From Nitrospira sp. (GTDB lineage Bacteria; Nitrospirota; Nitrospiria; Nitrospirales; Nitrospiraceae), in assembly GCA_015903945.1 (NCBI GenBank), contig JABMDL010000002.1:62001-126000 (forward strand): 64,000 nt of DNA. Direction: 5' to 3'. Shown in pieces: positions 1 to 64,000 of this stretch. Numbering within the stretch: position 1 is the stretch's first letter; every line of letters starts with the position of its first letter. Under the pieces are notes generated by a model. That model had not been told where the DNA came from. It saw only the letters and a program-made list of their open reading frames with translations, and searched no databases. Both the position numbers and the translations under genes were made by a program.

Positions 1-221
1 GGAACGGTATTTTTAAAACCATGGACAACGGCAAGCAATGGGTTCCCGTGAACAAAGGGCTGACGAGCCCGGCAGTCCAGTCGTTGATCGCTTCCGGAGA
101 CGGAAGTTTTTATGCGGGGACGAGCGCGGGGGTATTCCGCAGCGACGACGGAGTGACCTGGGTTGCCGTCAATCAAGGTCTTGAGGCAGGCGTTGCACCG
201 CCGCCGTTTCTCTTTCGATAA
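1..221 (+). CDS. C-terminal end of a BNR/YCF48-like beta-propeller repeat protein (5' truncated by window edge)
   Basis: Frame is open upstream of the listed ATG (..NGIFKTMDNGKQW); two repeats of the form 'G.FRSDDGVTWVAVNQGL' / 'GIFKTMDNGKQWVPVNKGL'. Confidence 0.6.
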   Translation, partial: NGIFKTMDNGKQWVPVNKGLTSPAVQSLIASGDGSFYAGTSAGVFRSDDGVTWVAVNQGLEAGVAPPPFLFR

Positions 222-248
222 CACAGTCACCGTGAAAGGATCGATATC

Positions 249-758
249 ATGGCCGATATGACAGAAAAAACTCAGGCACGGATCGCCCTGGCCAGCAAAG
301 GGGTGCCCATGGGGGAGATCGTGATCAGATTTTTCCCCGATGTGGCACCTGGCCACGTCAAGAATTTCGTGAAGCTGTCGCGGGAAGGGTTTTATAATGG
401 CACAACCTTTCATCGAGTCATCCCCGGGTTCATGATTCAAGGCGGAGATCCCAACAGTAAGAACCCAGACCGATCGATGCATGGCATGGGCGGCCCGGGC
501 TACAAGGTCAAAGCCGAGTTTAACAGCAAGCCGCACAAACGTGGCATCGTATCGATGGCCCGGGCAAACGACCCGGACAGCGCCGGCTCACAGTTTTTTA
601 TCTGTGTGGCGGACGCCAACTTTTTGGATTGGCAATACACCGTGTTCGGGGAAGTCATCAGCGGCATGGACGTGGCCGACAAGGTCGTGAGCATGAAACG
701 AGACGGGCGGGATAATCCTCTGGAACGTGTAGAAATGACCGTGACTATCACGGAGTAG
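249..758 (+). CDS. Peptidyl-prolyl cis-trans isomerase, cyclophilin type
   Basis: FHRVIPGFMIQGGDP, GSQFFICVADANFLDWQYTVFGEVISGMDVADKV cyclophilin signatures. Confidence 0.95.
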   Translation: MADMTEKTQARIALASKGVPMGEIVIRFFPDVAPGHVKNFVKLSREGFYNGTTFHRVIPGFMIQGGDPNSKNPDRSMHGMGGPGYKVKAEFNSKPHKRGIVSMARANDPDSAGSQFFICVADANFLDWQYTVFGEVISGMDVADKVVSMKRDGRDNPLERVEMTVTITE

Positions 759-810
759 ATGTCGAGTGGTGACTGCTAGGTTAGAAAGAAAACCATACGG
801 CTGGCTGCCA

Positions 811-1515
811 ATGTATCGCCGTGTCTCAGCACTCAGCACGCTGCTCTCAGTACTGATTGTGTTGGCCGGCTGTGCGACCCCGCATGTGCCGTCGCGAATC
901 GTCTATGAAGATCCGGTCAACTATGTGCGGTTAGAAGAGGACCAGACAGTTCTGCCGGAATGGCCGCAAGGCCATTTCTCCCATCCCGCAGTGTTAGAGA
1001 AGGAGCTGATGCGGACGATCTTGTCGAGCCTCAAGGTCCAAGAATATCGCATCGCGCCGCAACGGTGGCTTCAAGGCGAGGCGCCGCTCGTTGCCGTCTT
1101 CACAGAGGATGAGCTGGCGTTGTTGTCGGCACAGCTGACGGATGGGCTGGCACAGGCTCAATACAATGAGCGGGTGACATTTTATTTGAGCCAGCCGCTG
1201 ACCTTCATGCGACGCACCATTACATCCGGCGGGGTTTATGTGAGAGGGAACGAGTTGCACCTTCTGTTGGGTAATTGGCGGATCATCTACGGAGTTCCCT
1301 CCTATGGGATGATTTACGATCGTCGATATCCGATGCGACCGACGGCTGCCAAGGGGTTCAGCCTGTTCTTTGAACCGGCGGATGCCGTAATTGCGCAGGA
1401 AAGCAGTTTCGTGGACGATCTCTTCGCTAATACAAAAGATGAATTGGTGATCGATTTGAGCAAGGTTCAGATCGCAGATCCTGTGCCGAGCTTTCGCTCC
1501 CCCAGTGTGTTCTAG
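811..1515 (+). CDS. Putative lipoprotein of unknown function
   Basis: N-terminal MYRRVSALSTLLSVLIVLAGC lipobox; internal Met preferred over ORF start 766. Confidence 0.6.
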   Translation: MYRRVSALSTLLSVLIVLAGCATPHVPSRIVYEDPVNYVRLEEDQTVLPEWPQGHFSHPAVLEKELMRTILSSLKVQEYRIAPQRWLQGEAPLVAVFTEDELALLSAQLTDGLAQAQYNERVTFYLSQPLTFMRRTITSGGVYVRGNELHLLLGNWRIIYGVPSYGMIYDRRYPMRPTAAKGFSLFFEPADAVIAQESSFVDDLFANTKDELVIDLSKVQIADPVPSFRSPSVF

Positions 1516-1553
1516 ATGATCGGACGGCTGATCTGCCGCGGTGGAGTGGATAT

Positions 1554-2570
1554 CTACCGGTAGGCCGATGTCCGCCAATACATACGCGGGACTTCTTTAA
1601 TCGCTTCAAAGATCGTAGGCCAGCCAAGTTTGCTGTGACCGTGAATACGGTCCCGGAAGCGGATCGGCAGCTCAGTAATTACCCCACCTGCCTGGAAGGC
1701 TCGCCAGGCCATTTCAACTTGGAAGACATAGCCCTTTGCCTTGACCCGGCCCAAATTCATTTCCGCTAATAGTTCTCGGCGGAAGCAGCGGAATCCTCCG
1801 GTCCAATCACGAATGGTCGAACCAAGAAACAGGCTGACGTAGGCATTGCCCAGTCGTGAGACTAAGCGCCTACGCTGATCCCAGTTTTCCGTTCCTCCTC
1901 CTGGAATGTAGCGGCTTCCAATGACCAAATCGGCCGTTGCGCTCTTATGGACCATACGCGGTAAGTCCCAAGGCGCATGGCTGAAGTCGCAGTCCATCTC
2001 GATGATCGACTGATAGTGGCGGTTTAGTGCCCATTGGAACCCTGCGATATAGGCTGGCCCAAGCCCTTGTTTTTCTGTTCGATGCAGGACATGCACGGAT
2101 GTGTGCTGCCGGCTCAGTTCGTCGGCCAGTTGTCCCGTGCCATCAGGTGAATTGTCGTCCACAACCAGGATATCGGTGGTGATGTAGGTCCTGATCGCAT
2201 CGATCATAGGAGGCAGATTGTGCCGTTCATTGTAGGTGGGCAAGATAACCAGGGTCGAGCGGTCGAAACGAAAGGGGACAAGTGGGGTCAGATTGACGCT
2301 CGAAGCGGTTCGAACGTAGCCGGGGTAGGCTGAGTCTGAAGGGGGCAGCCCGCTAACGGCAATCTGGTTGCTGTCGATACCACGTGCGATTAAGGCCTCA
2401 GCCAGCTCGAAGGTTCCCACCACAAGGGCTTCGTCCGGTTCCAATGCCACAGTGTCAGGTATTTCGGCGAGGTTAGTGACCTGGCGATATCGAACGGCGA
2501 GTGGCCCGACTTCCCCTGAAATGGGAGATGCGGACTCGTGATGATGCGTGGCTGGTGTGATGGTCAGGGG
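1554..2570 (-). CDS. Family 2 glycosyltransferase, dolichol-phosphate mannosyltransferase-like, with ~90 aa N-terminal extension
   Basis: VILPTYNERHNLPPMIDAIR, ILVVDDNSPDGTGQLADEL, IIEMDCDFSHAPWDLP, DWTGGFRCFRRELL; exact start uncertain (ORF opens at 2696). Confidence 0.85.
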   Translation of the reverse strand, partial: PLTITPATHHHESASPISGEVGPLAVRYRQVTNLAEIPDTVALEPDEALVVGTFELAEALIARGIDSNQIAVSGLPPSDSAYPGYVRTASSVNLTPLVPFRFDRSTLVILPTYNERHNLPPMIDAIRTYITTDILVVDDNSPDGTGQLADELSRQHTSVHVLHRTEKQGLGPAYIAGFQWALNRHYQSIIEMDCDFSHAPWDLPRMVHKSATADLVIGSRYIPGGGTENWDQRRRLVSRLGNAYVSLFLGSTIRDWTGGFRCFRRELLAEMNLGRVKAKGYVFQVEMAWRAFQAGGVITELPIRFRDRIHGHSKLGWPTIFEAIKEVPRMYWRTSAYR

Positions 2571-2737
2571 CATGCTGATCTTTCCAATTACACGGGGCAT
2601 GTAATTGGGCCATCTGCCCAAGAATGTCAAGAAGGGGTGTGTGCGGGCAGTCTCTCGAGCCATCTGCTTCGCTGGATCCGACTCGAAAACACACAATTTG
2701 TTATGGCATTCCTCGTCCTTGGGCTAGAATCACCCCC

Positions 2738-2923
2738 ATGGAACTAGCACAATATACCGTGTGGCAAGATCAGGGACAGTGGCGCGGTTTTCTGCGGGAC
2801 TATCCTGACCATCAGGCGCAGGCGGAGTCCTTTGAGGATTTAGAGTTGAAGCTGCGCCGCTTGCACCATGATCTGACTGCCAGAAAAAAATCAGGATTGT
2901 TAGCGCCTCATCGCGCGGCGTGA
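2738..2923 (+). CDS. Small HicB-like (type II antitoxin fold) protein, solitary
   Basis: MELAQYTVWQDQGQWRGFLRDYPDHQAQAESFEDLELKLRRLHHDL resembles the HicB-like fold; internal ATG. Confidence 0.45.
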   Translation: MELAQYTVWQDQGQWRGFLRDYPDHQAQAESFEDLELKLRRLHHDLTARKKSGLLAPHRAA

Positions 2924-3088
2924 GACCAAAAGCTTCACTCCCCTGAAGCTGATGGACAGAGGAGTGGTTTTTCTGCGCAAGGAGGGACCGGCCGCGTAGG
3001 TTTCCCTTCGAACACATGACCAGGGTCCCTGCCCACTGTGGAAAATCATGTGCTTCCAACTGAAACGTGAGTGCCTTCCAGATCCTCT

Positions 3089-3118
3089 TTGACAGCGAAA
3101 AACACGCTGTGCTAAATT
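3089..3118 (+). promoter_or_regulatory. Sigma70-like promoter upstream of the 3178 oxidoreductase
   Basis: TTGACA - 18 nt - TAAATT. Confidence 0.55.
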
Positions 3119-3177
3119 CGCCCTACTTTTGAGAACTTCCGTGCCCATCTCTATGTACCTTTTCTAAGGAACAACGT

Positions 3178-4530
3178 ATGACTGCAACCAATGCGCATGT
3201 AATGATCATTGTCGGTGCCGGGCCGGCGGGAATGGCTGTTGCCGGGACCATGGCCAAGGCCGGTCACGAAGTCATTATTCTCAACCGTGATATTAAGTTC
3301 GGCGGATTGGCGGAATATGGAATTTTTCCCTCTAAGCTCAAGCTTCGTGGCGGTCTCAAGAAGCAATATTGGGATCTGCTGGGGCAGCCGAATGTGCACT
3401 ATTTGGGGAATGTCACGGTTGGAAACGGCAAGGACCTTACGGTCGAAGATGTGCGGGGGCTCGGTGCCAGCGCGGTCGTGTTCACGATTGGGGCGCAGGG
3501 GACCAAGGCCATTGGAGTGGAAGGGGATTCGGCCAAGGGTGTGTACCATGCGAAAGACGTGGTCTATCACTTCAACCGGTTGCCCGGGTTCGGCGATCGG
3601 CCGTTCGACATGGGCAAGCATGTGGCGGTGATCGGGGCAGGCGATGTCATGGTCGATATTGCTCATTGGCTCACCCGCTATAAGAAGGTGGAGCGCGTGA
3701 CGGCCATCGTGCGTCGCGGTCCGGTCGAGCGGAAATACAATCCCAAAGAGATCCGAGCGGTGTGCGCCAATATGGACCTTGAAGGCATCAAGAAAGAGTT
3801 CGACCGTATCAAGGATCGCATGGCAGCGGTCGGGCAGAAGGCCGACGAAGTCCTCAAAGGGCTCATAGACGAATTTACGAAGTGTGAACCGAAGGTCAGC
3901 GAGACGAAAATGGGCTTCAAATTCCTGGCCTCACCGAAGCGGATTCTCGTCGATGCAAACAATTGTGTGCGTGGTCTTGAAATGGAAGACAATCGGCTTG
4001 ACCCCAAGGGCGAAGACACGGTGGCGGTCGGGCTGAAACAATATTATGAATTTCCGTGCGATGCCGTCGTCTTTGCGGTCGGCGACAAGGTCGACGAGAC
4101 CGTCGGGCTTCCCTATAAAGGAGGCCTCTTCGTCACGAACCCCAACAAGACGGGAAATGACCCGGATGATGCCCTGTTTCAGGCTTACGACGAAGCTGCA
4201 GGGAAAGTTGTTGAAGGGGTATTCCTGGCGGGGTGGGCCAGAAAAGCCAGCGAAGGTCTTGTCGGTGTGGCCAAGCGGGATGGCGACTGGTGTGCAGAAG
4301 TCGTGGAGCGCTATCTCGCGACGAAATCAGCGGGCGTTCAGGCCAAGGTCGTGTTGGACAAGCTGCATCATATTTTGAAATCCAGGAAGAGTCATCCTGT
4401 CGATGTCAAAGGGCTGCGGAAGCTTGAAGCCGCGGAAAAAGCGCACACAGGTGAGTCAGACTGTATCGGAGAGTTCAAGTACGCGAGTAACCGGGACATG
4501 ATCGGATTGATCGAGACGAGCCGGGCATGA
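3178..4530 (+). CDS. NAD(P)/FAD-dependent oxidoreductase, GltD/ferredoxin-NADP reductase (adrenodoxin-reductase-like) family
   Basis: IIVGAGPAGMAVAGTMAKAGHEVIILNR and HVAVIGAGDVMVDIAHWL dinucleotide-binding motifs; FLAGWARKASEGLVGVAKRDG. Confidence 0.8.
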   Translation: MTATNAHVMIIVGAGPAGMAVAGTMAKAGHEVIILNRDIKFGGLAEYGIFPSKLKLRGGLKKQYWDLLGQPNVHYLGNVTVGNGKDLTVEDVRGLGASAVVFTIGAQGTKAIGVEGDSAKGVYHAKDVVYHFNRLPGFGDRPFDMGKHVAVIGAGDVMVDIAHWLTRYKKVERVTAIVRRGPVERKYNPKEIRAVCANMDLEGIKKEFDRIKDRMAAVGQKADEVLKGLIDEFTKCEPKVSETKMGFKFLASPKRILVDANNCVRGLEMEDNRLDPKGEDTVAVGLKQYYEFPCDAVVFAVGDKVDETVGLPYKGGLFVTNPNKTGNDPDDALFQAYDEAAGKVVEGVFLAGWARKASEGLVGVAKRDGDWCAEVVERYLATKSAGVQAKVVLDKLHHILKSRKSHPVDVKGLRKLEAAEKAHTGESDCIGEFKYASNRDMIGLIETSRA

Positions 4531-4551
4531 AAGCCTAAGCGGCCGCGTTCT

Positions 4552-5412
4552 TTAGCCATCTCCCCACTTCAGTTTTTCACGCAGCACCTCATAGTAGTGG
4601 CTTTCCGGAAACCGAATCAGCTTAGTTCGGTTTTCGGAAGCCCGCACCACCGCCGTATCACCTTGTGTCATTGCAATGCCGACTTGGCCATCGAGTGTCG
4701 CCATTGCCCCGTCGTCTTTGCTTGTTAAGGTCACGTCTATTTCGACATTCCCGGGCACGATCAGCGGCCGATGAGTCAGTGTGTGCGGACTGATCGGCGT
4801 CAGGATCAAGGACTGAACCGCAGGGTTGATGATGGGTCCCCCGGCTGATAGGGAATAGGCTGTTGAGCCGGTCGGTGTGCTGACGATCAAGCCGTCCGCC
4901 CGCAAGTTTGTCACGAATTGCCCCTGAATGGCGATACGCAGTTCGATCATGCGGGCCAGGGTACCTTTGCTGATGACGATGTCGTTCAGCATGATGCCCC
5001 GTGCGACCGTTTCTCCATGGCGATGGACATGCGTCTGCAACATGAGCCGTTCGTCGATGACGTAATCGTTGGCGAAGACGCGCTCAAGCGACGGATAGAG
5101 ATTATCCAGCCGCACCTCCGTTAAAAATCCGAGGCCGCCCATGTTGACACCGAGGATGGGAATGCTGCGTTCCGCCGCGAGCCGCGCGGCATTGAGGATC
5201 GTGCCGTCGCCGCCCAGGACAAGCAGCACGTCGGCTGTCCCTGCCAACTGGGTCTTCTGAATTCCGCCTGACTCACTCAGCAATGCTGCGGAGGTTGTAT
5301 CAAGCAGAACGGTGATGTTGCGTTCACGGAGCCAGGTGACAACTCCTTGCAATGTGGGTTTAACCTCAGGAAATTTCGGTTTTGTCAAAATTCCAATATT
5401 TTTGCTTTTCAT
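4552..5412 (-). CDS. nadK: NAD(+) kinase
   Basis: VLLVLGGDGTILNAARL, LGVNMGGLGFLTEV, DGLIVSTPTGSTAYSLSAGGPI; start at MKSKNIGILTKP. Confidence 0.95.
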   Translation of the reverse strand: MKSKNIGILTKPKFPEVKPTLQGVVTWLRERNITVLLDTTSAALLSESGGIQKTQLAGTADVLLVLGGDGTILNAARLAAERSIPILGVNMGGLGFLTEVRLDNLYPSLERVFANDYVIDERLMLQTHVHRHGETVARGIMLNDIVISKGTLARMIELRIAIQGQFVTNLRADGLIVSTPTGSTAYSLSAGGPIINPAVQSLILTPISPHTLTHRPLIVPGNVEIDVTLTSKDDGAMATLDGQVGIAMTQGDTAVVRASENRTKLIRFPESHYYEVLREKLKWGDG

Positions 5413-5565
5413 GATGGCCGGGAAAGGCGATTGGACAAAATGGTGCGGGATTCTATCGGGACAGTTTCGCACTGTCAACGCGCCTAAGAGAGAACGTTCC
5501 TGGTGAGAGAGTTGAGAGTTGGCGTCCTTCTCTCATCAGCGTTGGCGTCACTTTTTCGCTCAACC

Positions 5566-5594
5566 TTGACTCTCATGGGTCCTGTGGTTAAACT
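5566..5594 (+). promoter_or_regulatory. Sigma70-like promoter of clpC
   Basis: TTGACT - 17 nt - TAAACT, 66 nt upstream of clpC start. Confidence 0.55.
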
Positions 5595-5659
5595 GAGACC
5601 AAGTTTTTCCATGGGTTGTCTCGATACGGGCCGTACGTTCATCCAGGGGAGGGGACAGG

Positions 5660-8086
5660 ATGTTCGAACGATTCACGGACAAAGGTCGTAAAATCATCAT
5701 TCTTGCGCGCGAAGAAGCCGAGCGTCACCAGAACGACTATCTGGGGACCGAGCATCTCGTCTTGGCGATTCTCCGTGAGTCTGATGGCATCGCCTTGATG
5801 ATTTTGAAGAAAATGGGTCTCTCGACCGAGCAAATCCGGTTGGAAATTGAGCGGAATCTGCCGGGCGGGGGAACGACGATGACGTTTGGCGAAATCCCTT
5901 TCAGCCCGCGGGTGAAAAAGGTCATCGAGTATGGAGTCGAGGAAGCTCGGTTGCTCGGCCACAATCACATTGGTAGCGAGCATCTCCTGTTGGGCCTGTT
6001 ACGAGAAGAGGAAGGAATCGGGGGTAAGATCCTCCGTAGCCTGGGCGCGAACCTTCTCACGGCCCGCCAATTGACAGTGACGTTCTTGAGGAAGTCCGCT
6101 CCTCGGGAGCGGGATCGGAAGAGCAATACGCCGGCATTGGATGAATTCGGGCGCGATCTGACCCAGCTGGCCCAAGAGGGTCAGTTAGATCCGGTGATCG
6201 GCCGGTCAGACGAAATTGAACGGGTTCTTCAAATCCTCAGCCGGCGGAGTAAGAACAATCCCGTGCTCATCGGCGAGTCCGGTGTCGGGAAAACAGCCAT
6301 CGTCGAGGGGCTTGCCCAACGGATCGTGCAGTCGGAGGTTCCCGACAATCTTCTTTCACGACGGGTCATTGCGCTGGACCTTGGCTCGCTTGTCGCAGGT
6401 ACGAAATACCGCGGTCAATTTGAAGAGCGGCTCAAGGTTGTCATGAAGGAGATTGTGCAGGCCGGTAACATTATTATTTTCATCGACGAGTTGCACACGC
6501 TGGTCGGAGCCGGCGCCGCAGAAGGTTCGATCGATGCCTCCAACATGCTCAAGCCCGCCCTCTCGCGAGGGGAGATCCAGTGCATCGGCGCCACCACCTT
6601 AGATGAATACCGGAAGCATATTGAAAAAGACGGCGCCTTAAAACGCCGGTTTCAACCGATCCATGTGCAGCCACCCAGTATCGACGAGACCATCCAGATT
6701 ATCCACGGGCTGCGGGATCGTTACGAGGAACATCACGGGGTCGAGATCACCGAAGACGCCATCGTCGAAGCCGTCAAACTGTCGGATCGGTACATTACTG
6801 ACCGGTTTTTGCCTGATAAGGCGATTGATCTGATCGATGAAACCGGCTCGCGTGCGAAACTGCAGACCTATGCGCTGCCCTCCGAACTGAAAGCGATGGA
6901 GCAGGAGCTCAAGAAGGTCTCGCGGGAGAAAGAGTTGTCGATTTCGATGCAGAATTTCGAAGAAGCTGTGCGGCATCGTGAAGAAGAAGAGCGGCTCCGC
7001 AAGCTCCTGGATGAGTCCAAGCGGGAGTGGAAGAAGAATCAAGAAAAGAACAAGCCGGTGATTGGAAAGGAAGACGTCGCGTACGTGGTATCCAAGATGA
7101 CCGGCATTCCGCTCTTCAAGCTCGAGGAAGAAGAATCCAACAAGCTGCTGCGAATGGAAGAATTTCTCCATAAGCGGGTGATCGGACAAAATGAAGCGAT
7201 CTCTGCAGTCGCCCGCGCCATTCGCCGGTCACGTGCAGGTTTGAAGGAAGCGAAGAAACCCATCGGCTCGTTTATCTTCATGGGGCCGACCGGAGTCGGA
7301 AAGACCGAGTTGGCGAGAACGTTGGCGGAGTTCCTCTTCAACAGCGAAGATGCCTTGATCCGGGTGGACATGTCCGAGTATCAGGAGAAATTCACCAGTT
7401 CCAGGCTCTTCGGCGCGCCTCCCGGCTACGTTGGTTACGAGGAAGGGGGCCAGCTGACTGAAAAAGTCCGACGCCGGCCTTATTCAGTGGTTTTGTTCGA
7501 TGAAATTGAAAAGGCGCATCCGGACGTCTTCAACGTGCTGCTGCAGGTCTTGGACGATGGAGTGCTGACCGATAGTCTTGGTCGCAAGGTGGACTTCAAG
7601 AATACCGTCGTCATCATGACGTCCAATATCGGGACCAAGAACATCCAGAAGGGAGTCTCGCTGGGGTTCCAGAGCACTGAAGGCGAAGCAGCCAGACGGA
7701 AGAAGGAAGAAGTGATCGGTGAATTGCGGAAATCGTTCAGCCCGGAGTTCTTGAACCGGATCGACGAAATTGTGATCTTCCATCAATTGGAGAAGGAACA
7801 GCTCTACAACATTCTCGATATTCTCATTCGCGAGCTCAATCTGCGTCTGTTGGAGAAGGGGATTGAGATCGAGGTCGACGACGACGTCAAACAGTGGCTC
7901 ATTAAGGAAGGGTACGAGCCGCTTTATGGGGCCAGACCGATGCGCAGGGCGATTCAGCGTGCGATCGGCGATCCGCTCTCCGATGAGCTCATCCGAGGAC
8001 GGTTTAAGGACAGCCGCAAAGTCAAAGTGGTGCTGCGTGACGGCGCTCCAGCCTTTGTTGAACAGGAAGCAATGGCGAGTGTCTAG
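5660..8086 (+). CDS. clpC: ATP-dependent Clp protease ATP-binding subunit ClpC
   Basis: [38 protein letters not shown]; two AAA+ modules ([31 protein letters not shown]) and UVR-like middle region. Confidence 0.97.
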
Positions 8087-8117
8087 CTATAGCCGCGTCA
8101 TCGCCAGCCAGTGGTAG

Positions 8118-8161
8118 CCACGCCCCCTGCGGCTGACGGCCGCAGGGGGCGTGGTGTTTTT
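8118..8161 (+). terminator. Rho-independent terminator after clpC
   Basis: CCACGCCCCCTGCGGC-tgacg-GCCGCAGGGGGCGTGG followed by tgttttt. Confidence 0.85.
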
Positions 8162-8188
8162 GGACAGCACTGCGGTAGTCTTTTGCCT

Positions 8189-9286
8189 ATGGTTCATCCG
8201 CGCCTGCTTGAATCCGCAATCCATGACAAGGGCCTACAGAAGCCGGTCCTTGGAATTGAGTCATCGTGCGATGAAACGGCCGCCGCCGTGGTAGCACCCG
8301 ACGGGTCGGTGCTCTCGAATGTGGTGGCGTCTCAAACGACGGTCCACGCGAAATTCGGCGGTGTCGTGCCGGAACTGGCGGCCAGGGCCCATATCAGTCA
8401 GATTGATGGTGTGATCATGGATGCGCTGAATCAGGCGCATCTTTCCATGCACGATCTTGGTGCGATTGCGGTCACCCAAGGGCCTGGATTGGCCGGTGCG
8501 CTGCTGGTTGGGGTAAATTATGCTAAGGCGTTGAGCTACGGATTGGGTATCCCCCTGGTCGGGGTGAACCACTTGGAGGGGCACATTGCGTCGGCCTGGC
8601 TGGCTGATCCGACCTTCCCGTTACCATGTGTCGTGCTCGTCGTGTCCGGGGGACATACGCATTTGTATAGGAGAGAACCGACCGGGGAATGTCTCTTACT
8701 TGGCTGCACCAGGGACGATGCCGCAGGAGAGGCGTTTGACAAAGGTGCGCAGATGCTGGGGCTGGAGTTTCCAGGAGGGCCGGCGATCGATCGACTTGCT
8801 CGGCTGGGCGATCCAAAGGCGATTCCGTTCCCACGCTTCCATCAAAGGAAAACCAGCCTGGAGTTCAGTTTCAGCGGGCTCAAGACATCATTGCTGTACA
8901 CACTGCGCAAGATGAACGATCACACGCGAGCAGATAAAATGGCCGATCTGGCTGCGGGCTATCAAGAGGCCATTGTGCAGGTGTTGGTGGCCAAGGCGTT
9001 TGCGGCCCTTGCCCATACGGGACTCTCCGCGCTGGCCGTGGTGGGAGGGGTATCGGCCAATTCTCGATTGCGGGCGCTGCTGACCGAACGAGGGGACCGG
9101 GAAGGTGTTCGGCTGGCATTGCCGCCATCAGCCTATTGCACGGATAATGCGGCCATGATCGCTTGGGCCGGCCGGCATCTGCTCATGACCGATCCGCAAA
9201 TCGGTCGGCCTGTCGACATCCAGCCGTCGCTCCAACCCGGTGTTGTTCGTCAATCGGGCCATAACAAGGAGCGCGCCCATTCCTGA
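8189..9286 (+). CDS. tsaD: tRNA N6-adenosine threonylcarbamoyltransferase TsaD
   Basis: VLGIESSCDETAAAVV, VPELAARAHISQI, VSGGHTHLY, VVGGVSANSRLR, CTDNAAMIAW; start moved downstream of the clpC terminator. Confidence 0.95.
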   Translation: MVHPRLLESAIHDKGLQKPVLGIESSCDETAAAVVAPDGSVLSNVVASQTTVHAKFGGVVPELAARAHISQIDGVIMDALNQAHLSMHDLGAIAVTQGPGLAGALLVGVNYAKALSYGLGIPLVGVNHLEGHIASAWLADPTFPLPCVVLVVSGGHTHLYRREPTGECLLLGCTRDDAAGEAFDKGAQMLGLEFPGGPAIDRLARLGDPKAIPFPRFHQRKTSLEFSFSGLKTSLLYTLRKMNDHTRADKMADLAAGYQEAIVQVLVAKAFAALAHTGLSALAVVGGVSANSRLRALLTERGDREGVRLALPPSAYCTDNAAMIAWAGRHLLMTDPQIGRPVDIQPSLQPGVVRQSGHNKERAHS

Positions 9287-10973
9287 TGTCCATGGCCAGC
9301 TGACGGGTCTCCGCGCAAGCCAGGTAGCGGCGATTGACCGTCTCTATCGGCGGCGTGTGCCTCACGACAAGATCCTCACGCCGGAGCTGGCCAAAACAAT
9401 GTGCCAGCTCACCCTCGATATCCGGCGTCCCATCGCCGTCGTGCTGACACGCCGAGGGCTCGTGCAAGAAATTATTGTGGGGACGGATCTCGTGCTGTCG
9501 CCCGCGACCGCCGCGCAATTTCGTGCCGGGCCTCGGTCGCTACGAGGGTTGCGGCTGATCAGAACGCAGCTGCGCGATCAGCCGCTGAGCCAGGAAACGC
9601 TCACCGATCTTGCCTACCTCCGGCTCGACCTGATCGGCACCCTCTCGGTGTTGCCGGACGGGAGTCCGGGGAATCTGTATCTTGCCCATCTTCTTCCGCC
9701 TGACGGGACCAGCCGGCTCTGCAATGTCATGAAAGCTGTCCCCTTTTACCAGTGTTCGCTCCAATTCAATCGCTTCATCGAAGAGCTGGAAGCGGAGGTG
9801 CATTCGGCGCGCGCCCGTCAAGCAGTTCAGGACGGTGATGAATCGGCGATCTTGGTCAGCGCGTCGCCGCATGGACGGGCCGAACAGGAAGAGCGGTTGA
9901 TCGAGTTGGCCGAGCTGGCGAATTCAGCCGGAGTGCGGGTCATCGATTGCGTCGCGCAACGGACGGCCGACGGACACCAGCGGCATTTGCTGGGAAGCGG
10001 GAAATTGAAGGAAGTGCTCATCCAAACGCTTCATAAAGGGGCCGACATGGTCATTTTCGACCAGACCCTGTCGCCTGCCCAATCACGAGCGATCGCGGAG
10101 ATGACCGATATCAAAGTCATCGATCGCACGCAACTTATTTTGGATATCTTTGCCCGCCGTGCCCACAGCCGGGAAGGAAAAGTACAGGTCGAGCTGGCAC
10201 AACTGCGGTATCTCTTGCCGAGGTTGTCGGGGAAAGGCACACAACTCTCTCGTCTGGGCGGGGGAATCGGAAGCAGGGGGCCCGGTGAAACAAAGCTGGA
10301 GTCGGACCGCAGACGGGTGCATGACCGTATTACCCATCTGGAACGGGATCTCGCTCAGTTCGCTAAGCATCAGGGCCAGCGCCGAGCACGCCGAGGCCGC
10401 CAGGGGCTACCCGTGGTGTCGTTGGTCGGCTACACGAACGCAGGAAAATCCACCTTACTCAATGTCCTGACCAAGAGTCATGTCTCGGCGGAAAACCGCA
10501 TGTTTGAAACGTTAGACACCACGAGCCGGCGGCTCCGCTTTCCCGAAGATAGTGAGATCATCGTGACCGATACGGTGGGGTTCATCCGCGATCTTCCGAA
10601 AGAATTGGTTGGCGCATTCCGGACCACGCTGGAAGAATTGCATGAGGCCGATCTTCTGCTCCACGTTGTCGATGCTGGAGCTGCTGATGTCGATGTGCAA
10701 ATCAGCGCCGTGGTTGACGTCTTGCGGGACCTCGGCCTGGAATCGATTCCGCGAATGCTCGTGCTCAACAAATGCGATCGCCTTCCACCGGATCAGATCG
10801 GACCGCTCTCCAGGCGCTACCGTGCGATCGGTATCTCCGCCATCAGGCCGGAAACCTTGCGGCCGTTGCTGGCAGAACTCTATGCCCATGTGAGCCGGTT
10901 GACGGTAGACCGGACACCCACTCTGCCGAGTCGCCCCCAGAACGGGGAACCAGCCCTTGCATCTCGCCCATGA
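9240..10973 (+). CDS. hflX: GTPase HflX
   Basis: GGGIGSRGPGETKLESDRRR, VSLVGYTNAGKSTLLN, DTVGFIRDLPKELVGAFRTTLEE; start inside tsaD 3' end, exact start uncertain. Confidence 0.93.
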   Translation: MLFVNRAITRSAPIPDVHGQLTGLRASQVAAIDRLYRRRVPHDKILTPELAKTMCQLTLDIRRPIAVVLTRRGLVQEIIVGTDLVLSPATAAQFRAGPRSLRGLRLIRTQLRDQPLSQETLTDLAYLRLDLIGTLSVLPDGSPGNLYLAHLLPPDGTSRLCNVMKAVPFYQCSLQFNRFIEELEAEVHSARARQAVQDGDESAILVSASPHGRAEQEERLIELAELANSAGVRVIDCVAQRTADGHQRHLLGSGKLKEVLIQTLHKGADMVIFDQTLSPAQSRAIAEMTDIKVIDRTQLILDIFARRAHSREGKVQVELAQLRYLLPRLSGKGTQLSRLGGGIGSRGPGETKLESDRRRVHDRITHLERDLAQFAKHQGQRRARRGRQGLPVVSLVGYTNAGKSTLLNVLTKSHVSAENRMFETLDTTSRRLRFPEDSEIIVTDTVGFIRDLPKELVGAFRTTLEELHEADLLLHVVDAGAADVDVQISAVVDVLRDLGLESIPRMLVLNKCDRLPPDQIGPLSRRYRAIGISAIRPETLRPLLAELYAHVSRLTVDRTPTLPSRPQNGEPALASRP

Positions 10974-10998
10974 CAGGTTGCACAATCGCCCCACTGCA

Positions 10999-11661
10999 AT
11001 GAAGGGTCGAACTTCAGGCACAGCACAGACCGGAACAACTCCGTCAAAAATTGCCAAGATTCTGCTTCAGTCTATGGCAACGGCAGAGGTGGAGCTGGCC
11101 CATCGCTCTCCGTGGGAATTACTGGTTGCAACGATTCTATCCGCGCAATGCACCGATCAGCGGGTGAATCAAGTGACACCGGCCCTCTTTCAGCAATATC
11201 ACACCTCTTCGGAGATGGCTCAGGCGGACCCGGCTGAATTGGAGCGGCTGATCAAACCGACCGGATTCTACAAAAACAAAGCGAAACATCTGATCGGTTG
11301 CGCACGAGCTGTGACTGAACGGTTTCACGGTGAAATTCCAAGGACCATGGAGGCATTAACGTCGATTCCAGGTGTGGGACGAAAAACCGCCAACGTCATA
11401 TTGGGGGCGGCCTTTGGCCAGCCTGTTGTTGTTGTCGATACGCATGTGAAACGGGTGGCGAATCGGTTGCATTTGGCCAACTCGGACGATCCGGAAAAAA
11501 TCGAACAGGCCCTGCAACAGGTATTTCCCAAGCGCCAGTGGACTCATGTATCGCAGCGCCTCTTGTTGCATGGACGATATGTGTGTCTAGCAAGAAGGCC
11601 TCGCTGCGGGGAGTGCGTCTTGTATGACCTGTGTCGGTGGAAAGGAAAGCAAGACCGATGA
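10999..11661 (+). CDS. nth: Endonuclease III
   Basis: PWELLVATILSAQCTDQRVNQVTPALF, TSIPGVGRKTANVILG, VDTHVKRVANRL, C-terminal 4-Cys cluster CLARRPRCGECVLYDLC. Confidence 0.95.
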   Translation: MKGRTSGTAQTGTTPSKIAKILLQSMATAEVELAHRSPWELLVATILSAQCTDQRVNQVTPALFQQYHTSSEMAQADPAELERLIKPTGFYKNKAKHLIGCARAVTERFHGEIPRTMEALTSIPGVGRKTANVILGAAFGQPVVVVDTHVKRVANRLHLANSDDPEKIEQALQQVFPKRQWTHVSQRLLLHGRYVCLARRPRCGECVLYDLCRWKGKQDR

Positions 11662-12536
11662 TCAAGAGCATGACGGGATTTGGCCGGCGGCAAGGAGCCT
11701 GGGAGGACGGGACTGTGACCGTCGAGGTTCGTTCGGTGAATCACCGATTTTTAGAAGCGTCCGTCCGTATGCCAAGATCGATCGGACGGCTCGAAGAGGC
11801 GTTAAAAAAGGCCATCCAAGAACACTGTGCTCGCGGTCGTGTCGAGTGTACAGTGTTCGTTCAGGGAAACCGAGGAGGAACGCGGTCTCTTCAACTTGAC
11901 GCTGGGTTGGCGAAACAGTACTATCAGGCCCTCCGCACCCTCCAGCGTAGTTTGAAACTCAGCGGTCCCATTGACATTGGGCTTGTGGCAGGTTTCCGCG
12001 AGGTGCTCACTGTGTCGGATCAGCCGACCGAAGATCCGAAGCTCGCGAAACTGGTGGAGAAACTTGGTCTCCTGGCGGTACAAGACCTGGCAAAGATGCG
12101 GAAAAAAGAGGGCGCACTGTTGGCCCAAGACCTCGGCAAACGCCTGGAGATTCTTGGAGGATTGAAAGGGCAGGTGGCCGACCGAGCACCCGGTGCCGTC
12201 CAAGAGTCATTCCTCCGTATGAAAAGCCGGGTCGAGAAGTTGCTGAACGAACCTGTTCCGGACCTTGCTCGGCTCCACCAAGAATTGGCCCTCTATGCCG
12301 ATCGATCAGACATTACAGAAGAATTAGTCAGGTTGGATGCCCATATGGTACAGTTTGGCCAGACAGTACACAGCACTCAACCGGTCGGAAAGACGTTAGA
12401 TTTTCTGCTTCAGGAAATGGGACGTGAGGTCAACACGATCGGATCGAAAGCCAATGATGGGGTGATTGCCACGGCCGTCGTTCAGATGAAAGCCGAACTC
12501 GAGCGTCTTCGCGAGCAGGTGCAGAACGTGGAATGA
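11658..12536 (+). CDS. YicC family endoribonuclease-like protein
   Basis: MIKSMTGFGRRQG..VEVRSVNHRFLEASVRMP; C-term DFLLQEMGREVNTIGSKAND; ATGA overlap with nth. Confidence 0.93.
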   Translation: MIKSMTGFGRRQGAWEDGTVTVEVRSVNHRFLEASVRMPRSIGRLEEALKKAIQEHCARGRVECTVFVQGNRGGTRSLQLDAGLAKQYYQALRTLQRSLKLSGPIDIGLVAGFREVLTVSDQPTEDPKLAKLVEKLGLLAVQDLAKMRKKEGALLAQDLGKRLEILGGLKGQVADRAPGAVQESFLRMKSRVEKLLNEPVPDLARLHQELALYADRSDITEELVRLDAHMVQFGQTVHSTQPVGKTLDFLLQEMGREVNTIGSKANDGVIATAVVQMKAELERLREQVQNVE

Positions 12537-13255
12537 AGAGGGGTATGACTGCCAACACGATTCCATCAGATTCTGCACCTACCGATGGACGATCCGTCCA
12601 GGAACGCCGGGGGATTCTGTTCATCGTGTCAGCTCCTTCGGGGGCTGGAAAAACGACACTGTGCAAGCAGCTTGTGGCATCCATGCCCGGGCTGTGGCAT
12701 TCCGTCTCCTACACCACAAGAAAACCGCGGGTGGGGGAAGAAGGGGGGCGCGAATATTATTTTGTCGAGGAACATACATTCCAGGACCTCATGGCGCGCC
12801 ATGAGTTTTTGGAGTATGCCCATGTTTACGGGAATTGGTACGGCACCCCGCGAAAGGCCTTGATGGATAAACTGGAACAAGGCGTCAATGTCCTACTGGA
12901 GATCGATGTGCAGGGTGCGCTCCAGATCAAGAAGAAGTTCGAGGATGCAGTTTTCATCTTCATCCTTCCCCCGTCCCTGGAGACGCTACGTGAGCGATTG
13001 CTGAGTCGCGCCTCGGACTCCCAAGAGGTCATTCAACGCCGCCTTCAGAAAGTGAAGGAGGAGGTGTGGAGCTTCCGGGAATATTACTACATCGTTCGGA
13101 ACGACGACTTGGGGCAATCCTTGCGGGAGCTGCAGAGCATTTTTCTCGCGGAACAGCTCAAGACCAAACGGTTGGATATGAATTGGTTCGAACAGAATTT
13201 CATTGTCGACAGAGACCCCAAGCAAAATCAACGGGACCCATCAACCACTACCTAG
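12533..13255 (+). CDS. gmk: Guanylate kinase
   Basis: LFIVSAPSGAGKTTLCKQLV, SVSYTTRKPRVGEEGGREYYFV, LEIDVQGALQIKK. Confidence 0.95.
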   Translation: MKRGMTANTIPSDSAPTDGRSVQERRGILFIVSAPSGAGKTTLCKQLVASMPGLWHSVSYTTRKPRVGEEGGREYYFVEEHTFQDLMARHEFLEYAHVYGNWYGTPRKALMDKLEQGVNVLLEIDVQGALQIKKKFEDAVFIFILPPSLETLRERLLSRASDSQEVIQRRLQKVKEEVWSFREYYYIVRNDDLGQSLRELQSIFLAEQLKTKRLDMNWFEQNFIVDRDPKQNQRDPSTTT

Positions 13256-13270
13256 CAGGAGTGTACTATT

Positions 13271-13630
13271 ATGGTCGATATGCTGAGTCTATTACCCCAA
13301 TACACGCCCAATGAATTTGATTCACGGCACAGACTGGTGATCGTCGCCTCGCAGCGGGCCAAGCATTTGACCCAGGGGGCGAAGCCAACCGGTCCGTCGC
13401 GGTTCACAAAAGAGACGACGGCTGCCCTCGATGAAGTTCTGCGCGGCAAGATCTCCTACCTCATCGGAAAAGAGGCGCGGGACGCGATGAAGGAAGCGAA
13501 GCGAGGGAAAGAAGGAGAGACAGAGCGCATCGCCATGATGACGGGAGAAGACGCCCGAGAAATCAAGAAAGAGTTGAGCGTCTATGTCGATGATACCGCT
13601 AAACCGGCCGAAGCTTCGGCCGAGGAGTAA
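13271..13630 (+). CDS. rpoZ: DNA-directed RNA polymerase subunit omega
   Basis: NEFDSRHRLVIVASQRAKHLTQGAKP; located after gmk as is typical. Confidence 0.85.
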   Translation: MVDMLSLLPQYTPNEFDSRHRLVIVASQRAKHLTQGAKPTGPSRFTKETTAALDEVLRGKISYLIGKEARDAMKEAKRGKEGETERIAMMTGEDAREIKKELSVYVDDTAKPAEASAEE

Positions 13631-14877
13631 TGGTGGATCCCGATAGACCGACGGCACTTTTGCGTGGCAAGCGCTTTGTGTTGGGTGTCACCGGAAGCAT
13701 CGCCGCGTTTAAGGCGGTGGGTTTGCTGCGGACATTGAAGGGCCACGGCGCGTCCGTCTCCGTCGTGATGACGAACAGCGCGACGAAATTCGTGACGCCG
13801 CTGACCTTCGAGGTGCTGTCCGGCGAGCCGGTGACAACTGATCTCTTCCAGGCTCATGAGGAGATGAAACATCTGACTGTTCCCGACGGCGCTCACGCCG
13901 TCATTGTCGCGCCGGCGACAGCGAATGTTTTGGCTAAGGCCGCTGTCGGGTTGGCGGATGATGTGCTGTCCACGATGCTGCTCACGATTCGTTGTCCGCT
14001 GATCGTTGCGCCGGCCATGGATGGCGGCATGTGGGAACATCCCACCGTTGTCGAGCATGTGAGGACACTTCGATCACGCGGGGTCGTCGTGCTCGACCCT
14101 GAAGTGGGCCCCCTGGCGTCTGGGCAGATCGCACAAGGAAGGCTGGCAGCCGAATCGAGAATCATAGACGCCGTACAGAGTGCATTGGCATTGCAGGCTG
14201 ATTGGCTGGGCCAGCGGGTGCTGGTTTCTGCAGGGCCGACCCAAGAAGCGATCGATCCTGTGCGGTTCATCTCCAATCGCTCGTCTGGCAAGATGGGCTA
14301 CGCGATTGCGGAGGCCGCGCGTGATCGGGGGGCCAAAGTAGTTCTGGTGACCGGGCCGACCGCACTGACACCGCCTTCCGGCGTTGAAGTCGTTCCTGTT
14401 GTCTCAGCCCATGAAATGGCCGATGCGCTTTCCCGTCATTTTGATTGGGCCACTGTAGTGATCATGGCGGCAGCGGTTGCTGATTTTCGTCCCAAGGAAC
14501 GGGCCGACCACAAACTCAAAAAGAGTGGTCGCACGGCGTTCTCGCTTGAATTAGAGACGGCTCCTGACATTCTCTCAATGTTATCTGCCAGACGAACCAC
14601 TCAGATTCTGGTCGGGTTCGCAGCGGAAACGGAGCGACTGGTCGCTCATGCGACGGCGAAGCTTACCGCCAAAGGACTCGATATGATCGTCGGCAATGAT
14701 GTGACGAAAGAAGGTGCGGGATTCGGCAGCGACGACAATGCCGCCGTCATCCTGACACGTTCCGGTGGACAGAAAGAGTTCGCTGTGATGCCGAAACGTC
14801 GGCTCGCCGACGCCATTTTAACCGAAGTGCTGGGGGTTGAGTCGTTAGGACAAGCCTCTTCTATAGCGACGGAGTAG
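13630..14877 (+). CDS. coaBC: Bifunctional phosphopantothenoylcysteine decarboxylase/phosphopantothenate-cysteine ligase
   Basis: VLGVTGSIAAFKAVGLLRTLK, VAPAMDGGMWEHP, VSAGPTQEAIDPVRFISNRSSGKMGYAIA. Confidence 0.96.
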   Translation: MVDPDRPTALLRGKRFVLGVTGSIAAFKAVGLLRTLKGHGASVSVVMTNSATKFVTPLTFEVLSGEPVTTDLFQAHEEMKHLTVPDGAHAVIVAPATANVLAKAAVGLADDVLSTMLLTIRCPLIVAPAMDGGMWEHPTVVEHVRTLRSRGVVVLDPEVGPLASGQIAQGRLAAESRIIDAVQSALALQADWLGQRVLVSAGPTQEAIDPVRFISNRSSGKMGYAIAEAARDRGAKVVLVTGPTALTPPSGVEVVPVVSAHEMADALSRHFDWATVVIMAAAVADFRPKERADHKLKKSGRTAFSLELETAPDILSMLSARRTTQILVGFAAETERLVAHATAKLTAKGLDMIVGNDVTKEGAGFGSDDNAAVILTRSGGQKEFAVMPKRRLADAILTEVLGVESLGQASSIATE

Positions 14878-14879
14878 CG

Positions 14880-15554
14880 ATGGGATCAGGCCCCAACAAA
14901 CCCGCAAATGCGCAGGAAATCGATCGATTGGCTCTTGAGGTGGCCACGGAGCCGGGATCGAAGGCATTCATGCCGCTGGCGGAAGAATATGGGAAAGCCG
15001 GCATGTGGGGTGAGGCGGCGGCGGTGCTTGAGGACGGTCTGAAAGTCTATCCGCAATTTATTACTGCTATGGTGGCGCTGGGACGAGCCTATGATCAGAT
15101 GAATCAGCCGGTCAAAGCTGCGGCCGTGCTCGAGGAAGCGGTCAAGTTGAGTCCGGACAATCTTCGTGCACACAGAACCCTGGCCAAGATTTATGTTGCT
15201 CAAGGAGCGAAAGAAGCCGCGCTGCAATCGTGCCGCGCTATTCTCGCAGTCAACCATCAAGACCAAGAAGCCTTGGCAGTATGTGCCAAACTTCAAACGA
15301 CCGCCGTTCAGGATTCCCCGGCACCATCGGATCCCGTGGCCCCGGCAGGGGCACCACCGGTCGAAGGATCGGCTGACACTGACGGCCACAAGGAAGGGCC
15401 TACGGATATCCGCCCGCTCGCAAGTAGTTCTCCGGTCGGAGTGAATGCGGTGATGGGACCCTCCCCAAGAGAAACAGCGGGTGTCGCTCAGCTGCAACGG
15501 TGGCTCAACAACATCGAGTACCATCGTCGTGACCGAAACCCTTCTGTTGGGTGA
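14880..15554 (+). CDS. Tetratricopeptide repeat protein
   Basis: YPQFITAMVALGRAYDQMNQPVKAAAVLEEAVKLSPDNLRAHRTLAKIYVAQGAKEAALQSCRAILAVNHQDQEAL. Confidence 0.8.
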   Translation: MGSGPNKPANAQEIDRLALEVATEPGSKAFMPLAEEYGKAGMWGEAAAVLEDGLKVYPQFITAMVALGRAYDQMNQPVKAAAVLEEAVKLSPDNLRAHRTLAKIYVAQGAKEAALQSCRAILAVNHQDQEALAVCAKLQTTAVQDSPAPSDPVAPAGAPPVEGSADTDGHKEGPTDIRPLASSSPVGVNAVMGPSPRETAGVAQLQRWLNNIEYHRRDRNPSVG

Positions 15555-15585
15555 TGGACACTAACTTGCCAATCAGTTCAACAGT

Positions 15586-15614
15586 TTGACCCTCCTGAGC
15601 CGGGCTGCTAGAAT
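15586..15614 (+). promoter_or_regulatory. Sigma70-like promoter of aroQ
   Basis: TTGACC - 17 nt - TAGAAT. Confidence 0.6.
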
Positions 15615-15677
15615 GCCGCCTCTTATACCGTACAGGTAAGTGCGGTCAGGGCCTCGTGAAAGGCGCTCTATCTGATT

Positions 15678-16178
15678 ATGTTGCGTGTGCTGGTTCTGCA
15701 TGGTCCTAATCTCAATCTCCTCGGAAGCCGTGAGGAATCGATCTACGGTACGGCAACGCTTCGGGATATTGATGCGTCCTTACGGAAGCTCAGCACCGAC
15801 CTTGGCGTGGCGCTGGATATTCGCCAGTCTAATCTAGAGGGAGAATTGGTGACGTGGATTCAGGAGGCGCGCGGGAAGTATCAGGGCATCATCATCAACC
15901 CGGCGGCCTACACGCATACGAGTGTGGCCATACGGGATGCGTTGGTCGCCGTGGACATGCCCATCGTAGAGGTTCACCTTTCGAATATTTACCGGCGCGA
16001 AGAGTTCCGCCGCCATTCCTTTGTCTCCGGAGTGGTGTTAGGGCAGATCTCCGGACTGGGCCCGGACGGGTACTTGCTCGCGCTTCGAGGGTTATGCGGA
16101 CATCTGTCATCGGATGAGCGGAAGGCGGGTCCCATCGGGAACCGATCGGCACGGGGTGCGAAGATACGCAAGTCGTGA
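15678..16178 (+). CDS. aroQ: Type II 3-dehydroquinate dehydratase
   Basis: [57 protein letters not shown]. Confidence 0.96.
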
Positions 16179-16218
16179 ACAGGCGCAGGCCGTGTTTTTT
16201 GCATGAAGGGGGCACAGA

Positions 16219-16779
16219 GTGATTTCGACCGTGGATTTTCGTAGCGGGGTTCGCCTGATGGTAGAGGGTGAGCCATTCTATATTGTTGAATTTCAGCATG
16301 TGAAGCCCGGGAAAGGTGGCGCCTTCGTTCGTACCAAGCTGAAGAGCTATCTTTCCGGGAATGTCCTTGATCGGACTTTCCGCTCAGGGGAGCGGTTCGA
16401 TGAGCCTGACTTGGAAGAGCGAGACATGCAGTTTCTCTACGCCACGGGAGACGCGTACACGTTCATGGACACTGAGACATATGAACAGCTGACGTTTGAA
16501 AAGAACCAGCTGGGAGAGAACGCGGATCTATTAAAAGAGAATATGACGGTGAAAATTCTGGTCTATGAGCATCGGCCGATTGCCGTCGAACTCCCCAATT
16601 TCATCGAGCTCAAAGTCGTCGACGCAGACCCCGGCGTGCGGGGCGACACTGCTTCGGGAGGAACCAAGCCGGCGGTTGTTGAAACCGGCGCGACGATCAA
16701 AGTGCCGCTCTATTTAGAAGTCGGAACCGTGATCAAAATCGACACCCGCACCAGGTCCTATGTGGAGCGTGTCAGGTGA
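16219..16779 (+). CDS. efp: Elongation factor P
   Basis: [37 protein letters not shown]-term [18 protein letters not shown]. Confidence 0.96.
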
Positions 16780-17339
16780 GGAAGCGCCGATCATCTCTGT
16801 CGAAGAGGAAGCCCCGTTCAATCGTCCTCCCGGCCGCTTTTAATTCTGGGGCTCAGGACCTTTTGCTGACGGGTGGCCAGACCAAGCAGATTCAAGATCT
16901 CATCGATCTTCTTCGTAGAAACAACCTCACTGAGTTAGAGCTTGAGCGACAGGGAGTTCGGATTCGCGTTCGTCATGAAGCCGGGGCCAAAGCGGTAACG
17001 GTATCCGCACAGGAAGCTGTTCCCAGCGCCATTCCACCTGCAGTACGGCCCACTGCGGCAGCCGGTTCGCCCCCGGAAGACATGGCCGGATTGGTGACCA
17101 TTACATCGCCCATCGTCGGAACATTTTACCGATCTCCGTCTCCGGACGCCGATGCATATGTCGAAGAGGGCGATTTCGTCAAGAAGGGGCAGGTGCTGTG
17201 TATCGTCGAAGCCATGAAACTGATGAATGAAATCGAGTCCGAAACGGACGGGCGTATCGTCAAGATCTTGGCGGAAAGCACCAAGCCGATTGAATATGGT
17301 CAGGCGTTGTTTTTGATTGATCCCAAAGCCACCGCGTAG
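16776..17339 (+). CDS. accB: Biotin carboxyl carrier protein of acetyl-CoA carboxylase
   Basis: [46 protein letters not shown] biotinyl domain. Confidence 0.94.
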
Positions 17340-17367
17340 TTCGTTCTCGCCGTACCGGAGCCAACAC

Positions 17368-18708
17368 GTGTTCAAGAAAGTCCTCGTTGCCAATCGCGGA
17401 GAGATCGCGCTGCGGGTGATTCGAGCCTGTAGAGAGCTTGGCATCAAGACCGTCGCCATTCATTCCGAAGCCGATGCCGCGAGTCTGCACGTGCGTGCGG
17501 CGGATGAAAAGGTGTGCGTCGGTCCTGCGGAAGCCGCGCTGAGTTATCGCAATATTCCCAATGTCCTGAGTGCCGCGGAAATTACCAGCGTGGATGCCAT
17601 TCATCCCGGTTACGGGTTCCTGTCGGAAAACGCGCACTTTGCCGAAGTGTGCGAGTCCATCGGCATCAAGTTCATCGGGCCCACGTCTGAAAACATCGCC
17701 ATGCTGGGGGATAAGGCCAAAGCCCGCGAGGTGGTGGCCAGGCGGGGACTGCCGGTCACACCCGGGAGTCTGGGAGAACTGAAGAGCGAAGACGACGCAT
17801 TGCAAGCCGCGCACAAGATCGGATTTCCCGTCATTATCAAGGCGACTGCCGGCGGCGGGGGCCGCGGCATGCGCGTCGTAAACAAGGCCGAAGAATTGGG
17901 CCGGGCTTTTCAAGCCGCCCAAGCCGAGGCGAAGGCTACCTTCGGCAACGAAGGCGTCTATCTGGAGCGATATTTTCTGGAACCGCGCCATATCGAAGTT
18001 CAAGTGCTGGCCGATCACCGGGGCCATGTCATCCATCTGGGCGAGCGCGATTGTTCGATTCAACGACGGCATCAGAAGCTGGTGGAAGAGACGCCGTCGC
18101 CGGTCGTCGATGACAAGCTCCGCCGCGAAATCGGCCGCGTCGCCGTCGAGGCGGTCAAGGCCGTGCACTATCGGAATGTCGGGACGGTGGAATTCCTGCT
18201 TGACAAGGACCGCAATTTCTTTTTCATGGAAGTGAACACCCGCATCCAGGTCGAGCATCCGATCACCGAAATGGTGACCGGCATCGATTTAATCAAGGAA
18301 CAGATTCGCCTGGCGGCGGGCCATCCGTTGACGGTTAGGCAGCAAGACGTCACGATGAACGGTCACAGCATGGAGTGCCGAATCAATGCGGAAGACCCGG
18401 AAAAGTTCACGCCGTCGCCTGGCCTGATTACCAAATATAGCGCTCCCGGAGGGTTCGGAGTCCGAGTCGATTCTGCCATGGAGTCTGGAGCGACCGTCGT
18501 TCCGCACTATGATTCCATGATCGCCAAGCTGATTACCCACGGGCGGGATCGCCAGGAAGCGATGGCCCGTATGAGACGAGCGCTCGACGAGTTTGTGATC
18601 GACGGGATCAAGACGACCATTCCGCTTCATCGGAGAATTTTTGACGATCCGGATTTCCAGAAAGGCCATGTCTCCACGGCATTTTTGGAACAATTGCTAG
18701 CCCGATAA
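17368..18708 (+). CDS. accC: Acetyl-CoA carboxylase biotin carboxylase subunit
   Basis: GTG start: [67 protein letters not shown]. Confidence 0.97.
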
Positions 18709-18852
18709 GCCTCACACTCATTCTTGTATCGAGTTCCCTCTCTCGGGTCCCCCCCCTCCCGCTCAGTGCGATCTTGCTCTCTGTCGGATGATTCCCCACA
18801 GGCATCCTGATAAAATGCCTGGTGCCAAGCTATGTTGTCGTAGGATGAGGGT

Positions 18853-20139
18853 ATGAAGCGGGTTGGGATCATTCTTGGAGTGGTGGCCATCGGGTTGGCC
18901 ATCGGCGGGTATGTGTTCTTCAACGGAGAACGCAAGGCACCGGTGCGATATCGAACAGCGGGAGTCGAACGGGGGGCGGTCGTTTCTGTAGTCAGCGCGA
19001 CCGGGACGATCAATCCTGTTGTCTCGGTTCAGGTCGGCACCCAGGTGTCGGGGATGGTCAAGAGTCTGCATGCGGATTTCAATACGCGGGTCAAGGCGGG
19101 AGACATCGTTGCGGTCATCGATCCGGAGCCGTTCAAGGCTCGACGTGAACAGGCGGCCAGCAATCTTGAAATGGCACGATCGAGCGTGGCACGAGCCCGG
19201 GCGGATCTCGCGCAACGGAAACGGGAACGAGACCGGGTGCAATCGTTAGTGGAGCAGCAATTCGTCTCCCAGAACGACGTCGACGTTGCGGTCACGAACT
19301 ATGAGAGCGCGGAAGCGCAACTGCGGGTCGCGGAAGCTCAAGTGCGCCAGGCTGAGGCATCATTGAATGTCGCTGAGTTGGAACTGAAGCACACTGTCAT
19401 CCGCTCGCCGGTGGATGGGATCGTCGTCGCGCGGAATGTGGAAGTGGGACAGACCGTCGCAGCCAGTTTTGCTACGCCGAATCTGTTCTTGATCGCCTTG
19501 GACCTGACCAAAATGCAGGTCGATACCAATGTGAGTGAGTCGGACATCGGCGGCATGGCAGAAGGAAAAGACGCAACGTTCACGGTCGATGCCTATCCGG
19601 GGGTGCAATTTGCAGGCACCATCCGGCAAGTGCGGTTGGCGCCGATTAATGTGCAAAATGTCGTCACCTACAACGTGGTCGTCGCGGTGGACAACCGGGA
19701 TCTTCGCCTGAAGCCCGGGATGACGGCCAATGTTTCAATCGTGGTTGCCCAGAGAGAAGGGGTCTTGAAAATCCCCAATGCCTCGTTGCGGTTTAATCCG
19801 CCCTCTAGTGAGGGGGGAGAAAGCCATGCCCGTGAAGCAACAGGTGATAAGCAGGCAGGGCGCACTGGAGGCGGAACCATCGCCCTATCGTCGGAATCCG
19901 GCGGGCCATCGAGAAAGATCTGGAAGATGGGAACGACAGGAGAGCCGGAGCCACTGGCGGTTCAAACAGGAATTTCAGACGGCATGTGGACGGAAGTCAT
20001 GGCCGGCCCGATTACTGAAAATGACAAGGTTATTATCGGGATCGATTCACCGCGAGGCGAGCGGCGAGCCAGCGAACTTCCTCCAGGTTTCGGTGGCGGC
20101 GGCGGACAGCGGCGGCCTTCGCGAGACCGTGGCCTGTAG
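18853..20139 (+). CDS. macA: Efflux RND/MacA-type periplasmic adaptor subunit
   Basis: N-terminal TM, lipoyl/hairpin region, DGIVVARNVEVGQTVAASFATPNLF; followed by MacB-like ATPase and permease. Confidence 0.88.
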   Translation: MKRVGIILGVVAIGLAIGGYVFFNGERKAPVRYRTAGVERGAVVSVVSATGTINPVVSVQVGTQVSGMVKSLHADFNTRVKAGDIVAVIDPEPFKARREQAASNLEMARSSVARARADLAQRKRERDRVQSLVEQQFVSQNDVDVAVTNYESAEAQLRVAEAQVRQAEASLNVAELELKHTVIRSPVDGIVVARNVEVGQTVAASFATPNLFLIALDLTKMQVDTNVSESDIGGMAEGKDATFTVDAYPGVQFAGTIRQVRLAPINVQNVVTYNVVVAVDNRDLRLKPGMTANVSIVVAQREGVLKIPNASLRFNPPSSEGGESHAREATGDKQAGRTGGGTIALSSESGGPSRKIWKMGTTGEPEPLAVQTGISDGMWTEVMAGPITENDKVIIGIDSPRGERRASELPPGFGGGGGQRRPSRDRGL

Positions 20140-20191
20140 GTACGCCTTCCTCTAAAACAGTGCGCGTGCGCAAAGTGAGCAGCGGAAGGCC

Positions 20192-20905
20192 ATGTTGATC
20201 GAATGCCAGGATCTGTGGAAAATCTATCGCCTCGGTGATGTCGAGGTTCAGGCGCTCCGCGGATTGACCCTGTCGATCGAACAGGGCGAGTTTGTGGCCA
20301 TCATGGGGGCGTCAGGTTCTGGAAAATCGACCCTGATGAACATCATCGGTTGCCTTGATCAACCGACTCGAGGACGCTATTCCTTGAATGGGGTCGACGT
20401 GGCGGGACTGCGGTCCGACCAGCTGGCCGAGATCAGAAACAGGCAGATCGGATTTGTCTTTCAAAGCTTCAATCTGATTCCCCGGACCAGCGCGTTGGAG
20501 AATGCGCAATTGCCTCTGTTTTATCGTGGAGTGTCGCTGCGTGAACAACGGGCCATGGCGACGAGCGCCTTGAGCCGTGTCGGCCTGCAAGGGCGGGAGG
20601 GGCATTACCCGACACAGCTTTCCGGAGGCCAACAGCAGCGCGTCGCGATTGCGCGGGCATTGGTGGCCGGACCTTCTCTCCTCTTGGCCGACGAACCCAC
20701 CGGCAATCTGGACACCGAATCGAGCCGGGAAATTATGGCGATTCTCGATGCCTTGAACAAAGAGCAAGGCATGACGATCATTCTCGTGACGCACGAAACG
20801 GATATCGCCGCCTATGCCGGGCGGGAGGTTGTGATCAAAGACGGTCGCGTCCAATCGGACCGCCAGACGCGACCCGTCGCACGTCTGTCGCCATCAGGAG
20901 CCTGA
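20192..20905 (+). CDS. MacB/LolD-type ABC transporter ATP-binding protein
   Basis: [56 protein letters not shown]. Confidence 0.95.
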
Positions 20906-22203
20906 TGCCCGCCTTCATTCTCCTCACCGTGTGGACGGCCGTTCGGATTCTCGGACGCAACCGGCTCAGAGCCGGTTTGACCATGCTGGGAATCGTGATC
21001 GGGGTCGGTGCCGTGATTGCGATGGTCAGCATCGGAGAAGGGGCCAAGGCAGCCGTGGCGCAACGGGTGGCCACCATGGGCACCAATGTCATCATGGTGC
21101 TGCCCGGTTCCATGACCAGCAGCGGGGTACGCGGCGGCCACGGAGGCGCCGTGACCTTGACGGTGTCTGACGGCATCGATCTCACGAAACGCATTCCATT
21201 GTTGCGCGACACAGGGTGGGGTAAGCGGGACGTTATGCAGATTGTCAACGGGAACAAGAATTGGAACGGAACAGTCAACGGCGTCTCGCCCAGCTATCTC
21301 ACGATCCGCGACTGGTCGTTTACAAGCGGGGGGCCGTTTACTCAACAGGATATGGATACCGCCGCCTGTGTGGCGCTGCTCGGGCAGACAATAGTCGAGA
21401 ATCTCTTCGATACCGGCGAAGAGCCGGTCGGAGCGGTGATCCGCATCAAGAACATGCCGTTTCGCGTGATCGGTGTCCTGGCGCCAAAAGGGCAGTCGGC
21501 TCAGGGCTCAGATCAGGACGATATTATTTTTATCCCCTTCACCACCGCGGAGCGGAAAGTATTCGGTACGCAGTTTCTCGGCTCCGTCGGGGCCTTATTT
21601 GCCTCGACAGAGCGAACAGACGATCTCGCGCCGGCGGTGGAGCAGATTCGCGAGGTGCTTCGGCAGCGGCATCGGCTTCAGCCTGACCAGGATGATGATT
21701 TCTTCATCCGCACGCAGGTCGATATCGGAAAAGTTCAGGAAGGGACAAGTGAGACGATGACGGTCATGTTGTTCACCATTGCGTCGATCTCGCTCCTAGT
21801 GGGCGGTATCGGCATCATGAACATTCTGTTGGTCTCGGTCACGGAGCGGACCAGGGAAATCGGCGTGCGCATGGCGGTGGGAGCCAAGCGGGGGCATATC
21901 ATGGTGCAGTTCTTGATCGAGGCGATGACGATCAGTCTGGTGGGCGGCTGTCTGGGCATTGTCTTTGGAGTCCTGGGCGCCCGTGTGATGACCGTGATCG
22001 AACACCGTGGCCGCGGCGTTCGTCTTTTCCCTCGCCGTCGGCCTGTTCTTCGGCCTTTACCCGGCCAACAAAGCCTCCCGGCTCAATCCCATCGATGCAT
22101 TGCGGTACGAATAGCTAACAAGAGACCGTCGCGAATCATTATTCAGGAACCATGCACGATACACGTTCCTCCGATCCTGCCCCCATTGAATATTGAGGGT
22201 TAG
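20905..22203 (+). pseudogene. MacB-type ABC transporter permease, apparently frameshifted near the C-terminus
   Basis: N-term TM + MacB_PCD + FtsX domain to ..[11 protein letters not shown] (about 22000), then out of frame; the expected end [34 protein letters not shown] is present in another frame, stopping near 22114. Confidence 0.8.
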
Positions 22204-22246
22204 CGGGCGAGGAAACAGTGAAGCTTCATTACGCGCTGGTGCTATG

Positions 22247-22657
22247 TTAGGTGCCCATCTTTCCTTGTACTAATTTCAAGAGCTGATCGAGCCCGCCAGC
22301 CTCAATCCGGCCATTCGGAGTCAGTTTGTCAACCAGATTCGGCAGGAGACCGGCCAGCTGCGTCTTGGTTGTGTCAGAGGAAAGCCCGGCCTGGCCGGCG
22401 AGTTGCTTGAGAACATCGCTACCTAGACCTTGTTCGATCTGATTGGGAGTCACCGGAAGATTTTTCCCCGTACTGACCCACGAATTCACGATCTCGCCGA
22501 GGCCGTTCTTCTGAAATGCCTGGACGAGTCCGGCCAATCCTCCGATGCTGCTCTGTTGCCCCATGAGACTCGTCAATGCCTGGAGCAGAGGATTCTGGCC
22601 GCCTTGTCCTCCCATCATTCCGCCGACCGCTTGCCCCAATTGATCCATCAGTCCCAT
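22247..22657 (-). CDS. YidB family / DUF937 protein
   Basis: MGLMDQLGQAVGGMMGGQGGQNPLLQAL..GGLAGLVQAFQKNGLGEIVNSWVSTGKNLPVTPNQIEQGLG. Confidence 0.88.
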   Translation of the reverse strand: MGLMDQLGQAVGGMMGGQGGQNPLLQALTSLMGQQSSIGGLAGLVQAFQKNGLGEIVNSWVSTGKNLPVTPNQIEQGLGSDVLKQLAGQAGLSSDTTKTQLAGLLPNLVDKLTPNGRIEAGGLDQLLKLVQGKMGT

Positions 22658-22968
22658 AATCCGCTCCTTCCGTGAAGGTGGAGAGTATTGTCTCAACCGG
22701 CATGAGGATATAACAGATAGGTAGAGAACATTCCAACTAGATGTGGCGTGGGGACAGCGAACTATGCCAATAGTGTGAGACAGGGTAATCGCCTGCCAGC
22801 GGTTCCAGTAAGGTCTTGAGCTTGCCCAGATCTAGGTAGAGGGGGGACCGGTGACCCGGCGCATGAGGCGTTGGCCGCTCCGTGCTCTGGCTGGCCGTCA
22901 AGGACTGATTCGATGGCCCGCGGGGTGGACTGTTCTTCCAGCGTCTGTCAGCAGGGCACTGTGCGGTA

Positions 22969-23562
22969 TTAGGGAGAATCTTCAGCGAGGGAGAGGGACA
23001 CTTCGATGCGCGGGTGTAACTTATCCACCGTCTTGTACAAATGAGTTTCCACGATCCGGTTGTCATTAATCCCAAGCCCCTCGCAAATCGCGTCCTGGGT
23101 GATTTTGAGGCCGCTGTCCAGATCGCGCCGAAGGGCGGTGGTGAAGAAGAAGCGAACGCAAAATGAGAGTGAGCCAGACTGCAGCCGCTCCATCAGAGAC
23201 ACCCGAGATGGCGATTGCGCCAGGGCCAGCCAGACCTGCCGGCCCACCGCTGCTTTGTACGCGCGCCCGGCAGAGGATAAAAGCCGCCGGCCGTTCACCG
23301 TGGCATAGTGCTTGTTGATGCTCGGAGGAATCGGCAGGGTCAGCGACAATTGATCCGCGGTGACCAGCGCAGCAGTTGGTGTGCTCCGGCAGATGTCCAT
23401 CTTTCGAGATGTCCGGAGTTGTGCCAAGACAATGGAGCGATCGAATGATTGCACCGGGGCAGGTGAGGGAGGACTCCCTGCATCGGACATGGACCGGTAC
23501 GACGTCATCCGGATGGGAATCTGGGAGGAGCGGAGGCCTGTACGACGGCGGCGCTCGGGCAT
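22969..23562 (-). CDS. RusA family crossover junction endodeoxyribonuclease (start uncertain)
   Basis: LPIPPSINKHYATVNGRRLLSSAGRAYK, RRDLDSGLKITQDAICEGLGINDNRIVE. Confidence 0.8.
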   Translation of the reverse strand: MPERRRRTGLRSSQIPIRMTSYRSMSDAGSPPSPAPVQSFDRSIVLAQLRTSRKMDICRSTPTAALVTADQLSLTLPIPPSINKHYATVNGRRLLSSAGRAYKAAVGRQVWLALAQSPSRVSLMERLQSGSLSFCVRFFFTTALRRDLDSGLKITQDAICEGLGINDNRIVETHLYKTVDKLHPRIEVSLSLAEDSP

Positions 23563-23569
23563 GGGCGAG

Positions 23570-24010
23570 CTAGAGGAGGTTCATAATCTTCGACATGTTT
23601 TGCTCATAGCGGTCTTCGGTACGGGCAATGTAGCGACGCCATTCGCTGGGGTTCCAGAGTTCCATGCGATGGTAGAGGCCGACCAGAATCACTTCCTGGT
23701 CTTCATCGACCGGCACCATTTTCCGCAAGCGACCGGGAATCAGAATCCGTCCGGCCTTGTCGAGCTCAGAGGTTCCGGCTTCAGAGACGACGAAATGCAT
23801 GAAGAGACGGCTTTGGTCTTCATCCAGCGAGGTCTTGGTCCGTTCAAGCACCTGCTCCCATTCCTTGGTGGAATAGATGAGCAGCGATTGCTCCGGGCCT
23901 TTGAGGAACACGACGGCCTGCCCCCCCGATTCGAGCTGTTCGCGAATGGGTGAGGGGACGATGAACCGTCCTTTCTCATCAACCTTGCAGAGGTATTCGC
24001 CAGCGAACAT
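23570..24010 (-). CDS. mraZ: Transcriptional regulator MraZ
   Basis: MFAGEYLCKVDEKGRFIVPSPIREQLE... AGRILIPGRLRKMVPVDEDQEVILVGLYHRMELWNPSEW (two SpoVT/AbrB-like half repeats). Confidence 0.92.
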   Translation of the reverse strand: MFAGEYLCKVDEKGRFIVPSPIREQLESGGQAVVFLKGPEQSLLIYSTKEWEQVLERTKTSLDEDQSRLFMHFVVSEAGTSELDKAGRILIPGRLRKMVPVDEDQEVILVGLYHRMELWNPSEWRRYIARTEDRYEQNMSKIMNLL

Positions 24011-24025
24011 GGAGAGTCCCCTAGT

Positions 24026-24247
24026 TTAGACGTCGGTGGCGGACTTGGTCTGGTCGCGAATCCACTGTTCGAGATCCGAGCGCACAAATCGCCATTCTTT
24101 TCCGAGCTTGAAGGCCGGCAGCCGCCTGGTCTGCAAGTAACGATAGAGCGTGCGTGGTGTGATCTTGAGGTATTGGCAGGTTTCCGCCAGTGTCATCAAC
24201 TCGCTCTTGGGGGAGATCCCCGTTGCGCCACCAGAGCTCATCATCAT
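24026..24247 (-). CDS. Excisionase-family / MerR-like helix-turn-helix protein
   Basis: MTLAETCQYLKITPRTLYRYLQTRRLPAFKLGKEWRFVRSDLEQWI. Confidence 0.88.
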   Translation of the reverse strand: MMMSSGGATGISPKSELMTLAETCQYLKITPRTLYRYLQTRRLPAFKLGKEWRFVRSDLEQWIRDQTKSATDV

Positions 24248-24285
24248 AGCCAGATCGAATCATACGGCTCCCGACCGTGATCGTA

Positions 24286-24312
24286 TTCTAGGGATCACCG
24301 GAAAATTGTCAA
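24286..24312 (-). promoter_or_regulatory. Putative promoter of the HTH-mraZ-rusA operon
   Basis: Minus strand TTGACA - 15 nt - TAGAAT; repeated TGACA/TGTCA elements immediately upstream. Confidence 0.45.
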
Positions 24313-24334
24313 GGAAAATATATGACAATCCCTG

Positions 24335-24679
24335 TCACTGGCTGTCATTGCCTGCTGATGATTCGTCACCGCCTTCCGTTTGGTCCATCATGGCCTCCAC
24401 ATCTTCACCGACATCCTCACCCATCTCTGCTCCCATTTTCTTCATGAAGCGGGCCATGCTGCTTGGATCGTTCTCATCCAGCCCGCCGAGATTGTCGGGG
24501 TCCGCCAGCGATTCAAGCCGCGCTTCCTCCGATTTGGGGGCGGCAAACCGGGACAGGAGGCGATCCATGTGTGAGCTGCCACAGTGGGTACAACTCACGG
24601 GCGAGGGGTTCCGGAGACTCAGGATCAGCACGGTATTGCGCTTTCGGCAGTCACGGCAAAGGTATTCATAAATCGGCAT
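24335..24679 (-). CDS. FmdB-family zinc ribbon protein
   Basis: MPIYEYLCRDCRKRNTVL..PVSCTHCGSSHMDRLLSRFA. Confidence 0.9.
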   Translation of the reverse strand: MPIYEYLCRDCRKRNTVLILSLRNPSPVSCTHCGSSHMDRLLSRFAAPKSEEARLESLADPDNLGGLDENDPSSMARFMKKMGAEMGEDVGEDVEAMMDQTEGGDESSAGNDSQ

Positions 24680-24696
24680 CCATCACCTCATCAATG

Positions 24697-25500
24697 TCAA
24701 AGCAGGGGATGCGCCCGTTGGGCGAATATCCGGTCGGGAATATGACTCGCGTCCACGGTTCGGCCGAGAGTCAGCACGAAGACATGGGCAGAGCCGGCTT
24801 TGCGCAGAGTTTTTGCGCATACATTCACCGTGGTGCCGGTGGTAAAGACGTCATCGATCAGCAGGATGCGTAGGCCGGCGATAGACTCGGGGTGTGGTAC
24901 GGAGAAGGCTCCACGGAGATTGTTCAGCCGTTCCTTCCGTGAGAGCGTGGTCTGCGGCGGTGCCGGGGCTATCCGAGTCAACGCTGTACAGGAGACAGGA
25001 ATGTTGAGATGACGGCCGATCCTGTCGGCGAGGAGCAGCGACTGGTTGAATTCCCGCTCGCGCAGCCGCTCCGCATGCAACGGGACGGGGATGATCAGAT
25101 CGATCTCATCGAGTGGCGGAAGCCGGTCGATCATGAGACGGGCCAGCGGCGTGGCCAGCGAGACTTTGCCTCCGTATTTGAACAGGCAAATGGCATCTTG
25201 CAGAGGAGGCCGATACGGATAGAGCGTCCATGCTCTGGTATAGGAGGGGGGCCGTTTGTGGCACCATTGGCAGACATGCTGCGGACTATAGGTCGTAGCG
25301 AGGGGAGAGACGAACGGGCGGTCACAACGAGCGCACCGTGAGGGGCTGGGCGGTGCGATCGTAGTCCAACACCGGGAGCAGAAGTACGGAATGGGGTCAT
25401 CGACTAACGCGGTGTGACAAGCCGCGCACTCGACCGGCAAGAGAAATCGAACGGCCTGACGCAGAAGCCCCGGCAATGATGTTGTGATCGAAAGGGGCAT
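24697..25500 (-). CDS. comF: ComF family protein (phosphoribosyltransferase-like)
   Basis: N-terminal zinc-ribbon Cys pairs, LIIPVPLHAERLREREFNQSLLLA, ILLIDDVFTTGTTVNVCAKTLRKAGSAHVFVLTLGRT. Confidence 0.92.
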   Translation of the reverse strand: MPLSITTSLPGLLRQAVRFLLPVECAACHTALVDDPIPYFCSRCWTTIAPPSPSRCARCDRPFVSPLATTYSPQHVCQWCHKRPPSYTRAWTLYPYRPPLQDAICLFKYGGKVSLATPLARLMIDRLPPLDEIDLIIPVPLHAERLREREFNQSLLLADRIGRHLNIPVSCTALTRIAPAPPQTTLSRKERLNNLRGAFSVPHPESIAGLRILLIDDVFTTGTTVNVCAKTLRKAGSAHVFVLTLGRTVDASHIPDRIFAQRAHPLL

Positions 25501-25667
25501 CGCAGCGCCTCCGGGACGGGAGTGTGTTCGAGAGACTCTTTAGGGGTAACAAGCCTCTTCTGTCAAGGTTGTCGCATTCTCGACGGTTGTGCTATACGAG
25601 AGCCATTGTGTAGCGCCAAGCTCATTTACCAGGATTATGTACAGGTGGAGAATGGAGCGTCGGTCCA

Positions 25668-26366
25668 ATGGTGATCCTAACACAGGTGTCCAAGACCTAT
25701 GTGCGTGGAGAAACGACCGTCTCCGCATTGATCGATGTGAATCTCACAATCCAGCAGGGAGAGTTCTGTGCCTTTATCGGGCCAAGCGGATGCGGGAAAA
25801 GCACGTTGCTGAACCTTATCGCAGGATTGGATCTGCCGACGTCGGGTGAAATCCTGATTGAGGGCCGGTCCACACGTCGGTTCACCAGTACCGAATGGAC
25901 GAAGATCCGGCGCGAAACGATCGGGATCGTCTTTCAGTCGTTTCATTTAGTTCACGGCTTGACGGCGGAAGAGAACGTCGCGCTTCCGTTGCTCCTGCGC
26001 GGAGAGGGAGGACGGGGCGCGGTGAAACGGGTGGATGAGTTGTTGGATATGGTGGGGATGAGCGGGCGGAAGCGCCATCGACCGGGTGAGTTATCCGGTG
26101 GCGAACAGCAGCGGGTGGCGATCGCGAGGGCCTTGGTGCATCGGCCGCAGCTTCTGTTGGCAGATGAGCCAACAGGCAACATCGATTCGCATCAGGGTGC
26201 GGACATCATGGCGCTGATGAAATCATTGGCGAACGCGGGCGGGCAGACGGTGTTGCTGGTGACGCATAGCGAACAGGCCGCGCAGAGTGCCGATTATACC
26301 TGGAGGATGCAGGATGGGCGATTGGTTGAGCGTACGGAACGAGTCTCCGGACCGGTGGCATCATGA
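25668..26366 (+). CDS. LolD-type ABC transporter ATP-binding protein
   Basis: [58 protein letters not shown]. Confidence 0.94.
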   Translation: MVILTQVSKTYVRGETTVSALIDVNLTIQQGEFCAFIGPSGCGKSTLLNLIAGLDLPTSGEILIEGRSTRRFTSTEWTKIRRETIGIVFQSFHLVHGLTAEENVALPLLLRGEGGRGAVKRVDELLDMVGMSGRKRHRPGELSGGEQQRVAIARALVHRPQLLLADEPTGNIDSHQGADIMALMKSLANAGGQTVLLVTHSEQAAQSADYTWRMQDGRLVERTERVSGPVAS

Positions 26367-27292
26367 CGGATCTGTCGACCACGATTGCCGGAGTCAGGTT
26401 TCCCAGCTGCTTTATGAATGCGGCGGGAGCCCTCTGCGTCACGCGTGAGGAACTGGTGGCGCTTGGACAGTCGGGCTCCGGTGCGATCGTCACCAAGTCG
26501 ATGACGGTCGAGCCCAGGCGGGGGAATCCTGAACCGCGCTATTATGGATTTCCCGGTGGGTCGATCAATTCCATGGGGCTGCCCAATCTTGGCTACAAGG
26601 CCTATGCCGAGTTGATTCCCGACCTGAAGCGATTCGGCAAGCCGGTCATCGCCAGCGTGGCAGGACTCTGCGAAGACGATTTTCCGATCATTGCGGCGGT
26701 CATCAATGCTGCTCAGCCGGACCTGATCGAAGTGAACCTCTCCTGTCCGAACATTCCGGGCAAACCGCAAATCGGGTACGATCCGGACACGTCCGAGCGG
26801 GTGATCAAACGGGTGCGGAGTCTCATTACAGTGCCGATGGGCTTGAAGCTTCCGCCCTATTTTGATCCGGCCCATCACGAGGTGATGGGAAAAGTGATCG
26901 GACGGCACGGTGTCGATTTTCTGAACATGATCAATTCCGTGGGGAATGGACTGGTCGTCGACCCGGAGCGGGAAGCCGTGGTGATCAAGCCCAAAGGTGG
27001 ATTCGGCGGATTAGGCGGCCGGATCATCAAGCCGGTTGCGCTGGCGAACGTCCGCGCATTCTACAAGTTGTTTCAAGGAAAAATTCCGATCATCGGCACC
27101 GGCGGAGTTGTGGATGGGATGGATGCGTTCGAGCATGTGTTGTGCGGCGCGTCTGCGGTACAGATCGGCACCGTGCTGGTGGAAGAGGGGCTGGGGTCGT
27201 TCGACCGGCTCAACAATGAGTTGACGGCGGTGTTGGCGCGGAAGGGATATCGCTCGCTGGCGGCATGCCTGGGGACAGTGAGAGAGCTGTAG
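26363..27292 (+). CDS. pyrD: Dihydroorotate dehydrogenase, class 1A-like
   Basis: NLSCPNIPGKPQIGYD (catalytic Cys), LKLPPYFDPAHHEVM, NSVGNGLVVDPEREAVVIKPKGGFGGLGG, GTGGVVDGMDAFEHVLCGASAVQIGT. Confidence 0.92.
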   Translation: MTDLSTTIAGVRFPSCFMNAAGALCVTREELVALGQSGSGAIVTKSMTVEPRRGNPEPRYYGFPGGSINSMGLPNLGYKAYAELIPDLKRFGKPVIASVAGLCEDDFPIIAAVINAAQPDLIEVNLSCPNIPGKPQIGYDPDTSERVIKRVRSLITVPMGLKLPPYFDPAHHEVMGKVIGRHGVDFLNMINSVGNGLVVDPEREAVVIKPKGGFGGLGGRIIKPVALANVRAFYKLFQGKIPIIGTGGVVDGMDAFEHVLCGASAVQIGTVLVEEGLGSFDRLNNELTAVLARKGYRSLAACLGTVREL

Positions 27293-27294
27293 CG

Positions 27295-27591
27295 TTACCG
27301 TCCACCGAAGCTGCGCGGCAATAATCCCAGCTGCAGCGATTGACGCAGAAGTTGGGCGACATTGCGGACGTTGAGCCGGCGCATCATGTTGAAGCGATGC
27401 ACTTCAACGGTGCGGACACTGATGTCCAGCGAGGCGGCGATCTCGCGGTTGGTCCGTCCCCTGGCGATTTGTTTTAAGATCTCGGATTGTCGCGTGGTGA
27501 TATGGATCGCCGGTTTCTGGTGACGGTCACCCCGTTCAAACTGAAGTGCCGTGTTGCCTCTGGTTCTTGCCATCCTGTGCTCCTCTGCCAT
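27295..27591 (-). CDS. Small LuxR/GerE-type helix-turn-helix protein (no receiver domain)
   Basis: LTTRQSEILKQIARGRTNREIAASLDISVRTVEVHRFNMMRRLNVRNVAQLLRQ-type GerE domain (seen as ITTRQSEILK..); start MAEEHRMARTRG. Confidence 0.82.
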   Translation of the reverse strand: MAEEHRMARTRGNTALQFERGDRHQKPAIHITTRQSEILKQIARGRTNREIAASLDISVRTVEVHRFNMMRRLNVRNVAQLLRQSLQLGLLPRSFGGR

Positions 27592-27690
27592 GTGTGCAAT
27601 CGAGTGTAACAAGGGAGCAAAAAGCTGTAAATGAAACGGGCGATCTGTGCACGGCTCTCCTCGAGCCCTTGCCAAGCTGTGTAAAGGCCG

Positions 27691-30306
27691 ATGGTCTCCT
27701 TCATCAAAGTCCTGTTCTTGATTCTTGCCGCGCATGTGACGCAGCGTCCGCTGCGGACGTTGCTGACGATCACCGGGGTTGCTCTCGGTGTCTCGGCCTC
27801 CGTGGCGGTCCGTACCGCTAACGTCGACGTCCTGCACTCATTTGAACAAACCGTCTTGACGGTGGCGGGACCGACCACACTGGAAATTTCCGGGGGCGAA
27901 TTGGGACTGGACGAACGGCTGATCACGGCTGTGCGAAAGGTTCCCGGTGTCACGGCGGCCTCTCCGGTGATTCTTCAGACGGCGGTCAAGACAGGCGACG
28001 GATCGTCAAGCCGGGCGATCCAGGTCCTGGGTCTGGATTTACTCGCCGAGATCGATTCACGAGGGTTTCGCATCGGTCGCCAGCCGACAGAACGCCGATG
28101 GGAGACCATGCTCGATTCCAATGCGGTGCTGTTGGGGCGCAAGCAGGCGGCAGAATGGCATCTGTCGGTGGGCGATGCGGTCGATTTCTTAGTCGGGCCC
28201 GGTATGGTGACCTGTCGGGTTTCGGGGATTCTGGAAGATGCCTCCGATCGGACCTCGTCCTGGGATCGCTTGGCGGTCATGGATATCGCGGCTGCACAAG
28301 TCACGTTCGGCATGGTGGGTCGCCTGGATCGAATTGATCTCCTCACGGAAGAAGGGAGACCGGTGGAAGACATTGCGCAAGCGGTGCGAGCGATCGTGCC
28401 GCCCCATGTCGTCGTCGAGCGGCCGACGAGCCGGACCAACCAAGTCGAGCAGATGTTGCGGGCATTCCGACTGAACCTCACCGTGCTGAGCTGGGTGGGG
28501 CTGCTGGTCGGAATGTTCTTGATCTACAACACGATGGCATTCTCCGTTGCGCAGCGCAGGCGCGAGATCGGAATTTATCGCGCGATCGGGATGACCCAAA
28601 CACGTGTGGCCATCCTGTTTCTTGCTGAAGCCGGGGTGTTGGGGTTGGTGGGGGGCATGCTGGGAAGTGCAACAGGATTTGTGCTGGCCCAGCAACTGAC
28701 CGCGCTCCTGAGCCGGACCATTTCGGATCTTTATGTTCCTGTGGGATCGGAGGGCGGCCATGGGATCGGCTCCGGCTGGTTTTGGACGTTGTCGCTTGAA
28801 GGCCTCGCCGTTGGGTGCCTGGTTTCGATGATCGGCGCCATCGGGCCGAGTCTGGATGCAGGCAGAACGGCACCGGCTCGCGCGTTGGCGCCAGGGGATT
28901 ATGAAGCGGGGCGTCGCTTGCAAGTCGGCGTCTTGAGTCTCGTTGGGGGAGGGTTGCTTGCCGTGGCGGGGGCGCTGAGTTTCGCTGGACCGGTGGATGG
29001 AGTGCCCGTCCCGGGCTATCTGGCCACCCTCTGTCTGCTGGCCGGATTATCGTGTATTGCGCCGCTCTGCATTACCGGGTGGTCACGGAGCAGCCCGCGA
29101 GGAGGGGGCAATGCGGAGATGCAAGGGGTGATGCGTGAAATTGCGGTCGATCACGCCTCGCGCAATCCAGGCCGCAACGGCGTCACTGTCTCTGCCTTGA
29201 TGGTCGGATTGGCCATTATGATCGGGGTGTTGGTCATGGTCAGAAGTTTCCGCCATACGGTGGAAGTCTGGGTGGCCGAGACGGTGATCGCGGACGTCGT
29301 GGTTGCCCCATCGCTCTGGCTGCGTGGAACGGAGGCGGGAAGTGTCGGCCGAAGCCTGCCGTCATCCTGGTCGGCCGTGCTGGCATCGATTCCGGAGGTC
29401 TCGGCGGTCGATACCTATCGTGATGTCCGGGTCGTGGTCAATGGTCAGCGCGTCGCGATTGTCTCGCGCGATTTGCGCCTGCATGCGCGATTGAGCCGGT
29501 ATTTGGTGCGTCAGGGGGAGTCGGCGGACCAGCTCAATCGCGCAGCGGAGATCGGTGGGGTGCTGATTTCTGAAATCCTGGCCGGCAAGCTTGGAGTGCA
29601 AGAGGGGGACGGTCTTGAAATCATCACGCCTGAAGGAGCAAGGCGATTTCCGATCGTGGCGGTGTTTTACGATTATGCCACCGACGGCGGGAAGATTCTG
29701 ATGGATCGCGGCCTGTACCAATCGCTATGGCATGACGAACTCGTCACGGTCTATCCCGTCTATCTGGCCGCCGGCGCGGACCTCGATCGGGTCAGAAATA
29801 CGATGGCCGCCAGATTGCAGGACGCCGGGGGCGGCCGGTTTCCCCCCTTGCTCATCAGCAATGCCGAATTGCGGACAGAGATCTTAGAGATCTTCGATCG
29901 AACATTTCTGATGACCTACGTGCTCGAAGCCATTGCCGTCGTCATCGCGATGCTCGGCATCATCAATACGCTGGTGACATCCGTGCTGGAGCGACGCCGG
30001 GAGTTTGCTACGATCCGGGCCATCGGCGCCAGCGAGGGGCAGGTGACGCAATTGGTATTGTGGGAGGCGGCTTACTTGGGTCTGGTCGGGATCGGGCTGG
30101 GTCTTGCCGGAGGAGGGGCGCTCTCACTGCTGCTGGTCAACGTCATCAACAAGCAATCGTTTGGTTGGACCATTCAAATGATCATCCCTTGGGGAGGACT
30201 TGCGCAAGCGGTTCTTCTGGCGGGAGGCGCAACCCTCGTCGCCGGATTGTTTCCCGCGCAGTGGGCTGCGCGACAGTCGGTGGCTGAAGGGCTGAGGGAG
30301 GAATAG
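27691..30306 (+). CDS. FtsX-family ABC transporter permease, two FtsX domains (~870 aa)
   Basis: Two FtsX-like cores (RREIGIYRAIGMTQTRVAILFLAEAGVLGLVGG and RREFATIRAIGASEGQVTQLVLWEAAYLGLVGI). Confidence 0.92.
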   Translation: MVSFIKVLFLILAAHVTQRPLRTLLTITGVALGVSASVAVRTANVDVLHSFEQTVLTVAGPTTLEISGGELGLDERLITAVRKVPGVTAASPVILQTAVKTGDGSSSRAIQVLGLDLLAEIDSRGFRIGRQPTERRWETMLDSNAVLLGRKQAAEWHLSVGDAVDFLVGPGMVTCRVSGILEDASDRTSSWDRLAVMDIAAAQVTFGMVGRLDRIDLLTEEGRPVEDIAQAVRAIVPPHVVVERPTSRTNQVEQMLRAFRLNLTVLSWVGLLVGMFLIYNTMAFSVAQRRREIGIYRAIGMTQTRVAILFLAEAGVLGLVGGMLGSATGFVLAQQLTALLSRTISDLYVPVGSEGGHGIGSGWFWTLSLEGLAVGCLVSMIGAIGPSLDAGRTAPARALAPGDYEAGRRLQVGVLSLVGGGLLAVAGALSFAGPVDGVPVPGYLATLCLLAGLSCIAPLCITGWSRSSPRGGGNAEMQGVMREIAVDHASRNPGRNGVTVSALMVGLAIMIGVLVMVRSFRHTVEVWVAETVIADVVVAPSLWLRGTEAGSVGRSLPSSWSAVLASIPEVSAVDTYRDVRVVVNGQRVAIVSRDLRLHARLSRYLVRQGESADQLNRAAEIGGVLISEILAGKLGVQEGDGLEIITPEGARRFPIVAVFYDYATDGGKILMDRGLYQSLWHDELVTVYPVYLAAGADLDRVRNTMAARLQDAGGGRFPPLLISNAELRTEILEIFDRTFLMTYVLEAIAVVIAMLGIINTLVTSVLERRREFATIRAIGASEGQVTQLVLWEAAYLGLVGIGLGLAGGGALSLLLVNVINKQSFGWTIQMIIPWGGLAQAVLLAGGATLVAGLFPAQWAARQSVAEGLREE

Positions 30307-30334
30307 GCGTACCCGCTGTTCTTTGCAGAAGACG

Positions 30335-30511
30335 ATGAGTGCGACTGGCTCGATGTTCATCGGTATTGTGGGCGCGGTGGTCTTTCTGCTGGCGGTATTC
30401 GCGTTCAGTCAGCGAAACTGGAAAAACGGTTGCGTGTGGTTATTGGTCGGCCTAGGGCTTATTGCATTACTGACCTATTTGGACAAACCGTCGTCCGCAC
30501 CGTGGCGATAG
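30335..30511 (+). CDS. Small two-TM hypothetical membrane protein
   Basis: MSATGSMFIGIVGAVVFLLAVFAFSQRNWKNGCVWLLVGLGLIALLTYLDK. Confidence 0.45.
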   Translation: MSATGSMFIGIVGAVVFLLAVFAFSQRNWKNGCVWLLVGLGLIALLTYLDKPSSAPWR

Positions 30512-30611
30512 TTGGCCAGTCTTGACTCGGGACGTTCGTTGCGCTGAGTAATCGGCGGCAGAATTCCACACTGTCGTGGCGAGGGGCGGGGTGAGAAGAG
30601 GTGAGGTGTTC

Positions 30612-31136
30612 TTAAGATCGGCTGCGAGAACTATCCAGAGATTTGACCATGTTCACGATGCGCGCCCGTGCGTCCTCTGAGATTTCGGTGAATTGCACCC
30701 CCATCCCGGGATAAAACACATGCCGTTCTTCCCGGGGTCGGATCCACGCCACTTTCCCTCGTGCGGTAATCGGCTGGGTTTGATCGTCAGGCAGAACCAG
30801 TTCCAGTGAGAGGTCGGTGCCAATCGACTGCGGGGAGGTGGTTTCGATGAAAATTCCACCTCCTCCGATCTCACAGGTCACGCCGTTAAAGTCCGTACGA
30901 CCTGACGCGGCGTAGCGAAGCTTGGCAGCCAACTGACTCCGGGGATAGTTGCGCACGGGCCGTGGTGTGCGGTCCGGTTTATTAAAACCGTGGACGAAGT
31001 CGATGATCGCGTCCCACGGGATCGTTCCCAGGTGCTCATCGGCCTGGCCGATGACGGCCAGTGTTTCCGCTGCACTGTCGAGTTGAAGTGTCTTGCCTTG
31101 GTGTTTCGCTGAATGTTTGACAGGCAGCTGCACCAT
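30612..31136 (-). CDS. PilZ domain protein
   Basis: RNYPRSQLAAKLRYAASGRTDFNGVTCEIGGGGIFIETTSPQSIGTDLSLELVLPD. Confidence 0.85.
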   Translation of the reverse strand: MVQLPVKHSAKHQGKTLQLDSAAETLAVIGQADEHLGTIPWDAIIDFVHGFNKPDRTPRPVRNYPRSQLAAKLRYAASGRTDFNGVTCEIGGGGIFIETTSPQSIGTDLSLELVLPDDQTQPITARGKVAWIRPREERHVFYPGMGVQFTEISEDARARIVNMVKSLDSSRSRS

Positions 31137-31160
31137 GGTGTGTTGTGACCGTATCCGGTT

Positions 31161-31236
31161 TGGTGGCGGTGACCCGGATCGAACGGGTGACCCGCGGCTT
31201 ATGAGTCCGCTGCTCTGCCAACTGAGCTACACCGCC
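31161..31236 (-). tRNA. tRNA with anticodon CAT (elongator tRNA-Met, or tRNA-Ile2)
   Basis: GGCGGTGTAGCTCAGTTGGCAGAGCAGCGGACTCATAAGCCGCGGGTCACCCGTTCGATCCGGGTCACCGCCACCA; 7-bp acceptor stem, 5-bp T stem, encoded CCA. Confidence 0.93.
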
Positions 31237-31303
31237 ACGGTAATGTGCTGGCGGAAACTGCTGGGATGATAGCCGAATCGCGAGTTCGATGTCCACCTTC
31301 TAG

Positions 31304-31472
31304 CAGGATGCTGAAAAAGTCCGCCCGCTTCGTTCTCGCGTCGCTCAGAGGCTCAACATACGGCTCAGAGTATGCCTCGCCTTTTCGCTCGCTGCGGCCT
31401 TGCCTGCGGATCGGCGCGTCTTGGTGCGCCGGGGCTGGGCGGGTGAGATGAGAGGCCGTTTTGAGCATCCTG
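31304..31472. repeat. MITE/REP-like element with imperfect terminal inverted repeats
   Basis: CAGGATGCTgAAAAaGtCC at left; GGCCGTTTTGAGCATCCTG at right; GC-rich interior with small hairpins. Confidence 0.6.
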
Positions 31473-31625
31473 TGGACATTCATAGATCAGGGCAAGACTC
31501 CCTTTGGTCGCGTATTGTTGCCTGGTCAACATAGTTTTTCCGCGGCCGTCTAGACGGGAGCAATCGTACGATGCTCTCGGTCTCAAAACCTGTTAAGGTG
31601 TCTCCCTCACTGAGGGACGCCCCCT

Positions 31626-32489
31626 ATGCTGATCGGCAAAGGAAGAAGCGTGGTGATTACTGGAGCTTCAACGGGCATTGGTGCGGCCTGTGCGCTGCAT
31701 CTGGACCGGTTGGGTTTCACGGTGTTTGCCGGGGTGCGCAAGGCCGAAGACGGAGCGACGCTCCAGCGGCAAGGGGCGTCAGGGGTGATCCCGGTCTTGC
31801 TCGATGTGACTGATGAAGTGCTTATTCAAAAAGCTCAAGTCTTTGTTTCTGAGAAGGTTGGAAGCGATGGATTGTATGGACTTATTAACAATGCCGGCAT
31901 TGCGGTCGTCGGTCCTCTTGAAGCGGTGCCGATTCCGGACTTGCGGCGGCAGTTAGAGATCAACGTCATCGGACAAATCGCGGTGACGCAGGCGTTTCTG
32001 CGACTGATACGGCAGGCGCGAGGCCGTATCGTGAACATGGGTTCGATCGCAGGTCGCGGAGCGATGCCCCTGATGGGGCCTTATGCGGCGTCGAAATTCG
32101 CACTGGAAGCGATGACGGATGCCTTGCGCTTGGAGCTTCAACAATGGGGCATCGAAGTGTCGATCGTGGAGCCCGGAGCAATTGCCACACCGATTTGGGA
32201 AAAATCCGGAAAGGATGCCGCGGATTTGGAAACGGCCATGCCAATGGAACTGCGCAGCATGTATGCCGCGGTGGTGGCTGCGGTCAGAAAGGTTGTCGGG
32301 GAAGCTGCCGCCCGGGCCATTGCAGCCGACACTGTCGCGCAGGCGGTGGAACATGCACTCACGGCCTCCCGTCCGAAGACTCGGTACCTTGTGGGGACCG
32401 ACGCGAAACTCCGAGCGCTCATGATCAAGCTCCTGCCCGATCGACTGTCCGATGCCGTGCTCACTTGGGCGCTCAAGTTGCCCCGGTAG
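31626..32489 (+). CDS. SDR family NAD(P)-dependent oxidoreductase
   Basis: VVITGASTGIGAACALHLDRLGF, NNAGIAVVGPLE, GSIAGRGAMPLMGPYAASKFALEAM. Confidence 0.93.
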   Translation: MLIGKGRSVVITGASTGIGAACALHLDRLGFTVFAGVRKAEDGATLQRQGASGVIPVLLDVTDEVLIQKAQVFVSEKVGSDGLYGLINNAGIAVVGPLEAVPIPDLRRQLEINVIGQIAVTQAFLRLIRQARGRIVNMGSIAGRGAMPLMGPYAASKFALEAMTDALRLELQQWGIEVSIVEPGAIATPIWEKSGKDAADLETAMPMELRSMYAAVVAAVRKVVGEAAARAIAADTVAQAVEHALTASRPKTRYLVGTDAKLRALMIKLLPDRLSDAVLTWALKLPR

Positions 32490-32492
32490 AGG

Positions 32493-32987
32493 TCAGGGTT
32501 GGACGAGCGACTGGTCAATCTGGGCGGATCGAAACGATTCGTGCCAGGACAGCAGCAGCCAGCGCCCGTCACGACGCTCAAGCACACCGGTTTCCTGCAT
32601 AGGAAGAACCATTCGTTTCAGTTGGTTCCCCTCGGCGACATAGCGGATGTAGTCGAGTTCCATGGCATACCAGGCAAGGTCTCCCTTCGTCCATACCTTG
32701 AGTTCGCGGATCGGGATTTCGAGCTTCTGCGCATTGACAAATTCATCCCGTAGCCCTCGTTCAAGTTCATCCCAGCCCACATATTTTCGGCCGGCAACCG
32801 CGTAGCTGATGATGTCGGCGTCGTGGGCCATCATCCGGGAAAGCGTTGCCAGATCCTTTTCGGCATTCGCTCGAATCATTCGACGGATGGCGGATTCGGG
32901 ATCGGAGGGTTCTTCGGCGAGCACTGTCGTGGCGGCGCCGATGAACAGGACCAGGCTCCACCATGCGACAAGTCTAAGACGGATCAT
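32493..32987 (-). CDS. SnoaL/NTF2-like (DUF4440-type) secreted protein
   Basis: Signal peptide MIRLRLVAWWSLVLFIGAATTVLA; SAIRRMIRANAEKDLATLSRMMAHDADIISY..RDGRWLLLSWHES. Confidence 0.75.
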   Translation of the reverse strand: MIRLRLVAWWSLVLFIGAATTVLAEEPSDPESAIRRMIRANAEKDLATLSRMMAHDADIISYAVAGRKYVGWDELERGLRDEFVNAQKLEIPIRELKVWTKGDLAWYAMELDYIRYVAEGNQLKRMVLPMQETGVLERRDGRWLLLSWHESFRSAQIDQSLVQP

Positions 32988-33115
32988 GAAGGATTCTCTC
33001 TGGGTGACGGGCTTACGTCGAGAACGGCTACCGCAGCGGGGAAACTACAGGGCTTCGTGAGTGGTGTCAATTCAATGGAGACGGGGATTAGGACCGGAGG
33101 GCGCGGCGGCGGGGG

Positions 33116-33628
33116 TTAGTCGCATTGCTTAAACCGGGACTGCCGGCAACGCGTGACCAACTTCTGCGCCTGCTCGATCTGCGCGGCAGTCATCTGTGAA
33201 CTGAGCTGGTCCCGGCGCGTCAAGGCTGCCTTCCCGTCATCGCCAGGTAACATCGCACCAGCAAGGTCATACCACATGAACGCGCGAACCAGGTCTTTCC
33301 GGACGCCCCGGCCCCGTTCGTACATCAGGCCCAGATTGTTCTGCGGGCCAACGTAGCCCTGCGCCGCCGCCTTACGAAACCACGTCAGTGCCGTTGGGTA
33401 GTCCTGCCGGACGCCTCGTCCTTTTTCGTGCATCAAGCCCAGATAGAACTGGGCTGACGCGACTCCCTGCTCCGCCAGAGGACTGAAGAGGCGGGCCGCC
33501 TGAGTATACTCACCACGCTCATAGGCAAATTCCGCCTCCTCAAGAGGCTCTGCCGTCACAACGGACGGGAGACTCGTGCCTGCCGCATAGGTCAGCACCA
33601 AAAGGACTACACAGAACACACGCCCCAT
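33116..33628 (-). CDS. Sel1-like repeat protein, exported
   Basis: GVASAQFYLGLMHEKGRGVRQDYPTALTWFRKAAAQGYVGPQNNLGLMYERGRGVRKDLVRAFMWYDLAG. Confidence 0.9.
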   Translation of the reverse strand: MGRVFCVVLLVLTYAAGTSLPSVVTAEPLEEAEFAYERGEYTQAARLFSPLAEQGVASAQFYLGLMHEKGRGVRQDYPTALTWFRKAAAQGYVGPQNNLGLMYERGRGVRKDLVRAFMWYDLAGAMLPGDDGKAALTRRDQLSSQMTAAQIEQAQKLVTRCRQSRFKQCD

Positions 33629-33836
33629 CGATCACCGGCCTTTCAGCCCAATTGTGAAGCCACACTGTTACGGTAAGTCTACTGTAAAGTCGGAGGCCAA
33701 TTCATCATTCCTGGGATGAGAGGAGAGCAGGGAGGGGGAGGCGAGGAAGGCATTGGATGCGAAAGATGCTTCACGAGTAACGATTCACGCGTGGCTGGAA
33801 GGCATGGCGGCTGCCTCACATTGCCTATTCGCGGGA

Positions 33837-34067
33837 TTAGCGGTAAGCGAACAGGTCCATCTGAATCGATTTGATGGGCGTGGCCTCGTCCTGCACCATG
33901 CGTCGAACTCGTTCCGTGGCGTCTCGGCTGAACACCGGTTCGCCGCAGTGACGGCAGATGGTTGCAGGAACTTGCTCAACTCGTACGGGCTTCCCATCGA
34001 TGTCAAACACCTCGTTTGCCAGTTCCTGGCGGCTCTCGGTTTTTCCACATACATGACAGCGAAACAT
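33837..34067 (-). CDS. YgiT-type zinc finger protein (MqsA-like antitoxin N-domain), solitary
   Basis: MFRCHVCGKTESRQELANEVFDIDGKPVRVEQVPATICRHCGEPVFSRDATERVRRMV; SD GGAGG upstream. Confidence 0.82.
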   Translation of the reverse strand: MFRCHVCGKTESRQELANEVFDIDGKPVRVEQVPATICRHCGEPVFSRDATERVRRMVQDEATPIKSIQMDLFAYR

Positions 34068-34315
34068 GGCTACCTCCGTCTTGCGTAATCAGACTGCTCT
34101 GCTGGGTCCGGGCGTTGAGTGGCAAGACCGACTCTGATTCCACTATGAATAAGTCAATACTCAAGCCTGACCCCACTGATTCGAGAAGGAGTTCAGGATA
34201 TCTAACGCTGCTAAGATAGCGGGATCTGGCCATTTCTGGCAATCGCTAGTTCACCTGAAAGAGGGGCGGTAGCCCGCAAGGGAATATGATCGAAAAACCA
34301 GGAGGGGATGTGCGT

Positions 34316-35062
34316 CTATCCCAGCTTGCCGAGGCGGGATTGGAGAATGCTGATCGCGGCGATGGCGGCGGTTTCTGCTCGAAGGATGTGAGGACCAAGG
34401 GTAATCGGTTGGATTCCCGTCTGCTCGACGAGACCCATCTCTTCCTTGCTCCAGCCTCCCTCCGGTCCGATCAAGACCAGCACGGAGCCGGTCACGTCTT
34501 GCGGGAGCGCGACCGTCTGCAAACTCTTGCCGTCCAGCCGCTCGGCAAGCATGAGTGTCGCCGTGCCGGTCGCGCGGTTTTTCAGAAGTGCTGCAAGGGA
34601 TTGTGGAGGGGCGATGGTCGGTATGCGCCACTGTTCCGATTGCTGGGCTGCTTCCACTGCAATGCGTTGCCACCTAGTGAGCTGATGGTCCACGCGGTCG
34701 GCTTTGAGTTGCACCACACTGTGTCTACTTTCAACCGGCACGAGTTCATCCACACCCAGCTCAACGGCTTTCTGAACCACCCAGTCCATCTTTTCGCCTT
34801 TGAGCAGGGATTGGCCGAGGATCAGCCTGGGCGTGCGGCAGGGCGGTTCCTGGACTACCTCAAGAATGCGTCCGGTGACAGCTCGTTTGGACACGTCGGT
34901 AATTTCAGTGCGGTACCGATGGCTTGCTCCGTCGCAGAACAGGACGATCTCGCCGACGGTGATGCGGAGGCTATCCCGAAGATGGATCAGCAGGTCGCCG
35001 GTGATTGAGATGGTCGGTGAAGCGATGCACTCAGGAGGTACAAAAAAGACGGGCATTGGCAC
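34316..35062 (-). CDS. rsmE: 16S rRNA (uracil(1498)-N(3))-methyltransferase
   Basis: QSLLKGEKMDWVVQKAVELGVDELVPVESRHSV, VLVLIGPEGGWSKEEMGLVEQTGIQPITLGPHILRAETA. Confidence 0.94.
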   Translation of the reverse strand: MPMPVFFVPPECIASPTISITGDLLIHLRDSLRITVGEIVLFCDGASHRYRTEITDVSKRAVTGRILEVVQEPPCRTPRLILGQSLLKGEKMDWVVQKAVELGVDELVPVESRHSVVQLKADRVDHQLTRWQRIAVEAAQQSEQWRIPTIAPPQSLAALLKNRATGTATLMLAERLDGKSLQTVALPQDVTGSVLVLIGPEGGWSKEEMGLVEQTGIQPITLGPHILRAETAAIAAISILQSRLGKLG

Positions 35063-35085
35063 TCAGAGATCGAGGGGAGGGCGGA

Positions 35086-36210
35086 CTACTCGAAAAATGT
35101 CTTCATCTTGTCGAAGAATCCGTCTCCGTTGGCGTCCATGACCATGCCGCTTTCTTTTGCAAACTCGGTGAGCAGCTCTTTCTGCTTGGCCGTGAGTTTG
35201 TTTGGGATTTGGACCTTGATCACGTACAGATGGTCACCGGTTGAGCCGCCTTTCAAGCTGGGGATCCCGATCCCTTTGATCCGCAGCACCTTGTCGTGTT
35301 GTGTGCCGGCTGGAATCTTGATGACGGTCTCCCCTTTGAGCGTCGGGACTTCGACTTTTCCGCCGAGTGCCGCGGTAATGAAGCTGATCGGCACATCGCA
35401 CAGAATATCAAGCCCTTTCCGCTGAAACACCGGATGGGGTTTGACGGTAATGGCCACATAGAGATCACCGGGTGGTCCGGCATTGGGACCATGCTCCCCC
35501 TCGTTCGCGAGACGGAGCCGCATACCGGTTTCGATGCCGGCGGGAATATGCACGGCAATCGTCCGTTCCTTGTACACGCGTTGCCGGCCTTGGCAAGCGA
35601 TACACGGTTCGGTCACGAGTCGGCCGGCGCCCTCACACTGGCCGCAGGGGCGGCTGACGCTGAAAAACCCTTGCTGGAAACGGATCTGCCCCGTTCCTTT
35701 GCAGCTGGGGCAGTGCTTGATGGCGTGGGGGGATTTTGCGCCCGTGCCTCCGCAATCCGTGCAGAGCTCCCATCGCGGAATTTTGAGCTTGGCGTCCTTG
35801 CCATAGACGGCTTCTTCGAATGACACTTCCAGATTGTATTGCAGATCGCTGCCGCGTTCTGTCCGGCCTCCGCTGCCTCCTCGGGTCTGACCGAAGAAAT
35901 CCTCGAAGATGTCGTTGAAGACATCTCCGAACCCGCCCCGGCCGAAGTCGAACCCGTCGGGACCTTGCTGAGCTCCGGCATGGCCGAACGCATCGTAGCG
36001 CTTCCGCTTGTCCTGATTGCTGAGCGTCTCGTAGGCTTCGTTGATTTCTTTGAACTTTTCTTCAGCGGCTTTTTTTTGATGGTCGCCGGCGTGGAGATCG
36101 GGATGGTGCTGGCGGGCCAGCCGCCGGTAGGCCTTCTTGAGGTCCTCGTCGGAGGCCTCTCTTTCGACGCCCAGGATGTCGTAGTAGTCGCGTTTGTTCA
36201 CGGGTGCCAT
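35086..36210 (-). CDS. dnaJ: Chaperone protein DnaJ
   Basis: KRDYYDILGVEREASDEDLKKAYRRLARQHHPD, CxxCxGxG zinc repeats. Confidence 0.97.
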   Translation of the reverse strand: MAPVNKRDYYDILGVEREASDEDLKKAYRRLARQHHPDLHAGDHQKKAAEEKFKEINEAYETLSNQDKRKRYDAFGHAGAQQGPDGFDFGRGGFGDVFNDIFEDFFGQTRGGSGGRTERGSDLQYNLEVSFEEAVYGKDAKLKIPRWELCTDCGGTGAKSPHAIKHCPSCKGTGQIRFQQGFFSVSRPCGQCEGAGRLVTEPCIACQGRQRVYKERTIAVHIPAGIETGMRLRLANEGEHGPNAGPPGDLYVAITVKPHPVFQRKGLDILCDVPISFITAALGGKVEVPTLKGETVIKIPAGTQHDKVLRIKGIGIPSLKGGSTGDHLYVIKVQIPNKLTAKQKELLTEFAKESGMVMDANGDGFFDKMKTFFE

Positions 36211-36288
36211 TGCTCGAGAGATACAGAAAGACCGAGTTTCGCCATGCGTGCCGGAAACTCGGTCGATCCGTCTACCGCGTATTCTATG

Positions 36289-38217
36289 CTACTTCTTGTC
36301 TTTGTCTACTTCTTCAAATTCTGCGTCCACGACTTTCTCGTCCGTTTTGGCGTTCGCGCTGTCCGCGCCATCGGTGCTGGGGCCTGCGGTGTTCTGCGGC
36401 CCGGCCGACGCCGAGGCTTTCTTATACATTTCCTCAGCCAGTTTGTGTGATGCCGTCATGAGGGTTTGCGTCGCCGACTCAATGGCTTCGGCATCCGGGC
36501 TTTCGAGCGCTTTCTTCAGCGCGGCCACGGCGTCCTGGATTTTTGTCTTCTCCTCCGCGGCCACCTTGTCACCGTATTCCGTGAGGTTCTTCTCGGTCTG
36601 ATAAATCAGATTGTCCGCTTGGTTCTTGGCTTCGGCCAGCTTGCGCCGCTTCTTGTCGTCTTCCGTATGCGCCTGCGCATCCTTGACCAGCTTTTCGACC
36701 TCGTCCTTGTTGAGCCCGCTCGACGCCGTGATTCGAATCGACTGTTCTTTCTGCGTCGCCAAGTCTTTGGCCGCCACATGGACGATGCCGTTGGCGTCGA
36801 TGTCGAAGGAGACGTCGATTTGCGGCATTCCACGCGGGGCCGTGGGAATGCCGACCAGGTCGAACTGCCCGAGCAGCTTATTGTCATTGGCCATTTCGCG
36901 CTCGCCTTGGAAGACCCGGATCGTCACGGCGGTCTGGTTATCGGCTGCGGTCGAGAAGACCTGACTCTTTTTGGTTGGAATCGTGGTGTTGCGCTCGATG
37001 AGCTTGGTGAAGACTCCCCCCAGCGTTTCAATGCCGAGCGAGAGGGGGGTCACGTCGAGCAGCAGCACATCCTTCACTTCGCCCTTGAGCACCCCGCCCT
37101 GGATGCCGGCGCCGATCGCCACCACTTCATCCGGATTCACCCCACGGTGCGGTTCTTTCCCGAAAAACTCCTTCACCACCTGAATGACTTTCGGCATGCG
37201 CGTCATTCCACCGACTAAGACGACTTCGTTGATGTCGCGCGGGGAGACCCCGGCATCCGCGAGGGCTTTCCGGCACGGCTCAACCGTTTTCTGGACCAAG
37301 TCGTCCACGAGCTGCTCCAATTTAGAGCGGGTCAGCTTGGTCACCAAGTGTTTGGGGCCGCTCGCATCGGCGGTGATGAAGGGGAGGTTGATTTCCGTTT
37401 CTTGCGACGAGGAGAGCTCGATCTTGGCCCGCTCCGCCGATTCTTTCAGGCGCTGGAGCGCCATCCGGTCTTTCCGGAGGTCGATACCCTGGTCTTTTCG
37501 AAACTCGTCGACGAGCCAATCCATCACCCGAAGGTCGAAGTCGTCTCCACCGAGATAGGTGTCGCCGTTGGTGGACTTCACCTCGAAAACACCTTCGCCG
37601 ATTTCGAGGATCGAGACATCGAAGGTCCCGCCGCCCAAGTCGTAGACGGCGATGCGCTCATCCTTCTTCTTGTCCAATCCGTAGGCGAGCGACGCCGCGG
37701 TCGGTTCGTTGATGATCCGCAACACGTTCAGACCGGCGATCTGGCCGGCATCCTTGGTGGCTTGCCGCTGGCTATCGTCGAAATAGGCGGGGACCGTCAC
37801 CACGGCCTCGGTGATTTTTTCGCCGAGGTAATCTTCCGCCGTCTGGCGCATTTTTTGGAGGATCATGGCCGAGACTTCCGGGGGACTGTACCGCTTGCCC
37901 CGCAGCTCGACATGGGCATCGCCGTTGTCGGCTTCGACCACTTTATAGGGCAGCCGTTTGATGGCCGCCTGCACTTCGGGGCTTTTGAACTTCCGCCCCA
38001 TGAGACGTTTGACCGAGAAAATGGTGTTTTCCGGATTGGTGATGGCCTGCCGCTTGGCGATTTGGCCGACGAGACGTTCGTTCTTATCAGTGATGGCCAC
38101 GACGGAAGGAGTGGTGCGGCTCCCTTCGGCATTGGCGATGACGACAGGGTCTCCACCGCTCATAATGGCGACGCAGGAATTTGTGGTGCCGAGGTCGATG
38201 CCGATGACTTTACCCAT
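36289..38217 (-). CDS. dnaK: Chaperone protein DnaK (Hsp70)
   Basis: [41 protein letters not shown]. Confidence 0.98.
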
Positions 38218-38266
38218 TGGTGGACTCCTTCCTTCTCAATATCAACGGTTCACTATAATGATCCGG

Positions 38267-38848
38267 TCAGTTCGGAGCTGCCTCGTGTTCGTTTGCGGTT
38301 GCAGGTCCGGATGAGACGCTGACCATGGCGGCGCGGAGCATTCTTTCATGCAGCCGATAGCCCTTTTGAAACTCCTCTACGACGTGATTGGAGGGCACGT
38401 TGTCGGATGGCACATGCGCGACGGCCTGATGCGTGGTTGGATCGAATACGTGGCCGATCGTCTCGACCGCCTGCACACCGAATTTGGCAAGGCTGCCGGA
38501 CAGTTGTTTCAGCGTCAGATCCACGCCCTGAACTAACGCGGAACCTGTCCCCTGCTCAGAATCGCGTGCGGCCTTGATCGCCCGTTCCAGATTGTCGATG
38601 ACAGGCAGCAATTCTCTCAGGAGCTGTTCGTTGCCGAACTTGATCTGATCCCGCTGATCGCGCTGAGCAAGCCGCTTATAGTTTTCGAACTCGGCCGCCT
38701 GCCTCAAGTATTTATCGTTCAGCGCGTTGCATTCGTCGGTCTTTGAACTCAGAGCTTTTTGTGCTTCCACAAGAAGGGGATCGGCCTCCGCGGTGTTCGA
38801 TGCCGATTCATCTGCACCGCCATTCTCTAACCCCTCAATTGTACTCAC
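38267..38848 (-). CDS. grpE: Nucleotide exchange factor GrpE
   Basis: KYLRQAAEFENYKRLAQRDQRDQIKFGNEQLLRELLPVIDNLERAI; Gly-Gln motif region HVFDPTTHQAVAHVPS. Confidence 0.93.
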   Translation of the reverse strand: MSTIEGLENGGADESASNTAEADPLLVEAQKALSSKTDECNALNDKYLRQAAEFENYKRLAQRDQRDQIKFGNEQLLRELLPVIDNLERAIKAARDSEQGTGSALVQGVDLTLKQLSGSLAKFGVQAVETIGHVFDPTTHQAVAHVPSDNVPSNHVVEEFQKGYRLHERMLRAAMVSVSSGPATANEHEAAPN

Positions 38849-38987
38849 TTTTACCTCGATGTTGTCCTGCTCTTGGTTGATGCGTGTGCCTATTCGTGCA
38901 AGCAGATATCCATAGCGGGAGAGAAGTCAACAGACGGGGAAAAGAAATGTCCTGAAAAAATGAGGGAGATGGCCCGATGTGGTGGTT

Positions 38988-39770
38988 TCAGGAGGGTGGC
39001 GTTGTGCCATGCGTGCGCCGGTAGAGGAACTCGAGTCCTTCCAGGGTCAATAATGGTTCAATCTTTTGAATCGAGGCGGTTTCCGGGGCGACGACAGCGG
39101 CGAGTCCTCCCGTGGCAATGACATAGGACGCATGTCCCATTTCCTGCTGCATACGTCGCACGAGGGCATCGACCAGGCCGGCGTATCCATACAGGAGCCC
39201 TGCTTGTATGCTGCTGGCCGTGTCGGTGCCGATGACGGTCTTGGGTCTCGCCAGTTCAACTTTGCTTAATTTGGCGGCGCGGGTGAACAGCGCTTCGGCT
39301 GAAATGCCAAGGCCCGGGGCAATGGCCCCGCCGAGGTAGTCTCCACCCTGGGTGACAGCACAGAAGGTCGTGGCGGTGCCGAAGTCCACAATAATGAGGT
39401 CACGGTGAAACTTGTGGTAGGCGGCGGCGGCATTGACAATACGGTCGCTGCCGATTTCCCCGGGATTCTTGTATCGAAGCGTCAGACCTGTGTCCATCTC
39501 CGAAGTAACGATGAGCGGTGTGCAGCCAAAATAAGAGCCGGCCATCGACTCGAACGTTTCCGTGAGGGACGGTACCACACTGGAAATAATCGCCCCGGTG
39601 ACCTGCTCAGGGGATCGGCCCGTCCGCGTGAGCAAATTCAGGCAGAGGACGCCGTATTCATCAACCGTCGCTTTTGGATTCGTGGCCAGCCGCCAATGGG
39701 CAAGGAGGGAGGAGCCCTCAAAAATGCCCCAGACGACGTTCGTATTGCCGATGTCGATCGCAACGAGCAT
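38988..39770 (-). CDS. coaX: Type III pantothenate kinase
   Basis: MLVAIDIGNTNVVWGIFEG, GSDRIVNAAAAYHKFHRDLIIVDFGTATTFCAVTQGGDYLGGAIAPGL. Confidence 0.95.
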   Translation of the reverse strand: MLVAIDIGNTNVVWGIFEGSSLLAHWRLATNPKATVDEYGVLCLNLLTRTGRSPEQVTGAIISSVVPSLTETFESMAGSYFGCTPLIVTSEMDTGLTLRYKNPGEIGSDRIVNAAAAYHKFHRDLIIVDFGTATTFCAVTQGGDYLGGAIAPGLGISAEALFTRAAKLSKVELARPKTVIGTDTASSIQAGLLYGYAGLVDALVRRMQQEMGHASYVIATGGLAAVVAPETASIQKIEPLLTLEGLEFLYRRTHGTTPPS

Positions 39771-39803
39771 GCTGCGTATTGTACCTGCTGGACGATGCAT
39801 CCG

Positions 39804-40643
39804 CTACTCCCGCAGATGAATGACATCTGCGGCGCGTATATCGAGGAGAGGAGGTATTCGTGTTTCGGAAGGGGGGCGAAAGGGCCGGACTTGTAGGGCT
39901 CCATCGAGTCCGATTGCCTCAGCTGTGCCCAGCAGTTCTTGGTCATCACCCAGAATAAGACGGACACGTTTGCCCAGAGTGCCGCAACGGGAAATATAGG
40001 CGTGGCGCAATCGATCAGGTCCGTGCGTCCGCAGCTTATCGAGGCCTTGCTCAAGTTCAAGTAACAGTTGAGTTAGCAGGTAAACTCTATTGACAAGTTG
40101 GTGAGAAATCGCATGGATTGATGTGGCTGTCTGACGCAAGTCTTCCGGAAATGATTCCTCCGTCATATTCACATTGAGGCCTATCCCGATCACGACGATC
40201 GGGGTGTCGGCTGAGATGTGCGTGCTCTCGCACAAAATGCCGCCCACTTTGCGTTCCTGGAATACGAGGTCGTTCGGCCACTTCAGAGATAACGGCACGG
40301 ACGCGGTCGTCTGAACAGCCTTTGCCGCTGCCAATGCACTGACGAGGGGCACCCACGAGAGCCATTCCGAAAGTGTAAGTGAAGGGCTGATGCCACGGAC
40401 CAGGGCGGAACAATAGATGTTGGCGCCGGGGGGGGAATACCAGTGACGTGCCCGGCGGCCTCGTCCGGCCGATTGTTGCTCGGCCACAACCACGGTTCCA
40501 TGTGCGGCGCCGGCCTGAGCCAGCCGCAGGGCTTCGGAATTGGTTGAGGCGAGTTCCTGATGCATGTGGATCTGTTGTCCGAACGCCTTTGTTGTCAGCG
40601 TGCTGCGAATGTCGTCGAGCGTGAGCGGAACGGTGGACAGCAT
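39804..40643 (-). CDS. birA: Biotin-[acetyl-CoA-carboxylase] ligase
   Basis: VVVAEQQSAGRGRRARHWYSPPGANIYCS, LKWPNDLVFQERKVGGILCES; no N-terminal HTH. Confidence 0.93.
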   Translation of the reverse strand: MLSTVPLTLDDIRSTLTTKAFGQQIHMHQELASTNSEALRLAQAGAAHGTVVVAEQQSAGRGRRARHWYSPPGANIYCSALVRGISPSLTLSEWLSWVPLVSALAAAKAVQTTASVPLSLKWPNDLVFQERKVGGILCESTHISADTPIVVIGIGLNVNMTEESFPEDLRQTATSIHAISHQLVNRVYLLTQLLLELEQGLDKLRTHGPDRLRHAYISRCGTLGKRVRLILGDDQELLGTAEAIGLDGALQVRPFRPPSETRIPPLLDIRAADVIHLRE

Positions 40644-40645
40644 GG

Positions 40646-41527
40646 TCAGGTGGACCGGCGTACAGGGCCTCGAACAGGAGATAAGACCAGACTCAGCGAC
40701 GCAGCCGGGGCCGAGTGAGTGAGCGCACCGATCGAAATACGATCGGCGCCGGCGATCGCCATGGCGCGAACGTTCTTCAAGGTAATGCCCCCCGACACTT
40801 CCACTGTGGCGCGGCCGTTGATCAGTTCGACTGAACGGCGCACCATGACCGGAGTCATATTGTCCAGCAGAATGATGTCGGCTTTTCCCGCGAGCGCCTG
40901 CCGGACTTCCGAAAGGGATTCGGCTTCAACGATGATGGGCATCGAGCCTGTTGCGTTCGCCTTTGCCAAGCGGCAGGCGGACCGGACGGCCTGTTTGCTA
41001 GGACGGAGAAGCGCCAGGTGGTTGTCTTTCACCAAGATGCCATCGCTGAGCGACATGCGATGATTGCTTCCGCCACCGAGGGCAACCGCCCATTTTTGAA
41101 GGGTGCGCCAGCCCGGCAGCGTTTTTCGCGTATCGAAAATGCTGGTCGTATGTCCTGAGACGGCTCGACAGAAACGGTTGGTCAATGTGGCGATACCGGA
41201 CAGATGCTGGAGGAAGTTCAACGCGACCCGTTCAGCCTGTAAGATCGATCGCCCGTCTCCGGCCACGTGCATGATCGGCTCGCCGTTCTTGGCCGGCTCA
41301 CCGTCATGCCGCAGGACGGTAACGGCGAGAGTGGGATCAACCATGAGAAAGGTCTGCACGGCTGCGGCCATTCCGGCCACGATCAACGGCTGTTGCGCGA
41401 CAATCGTGGCACGGGCCGGCACCGGTTTTGAGAAGAGCGCGGAGGTGGTGGCGTCGCCTTGGCCGAGGTCTTCTTCCAGTCCATGCCGGACCGCACGGCG
41501 AATCTCTGCGGCGGGGAGCCTGGCCAT
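40646..41527 (-). CDS. nadC: Nicotinate-nucleotide diphosphorylase (carboxylating)
   Basis: EDLGQGDATTSALF, LNFLQHLSGIATLTNRF, FDTRKTLPGWRTLQKWAVALGGGSNHRMSLSDGILVKDNH. Confidence 0.95.
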   Translation of the reverse strand: MARLPAAEIRRAVRHGLEEDLGQGDATTSALFSKPVPARATIVAQQPLIVAGMAAAVQTFLMVDPTLAVTVLRHDGEPAKNGEPIMHVAGDGRSILQAERVALNFLQHLSGIATLTNRFCRAVSGHTTSIFDTRKTLPGWRTLQKWAVALGGGSNHRMSLSDGILVKDNHLALLRPSKQAVRSACRLAKANATGSMPIIVEAESLSEVRQALAGKADIILLDNMTPVMVRRSVELINGRATVEVSGGITLKNVRAMAIAGADRISIGALTHSAPAASLSLVLSPVRGPVRRST

Positions 41528-41530
41528 CGG

Positions 41531-44272
41531 TCACGTTCCCAGCATGGCACGCAGCTGTGCTTCACTGCTGGCCAACAATGCGCGGTCACGAGACAAGGTG
41601 CGCACTCGCTCCTGATGTTCGGCGAGCACCTCCGGCGGCGCTTTCGATACGAACTCCGCATTCTTCAGTTTCCCGTCGAGCCGCTGCGCCTCCTTGTCGG
41701 TTTCCGCAAGTTGTTTGGCCAGACGGTCGAGCGCTTTCTTGAGATCGACGTCGCCGGACACCACGAGGCCTACCGACAGGCCTTCCGTGACGAGTCGAAG
41801 CAGTTTGTCTGCCGGCCACTCTTGTGCCGGTTTCACCTCGGCTGTGCCTCGGCTGAGATGAGCCAGATGCGGCTGTAACTGATGGAGCCGGTCTTGCCTA
41901 TCCGAGTCATCGTGTCCGACGTGAAGCGGGATTTGCTGTCCCGGCGAGTAGTTTAGGAGGACCCGGCCGGTGCGGGCGAGTCCGACCGCTTGTTCCAGGA
42001 GTGCAAACTGCTGCTCTGCCTCAGGTGATGTCCATGTCTGGTCGAGGGTCGGATACTGCTGCACAACGATGCTCTCGCCCTGATGGGGGATTGTCTGCCA
42101 AATTTCTTCTGTGATGAACGGCATGAACGGATGAAGCAGCCGCATCGTCGTCTCCAGGGTCTCGACCAGTGTGTGCCTCGTGCCTGCTCCGTCCGGATGG
42201 TCGGGCGTTTGGAGCACCGGTTTGATCAATTCCACATACCAATCACAGTACTCATGCCAGATGAATTGATAGAGGGCTGCGGCGGCACGATCGAACCGGT
42301 AAGACTCCAGCTCGGCAGTGACGGTGCGGATGGTATGGCCGAGGCGGCTCAAGATCCACTGATCAGGGAACGTCCGTCGTGCCGGCGGCAAGGGAGATCG
42401 CGGACCGTTGAGATACATCAGCGCAAACCGGGCGACGTTCCAAATCTTGTTCGCGAAATTGCGGTAGCCTTCGATTCGTTCTTCCGCCAGCTTGATGTCG
42501 CGCCCCGGCGAGGCCATCGAGGCCAGCGTAAACCGCAGGGCGTCGGTGCCGAATTGATTCATGACGTGCAACGGATTGATCACGTTGCCCTTGGACTTGC
42601 TCATCTTCTGCCCCTCGGCATCACGGACCAGCGCATGGATGTACACATCCTTAAACGGCACGTCGCCCATGAACTTCAAGCCCATCATGATCATCCGGGC
42701 GACCCAGAAAAATAGAATGTCCAGGCCCGTGACTAATGTGGAGGTCGGGTAATAGGTTTTCATCTCGGGCGTCTGATCCGGCCATCCCAAGGTTGAGAAC
42801 GGCCACAGGGCTGAAGAGAACCAGGTGTCGAGCACGTCGGGGTCGCGCAATAATTGCCCGCTGCCACAGACAGGACATTGGGCCGGATCCGACTTGGAGA
42901 CAATCGGCTTGGCACCTTGCAGGATCGCCGTCCGGTCAGCGGTGGTAACGATCTGACGGTCGTTGCAAGCTCGGCAGTACCAGGCCGGAATTTGATGCCC
43001 CCACCAAATTTGCCGGGAGATGCACCAGTCTTTGATCTCCCGCATCCATCCAAGATAGTTGTTCACCCAGCCTTCTGGAATGATGCGAATCCGCCCCTCC
43101 TCGACTGCTTTAATGGCAGGATCGGCGAGAGGCTGAATCTTGACGAACCACTGAGGTGACAGATAGGGTTCGACGACCGTCTTACATCGGTAGCACTTGC
43201 CGACCGCCATCTTGTGATCGTCGGTTTTTTCGAGGATTCCCCGTTCACGGAGGAGGGCTTCGACCTTGGGCCGCGCTTTGGAGACAGGGAGACCTCGAAG
43301 CATGTCGATCACCGATGTCTCGACCGCTCCCTTCTGCATCCCGGCCTGGTCAAGCAAGGCGGCATGATCGAGCACAGCAATTCGAGGCAGGTTGTGCCGT
43401 TCCCCCGCGTCGTAGTCGTTGAAGTCGTGCGCCGGCGTGATCTTGACTGCGCCGGTGCCGAATTCCAGATCGACGAGAATCGGATCGCCGACGATTGGAA
43501 TCTCCCGCGTGGTGAGCGGAAGGCGAACTCTCTTGCCGATTAGATGGCGGTACCGAGGGTCTTCAGGATGAACCGCCACGGCCGTATCTCCCAGCATCGT
43601 TTCCGGACGTGTGGTGGCAACGGTCAGTGCTGCATGTGGATCGTCGGCCAGCGGATACTTTAAATGGTAGAGCTTTCCCTTGATTTCCTCATGCTCCACT
43701 TCAATATCTGACAGGGCGGTGAGGCAACGGGGGCACCAGTTAATCAGCCGCTCGCCGCGATAGATCAAGCCGTCTTCATGCAGCCGTACGAAGACTTCGA
43801 GGACCGCTTTCGACAACCCCTCGTCCATGGTAAATCGCAACCGGTCCCAGTCGCAGGATTCTCCGAGCTGTTTCTGCTGGGCGATGATCGTATTGCCGGA
43901 TGTGGCTTTCCACTGCCACACCCGTTCGACGAAGCGCTCACGGCCCAGCGACTCGCGGGACATCCCTTCAGCCATGAGTTGCTTCTCAACTACGTTTTGC
44001 GTCGCGATGCCGGCATGGTCAGTGCCGGGAAGCCAGAGGGTGTTGTGGCCCTGCATGCGCCGCCATCGAATCAGAATGTCTTGCAACGAATGGTTGAGCG
44101 CGTGGCCAACGTGGAGTGAGCCGGTCACATTCGGCGGTGGGATGACGATGCAGTAGGGCTGGCCTGGATGGTCGACGGCGGCCCGGAAATAGCCACGGGC
44201 AATCCATTCTCGCGACCATCGGTCTTCGACGGATTTGGGTTCGTATGTCTTCTCCAATTGCGGCGTGCTCAT
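41531..44272 (-). CDS. valS: Valine-tRNA ligase
   Basis: PPPNVTGSLHVGHALNHSLQDILIRWRRMQGHNTLWLPGTDHAGIATQ; KMSKSKGNVINP; C-terminal coiled coil. Confidence 0.97.
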   Translation of the reverse strand: MSTPQLEKTYEPKSVEDRWSREWIARGYFRAAVDHPGQPYCIVIPPPNVTGSLHVGHALNHSLQDILIRWRRMQGHNTLWLPGTDHAGIATQNVVEKQLMAEGMSRESLGRERFVERVWQWKATSGNTIIAQQKQLGESCDWDRLRFTMDEGLSKAVLEVFVRLHEDGLIYRGERLINWCPRCLTALSDIEVEHEEIKGKLYHLKYPLADDPHAALTVATTRPETMLGDTAVAVHPEDPRYRHLIGKRVRLPLTTREIPIVGDPILVDLEFGTGAVKITPAHDFNDYDAGERHNLPRIAVLDHAALLDQAGMQKGAVETSVIDMLRGLPVSKARPKVEALLRERGILEKTDDHKMAVGKCYRCKTVVEPYLSPQWFVKIQPLADPAIKAVEEGRIRIIPEGWVNNYLGWMREIKDWCISRQIWWGHQIPAWYCRACNDRQIVTTADRTAILQGAKPIVSKSDPAQCPVCGSGQLLRDPDVLDTWFSSALWPFSTLGWPDQTPEMKTYYPTSTLVTGLDILFFWVARMIMMGLKFMGDVPFKDVYIHALVRDAEGQKMSKSKGNVINPLHVMNQFGTDALRFTLASMASPGRDIKLAEERIEGYRNFANKIWNVARFALMYLNGPRSPLPPARRTFPDQWILSRLGHTIRTVTAELESYRFDRAAAALYQFIWHEYCDWYVELIKPVLQTPDHPDGAGTRHTLVETLETTMRLLHPFMPFITEEIWQTIPHQGESIVVQQYPTLDQTWTSPEAEQQFALLEQAVGLARTGRVLLNYSPGQQIPLHVGHDDSDRQDRLHQLQPHLAHLSRGTAEVKPAQEWPADKLLRLVTEGLSVGLVVSGDVDLKKALDRLAKQLAETDKEAQRLDGKLKNAEFVSKAPPEVLAEHQERVRTLSRDRALLASSEAQLRAMLGT

Positions 44273-44345
44273 GATACATTCCAGGAAAGGAAGGGGCGCA
44301 TCTTAACATGTCTGTGCGGCCCAGCAAATGGCGTGGAGAGGCGGC

Positions 44346-44374
44346 TTGTGACCCTGTCCGGCCTATGCTATACA
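44346..44374 (+). promoter_or_regulatory. Sigma70-like extended -10 promoter
   Basis: TTGTGA - 17 nt - TATACA with TG extension (TATGCTATACA), upstream of the 39-aa ORF. Confidence 0.5.
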
Positions 44375-44419
44375 ACCTCTGTCAAAAGAAATTTACTCAC
44401 TTTACTGTAGGGAGCTGGC

Positions 44420-44539
44420 ATGGCACGAGGACGTGAGAAGGATCGCAAGACAAGACGGAAGCATCGAAAGAATGTGAAGCGGGTGAAGGCCTTGGTGAAG
44501 GCGCGTCGGGCAGCGGCAAGGCGCGGGAAGAAAGGGTAG
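44420..44539 (+). CDS. 39-aa very basic small protein (not in ORF track)
   Basis: MARGREKDRKTRRKHRKNVKRVKALVKARRAAARRGKKG*; purine-rich GGGAG SD 5' of ATG; promoter upstream. Confidence 0.6.
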   Translation: MARGREKDRKTRRKHRKNVKRVKALVKARRAAARRGKKG

Positions 44540-44564
44540 GGGCTTCGGCGAAGCCGCAGTAGGA

Positions 44565-45689
44565 CTACGGGTCGTCGATCAACCGCTTGAGTTCCGCTCT
44601 GATCTGTTGTTCAGCCAGTCCCGGGACAAGCTGCTGGACCGCCTGCCCGACGGTATTTTCGGCAACGGTTCGTATGAGGTCGTCGGCCATCAGGGGCGCC
44701 TGTTTCAACACAGCCGCCTGGATCTCATCCTTGATCAACTGATCGATCGAACCAACTTGCTCGTGAATGATCGTGGGGAGGTATTTGCGGATGCTGGCTT
44801 CGGCCTGTTCGTGCACCCACTGATCGACCGTTGTTTTGACCACCGATGTGACCATATCGGATATGGATTGTTTGACGATCGGCTCAAAGGTCGCCAGTTT
44901 CTTTTCCAGCAGGGATGGCAATTCTTGGGACACCAGAGGGCGGATGACCGACACCAGATACTCCTGGGACAGGATATCGCCGAGTTGAGCCCGCACTTCC
45001 TTTTGAACAATCGGCTGAACATTGATTGAAAGCTTGAGGTCGTCGTCATTCGAAATGGGACGCGGCACGGGTGTAGGCTGCGGTCCTTTGCCCAAGGATT
45101 GGAGGAGCGGGGCCGACACCTTGGGTTGTAGATCTCCCGTGTTTGCGGGAGATGCTGGTGCCACGGAGGGTGTCATGCGTGGGCTGTGCTGCTGAGTCCC
45201 GGCCTGCTCCGTGGGCTCGTTCGCGCGAAGGACCGGGTTCGGAGCGTCGTCTTCCTGATCATCTGAACCGGTCGAGGTCGGAGGCCATGTACGCCGTTTG
45301 AGTCCCGTGGTGGCGGCTCCCTCTTGTTGTTGCATGGACTTGATAAGAGTGAGCAAGTCGTCCGACTGGATTGGCTTGTTGAGGAATCCCTTGACTCCCA
45401 ATGTGCGGAGAAGTTTTTCATCCGGGTGATCGGCCGGATTGACCAGAGAAATGAGAGACGTTTCGGCTAGATGAGCGAGCTTATGGATTTCCTTGCAGAA
45501 ACCGGAGAACGTGATGTTGTTCAGTTGGTAATCGGCAATAATCAGCGCGGGGTTCATCTGTCGAGCCGCTTCCAATGCCGCGGGACCGTCCTGGAACCCC
45601 ATCACTTCAAACCCCTCCGGGGTTGAAAGTTGCTCGACCAACCGGCGAACGGCCGGGCTGCTGTCGACGACGAAGATGGGAGATGGCAT
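44565..45689 (-). CDS. Response-regulator (REC) domain protein with linker and long helical C-terminal domain
   Basis: MPSPIFVVDSSPAVRRLVEQL..LIIADYQLNN..GVKGFLNKPIQSDDLLTLI; C-term VGQAVQQLVPGLAEQQIRAELKRLI. Confidence 0.85.
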   Translation of the reverse strand: MPSPIFVVDSSPAVRRLVEQLSTPEGFEVMGFQDGPAALEAARQMNPALIIADYQLNNITFSGFCKEIHKLAHLAETSLISLVNPADHPDEKLLRTLGVKGFLNKPIQSDDLLTLIKSMQQQEGAATTGLKRRTWPPTSTGSDDQEDDAPNPVLRANEPTEQAGTQQHSPRMTPSVAPASPANTGDLQPKVSAPLLQSLGKGPQPTPVPRPISNDDDLKLSINVQPIVQKEVRAQLGDILSQEYLVSVIRPLVSQELPSLLEKKLATFEPIVKQSISDMVTSVVKTTVDQWVHEQAEASIRKYLPTIIHEQVGSIDQLIKDEIQAAVLKQAPLMADDLIRTVAENTVGQAVQQLVPGLAEQQIRAELKRLIDDP

Positions 45690-45824
45690 CGAATGCTCCG
45701 TATTTCTTAGGCTTTTACGAAGCTAGCAGTGAGGGTATTCTTTGTCAAGAAAACCGCTGATCGGCGATCGTAGTGAAGGTACGGTGGCCCCAGCAGCAGC
45801 ATATCCCGTGGAACCAGAGGACTA

Positions 45825-46559
45825 ATGGACATCGGCCATTCGATCAGAGTCGTGTTTTTCGACGCAGCCGATACGCTCTTTCATGTCAAGGGGTCCGTGG
45901 CCGAAATTTATCTCCGGCATGCGGTGGAATTCGGCTTCGCGCAGACGCCGGAGTCCCTCTCGGCCATCAAGCTGGCTTTTGGCCGGGCTTTTCGTGACGC
46001 TCCGCCACCGATATTTGCCGCGACGGAGCCGGTGCAGATCAAACACAGTGAGCGCCTCTGGTGGTTTGACGTCGTGCACAACGTGTTTTATCGAGTCGGA
46101 ATGTTCGAGCGGTTTGACGACTTTTTTGAGCGAGTGTTTCAGGTGTTTGAAGAACCGGGGGCCTGGCAGCTATTTCCTGAGACGGTACGGACACTGGCCG
46201 CGCTCAAGACGCAGGGAGTGGAACTGGGTATCATCTCAAACTTCGATTCACGACTCTTTTCCGTACTGCGCGGATTGGGACTCGCGGATGCATTCGACAC
46301 GGTCACGATCTCCAGTCTGGCGCAGGCTGCGAAGCCAGCTCCCAGGATCTTTCAATTAGCGCTGGACAAGCATGCCGTCGATCCGGAAGAGGCTCTGCAC
46401 ATCGGTGACAGTCTACGGGACGATGTCGAGGGGGCCCGCAAGGCCGGGTTGCACGCGGTGCTATTGGATCGTGGCGGCACGCAACAAACGGCAGCCGGCG
46501 TTCAAATCATCAGGAGCTTGGAAGAACTGGTTCCGCTCCTAGATCGGCTCGATCAGTAA
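45825..46559 (+). CDS. HAD-superfamily hydrolase
   Basis: VVFFDAADTLFHVKGSVAEIYL, GIISNFDSRL, KPAPRIFQLAL, LHIGDSLRDDVEGARKAGLHAVLLDR. Confidence 0.92.
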   Translation: MDIGHSIRVVFFDAADTLFHVKGSVAEIYLRHAVEFGFAQTPESLSAIKLAFGRAFRDAPPPIFAATEPVQIKHSERLWWFDVVHNVFYRVGMFERFDDFFERVFQVFEEPGAWQLFPETVRTLAALKTQGVELGIISNFDSRLFSVLRGLGLADAFDTVTISSLAQAAKPAPRIFQLALDKHAVDPEEALHIGDSLRDDVEGARKAGLHAVLLDRGGTQQTAAGVQIIRSLEELVPLLDRLDQ

Positions 46560-47273
46560 GGGGACAATCTCCTTCGCCCGTCCTCTGAGCGATAGATCCA
46601 CGAGATTAGTCTGCGGGGTCTCATCCAGATTGATTTCCACGACGAACGCGCCGGCCTCTTTTGCAATCGAGGCAAAACCCGCAGCCGGGTATACGACACC
46701 GGACGTGCCGATGATGAGGCACAGGTCGCACGAGCGAAGGGCTGTGTCGCTTCGCCGGAGGTCCTCTTCCGCGAGCGATTCACCGAACCAGACGATGTGG
46801 GGACGAAGCAGGCTATGACATGCTGTGCACCTCGGTAGGATCTGGATTGGAACGTCTCTGTTCTCCACGACCCGCTGGCATCTGGTGCAGCGGACCATCC
46901 AAATATTGCCGTGAATCTCGGACAGTTTGCGTGATCCCGCCGCCCGGTGCAGACCGTCCACATTTTGCGTGATCAGCCAGAATTGTGGATGGTGCCGTTC
47001 CATCTCGGCAACGGTCTCGTGGGCGGCGTTGGGCCGTTTTGTGGCGATCAACTCGCGGCGCCAGTTGTACCATTCCCAGACCAGCCGTGGGTCCTGTGCA
47101 AAGGCACCGGGTGTCGCCAGGTCTTCCGCACGAACATTCCGCCACAATCCATCTGTGCCGCGAAACGTTGGGACCCCACTGTCGGCCGAAATTCCGGCGC
47201 CGGTGAGCACGACGACGCTCTGTGCCGCGGCAAGCTTTTCTCTGACGAGGCCCAGATCCGAACCAGGTGCCAT
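46539..47273 (-). CDS. cobB: Sir2 family NAD-dependent deacylase (class III-like)
   Basis: VVLTGAGISADSGVPTFRG, WYNWRRELI, ITQNVDGLHRAAGSRKLSEIHG, CTRC..CTAC zinc ligands. Confidence 0.95.
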   Translation of the reverse strand: MAPGSDLGLVREKLAAAQSVVVLTGAGISADSGVPTFRGTDGLWRNVRAEDLATPGAFAQDPRLVWEWYNWRRELIATKRPNAAHETVAEMERHHPQFWLITQNVDGLHRAAGSRKLSEIHGNIWMVRCTRCQRVVENRDVPIQILPRCTACHSLLRPHIVWFGESLAEEDLRRSDTALRSCDLCLIIGTSGVVYPAAGFASIAKEAGAFVVEINLDETPQTNLVDLSLRGRAKEIVPLLIEPI

Positions 47274-47363
47274 AGTGGTTCAGTCTCCAACCGAGCGGCT
47301 GCGCCACTGCGCAGGCACATGCTATAGTACGCTCGTGTTGTCCGCAACCACGGGGATGGGAAC

Positions 47364-48710
47364 ATGAAGAAGATCTTGATGATCGGCGCCGGATCGGTCG
47401 GCGGATTTTTCGGGGCGCGGTTGGTCAGGCAGAATCCCGACGTGTCGTTCTTGCTGCGGCCCAAGACGCTGGCGGCGGTGAAACAAAATGGATTGACGAT
47501 CCGCAGTGCCGACGGGACGTTTACGGTCAGACCGCAGGCCGCCTCGGAAGCACGGGAACTTCCCCGGCCTGACCTCATCGTTCTGGGAGTGAAAGCCTAT
47601 GACCTCGACGAAGTCCTGGACCAGATTGAGCCGGTGCTCACGGACAAGACGGTGATCCTCACGTTGCAGAACGGGATCGATACCGAAGATCGTCTGCTCG
47701 CGCGTCTTCAGCGGGACTGCGTCGTGGGCGGGGTCGCCTATATTTATTCCAAGATCGCCGAGCCTGGCGTGATCGACCACTATAAGAAAGGCGCCGTAGC
47801 CATTGGTGAATTGATGGGCCATGAGAGTACACGATTGTTGGCCATCCGTGATGTGTTCGCTGCGGCCGGCATTCCCTGCCACCTGTCCAAAGACATTCGC
47901 CGCAGTAAATGGGAGAAGATGTGCTGGAACTGTGTCTTCAACCCGATAACCGTGTTGATCGATGACCATGTGGCCAAGGCGCTGGATCATCCGGAGATGA
48001 CCGGTGTGATCCGGCAAATCGTCGGGGAAGTGGCGGCGGTCTCGGCCGCACTGAAGGTGCCGCTGCCACCGGATATGCCGGAACGGGTTGTCAAAGCCAC
48101 GCAGGAGATTCGTGACATTCACACATCCATGTATGACGATTGGAAGGCGGGACGGCGAACAGAAATCGACTATCTGAATGGTTTCATTGTCAGGATGGGG
48201 CGTGAGTTGGGCATTCCGACCCCGGTGAACGAAGCCCTGACGGCGATGATCAAGACGATTACTGAGAAGGAACACACCGGTCCAGGCTGGATACGGATCG
48301 AAGGGGCGGTAGTTCAACCGGTGTCATTCGACCGCACGGCCATTGCAGCCTTGCCGGCGGAGCACCATCTCGATGTGTCAACGGTCATGCCGGACATGAA
48401 GGGGCGGGGGATTCGGCTGAAAGGATTGCTCGATATTCCGGCCTTGGCGATCGATGCGGATCATGTCGCCTTTCATGCCGTGGATGGAAAGTATTCGGCC
48501 TGTCTCACGCTTCGGCAAGCCAGAGAGTACGGCGTACTCGTCTTTGAACTCGATGGAGCGCCATTGCCCGATGGGAAGGGTGGCCCGTTTCGCCTGATCA
48601 CACCCGGTCTGGGCGATCTCTGCGCCAACGTGAAGGGTGTAGGACGCATCGAGATCACCAAAGGACCAGGTCGGGACACCAGACAGACGGTCTGCCCACC
48701 GTCCCCTTGA
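47364..48710 (+). CDS. 2-dehydropantoate 2-reductase-like protein with ~135 aa C-terminal molybdopterin-oxidoreductase-like domain
   Basis: MKKILMIGAGSVGGFFGARLV, LQNGIDTEDRL, SKWEKMCWNCVFNPITVL; C-term MKGRGIRLKGLLDI..VAFHAVDGKYSACLTLRQAREYGVLVFELDGAPLPDGKGGPFRLITPG. Confidence 0.88.
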   Translation: MKKILMIGAGSVGGFFGARLVRQNPDVSFLLRPKTLAAVKQNGLTIRSADGTFTVRPQAASEARELPRPDLIVLGVKAYDLDEVLDQIEPVLTDKTVILTLQNGIDTEDRLLARLQRDCVVGGVAYIYSKIAEPGVIDHYKKGAVAIGELMGHESTRLLAIRDVFAAAGIPCHLSKDIRRSKWEKMCWNCVFNPITVLIDDHVAKALDHPEMTGVIRQIVGEVAAVSAALKVPLPPDMPERVVKATQEIRDIHTSMYDDWKAGRRTEIDYLNGFIVRMGRELGIPTPVNEALTAMIKTITEKEHTGPGWIRIEGAVVQPVSFDRTAIAALPAEHHLDVSTVMPDMKGRGIRLKGLLDIPALAIDADHVAFHAVDGKYSACLTLRQAREYGVLVFELDGAPLPDGKGGPFRLITPGLGDLCANVKGVGRIEITKGPGRDTRQTVCPPSP

Positions 48711-48711
48711 A

Positions 48712-49497
48712 TTGACCGAGAGGACACACGTCATGACCTCTGGGGTGGCTCGCGTTGTTGCTCTCGGTGCAAGTAATCTTACGCGCGGGTTTCAGACTGT
48801 CGTGGGGACCGCCCGATCATTCTGGGGGCCGGATGTCGAAGTCTTCGCGGCGCTCGGTCATGGGCGATCCTACGGGGCCTCCAGCCGGTTTATCGCGCGT
48901 ACCTTGCCCGGCATTCTCAAATCGGGGCTCTGGGCTGAATTAGAGCGTCGTCCTCACGTGGCCACTCGATGCCTGGTCACCGATGTCGGCAATGACATCT
49001 TGTATGGCTTCTCAGTGGAACGAACGCTTGGATGGGTCGAGGAGGTGCTCGAACGGTTGCGCCGTGTCACACGGGACATCGTGCTGACGGATCTTCCGCT
49101 TACGAGTGTCCGCCGGCTCTCGAACCTCAAGTTCTTGGCCTTTCGCACGGCATTGGTGCCGTCCTGCCGGTTGTCGTTGGCTCAAGTCATTCACAGAGCA
49201 GAAGGCGTCAACGAGGGTTTGGCCGTATTGGCCGAGACGTACGGTGCCAAACTGTTTCGGCTGGATCCGGACTGGTACGGGTTCGACCCGATCCACGTTC
49301 GTCCTTCGCAATGGCGGCCGGCCTGGCAGCAGATTCTTGGGGTTGAACCCCGGGAGGAGTTCAGTAAGGGCTCAACCATTGAGAGCGTGAAGCTCTATCT
49401 TCTGCGTCCTGAGCGCCGCTGGTTGTTCGGCAGAGAGCAGGTCACGCCGCAAGCCGGCGTGACACTCCGATCCGGCGGGCACATCTGGTTGTACTAG
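48712..49497 (+). CDS. SGNH/GDSL-hydrolase-like protein
   Basis: VVALGASNLTRGF, LGHGRSYGASSRF, LVTDVGNDILYGF, GFDPIHVRPSQW resemble SGNH blocks. Confidence 0.55.
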   Translation: MTERTHVMTSGVARVVALGASNLTRGFQTVVGTARSFWGPDVEVFAALGHGRSYGASSRFIARTLPGILKSGLWAELERRPHVATRCLVTDVGNDILYGFSVERTLGWVEEVLERLRRVTRDIVLTDLPLTSVRRLSNLKFLAFRTALVPSCRLSLAQVIHRAEGVNEGLAVLAETYGAKLFRLDPDWYGFDPIHVRPSQWRPAWQQILGVEPREEFSKGSTIESVKLYLLRPERRWLFGREQVTPQAGVTLRSGGHIWLY

Positions 49498-49534
49498 TAC
49501 AAGGGGAGACTTCGATGAGGACTGGAGGGATGAG

Positions 49535-49879
49535 GTGAGCGACGCAAAGCCACTGTCCCCTGGGTTGCTGAAGAGAGGAATCATGGGTTTTGTGCTTGGC
49601 ACCCTCGCAGGAGCAGTCCAAGTCTGGTTTTTCGGGCACGACCTCTCCCATCTCTGGGCCGCAATGGCGGCTGGGGTACTGTACATGACGACCTGGTGCT
49701 TGTTCACAGAGTGGTTTCGGCTTGCCGGGAAAATTCTTCTTGGGGGAGTATCGGGCTTGATAGCGGCAATCGTGTGGTGGGCCATCGCCGTCCCTGCGGA
49801 AAATGCCTTCATCCAGGCGGTTGTCGCCGGCACCTGTTTTGGCGCAGCCTATGCCTGGTCCGATCGCCGGATGACTTGA
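49535..49879 (+). CDS. Hypothetical multi-TM membrane protein
   Basis: Alternating hydrophobic helices; GTG-type start likely; 3' end overlaps the convergent MATE gene. Confidence 0.6.
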   Translation: MSDAKPLSPGLLKRGIMGFVLGTLAGAVQVWFFGHDLSHLWAAMAAGVLYMTTWCLFTEWFRLAGKILLGGVSGLIAAIVWWAIAVPAENAFIQAVVAGTCFGAAYAWSDRRMT

Positions 49880-51195
49880 ATGGTCCGCCAGCGTTCCGAT
49901 TGATACCGCCACAGCAACAACGCCATCCGGACGGTCCAATCTGCGATCATGGCCGTCCAGACGTAGAACACTCCCAACTGGAGCCACACCCCGAAGAGGA
50001 AGGCGAGAGGAACCCGCACACCCCACATGCCGGCGGTCGTTGCCCACATGATGAATCGGGTGTCCCCGGCGCCGCGTAAGGAACCGGCGAGAACCATGGT
50101 CAAGGCCAGTGGAATTTGCATCACAGCAACGATCCGCAAAAACTGTGTACCGAGCTGAATGACTGCCTCATCCTGCGTAAATCCTCGCATCAACGCATAG
50201 GGAAAGAAAAAGAAGACGATGCCCATCGCCGCCATGCCGGCCACGGCCAGGCGATTGGCTTCCCAGTTCTCGAGTTTGGCTCGGACATACTTGCCCGCGC
50301 CGATGCTTTGCCCCACCATCGTGGCCGCCGCGATCGCGAAGCCATAGCCGGGCAAGAATGAGAAAGATTCGATGGACAGCCCGACTTGATGTGCCGCATA
50401 CGAAACTGTCCCGTAGATCAGAACGATCTTCGTATACAACATGATCCCGGCTTGCTGGACCACCCGTTCGCCGGACACCGGTGCGCCGATACGCCATGCC
50501 GAGTGAATCAAATCAAGGCGGAGAGTCGTGGAGCGTGCCAGGATCTTTCGGCAGGACCAAAGGAGATAGGCCGCTCCGGTCGATTCCGCGATACCGACAG
50601 CCCAGGCCGCGCCTTGAATACCCCAAGCCGGGGCGCCCCACTTCCCATACACCAGCGGATAGGCCACCAAGATATGGAGAACATTCACGCCGATCAGCGC
50701 GTACATGGGAGTCTTTGTGTTGCCGGTCCCCTGGAGAATGGACGACAAGACTTGAATCAGAATGGTAAACGGAACTACGAGGAAGATCACGGTCGAGTAG
50801 GGAACGGCCTGAGTGATGACGTCGGACTGCGCTCCCAGCGCGGTCATGGCCAGCCTGTTTCCTGCCACCCCGACGAGAGCCAGCAGCACGGACGCAATGA
50901 GCGACAGGCCGACAAGATGGGCGGCCGCCTCACCGGCGTCTTTGACACGCCGTGCCCCCCACAGCTGTGCCACCAGCACATTGGCGCCCACCGACAGGCC
51001 CGATAACAATGTGGTACCGATGAAGACGAGCAGTTGGCCGAGTCCGACGGCAGCGATCGGTCCTGCGCCGAGTCCGCCGACCAAGAATACCGCGACGATA
51101 CCCTCGGCCCGCTGGAGCAGGCTGCTGACTGTCACGGGAAGGGCTAAGCTGAGGACGGATTTTCTAATACGCGCAACCGCAGTCATAGGGGCCAT
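49849..51195 (-). CDS. MATE family efflux transporter
   Basis: 12-TM pattern; SIESFSFLPGYGFAIAAATMVGQSIGAGKYVRA; VLAGSLRGAGDTRFIMW. Confidence 0.92.
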   Translation of the reverse strand: MAPMTAVARIRKSVLSLALPVTVSSLLQRAEGIVAVFLVGGLGAGPIAAVGLGQLLVFIGTTLLSGLSVGANVLVAQLWGARRVKDAGEAAAHLVGLSLIASVLLALVGVAGNRLAMTALGAQSDVITQAVPYSTVIFLVVPFTILIQVLSSILQGTGNTKTPMYALIGVNVLHILVAYPLVYGKWGAPAWGIQGAAWAVGIAESTGAAYLLWSCRKILARSTTLRLDLIHSAWRIGAPVSGERVVQQAGIMLYTKIVLIYGTVSYAAHQVGLSIESFSFLPGYGFAIAAATMVGQSIGAGKYVRAKLENWEANRLAVAGMAAMGIVFFFFPYALMRGFTQDEAVIQLGTQFLRIVAVMQIPLALTMVLAGSLRGAGDTRFIMWATTAGMWGVRVPLAFLFGVWLQLGVFYVWTAMIADWTVRMALLLWRYQSERWRTIQVIRRSDQA

Positions 51196-51291
51196 CCTAG
51201 CAGAAGGGGGCCTGTGCGTGGCTGGACAAATGCGTGACGGGTTCGTTAGGGTTTGTGCACGATGATGGATTCAGATCGGGTGTCCCGCCCC

Positions 51292-52773
51292 ATGACAACA
51301 CCGCGCTTGTCCAAATCCAAATTTGTGGCCGGGCTCCAATGTCATAAGCGGGTCTATTTGGATGTACACCACCCCGAGTGGGCTGCCCCACCGGACCCGT
51401 CGATGCAGGCTGTGCTCGATATGGGGACGGAGATCGGCGTGCTGGCTCGATCCCGGTTTCCCGGTGGCGTCTTGATCGAAGAAACCTACCGCCAGCGGGA
51501 GGCGGCTCTTGCCCATACTACTAGAGTGGTAGCCGATCCTGCGGCGCCTGCGATTTTTGAAGGCGCGTTTGAGTATGACGGTGTGCTCATTCGTGTGGAT
51601 GTCCTCGAGCGGACGGCGGGAATGGGAGGGGAAACACCATCCTGGCGGCTGATCGAAGTAAAATCCTCTTCGCGTGTAAAGGATGTGCATCTCGCCGACT
51701 TGGCGATTCAGAGCGAGGTGTTGCGCGGAAACGGCATCGCCTTGTCGGCCGTGTGTCTCATGCATATCGATACGGACTATGTCTATGCGGGGGGCGAGAT
51801 CGACATAAGCCGGCTGTTTGCCATCGAGGATGTAACCGAATCGGTTGTACAGCGACGGGCTGAGGTGCCGGCGCAGGTGGAGGCAATGAAAACTGTCTTG
51901 CGCCAGAGCACGCCACCGGTGGTTGAGCCAGGCCCCCACTGTCATGCTCCCTATGAATGTCCGTTCTGGAATCACTGCACAAAAGACAAGCCGGCTCGAT
52001 GGATCTATTACTTGCCCGGTTCCAAGCAGGTTGTCACAGGGTTGGTCGAACAGGGCATCACCACGATCGACGAAATTCCCGCCGGCACAACGCTGTCATT
52101 ATCCCAGCGTCGGGTGAAGGACAATGTGGAATGGGTCTCCGCGAAACTGGGGGCCGCGCTGGAATCGATCCGATATCCGGTGCACCATGTGGATTTTGAG
52201 ACGGTCATGCTCGCGGCCCCGCGCTTTGCTTCCACCAGGCCCTATCAATCGATTCCTGTCCAGTGGTCGAACCATATCGAAGATGAGTCGGGCATATTGA
52301 GACACCAGGAATTTCTCCATGAGGAACCGACCGAGCCCCGCAAGCGATGGGCGGAAGCCTTGATCGAGTCTCTGGGCGAGCACGGGAGCATCTGTGTCTA
52401 TTCTGCGTATGAAGAGGCGATGATCCGGCAATTGGCCGCTGCGTTTCCGGAATTCCAATCGGCCTTCAAGCCGATTCTCAAGCGCCTCTGGGATCTGCAT
52501 CCCATCGTCAAAGACCATTACTATCATCCGGCTTTCAATGGATCGTACTCGATGAAGTCCGTTTTGCCGGCGGTGGCCCCCGCACTGGCCTACGACGATC
52601 TTCGTATTCGAGAGGGAGGGCAGGCGGCTGCTGAGTACTATCGAATGGTGTTTATTGAAACCGATTGGATTGAGCGGGCTGCAATCCGCGACGCGCTGTT
52701 GCGCTATTGCGAGAGAGATACCTTGGCGTTGGTGGAATTGCGAAGGATACTGAGAGAAAAGGCGGAGAGGTGA
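51292..52773 (+). CDS. DUF2779 domain protein (Cas4-like nuclease N-half plus DEDD-type exonuclease-like C-half)
   Basis: LSKSKFVAGLQCHKRVYLDVHHPEW; Cys pattern HAPYECPFWNHC; HVDFETVMLAAPRF; YSAYEEAMIRQLAAAFP; YCERDTLALVELRRIL. Confidence 0.85.
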   Translation: MTTPRLSKSKFVAGLQCHKRVYLDVHHPEWAAPPDPSMQAVLDMGTEIGVLARSRFPGGVLIEETYRQREAALAHTTRVVADPAAPAIFEGAFEYDGVLIRVDVLERTAGMGGETPSWRLIEVKSSSRVKDVHLADLAIQSEVLRGNGIALSAVCLMHIDTDYVYAGGEIDISRLFAIEDVTESVVQRRAEVPAQVEAMKTVLRQSTPPVVEPGPHCHAPYECPFWNHCTKDKPARWIYYLPGSKQVVTGLVEQGITTIDEIPAGTTLSLSQRRVKDNVEWVSAKLGAALESIRYPVHHVDFETVMLAAPRFASTRPYQSIPVQWSNHIEDESGILRHQEFLHEEPTEPRKRWAEALIESLGEHGSICVYSAYEEAMIRQLAAAFPEFQSAFKPILKRLWDLHPIVKDHYYHPAFNGSYSMKSVLPAVAPALAYDDLRIREGGQAAAEYYRMVFIETDWIERAAIRDALLRYCERDTLALVELRRILREKAER

Positions 52774-52795
52774 AACGGCGTAGAGAGGAACAATA

Positions 52796-53056
52796 TCACG
52801 GTCCCGCATTTGATTGTTGAAGTATGAGCGTCTTGATTTTTCGGCGACCTGTACTGGATTTATAATGCCGCTCCTCTTGACGAGCGTCACTCAAGGTTGC
52901 ACAGGCTTTTGTATAGAGGATTGTGTATGGTCGATAGGATCGGGATGAAGGCACAGTACCGTTGTTGTGTTCTTTAAGCCGTCTTTCCAGGTTATTTGTG
53001 ACCCCCGTATAGGTTCGTGTTCTGGCTTTATTCAAAAGAATGTAGACGTAGTACAT
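52796..53056 (-). CDS. GIY-YIG nuclease superfamily protein
   Basis: MYYVYILLNKARTRTYTGVTNNLERRLKEHNNG; start at internal Met of ORF 52796..53494. Confidence 0.88.
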   Translation of the reverse strand: MYYVYILLNKARTRTYTGVTNNLERRLKEHNNGTVPSSRSYRPYTILYTKACATLSDARQEERHYKSSTGRRKIKTLILQQSNAGP

Positions 53057-53116
53057 TGGTTTTTCATTGGGTGGGTGAGGGCGGATCCGCCTTTTGCGTA
53101 GCAAATGGCGAGATCT

Positions 53117-53250
<134 letters not shown>

Positions 53251-53401
53251 GATGTAGCGGATTTGTCTGCGAATCGTGAGCCGGCGAGGAGACTGCGCTC
53301 AACGAATTCGATGTGGAGCTTACCGTGGCCGCGGTTGTTTTGCAACGGGTAAAGGTAGGGTCCTCATAGGCAGTGTATCTTCGGCAAACCCGGTGTGATG
53401 C

Positions 53402-54157
53402 ATGGAAAGAACGAGTCTCAACTTCGAGCGAATGGTTTTCGAACAGAATAGTCAAGGGACATCTCCGGGCACAATTGGGGCAGACGACGTACATGTCTAT
53501 GGATTCTTGCTCGACAGTGGTGCAGCGGAGTGTCTAAGTGCGTCACATCTTTTGTCGAACGAGGAACAAACGCGAGCAGACCGGCTGGTGTCCAAACTGC
53601 ATCGTGATCAATTCGTCGTGGCCCATGCCGGACTGCGAGTGATCCTCAGCCGCTATTGCATTGGTCGGCCGCAGGATTTGGCAATTCAAAAAACCGCCAC
53701 GGGGAAACCATTTCTCTCGGATGATCCTTCGATCCGATTCAGCTTGACCCACTCTCATGGGAAAGCGCTCGTCGCTGTTGCAAAGGACCGGGAAGTGGGA
53801 ATCGATCTTGAAAAGGTCCGGCCGGATGTGGACGTGATGAGTCTCGCCCGACGGTTTTTATCGGATCGAGACGTGGTCTTCATCGAGAGCGGGGAGCCGG
53901 GACAACTCCATCAACGATTTCTACAAGCGTGGGTAGCCAGAGAAGCGGTGTTCAAGGCCGCCGGCACAGGGATGACCTTCCCCCTGCACTGCGACCACAT
54001 TGAACTGGCTGGCGACGGCACGGAAGGGCATCTGGTTCTGGGTGATGGCAAGCACGACGGAGCAGTCAGGCCTGTTCGGTTCCTCCCCCTCGAACCGGGG
54101 TGGGTCGGTGCGGTTGCGGCGGAAGGGACCGATTGGACTATGAGGTACTGCGGCTAG
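53402..54157 (+). CDS. 4'-phosphopantetheinyl transferase superfamily protein (Sfp-type)
   Basis: FSLTHSHGKALVAVAKDREVGIDLEKVRPDVD; FLQAWVAREAVFKAAGTGM. Confidence 0.92.
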   Translation: MERTSLNFERMVFEQNSQGTSPGTIGADDVHVYGFLLDSGAAECLSASHLLSNEEQTRADRLVSKLHRDQFVVAHAGLRVILSRYCIGRPQDLAIQKTATGKPFLSDDPSIRFSLTHSHGKALVAVAKDREVGIDLEKVRPDVDVMSLARRFLSDRDVVFIESGEPGQLHQRFLQAWVAREAVFKAAGTGMTFPLHCDHIELAGDGTEGHLVLGDGKHDGAVRPVRFLPLEPGWVGAVAAEGTDWTMRYCG

Positions 54158-54168
54158 GCGACAACGGG

Positions 54169-55347
54169 TCAGATAGGGGACCGGAATTCGGACAACTCAG
54201 CTTTGTCCACGCCCTGTTTGACCAGACCCGGAACATCGAGATTCCGCTCAATCTTCTGGAGCACATCCAGTCTGGTTTTGGTGCTGGGATGGGGGGGCGT
54301 GAACAATTTGCAGCAGTCCTGATCTTCCTCAATGGACGTGTCGTAAGTGCCGAGGCGCCGCGCTTCGTCCATAATTTCAAGTTTGTCCATTCCGATAAGC
54401 GGCCGCAGGAGAGGCAACACTGTCGCCTCTTCAACGACGGACAGATTTTCAGGGGTTTGCGATGCCACTTGTCCCAAGCTATCCCCGGTTACCAGCCCCC
54501 AGCAGGATTCCTTTCTCGCGAATTCCTCTGCGATGCGCAACATCATCCGGCGATAGAGCACCACGCGGAACGGCGCCGGGGTATTTAACACGATCTCTCG
54601 CTGGATTTCTCCAAAGGGGATGATCGCAAGGCGTGATTCGTACTGATACGCCGTCAGAACCTGTACGAGATCGCGCACCTTCTCTTCCGATGCCCGGCTG
54701 ACCAAAGGGCGGCCTGAAAAATGGACGAAAAAGGCGCGGCATCCACGCTTGATCATACGATAGGCGGCAACGGGCGAGTCGATGCCGCCCGAAATCAAAC
54801 AGGTCACCTTCCCGCTGACGCCGACCGGCATCCCGCCGGGGCCGGGATGCTTCTCGGTTGAAAAATAGATGTCCCGGGAAAGCATTTCGAGATAGACGGT
54901 AATGTCGGGGGTTTTGAGGCTGACGGCCTTGCCCATCTGTTCGTGGATAGCCGTGCCGACGATGCGTTCCGCGTCCATCGACGTCAACGGCAAACGTTTG
55001 TCGGCGCGTTTCGCCGTCACGCGAAATGTTGAAAAGGACATCGTCCTGAGTTTTTCGATCACCGCGGCGCTGAGCGCTTCAAAGTTTGGGTTGGCGAGGT
55101 CGAGAGTCACAGAATTGGCCAGTGAAAAGTTCGCGATTCCGCAGACACGGGATAGCCGTTGGCGAATCGTCTCATTGCTGGTTGCCGCCGGGGGGAGCAC
55201 CCGGATGCGGCTGCGGAGATTCTCTACGTGCGTAATGCCAAGGTCCTTGAGTGCCAGCCGGATATTCTGAATCAGTCGATCCTCGAAGTAGTCGCGGTTG
55301 CGACCTTTGAGAGCCAGCTCGTGGTAGTGAACAATGGCGCAGCGCAT
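54169..55347 (-). CDS. thiI: tRNA 4-thiouridine(8) synthase ThiI (no rhodanese domain)
   Basis: YHELALKGRNRDYFEDRLIQNI, CLISGGIDSPVAAYRMIKRGC, VTGDSLGQVASQTPENLSVV. Confidence 0.95.
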   Translation of the reverse strand: MRCAIVHYHELALKGRNRDYFEDRLIQNIRLALKDLGITHVENLRSRIRVLPPAATSNETIRQRLSRVCGIANFSLANSVTLDLANPNFEALSAAVIEKLRTMSFSTFRVTAKRADKRLPLTSMDAERIVGTAIHEQMGKAVSLKTPDITVYLEMLSRDIYFSTEKHPGPGGMPVGVSGKVTCLISGGIDSPVAAYRMIKRGCRAFFVHFSGRPLVSRASEEKVRDLVQVLTAYQYESRLAIIPFGEIQREIVLNTPAPFRVVLYRRMMLRIAEEFARKESCWGLVTGDSLGQVASQTPENLSVVEEATVLPLLRPLIGMDKLEIMDEARRLGTYDTSIEEDQDCCKLFTPPHPSTKTRLDVLQKIERNLDVPGLVKQGVDKAELSEFRSPI

Positions 55348-55416
55348 GCCGGAGAGTAGGTTGAGGACAAGGTTAAAATCTAGGAGTCGTCTTTCCGTGA
55401 GCGCTCAGCCTTACCC

Positions 55417-56340
55417 TCAACCTTGGCCTGAAGCTTCCAAGAATCGCTCCGCATCGATTGCTGCCATGCATCCAGTCCCGGCGGCAGTGACGGCTTGGCG
55501 GTACGTCGAGTCCTGGACGTCGCCGGCGGCGAAGATGCCCGGCACACTGGTCGCCGTTCCGTTGTGCGTCCGGATATATCCCTTGCCATTCAGGTCGAGT
55601 TGACCGGAAAAGAGCGCCGTGTTCGGCCGATGGCCGATGGCCACGAAGACTCCGGCGCAAGGCATATCGATAATCTTCCCCGTTACGACATTCCGGAGCC
55701 GCACGCCGGTGACCACATCGGCGCCGAGGATGTCCTCCACGATGGAATTCCATACGAAGGAAATCTTTTCGTTGTTCATCGCCCGATCTTGCATAATTTT
55801 CGATGCGCGCAGCTTGTCGCGCCGATGCACGATCGACACGGTGGTGGCAAACTTGGTCAGAAAAGTCGCTTCTTCCATGGCGCTGTCGCCGCCACCGACG
55901 ACGACCAATTGTTTGCCTCTGAAGAAAAAACCATCACACGTGGCGCACGTAGACACACCATGGCCGGTCAATCGCATCTCGTTCGGCACTCCAATCGGAA
56001 TGGCCGACGCGCCGGTGGCGATGATGACGGTCTTCGATTGAACGGTCCGGTCGCCGTCTATCGTAATGCTGAACGGGCGTGTGGCAAAGTTAACGGCGGA
56101 CACATCGCCGGTGAGGAACTCTGTGCCGAATCGCTCCGCCTGCGCCCGCATGTCCTTCATTAATTCCGGGCCCATGATCCCTTTGGCGAATCCCGGGTAG
56201 TTTTCTACCTCGGTGGTGGTGGTGAGCTGCCCGCCGGATTGCCACCCTTCAATGAGGAGCGGAGCGAGATTAGCCCGCGCGGTATAGATCGCGGCAGTCA
56301 AGCCAGCAGGTCCTGAACCGATGATGACAACACTCTGCAT
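55417..56340 (-). CDS. trxB: Thioredoxin-disulfide reductase
   Basis: VVIIGSGPAGLTAAIYTARANL, STCATCDGFFFRGK redox CxxC, VVGGGDSAMEEATFLTKFA. Confidence 0.96.
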   Translation of the reverse strand: MQSVVIIGSGPAGLTAAIYTARANLAPLLIEGWQSGGQLTTTTEVENYPGFAKGIMGPELMKDMRAQAERFGTEFLTGDVSAVNFATRPFSITIDGDRTVQSKTVIIATGASAIPIGVPNEMRLTGHGVSTCATCDGFFFRGKQLVVVGGGDSAMEEATFLTKFATTVSIVHRRDKLRASKIMQDRAMNNEKISFVWNSIVEDILGADVVTGVRLRNVVTGKIIDMPCAGVFVAIGHRPNTALFSGQLDLNGKGYIRTHNGTATSVPGIFAAGDVQDSTYRQAVTAAGTGCMAAIDAERFLEASGQG

Positions 56341-56401
56341 TGCGGAAAACTTTAGCACAGGTATGTATCGGGACGATAGCAGGCGGTGTTGAGGCTAGAG
56401 A

Positions 56402-57004
56402 CTAGGTGAGCAGCTGCAACTGGTGAAATAATGTGGCTGTCACTTTGGAGAGGAGAGGTTTCTTCATTGTTCCATCTAACACATAGTCTGCCCGTGCAAC
56501 TTTCTTAGCCAACGGCAGCTGACTGTTGATGCGCCGGATGGCCTCGGTACGGGTGAGGCCGTTCCGCTTCCTGAGGCGGGCGATTTGGGTTTCCCGGTCG
56601 GCCGTGACGACGATGGTCTTATCCACTCGCTTGTCGATTCCGGCCTCGAAGAGCAGTGGCACATCGTAGATCACGACGGCGCGGGGGTTGTTCATGGCGG
56701 CAGCTCTCATCAGACGCATCTGTTCCCGGGCGACGCGGGGATGGATGATCCGTTCCAGCCGCCGCCGCTTAGCCTTGTTGCGAAATACGATGGCACCAAC
56801 CGCCTGGCGATTGAGGCTGCGATCGGCGTTGAGAATGTCAGGGCCGAACTCCTTCACGATCTCCCGCCACGCCGGTTTGCCTGGCCGGACAACCTCTCGT
56901 GCCAAATCATCGGCATCGATGATGATGGCGCCACATTGTCCAAACATTCTTGCGACTGTACTTTTCCCGGTTGCCACACCACCGGTCAGGCCGATAAGCA
57001 CCAT
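56402..57004 (-). CDS. coaE: Dephospho-CoA kinase
   Basis: MVLIGLTGGVATGKSTVARMFGQCGAIIIDADDLAREVVRPG; start well inside ORF 56402..57877. Confidence 0.94.
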   Translation of the reverse strand: MVLIGLTGGVATGKSTVARMFGQCGAIIIDADDLAREVVRPGKPAWREIVKEFGPDILNADRSLNRQAVGAIVFRNKAKRRRLERIIHPRVAREQMRLMRAAAMNNPRAVVIYDVPLLFEAGIDKRVDKTIVVTADRETQIARLRKRNGLTRTEAIRRINSQLPLAKKVARADYVLDGTMKKPLLSKVTATLFHQLQLLT

Positions 57005-57073
57005 GGCAGCGGAGCTTATCATGCGGTATGTCGCACCATAAAGGGCGATTGACAGGGTTAGCTCTCCGCTTGT

Positions 57074-58117
57074 ATGAAATTCTCCATGCGGCCTGTCCTT
57101 CTCACGGCAATGGTTCTCTCGTGGATGAGCGTTGGGTGTGCAGTAGCCCTGGCGGAGAATTCTGCGACCGCACCACGAACAATTACCGTCGCACTCGACG
57201 GATCGGGAGATTTCTCTTCGATTCAAGAGGCTGTCGATAGCGCCAAGAAAGGGGAGACCGTCTTTCTCAAACCTGGGACCTATCCTCAAGACCTCACCAT
57301 TCACAGCAAGGAGGGAATTAAGCTGGTCGGCGCCGGGGTTGACCAAGTGACTCTGCTGGGTCACCGGGATCGTGTCGGGGTGCTGCACGTCGGCAAGTGG
57401 CCGTACGGTGCAACGGATATTGAAATTACCGGCCTGACAGTCAATGAACATGGAGGGCACGCCGTCGGCATCTTCAATGGGAAACGGATTACGCTTCGGC
57501 ATCTGCGCGTGAGGGGGATGTTGTTCGGCCAACAGGTGCAGGATGTCCGTATCGAGAACTGTCTCATCGGTGGCAGTGAAACGACGGGCGTGCAGTTCGC
57601 CGATACGCAGGCCGTGTTGATCGGCAATGTGATTCATGACAACGATCATGGTGTGAACGTGGCCGGGAAGTCGGAGGTACGGCTTGAACGGAATGTGATC
57701 ACGAGAAATCTGTATGAAGCGGTTGTCATCGGCGATGGTGGTAAAGCCGTGCTTATCAGCAATACGCTGGTTAAGAACGGTGGGGGAGCAGCGTTTCTCG
57801 GCTCCTCGCACAACGAAGTGTCGGGCAATATTGTGAGCTTCAATACGATCGGTTTTGTGATCGCGCCATCGAGTCAAACCACACTCTCGTTCAATGGCCT
57901 ATTCAACAAAGAAGGCAATTATCTGAAGGCAGGATCGCCGCCTCTTCAGGCTCCGGAGCTCAAGCCTGAATCGGATATTGCTGCGGACCCTCGGTTTGTG
58001 GACCCCGAGCATGACGACTTTCGGCTGAGACACGATACGACACTTTTAAACAAAGGACCGTTTTCGTATCTCGGCGCCCAGCCCCCACTCCCAATCCCCT
58101 CCTCACGTCATCAGTAA
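57074..58117 (+). CDS. Exported right-handed parallel beta-helix (pectate-lyase-fold/NosD-like) protein
   Basis: Signal peptide; DGSGDFSSIQEAVDSAKKGETVFLKPGTY; repeated turns VQFADTQAVLIGNVIHDNDHGVNVAGKSEVRLERNVITRN. Confidence 0.88.
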   Translation: MKFSMRPVLLTAMVLSWMSVGCAVALAENSATAPRTITVALDGSGDFSSIQEAVDSAKKGETVFLKPGTYPQDLTIHSKEGIKLVGAGVDQVTLLGHRDRVGVLHVGKWPYGATDIEITGLTVNEHGGHAVGIFNGKRITLRHLRVRGMLFGQQVQDVRIENCLIGGSETTGVQFADTQAVLIGNVIHDNDHGVNVAGKSEVRLERNVITRNLYEAVVIGDGGKAVLISNTLVKNGGGAAFLGSSHNEVSGNIVSFNTIGFVIAPSSQTTLSFNGLFNKEGNYLKAGSPPLQAPELKPESDIAADPRFVDPEHDDFRLRHDTTLLNKGPFSYLGAQPPLPIPSSRHQ

Positions 58118-58267
58118 AATAGCAGTAATACAACGAGATAGAAGATTCCGTGACAAGGCACAGGCATATGCTATGCTTTCTTCAAGCGACATGACGGACA
58201 GGTTCCAGCCCTCGCTTAAGAAATCGTGAGACGGGGCCGAAAAGACTCAACAAGAAGGAGGTCTCCC

Positions 58268-58453
58268 TTGGCCAGTTTTCGCAGTGAGCTTGAAAAGTTT
58301 GCCAATGAAGGCATTCCTTCCCTCCATGATATGGAGTCGGGCAAGTTGGTGGGCGCAGTGCTTCCTATGTCCGAGCAGGCGCAATTGCAGATGCGCAATA
58401 GCATCGAAGTCATCGACTACCTGTTGAACCAAGAGCAGGTTGTTTGGAGCTAG
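58268..58453 (+). CDS. 61-aa conserved-looking hypothetical protein with TTG start
   Basis: AAGGAGG, 6 nt, TTG GCC AGT TTT..: (M)ASFRSELEKFANEGIPSLHDMESGKLVGAVLPMSEQAQLQMRNSIEVIDYLLNQEQVVWS. Confidence 0.6.
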   Translation: MASFRSELEKFANEGIPSLHDMESGKLVGAVLPMSEQAQLQMRNSIEVIDYLLNQEQVVWS

Positions 58454-58774
58454 GCCACGCGCCTAGACGATTGTCCTTCTGACAGCTCTCGTTCACATCC
58501 CCCTCTGACATGGTCGCGAATTTCTGGCACAGGGCGTAGGAGTGCCTGGGCTATCTGTAAGATTCCCTCCTGAAATCCAACGAACGATCAGCACGTCTTG
58601 AGTTGAACGCGAGATCTGCCGAAGAAGCAGGAGCTGGGTGTGAACCGGCTCGTTGGTTTCCAGGCGCTCGCGGTTGATTTCACAATCCGATAGGCGCATC
58701 GTACCGATCACGCATCCAAGGCAGACGGTACCGTCGCGCATGGAACGTTTTCTGCTCGGTAGCTGAGAGCTTGT

Positions 58775-61456
58775 ATGGCAGGTGCATCCCGAACGTCTTC
58801 TCTATCACAACCAGTCCAATTGGCTGAACAAACGCGCCTGGAAGAGGACGCCCGCCGAAAGAAACATTGGAAACGATGGGGGCCCTATCTCAGTGAGCGC
58901 GCCTGGGGGACGGTCAGGGAGGACTACAGTCCGCACGGCACCGCGTGGGAAGCGTTTCCTCATGATCATGCCCGGTCACGTGCCTATCGATGGAATGAGG
59001 ATGGGTTAGCCGGCATTTCCGACCGGCACCAGCATATCTGTTTCGCCATCGCACTGTGGAACGGACGGGATCCTATTTTGAAGGAACGGCTGTTCGGTCT
59101 GACCGGCAACGAAGGAAACCATGGGGAGGATGTCAAAGAATATTATTTTTATCTCGATTCGACGCCGACCCACTCCTACATGAAGTATCTCTATCGCTAT
59201 CCGCAGGCCGAATTCCCTTATGCAGCGCTGGTGGAGGGGAATCGTCGGCGAGGCAGACGCGAGCAGGAATATGAGCTGATCGATACCGGCGTCTTCGATC
59301 AGAATCGGTATTTCGACATTCTGGTGGAATATGCCAAGTCCACACCGGAGGATCTGCTGATCCGCATCGAGGTCATCAATCGGGGGCCTGATTCCGCCGA
59401 GCTGACGCTCCTACCGACCCTGTGGTTTCGGAATACCTGGTCGTGGGGTCTCGACGCACGTCGCCCACGCATGAGGGAAGGGCGGTCCACACACGACGTG
59501 AGCGTCATCGAACTGGACCATGATTACTACGGCAAGCGGCAACTCTGGTGTGACCGCCGCCCCCCTCTTCTGTTCACGGAGAACGAGACCAACAGCCGCC
59601 GCCTCTATGGCGATACGGAGGGGGCCCGCTATGTCAAAGACAGTTTTCATGACTATGTCGTGTTTGGTGATAAAGCGGCGGTCAATCCTGACAACGTCGG
59701 CTCGAAGGCCGCCGCACACTATGTGCTGACGGTCGATCCAGGAGCCTCGGATACGATCTTCCTGCGTTTCACGAATGAGGGAGGGGATGAGGGGCTGACA
59801 CGGGAGGTGTTCGATGCCCTCTTCACACAACGAATTCGAGAGGCCGACGAGTTTTACGGGGAATTAGTGCCGGCCGATTTGTCCGAAGATGCCAAACGCG
59901 TGCAGCGCCAAGCCTTCGCCGGCCTGCTGTGGAGTAAGCAGTTTTATCACTACGATCTCACGCGTTGGCTCAAGGGCGACCCCGGTATGCCGGAGCCGCC
60001 ACGGGAACGGTTGCGCGGGCGGAACGCTGACTGGACGCATCTCTACAATGCGGATGTCATCTCGATGCCGGACAAGTGGGAATATCCCTGGTATGCCGCC
60101 TGGGACCTGGCGTTCCACTGTATTCCGTTGGCTCTCGTCGATCCGACCTTCGCGAAGGAACAGCTCATCCTCATGCTCCGTGAGTGGTACATGCATCCCA
60201 ACGGGCAGATTCCGGCCTACGAATGGGCGTTCGGGGATGTCAATCCGCCGGTCCATGCCTGGGCCGCGTGGCGCGTCTATAAAATCGAGAAAAAACGGAA
60301 AGGCACGGGCGATCGTGTGTTTCTCGAGCGGGTCTTTCACAAGCTCCTCCTGAATTTCACATGGTGGGTGAACAGGAAAGATGCCGAGGGTAAGAATATT
60401 TTTCAGGGCGGTTTTTTGGGACTGGACAACATCGGCGTGTTCGACCGGAGCGCGCCGCTGCCGACCGGTGGCCACATTGAACAATCCGACGCGACCAGCT
60501 GGATGGGGATGTACTGCCTCAACATGCTGTCGATTGCACTCGAGCTGGCCCGGGAGAACCGCGCGTATGAGGATGTGGCCAGCAAGTTCTTCGAACATTT
60601 CGTGTACATCTGCAGGGCCATGAACAACATCGGCGGCGAGAAGATCGAGCTGTGGGACCGGGAAGACGGATTCTTCTACGACGTACTGCACTTGCCGGAC
60701 GGACGGACCTGTCCCTTGAAGGTGCGTTCGCTGGTCGGGTTGATCCCGCTCTTCGCGGTTGAGACGTTGGACTCCGAACTCATCGACCGTCTCCCACGGT
60801 TCAAACACCGGATGCAGTGGTTCATTGAAAACCGGCCGGATTTCAGTTCGCACGTAGAAACGCAATCACAGGATGGAGAGGTGCGCCGCTTTCTCTCGCT
60901 GGTCAACCGAACACGGCTGAAATCGGTGCTGCGATATATGCTGGATGAACAAGAATTTCTCTCGCCCTACGGCATTCGAGCGTTATCGCGCTATCACAAG
61001 GACCATCCCTATCGGCTTTCCGTGATGGGAGCGGATTATCGGGTCGACTACGAGCCGGCCGAATCGGGCACAGGCCTCTTCGGCGGCAACTCGAATTGGC
61101 GGGGACCCATCTGGTTCCCGGTCAATTATCTGCTGATCGAATCACTGCAGAAGTTCCACTATTTTCTGGGCGATTCGTATACCGTTGAATACCCGACTGG
61201 CTCTGGCAATTCGATCCCACTGAATCGCGTGGCAGCGGAACTCTCGAGACGGCTCATCCATATTTTTCTTCGCGATCAATCCGGCCGGCGCCCGGTCTTC
61301 GGAGGCGCCTCGAATTTTCAAAACGATCCGCACTGGCAAGACGCTGTCCTGTTCTATGAATACTTCCATGGGGACAACGGAGCGGGCATCGGCGCAAGCC
61401 ATCAGACCGGGTGGACGGGTTTGGTGGCGAAGCTGATTCAACAATCAGGAGAGTGA
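58775..61456 (+). CDS. MGH1/GH63-like glucosidase family protein
   Basis: [79 protein letters not shown]. Confidence 0.88.
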
Positions 61457-61460
61457 CAAC

Positions 61461-61534
61461 AGCTTTCAGCTCTCAGCGATCAGCAGATGATGGAAGCGAG
61501 TTGTTTTGAGACTGAAAGCTAACGGCTGAGAGCT
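61461..61534. repeat. Intergenic interleaved inverted repeats (AGCTTTCAG / AGCTCTCAGC family)
   Basis: AGCTTTCAGCTCTCAGC ... CTGAAAGCTaacgGCTGAGAGCT. Confidence 0.6.
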
Positions 61535-61543
61535 GACGGCGCT

Positions 61544-63628
61544 ATGCGCGAACTACTGAAAGTGGATGGGAAAGACTGCAAGAACCTCGACCGCGCGTTG
61601 AGTCTCGAATGGCTGGAAACGAACGGCCGAGGTGGGTTTGCATCGGGCACGGTCGCCGGTGCCAACACCCGTCGATATCATGCCCTGCTGTTGACTGCAC
61701 GCAAGCCGCCGGCTGAACGCGTCGTCCTCGTCAATCACCTCGAAGAATGGATCGACCTCAACGGGCGGGTATTTCCTCTCTCAACCAATCTGTATCCGGG
61801 AACGGTTCATCCAGCCGGTTACACATACTGTGTAGAGTTTTCCTCCGTCCCATGGCCGACATGGACCTTCGATTGCGGCGGTGTCATGGTTCAGCGAGAA
61901 ATCCTGTGTGTGCCAGGGCATGATCTTGTAATCGTGCGATGGAAGTCGCTCAGTTCGAGACAGCCCCTCATGACACTTCGTGTCAGGCCGATGCTGAGCG
62001 GACGCGACTACCACGGGACTCATCACGAGAATACAACCCTCTCGACGCAAGCGGCTATCAAGCCTGAATTGATATCGTGGCAACCCTATCCTGATGTGCC
62101 TGCTGTGCGGGCCATTCACTCGGGCGAGTACCGCCATGAGCCGGATTGGTTCCGGCATGTCCAGTTTCCGGTGGAGCGGGAACGCGGGCTCGATTGTGAA
62201 GAAGATTGGTGGTCGCCGGGAGAGTTTGGATTTGAGATCGAACCCGGGGAAGAACGGACCCTGGTGTTGACGAGCGAACAAGGCGATGGCCTCGATCCGA
62301 ATGCCATTGCCAAACGGGAAAAATTGCGCCGTAAACGGTCGGACCAAGTCGAGCCGGGGACAGATACGTTGGCCGACTCGCTTCAATGCGCAACGGGCGC
62401 CTACCTGTGTGAGCGAGGCATCGGGAAGACGGTGATCGCCGGTTATCCGTGGTTCACCGATTGGGGGCGGGATACATTCATTTCCTTGCCAGGTCTGTGT
62501 CTTGTGACAGGCAGGCTCGACAGTGCGTGGCAGATCATCAAATCGTTCGCCGCCCATGTTTCGGATGGTATGGTGCCGAACCGCTTTCCCGATGCCGGAC
62601 AGCAGCCGGAGTACAACACGATCGATGCCTCCCTGTGGTTCATCCAGGCGATCGGCCGCTATCTGGACTACAGCGGCGATGAGGCGCGAGTCCGCACCAT
62701 CGCATGGCCGGCGGTGAAACAGATCCTCGATGGGTATCGGCGCGGCACCCGCTATAACATTCATATGGATAGAGACGGGCTCATCGTCGGTGGAGTAATC
62801 GGTTCGCAGCTGACATGGATGGATGCGAAGATCGGAGAGTGGGTCGTCACTCCACGGCAGGGAAAGCCGGTAGAAATTCAAGCCCTGTGGGTTCGGGCCT
62901 TGGAAATCGGAATGCGCCTGGCTGAACGATTTGGCAAATCCGCCTATGCAGACCGTTGTCGGAGACTTCGAGCCCTGGCCATGAAATCGTTCCGCACCAA
63001 GTTCTGGAACGAGGCGGGGGGATTTCTCTATGACGTGATTGATGGGCCGGAGGGTCACGATGCGTCGATCCGCCCGAATCAAATCTATGCGCTCAGTCTC
63101 TGCGATAATTTGGTGGCTCGAGAACAAGCCGAGCAGATCCTGACGGTCGTCAAAGACCACCTCCTCACGCCCATAGGGCTGCGCACGCTCTCACCGAGAG
63201 ACAGTCGGTATCGGCCCCGCTATGAGGGGGGCGTGGCCGAGCGGGATGGCGCCTACCATCAAGGAACCGTGTGGCCGTTTCTATTGGGTCCATTCGTGAC
63301 GGCATGGGTGAAGACATTTGGGAAGAGCGCTCAGGTGAAGGCACAAGCAAGGACATTTCTAAACGGGCTAGAAACACATCTGGGAGAGGCGTGCGTGGGA
63401 CAGGTATCAGAAGTATTCGACGGCGATGCCCCGCATACCCCGCGTGGGTGTCCGGCCCAAGCCTGGTCCGTTGCGGAACCGTTACGGGCCATGATCGAAG
63501 ATCTCGACATCGCCATGTCGGTTCATTCAGTCAAGGCTGAACGAGCCGGTAACCGTCACCGCAAGGAGATTCCAGACAAAAAACCTGCCGAGCTACGACG
63601 CGGATCAGGAAGGAAACCCTCCCGGTAA
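61544..63628 (+). CDS. Amylo-alpha-1,6-glucosidase / glycogen debranching enzyme family protein
   Basis: SLEWLETNGRGGFASGTVAGANTRRYHALLLTARKPP; AGYPWFTDWGRDTFISLPGLCLVTGR; HQGTVWPFLLGPFVTAW. Confidence 0.93.
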   Translation: MRELLKVDGKDCKNLDRALSLEWLETNGRGGFASGTVAGANTRRYHALLLTARKPPAERVVLVNHLEEWIDLNGRVFPLSTNLYPGTVHPAGYTYCVEFSSVPWPTWTFDCGGVMVQREILCVPGHDLVIVRWKSLSSRQPLMTLRVRPMLSGRDYHGTHHENTTLSTQAAIKPELISWQPYPDVPAVRAIHSGEYRHEPDWFRHVQFPVERERGLDCEEDWWSPGEFGFEIEPGEERTLVLTSEQGDGLDPNAIAKREKLRRKRSDQVEPGTDTLADSLQCATGAYLCERGIGKTVIAGYPWFTDWGRDTFISLPGLCLVTGRLDSAWQIIKSFAAHVSDGMVPNRFPDAGQQPEYNTIDASLWFIQAIGRYLDYSGDEARVRTIAWPAVKQILDGYRRGTRYNIHMDRDGLIVGGVIGSQLTWMDAKIGEWVVTPRQGKPVEIQALWVRALEIGMRLAERFGKSAYADRCRRLRALAMKSFRTKFWNEAGGFLYDVIDGPEGHDASIRPNQIYALSLCDNLVAREQAEQILTVVKDHLLTPIGLRTLSPRDSRYRPRYEGGVAERDGAYHQGTVWPFLLGPFVTAWVKTFGKSAQVKAQARTFLNGLETHLGEACVGQVSEVFDGDAPHTPRGCPAQAWSVAEPLRAMIEDLDIAMSVHSVKAERAGNRHRKEIPDKKPAELRRGSGRKPSR

Positions 63629-63744
63629 GTTCTTCCATCGGTCCCCCCGGCGTTGATCTCTTGACAGTCACAGGATGCATCCGTACCCTCGGAAACGGAA
63701 CCTGAACAAGCTTTGGTAGGATTCTAGCTCATAGGAGGCTGGTC

Positions 63745-64000
63745 ATGATGAAGAATACCGGTATCAGGGGTAGAGAACGAAAGACCCTCGCGGTGGCCGG
63801 CGCCGCGCTCTCCCTGCTATTCGGCATCACAGCACTGCAGGCAGCCGGTGCCGACGAACTGCCGAGGGAGGCGACATTGCCGCTTGGGATGGCCAGCAAG
63901 GCTGTCCAAGCGGCGCTGGAATCTTGTAAGAAAGACGGATATCGCGTGAGCGTCTCGGTGGTGGATCGGGCCGGTGTGCTGCGTGCCATGGGGCGGGCCG
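63745..64000 (+). CDS. Exported GlcG/HbpS-family heme-binding-like protein (3' truncated by window end)
   Basis: SD AGGAGG; signal peptide; LGMASKAVQAALESCKKDGYRVSVSVVDRAGVLRAMGRA. Confidence 0.78.
   Translation, partial: MMKNTGIRGRERKTLAVAGAALSLLFGITALQAAGADELPREATLPLGMASKAVQAALESCKKDGYRVSVSVVDRAGVLRAMGRA

Follow-up and report, generated by a model that had tools for sequence, protein, structure and literature searches.

Pterin-binding proteins with the sulfite oxidase (SUOX) fold have so far been described from the periplasm, where they act together with c-di-GMP enzymes and with sensor kinases. One of them, PruR, is a SUOX-fold protein that lacks the molybdenum-ligating cysteine and binds reduced pterins, and residues 102 (Asn/Asp), Tyr104 and Trp160 have been noted in it (PMC13259868). 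The molybdenum-containing members of the same fold (YedY/MsrP, SorA, SoxC and sulfite oxidase) form a second point of comparison. A third is ketopantoate reductase (KPR, PanE/ApbA; TIGR00745; PDB 3hwr and 1ks9). The enzyme from Thermococcus kodakarensis is inhibited by CoA and is there a control point of CoA synthesis (PMC6650551). The Nitrospira protein described here shares features with each of these.

A ketopantoate reductase fused to a SUOX-fold domain

In the window, i.e. the whole stretch of 64,000 nucleotides from Nitrospira sp. that was analyzed, an open reading frame of 448 codons at 47364-48710 (+) joins a KPR and a SUOX-fold domain in frame. An earlier note on this DNA had described the same frame, and its coordinates and quoted peptides match ours. 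Its reading of the N-terminus as a complete PanE/ApbA-type reductase is borne out for residues 1-303 (47364..48272, +): with the whole protein as query, Pfam reports ApbA at 4-150 (E=1.2e-37) and ApbA_C at 177-299 (E=9.9e-36), and the TIGR00745 (apbA_panE) score of 270.6 bits is well above the cut-off of 141. A short linker follows (residues 304-309; 48273..48290, +) with weak column conservation and the lowest model confidence between the modules. The SUOX-fold domain without the Mo-ligating cysteine was delimited by profile, model and alignment to residues 310-433 (48291..48662, +). The match to Oxidored_molyb (PF00174) covers 348-434 (E=3.5e-12 and 46.7 bits with the whole protein, where the cut-off is 24; 2.4e-13 with the tail alone). 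The domain is longer than the stretch quoted in the earlier note and begins at about residue 310, where WIRIEGAVVQP forms the initial strand of the SUOX core. Behind it lies a conserved GPGxDTR peptide, here GPGRDTR (residues 434-440; 48663..48683, +). Compared with described PanE/ApbA enzymes, with which it shares both Pfam domains, the dinucleotide motif, the presumed catalytic residues and the panB/panC context, the window protein has an additional domain of 145 residues, and the KPR chains in the PDB match it only within residues 3-308.

The AlphaFold2 model of the tail reaches a pLDDT of 87.3 and a pTM of 0.82; for the full-length protein the values are 90.6 and 0.73, and how its two domains are placed relative to each other is uncertain. 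Foldseek searches of the PDB with the tail model returned YedY (1xdy at 2.4e-8, and 1xdq), sulfite dehydrogenases/oxidases and SoxCD with a probability of 1.00, and likewise PruR of four species (7kos/7kom/7rkb/7kp2; probability 1.00, TM 0.62-0.68). A profile of the tail finds PruR 7kom at 1.4e-4, a wider family profile does so at 8.9e-9. The likeness to the sulfite oxidase fold that had been suspected is thus confirmed by structure prediction and by a Pfam match above cut-off; the accompanying idea that the tail corresponds to only the C-terminal part of a Moco domain has to be given up, because the domain represents a small SUOX core in its entirety. Judged from the sequences, this core is under purifying selection, with an approximate dN/dS of 0.05-0.09 in moderately divergent pairs in which dS is near saturation. 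The label "molybdopterin oxidoreductase", which many database entries for the tail can be expected to carry, is probably misleading.

Of the 42 alignment rows that contain KPR, 41-42 keep G8xGxxG13, R32, K77, N103, K185, N189, N193, S255 and E267 in the reductase half. We take N103, K185, N189, N193, S255, E267, R32 and K77, each present in all 42 rows, to be equivalent to N98, K176, N180, N184, S244, E256, R31 and K72 of the Escherichia coli enzyme and thus presumably to serve catalysis and NADPH binding. The closest PDB match of this half is 3hwr. Since the gene is the sole panE in a genome that also contains panB and panC, the KPR half is most likely a working PanE that serves pantothenate synthesis. 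The doubt on this point voiced in the earlier note finds no support, given the invariance of the presumed functional residues and the gene complement. IlvC is encoded in the same genome as well and could share the ketopantoate reduction step. Two fused proteins of family f2 (L122, L123) have about 40 additional residues inserted in their KPR half, at a point that falls between residues 149 and 157 of the window protein.

The gene resides in a syntenic block in the order valS, response-regulator-like gene, HAD, Sir2, KPR-tail, MATE, DUF2779-type gene. These labels stem from reading the translations, and those for HAD and Sir2 were confirmed. The HAD-family hydrolase (45825..46559, +) is a conserved neighbor that adjoins KPR in several relatives; the Sir2-family deacylase (46539..47273, -) is divergently oriented and conserved in the block. 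The HAD gene stays near KPR in fused and unfused lineages alike (the window and L120, L122, L123, L158 and L163), and the substrate of the hydrolase might lie in the pantoate pathway. Downstream of the fusion, a 261-residue open reading frame at 48712-49497 (+) has no strong start codon (either TTG or the ATG that follows seven codons later in the same frame) and no Pfam match, and it is conserved in only part of the genus. On the other strand, a cofactor cluster consisting of coaX, birA, nadC and valS follows dnaK/grpE at 36289-44272 (-), where all names except coaX were assigned by reading the translations. The gene for the type III pantothenate kinase CoaX (38988..39800, -) is located about 8 kb from the KPR-tail gene; a type I enzyme (coaA) was not found in the genome.

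Distribution and history of the fusion

The intact fusion is present in about 100 Nitrospiraceae genomes and also in sister families. It was found in 80 further, independent Nitrospira loci and, beyond the genus, in most of its relatives and in additional families of the same order. In a sample of 396 genomes covering the phylum, the tail profile matches 202, and strong full-frame fusions occur in the family and order of the window. The survey of architectures in the Nitrospirota that had been proposed earlier thus reveals a fusion conserved throughout this family and order. This recurrence rules out an assembly join, a frame artefact or chance: the fusion arrangement is real and old. We did not find viral copies. 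Plasmid matches to the tail were, as far as inspected, ordinary SUOX-like proteins, PruR having come from a separate query. Among the listed matches out of 570 plasmid records for the full protein, only the KPR part was covered, and a single one of the 570, outside the matches listed, has a reported coverage of at least 80%.

In a KPR tree, the fused KPRs all group together in a single, fully supported clade, to which the KPRs of families f7 and f10 are sister. The f7 and f10 genomes examined contain both KPR and tail as separate genes; in two cases (L158, L163) a HAD-KPR pair is found at a distance of 2-3 kb from the tail gene, while in most free-standing cases the tail and KPR genes are not adjacent. 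Co-occurrence and proximity in the sister families together with the single clade of fused KPRs point to a functional link between the two proteins. In the tail tree, the KPR-free tails L113 and L114 are nested within the fused clade. The simplest history would begin with separate genes that fused once, at the base of the order, after which one half or the other was lost on separate occasions; that the fusion arose a single time is indicated by the sister lineages, in which both proteins are encoded separately. After the fusion, there was one loss of the SUOX domain, and there were at least two of the KPR half. The former case is L116 (G041), in which a KPR without SUOX domain still ends with GPGQDTKP, so that the C-terminal peptide was retained despite the deletion of the domain. 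The latter is illustrated by L113 (G049), where a tail without KPR is found in the usual position next to Sir2 and a Cyclase-family gene (PF04199) takes the place of KPR. G049, G043 and G205 all contain a tail and no KPR above cut-off, yet panB, panC, ilvC and coaX are present. It follows that the tail has some value by itself and that, with KPR existing without the tail in G041, the two halves do not strictly depend on each other. In Nitrospira MAG RSF5 (L024/G305; same contig as L169) a TAA is situated exactly at the KPR/tail junction (about base 8907) in front of an otherwise intact tail frame; either a genuine stop codon or a base error would explain it.

The free tail homologues of the sister families (L158-L166) are SUOX-fold proteins that likewise lack the Mo cysteine; they comprise about 170-200 residues without evident signal peptide and carry a long His-rich C-terminus (HDHDHGHSH) suggestive of metal binding. 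Their genetic contexts vary and include DsrE-like genes, DnaJ/HTH and AAA ATPase genes. At L160:7155-8112 and L161:2485-3424, the DsrE-like genes and the free tail gene are divergently oriented neighbors, which hints at a link to sulfur transfer.

The pocket of the SUOX-fold domain

We aligned the tail with four plasmid-borne PruR homologues and SUOX proteins; one of the plasmid-borne PruR homologues has N102, Y104 and W160 at exactly these numbers. All positions discussed here are on the forward strand. T340 (48381..48383) aligns with the Mo-ligating cysteine of SUOX enzymes and with a tryptophan of PruR. It varies between T, A, E, Q, V and R, and a cysteine is found there in none of about 100 aligned copies. 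The absence of the ligand noticed earlier therefore holds for the whole family, and a standard molybdenum enzyme with the usual cysteine is ruled out. D374-G-K-Y377 (48483..48494) aligns with PruR Asn102-Asp-Tyr104, with D in 98% and Y/F in 100% of the sequences, and the tail thus has equivalents of the reported pterin-binding pair Asn/Asp102 and Tyr/Phe104. G406-G-P-F-R410 (48579..48593) is invariant in 43 rows and in the free homologues; its arginine is that of SUOX proteins (HGxPxR) and is lost in PruR. N422-V-K424 (48627..48635) aligns with the SUOX VK(W) motif. C420 (48621..48623) is present in all fused and free copies examined and absent at this position from the genome's own SUOX-family enzyme. 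The counterparts of R410 and K424 in SUOX enzymes are presumably molybdopterin contacts. With the PruR pair D374/Y377 and the SUOX-like R410/K424 kept and C420 added, the residues suggest a pocket for a small, perhaps phosphorylated pterin without a standard Mo center.

The tail resembles PruR in fold, in size, in the absent Mo cysteine and in the equivalents of 102 and Tyr104. It differs from PruR in being cytoplasmic (no signal peptide) and fused to an enzyme, in keeping the SUOX-like R and K, and in its additional invariant cysteine. Nor does tryptophan replace the Mo cysteine as it does in PruR, T340 being found in its place, and the pocket cannot be the same because W160 of PruR is the invariant K424 here. 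A secretion signal of the PruR type and a DcpA or sensor-kinase partner were not seen at the locus, where the neighbors are HAD, Sir2, MATE and valS; with W160 and the secreted partner system missing, the tail is ruled out as a straightforward member of PruR. SUOX molybdoenzymes share the fold and the GGPxRL...P and VK motifs with the tail, which in contrast lacks the Mo-ligating cysteine, is truncated and has no dimerization domain.

Possible roles of the SUOX-fold domain

The reading that we tentatively prefer, although we put it at somewhat less than an even chance, is that the tail is a non-catalytic, PruR-like module that binds a pterin or pterin phosphate and regulates or scaffolds KPR. 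The KPR half would be a catalytically intact NADPH-dependent ketopantoate reductase, while the SUOX-fold module would no longer bind molybdenum in the usual way. Its ligand would instead come from the folate or molybdopterin pathway, as a reduced pterin or a phosphate of one, bound in much the same way as by PruR, and the module would act on the reductase as a regulatory or scaffolding domain. The ketopantoate reduced by KPR is made by PanB from methylene-tetrahydrofolate, and a pterin pocket on KPR is plausible for this reason. We infer both the class of ligand and its effect on KPR activity; a pterin is pointed to by the precedent of PruR and by the pocket residues. By this analogy, the non-catalytic binding role considered in the earlier note would fit, PruR being a Cys-less SUOX-fold pterin binder (PMC13259868). 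Doubtful in its full breadth is the further-reaching proposal that a pterin-receptor SUOX-fold domain controls an enzyme of vitamin B5/CoA synthesis and couples CoA supply to the folate/Moco pool, C420 marking a separate non-molybdenum class.

The main rival assumes that the tail is an autonomous binding or carrier protein for pterin, molybdopterin or Moco that works independently of KPR and is fused to it for stoichiometry or location. The free, signal-peptide-less homologues with His-rich C-termini in the sister families agree with such a role, and so do the tails of G049 and G043 that persist after loss of KPR with all motif residues intact. In G205, moreover, the free tail gene is part of a same-strand run (L166:6097-10628, -) together with MoaC, two ABC genes, a MoaD-MoaE fusion and a histidine phosphatase, which indicates the molybdopterin branch and a possible link to Moco. 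An independent carrier does not, however, account well for the conservation of the fusion across a whole order, for the retention of both genes in the f7 and f10 genomes examined or for the differing contexts of the free copies, and we consider it unlikely, if worth keeping in view.

Improbable in our judgment is a catalytic tail in a bifunctional enzyme, with C420 as a relocated Mo ligand or redox-active thiol. Neither fused nor free copies vary at this residue, which sits in the loop before VK, beside the SUOX cofactor-binding motif, and a short SUOX protein from haloarchaea has a cysteine near the same position. Set against this are the loss of the usual Mo ligand and the absence from the domain of what we take to be the N-terminal part of a YedY-type cofactor site.

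Alternatively, the tail might sense CoA or phosphopantetheine and mediate feedback at KPR, the step at which CoA inhibits the T. kodakarensis pathway (PMC6650551). This is attractive because the Nitrospira genome has coaX without coaA, because 8 kb separate coaX from the fusion gene in the window and because CoA regulation has a precedent in an archaeal KPR; R410 and K424 could bind phosphate. G205, however, combines CoaX and the tail without KPR. CoaX-only genomes without the tail domain are common, and we know of no CoA-binding protein with the SUOX fold, so that feedback sensing seems quite improbable. Least credible is a mere structural or oligomerization add-on with a decayed pocket: G041 has kept KPR without the tail, but nowhere is the tail better conserved than on the side of the pocket, and the residues there are still found in copies that have no KPR, as one would not expect of a decayed site.

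Novelty and implications

In the open-licence literature, no paper was found that combines ketopantoate reductase with Nitrospira. The pairs KPR and sulfite oxidase, Oxidored_molyb and ApbA, and 2-dehydropantoate 2-reductase and Nitrospira gave co-mentions on topics that are unrelated by title. Both parts of the protein belong to known families; new are their combination, its conservation throughout an order and the C420 class, none of which was found in that literature. "Unreported" is meant in this sense, since domain databases probably list the architecture already.

If the preferred reading of the tail as a pterin-binding module acting on KPR is true, the sensing of pterins would, through a cytoplasmic SUOX module that is part of an enzyme of central biosynthesis, reach into the control of metabolism. 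The protein also offers a testable lead on how CoA synthesis may be controlled in bacteria that possess only a type III pantothenate kinase.
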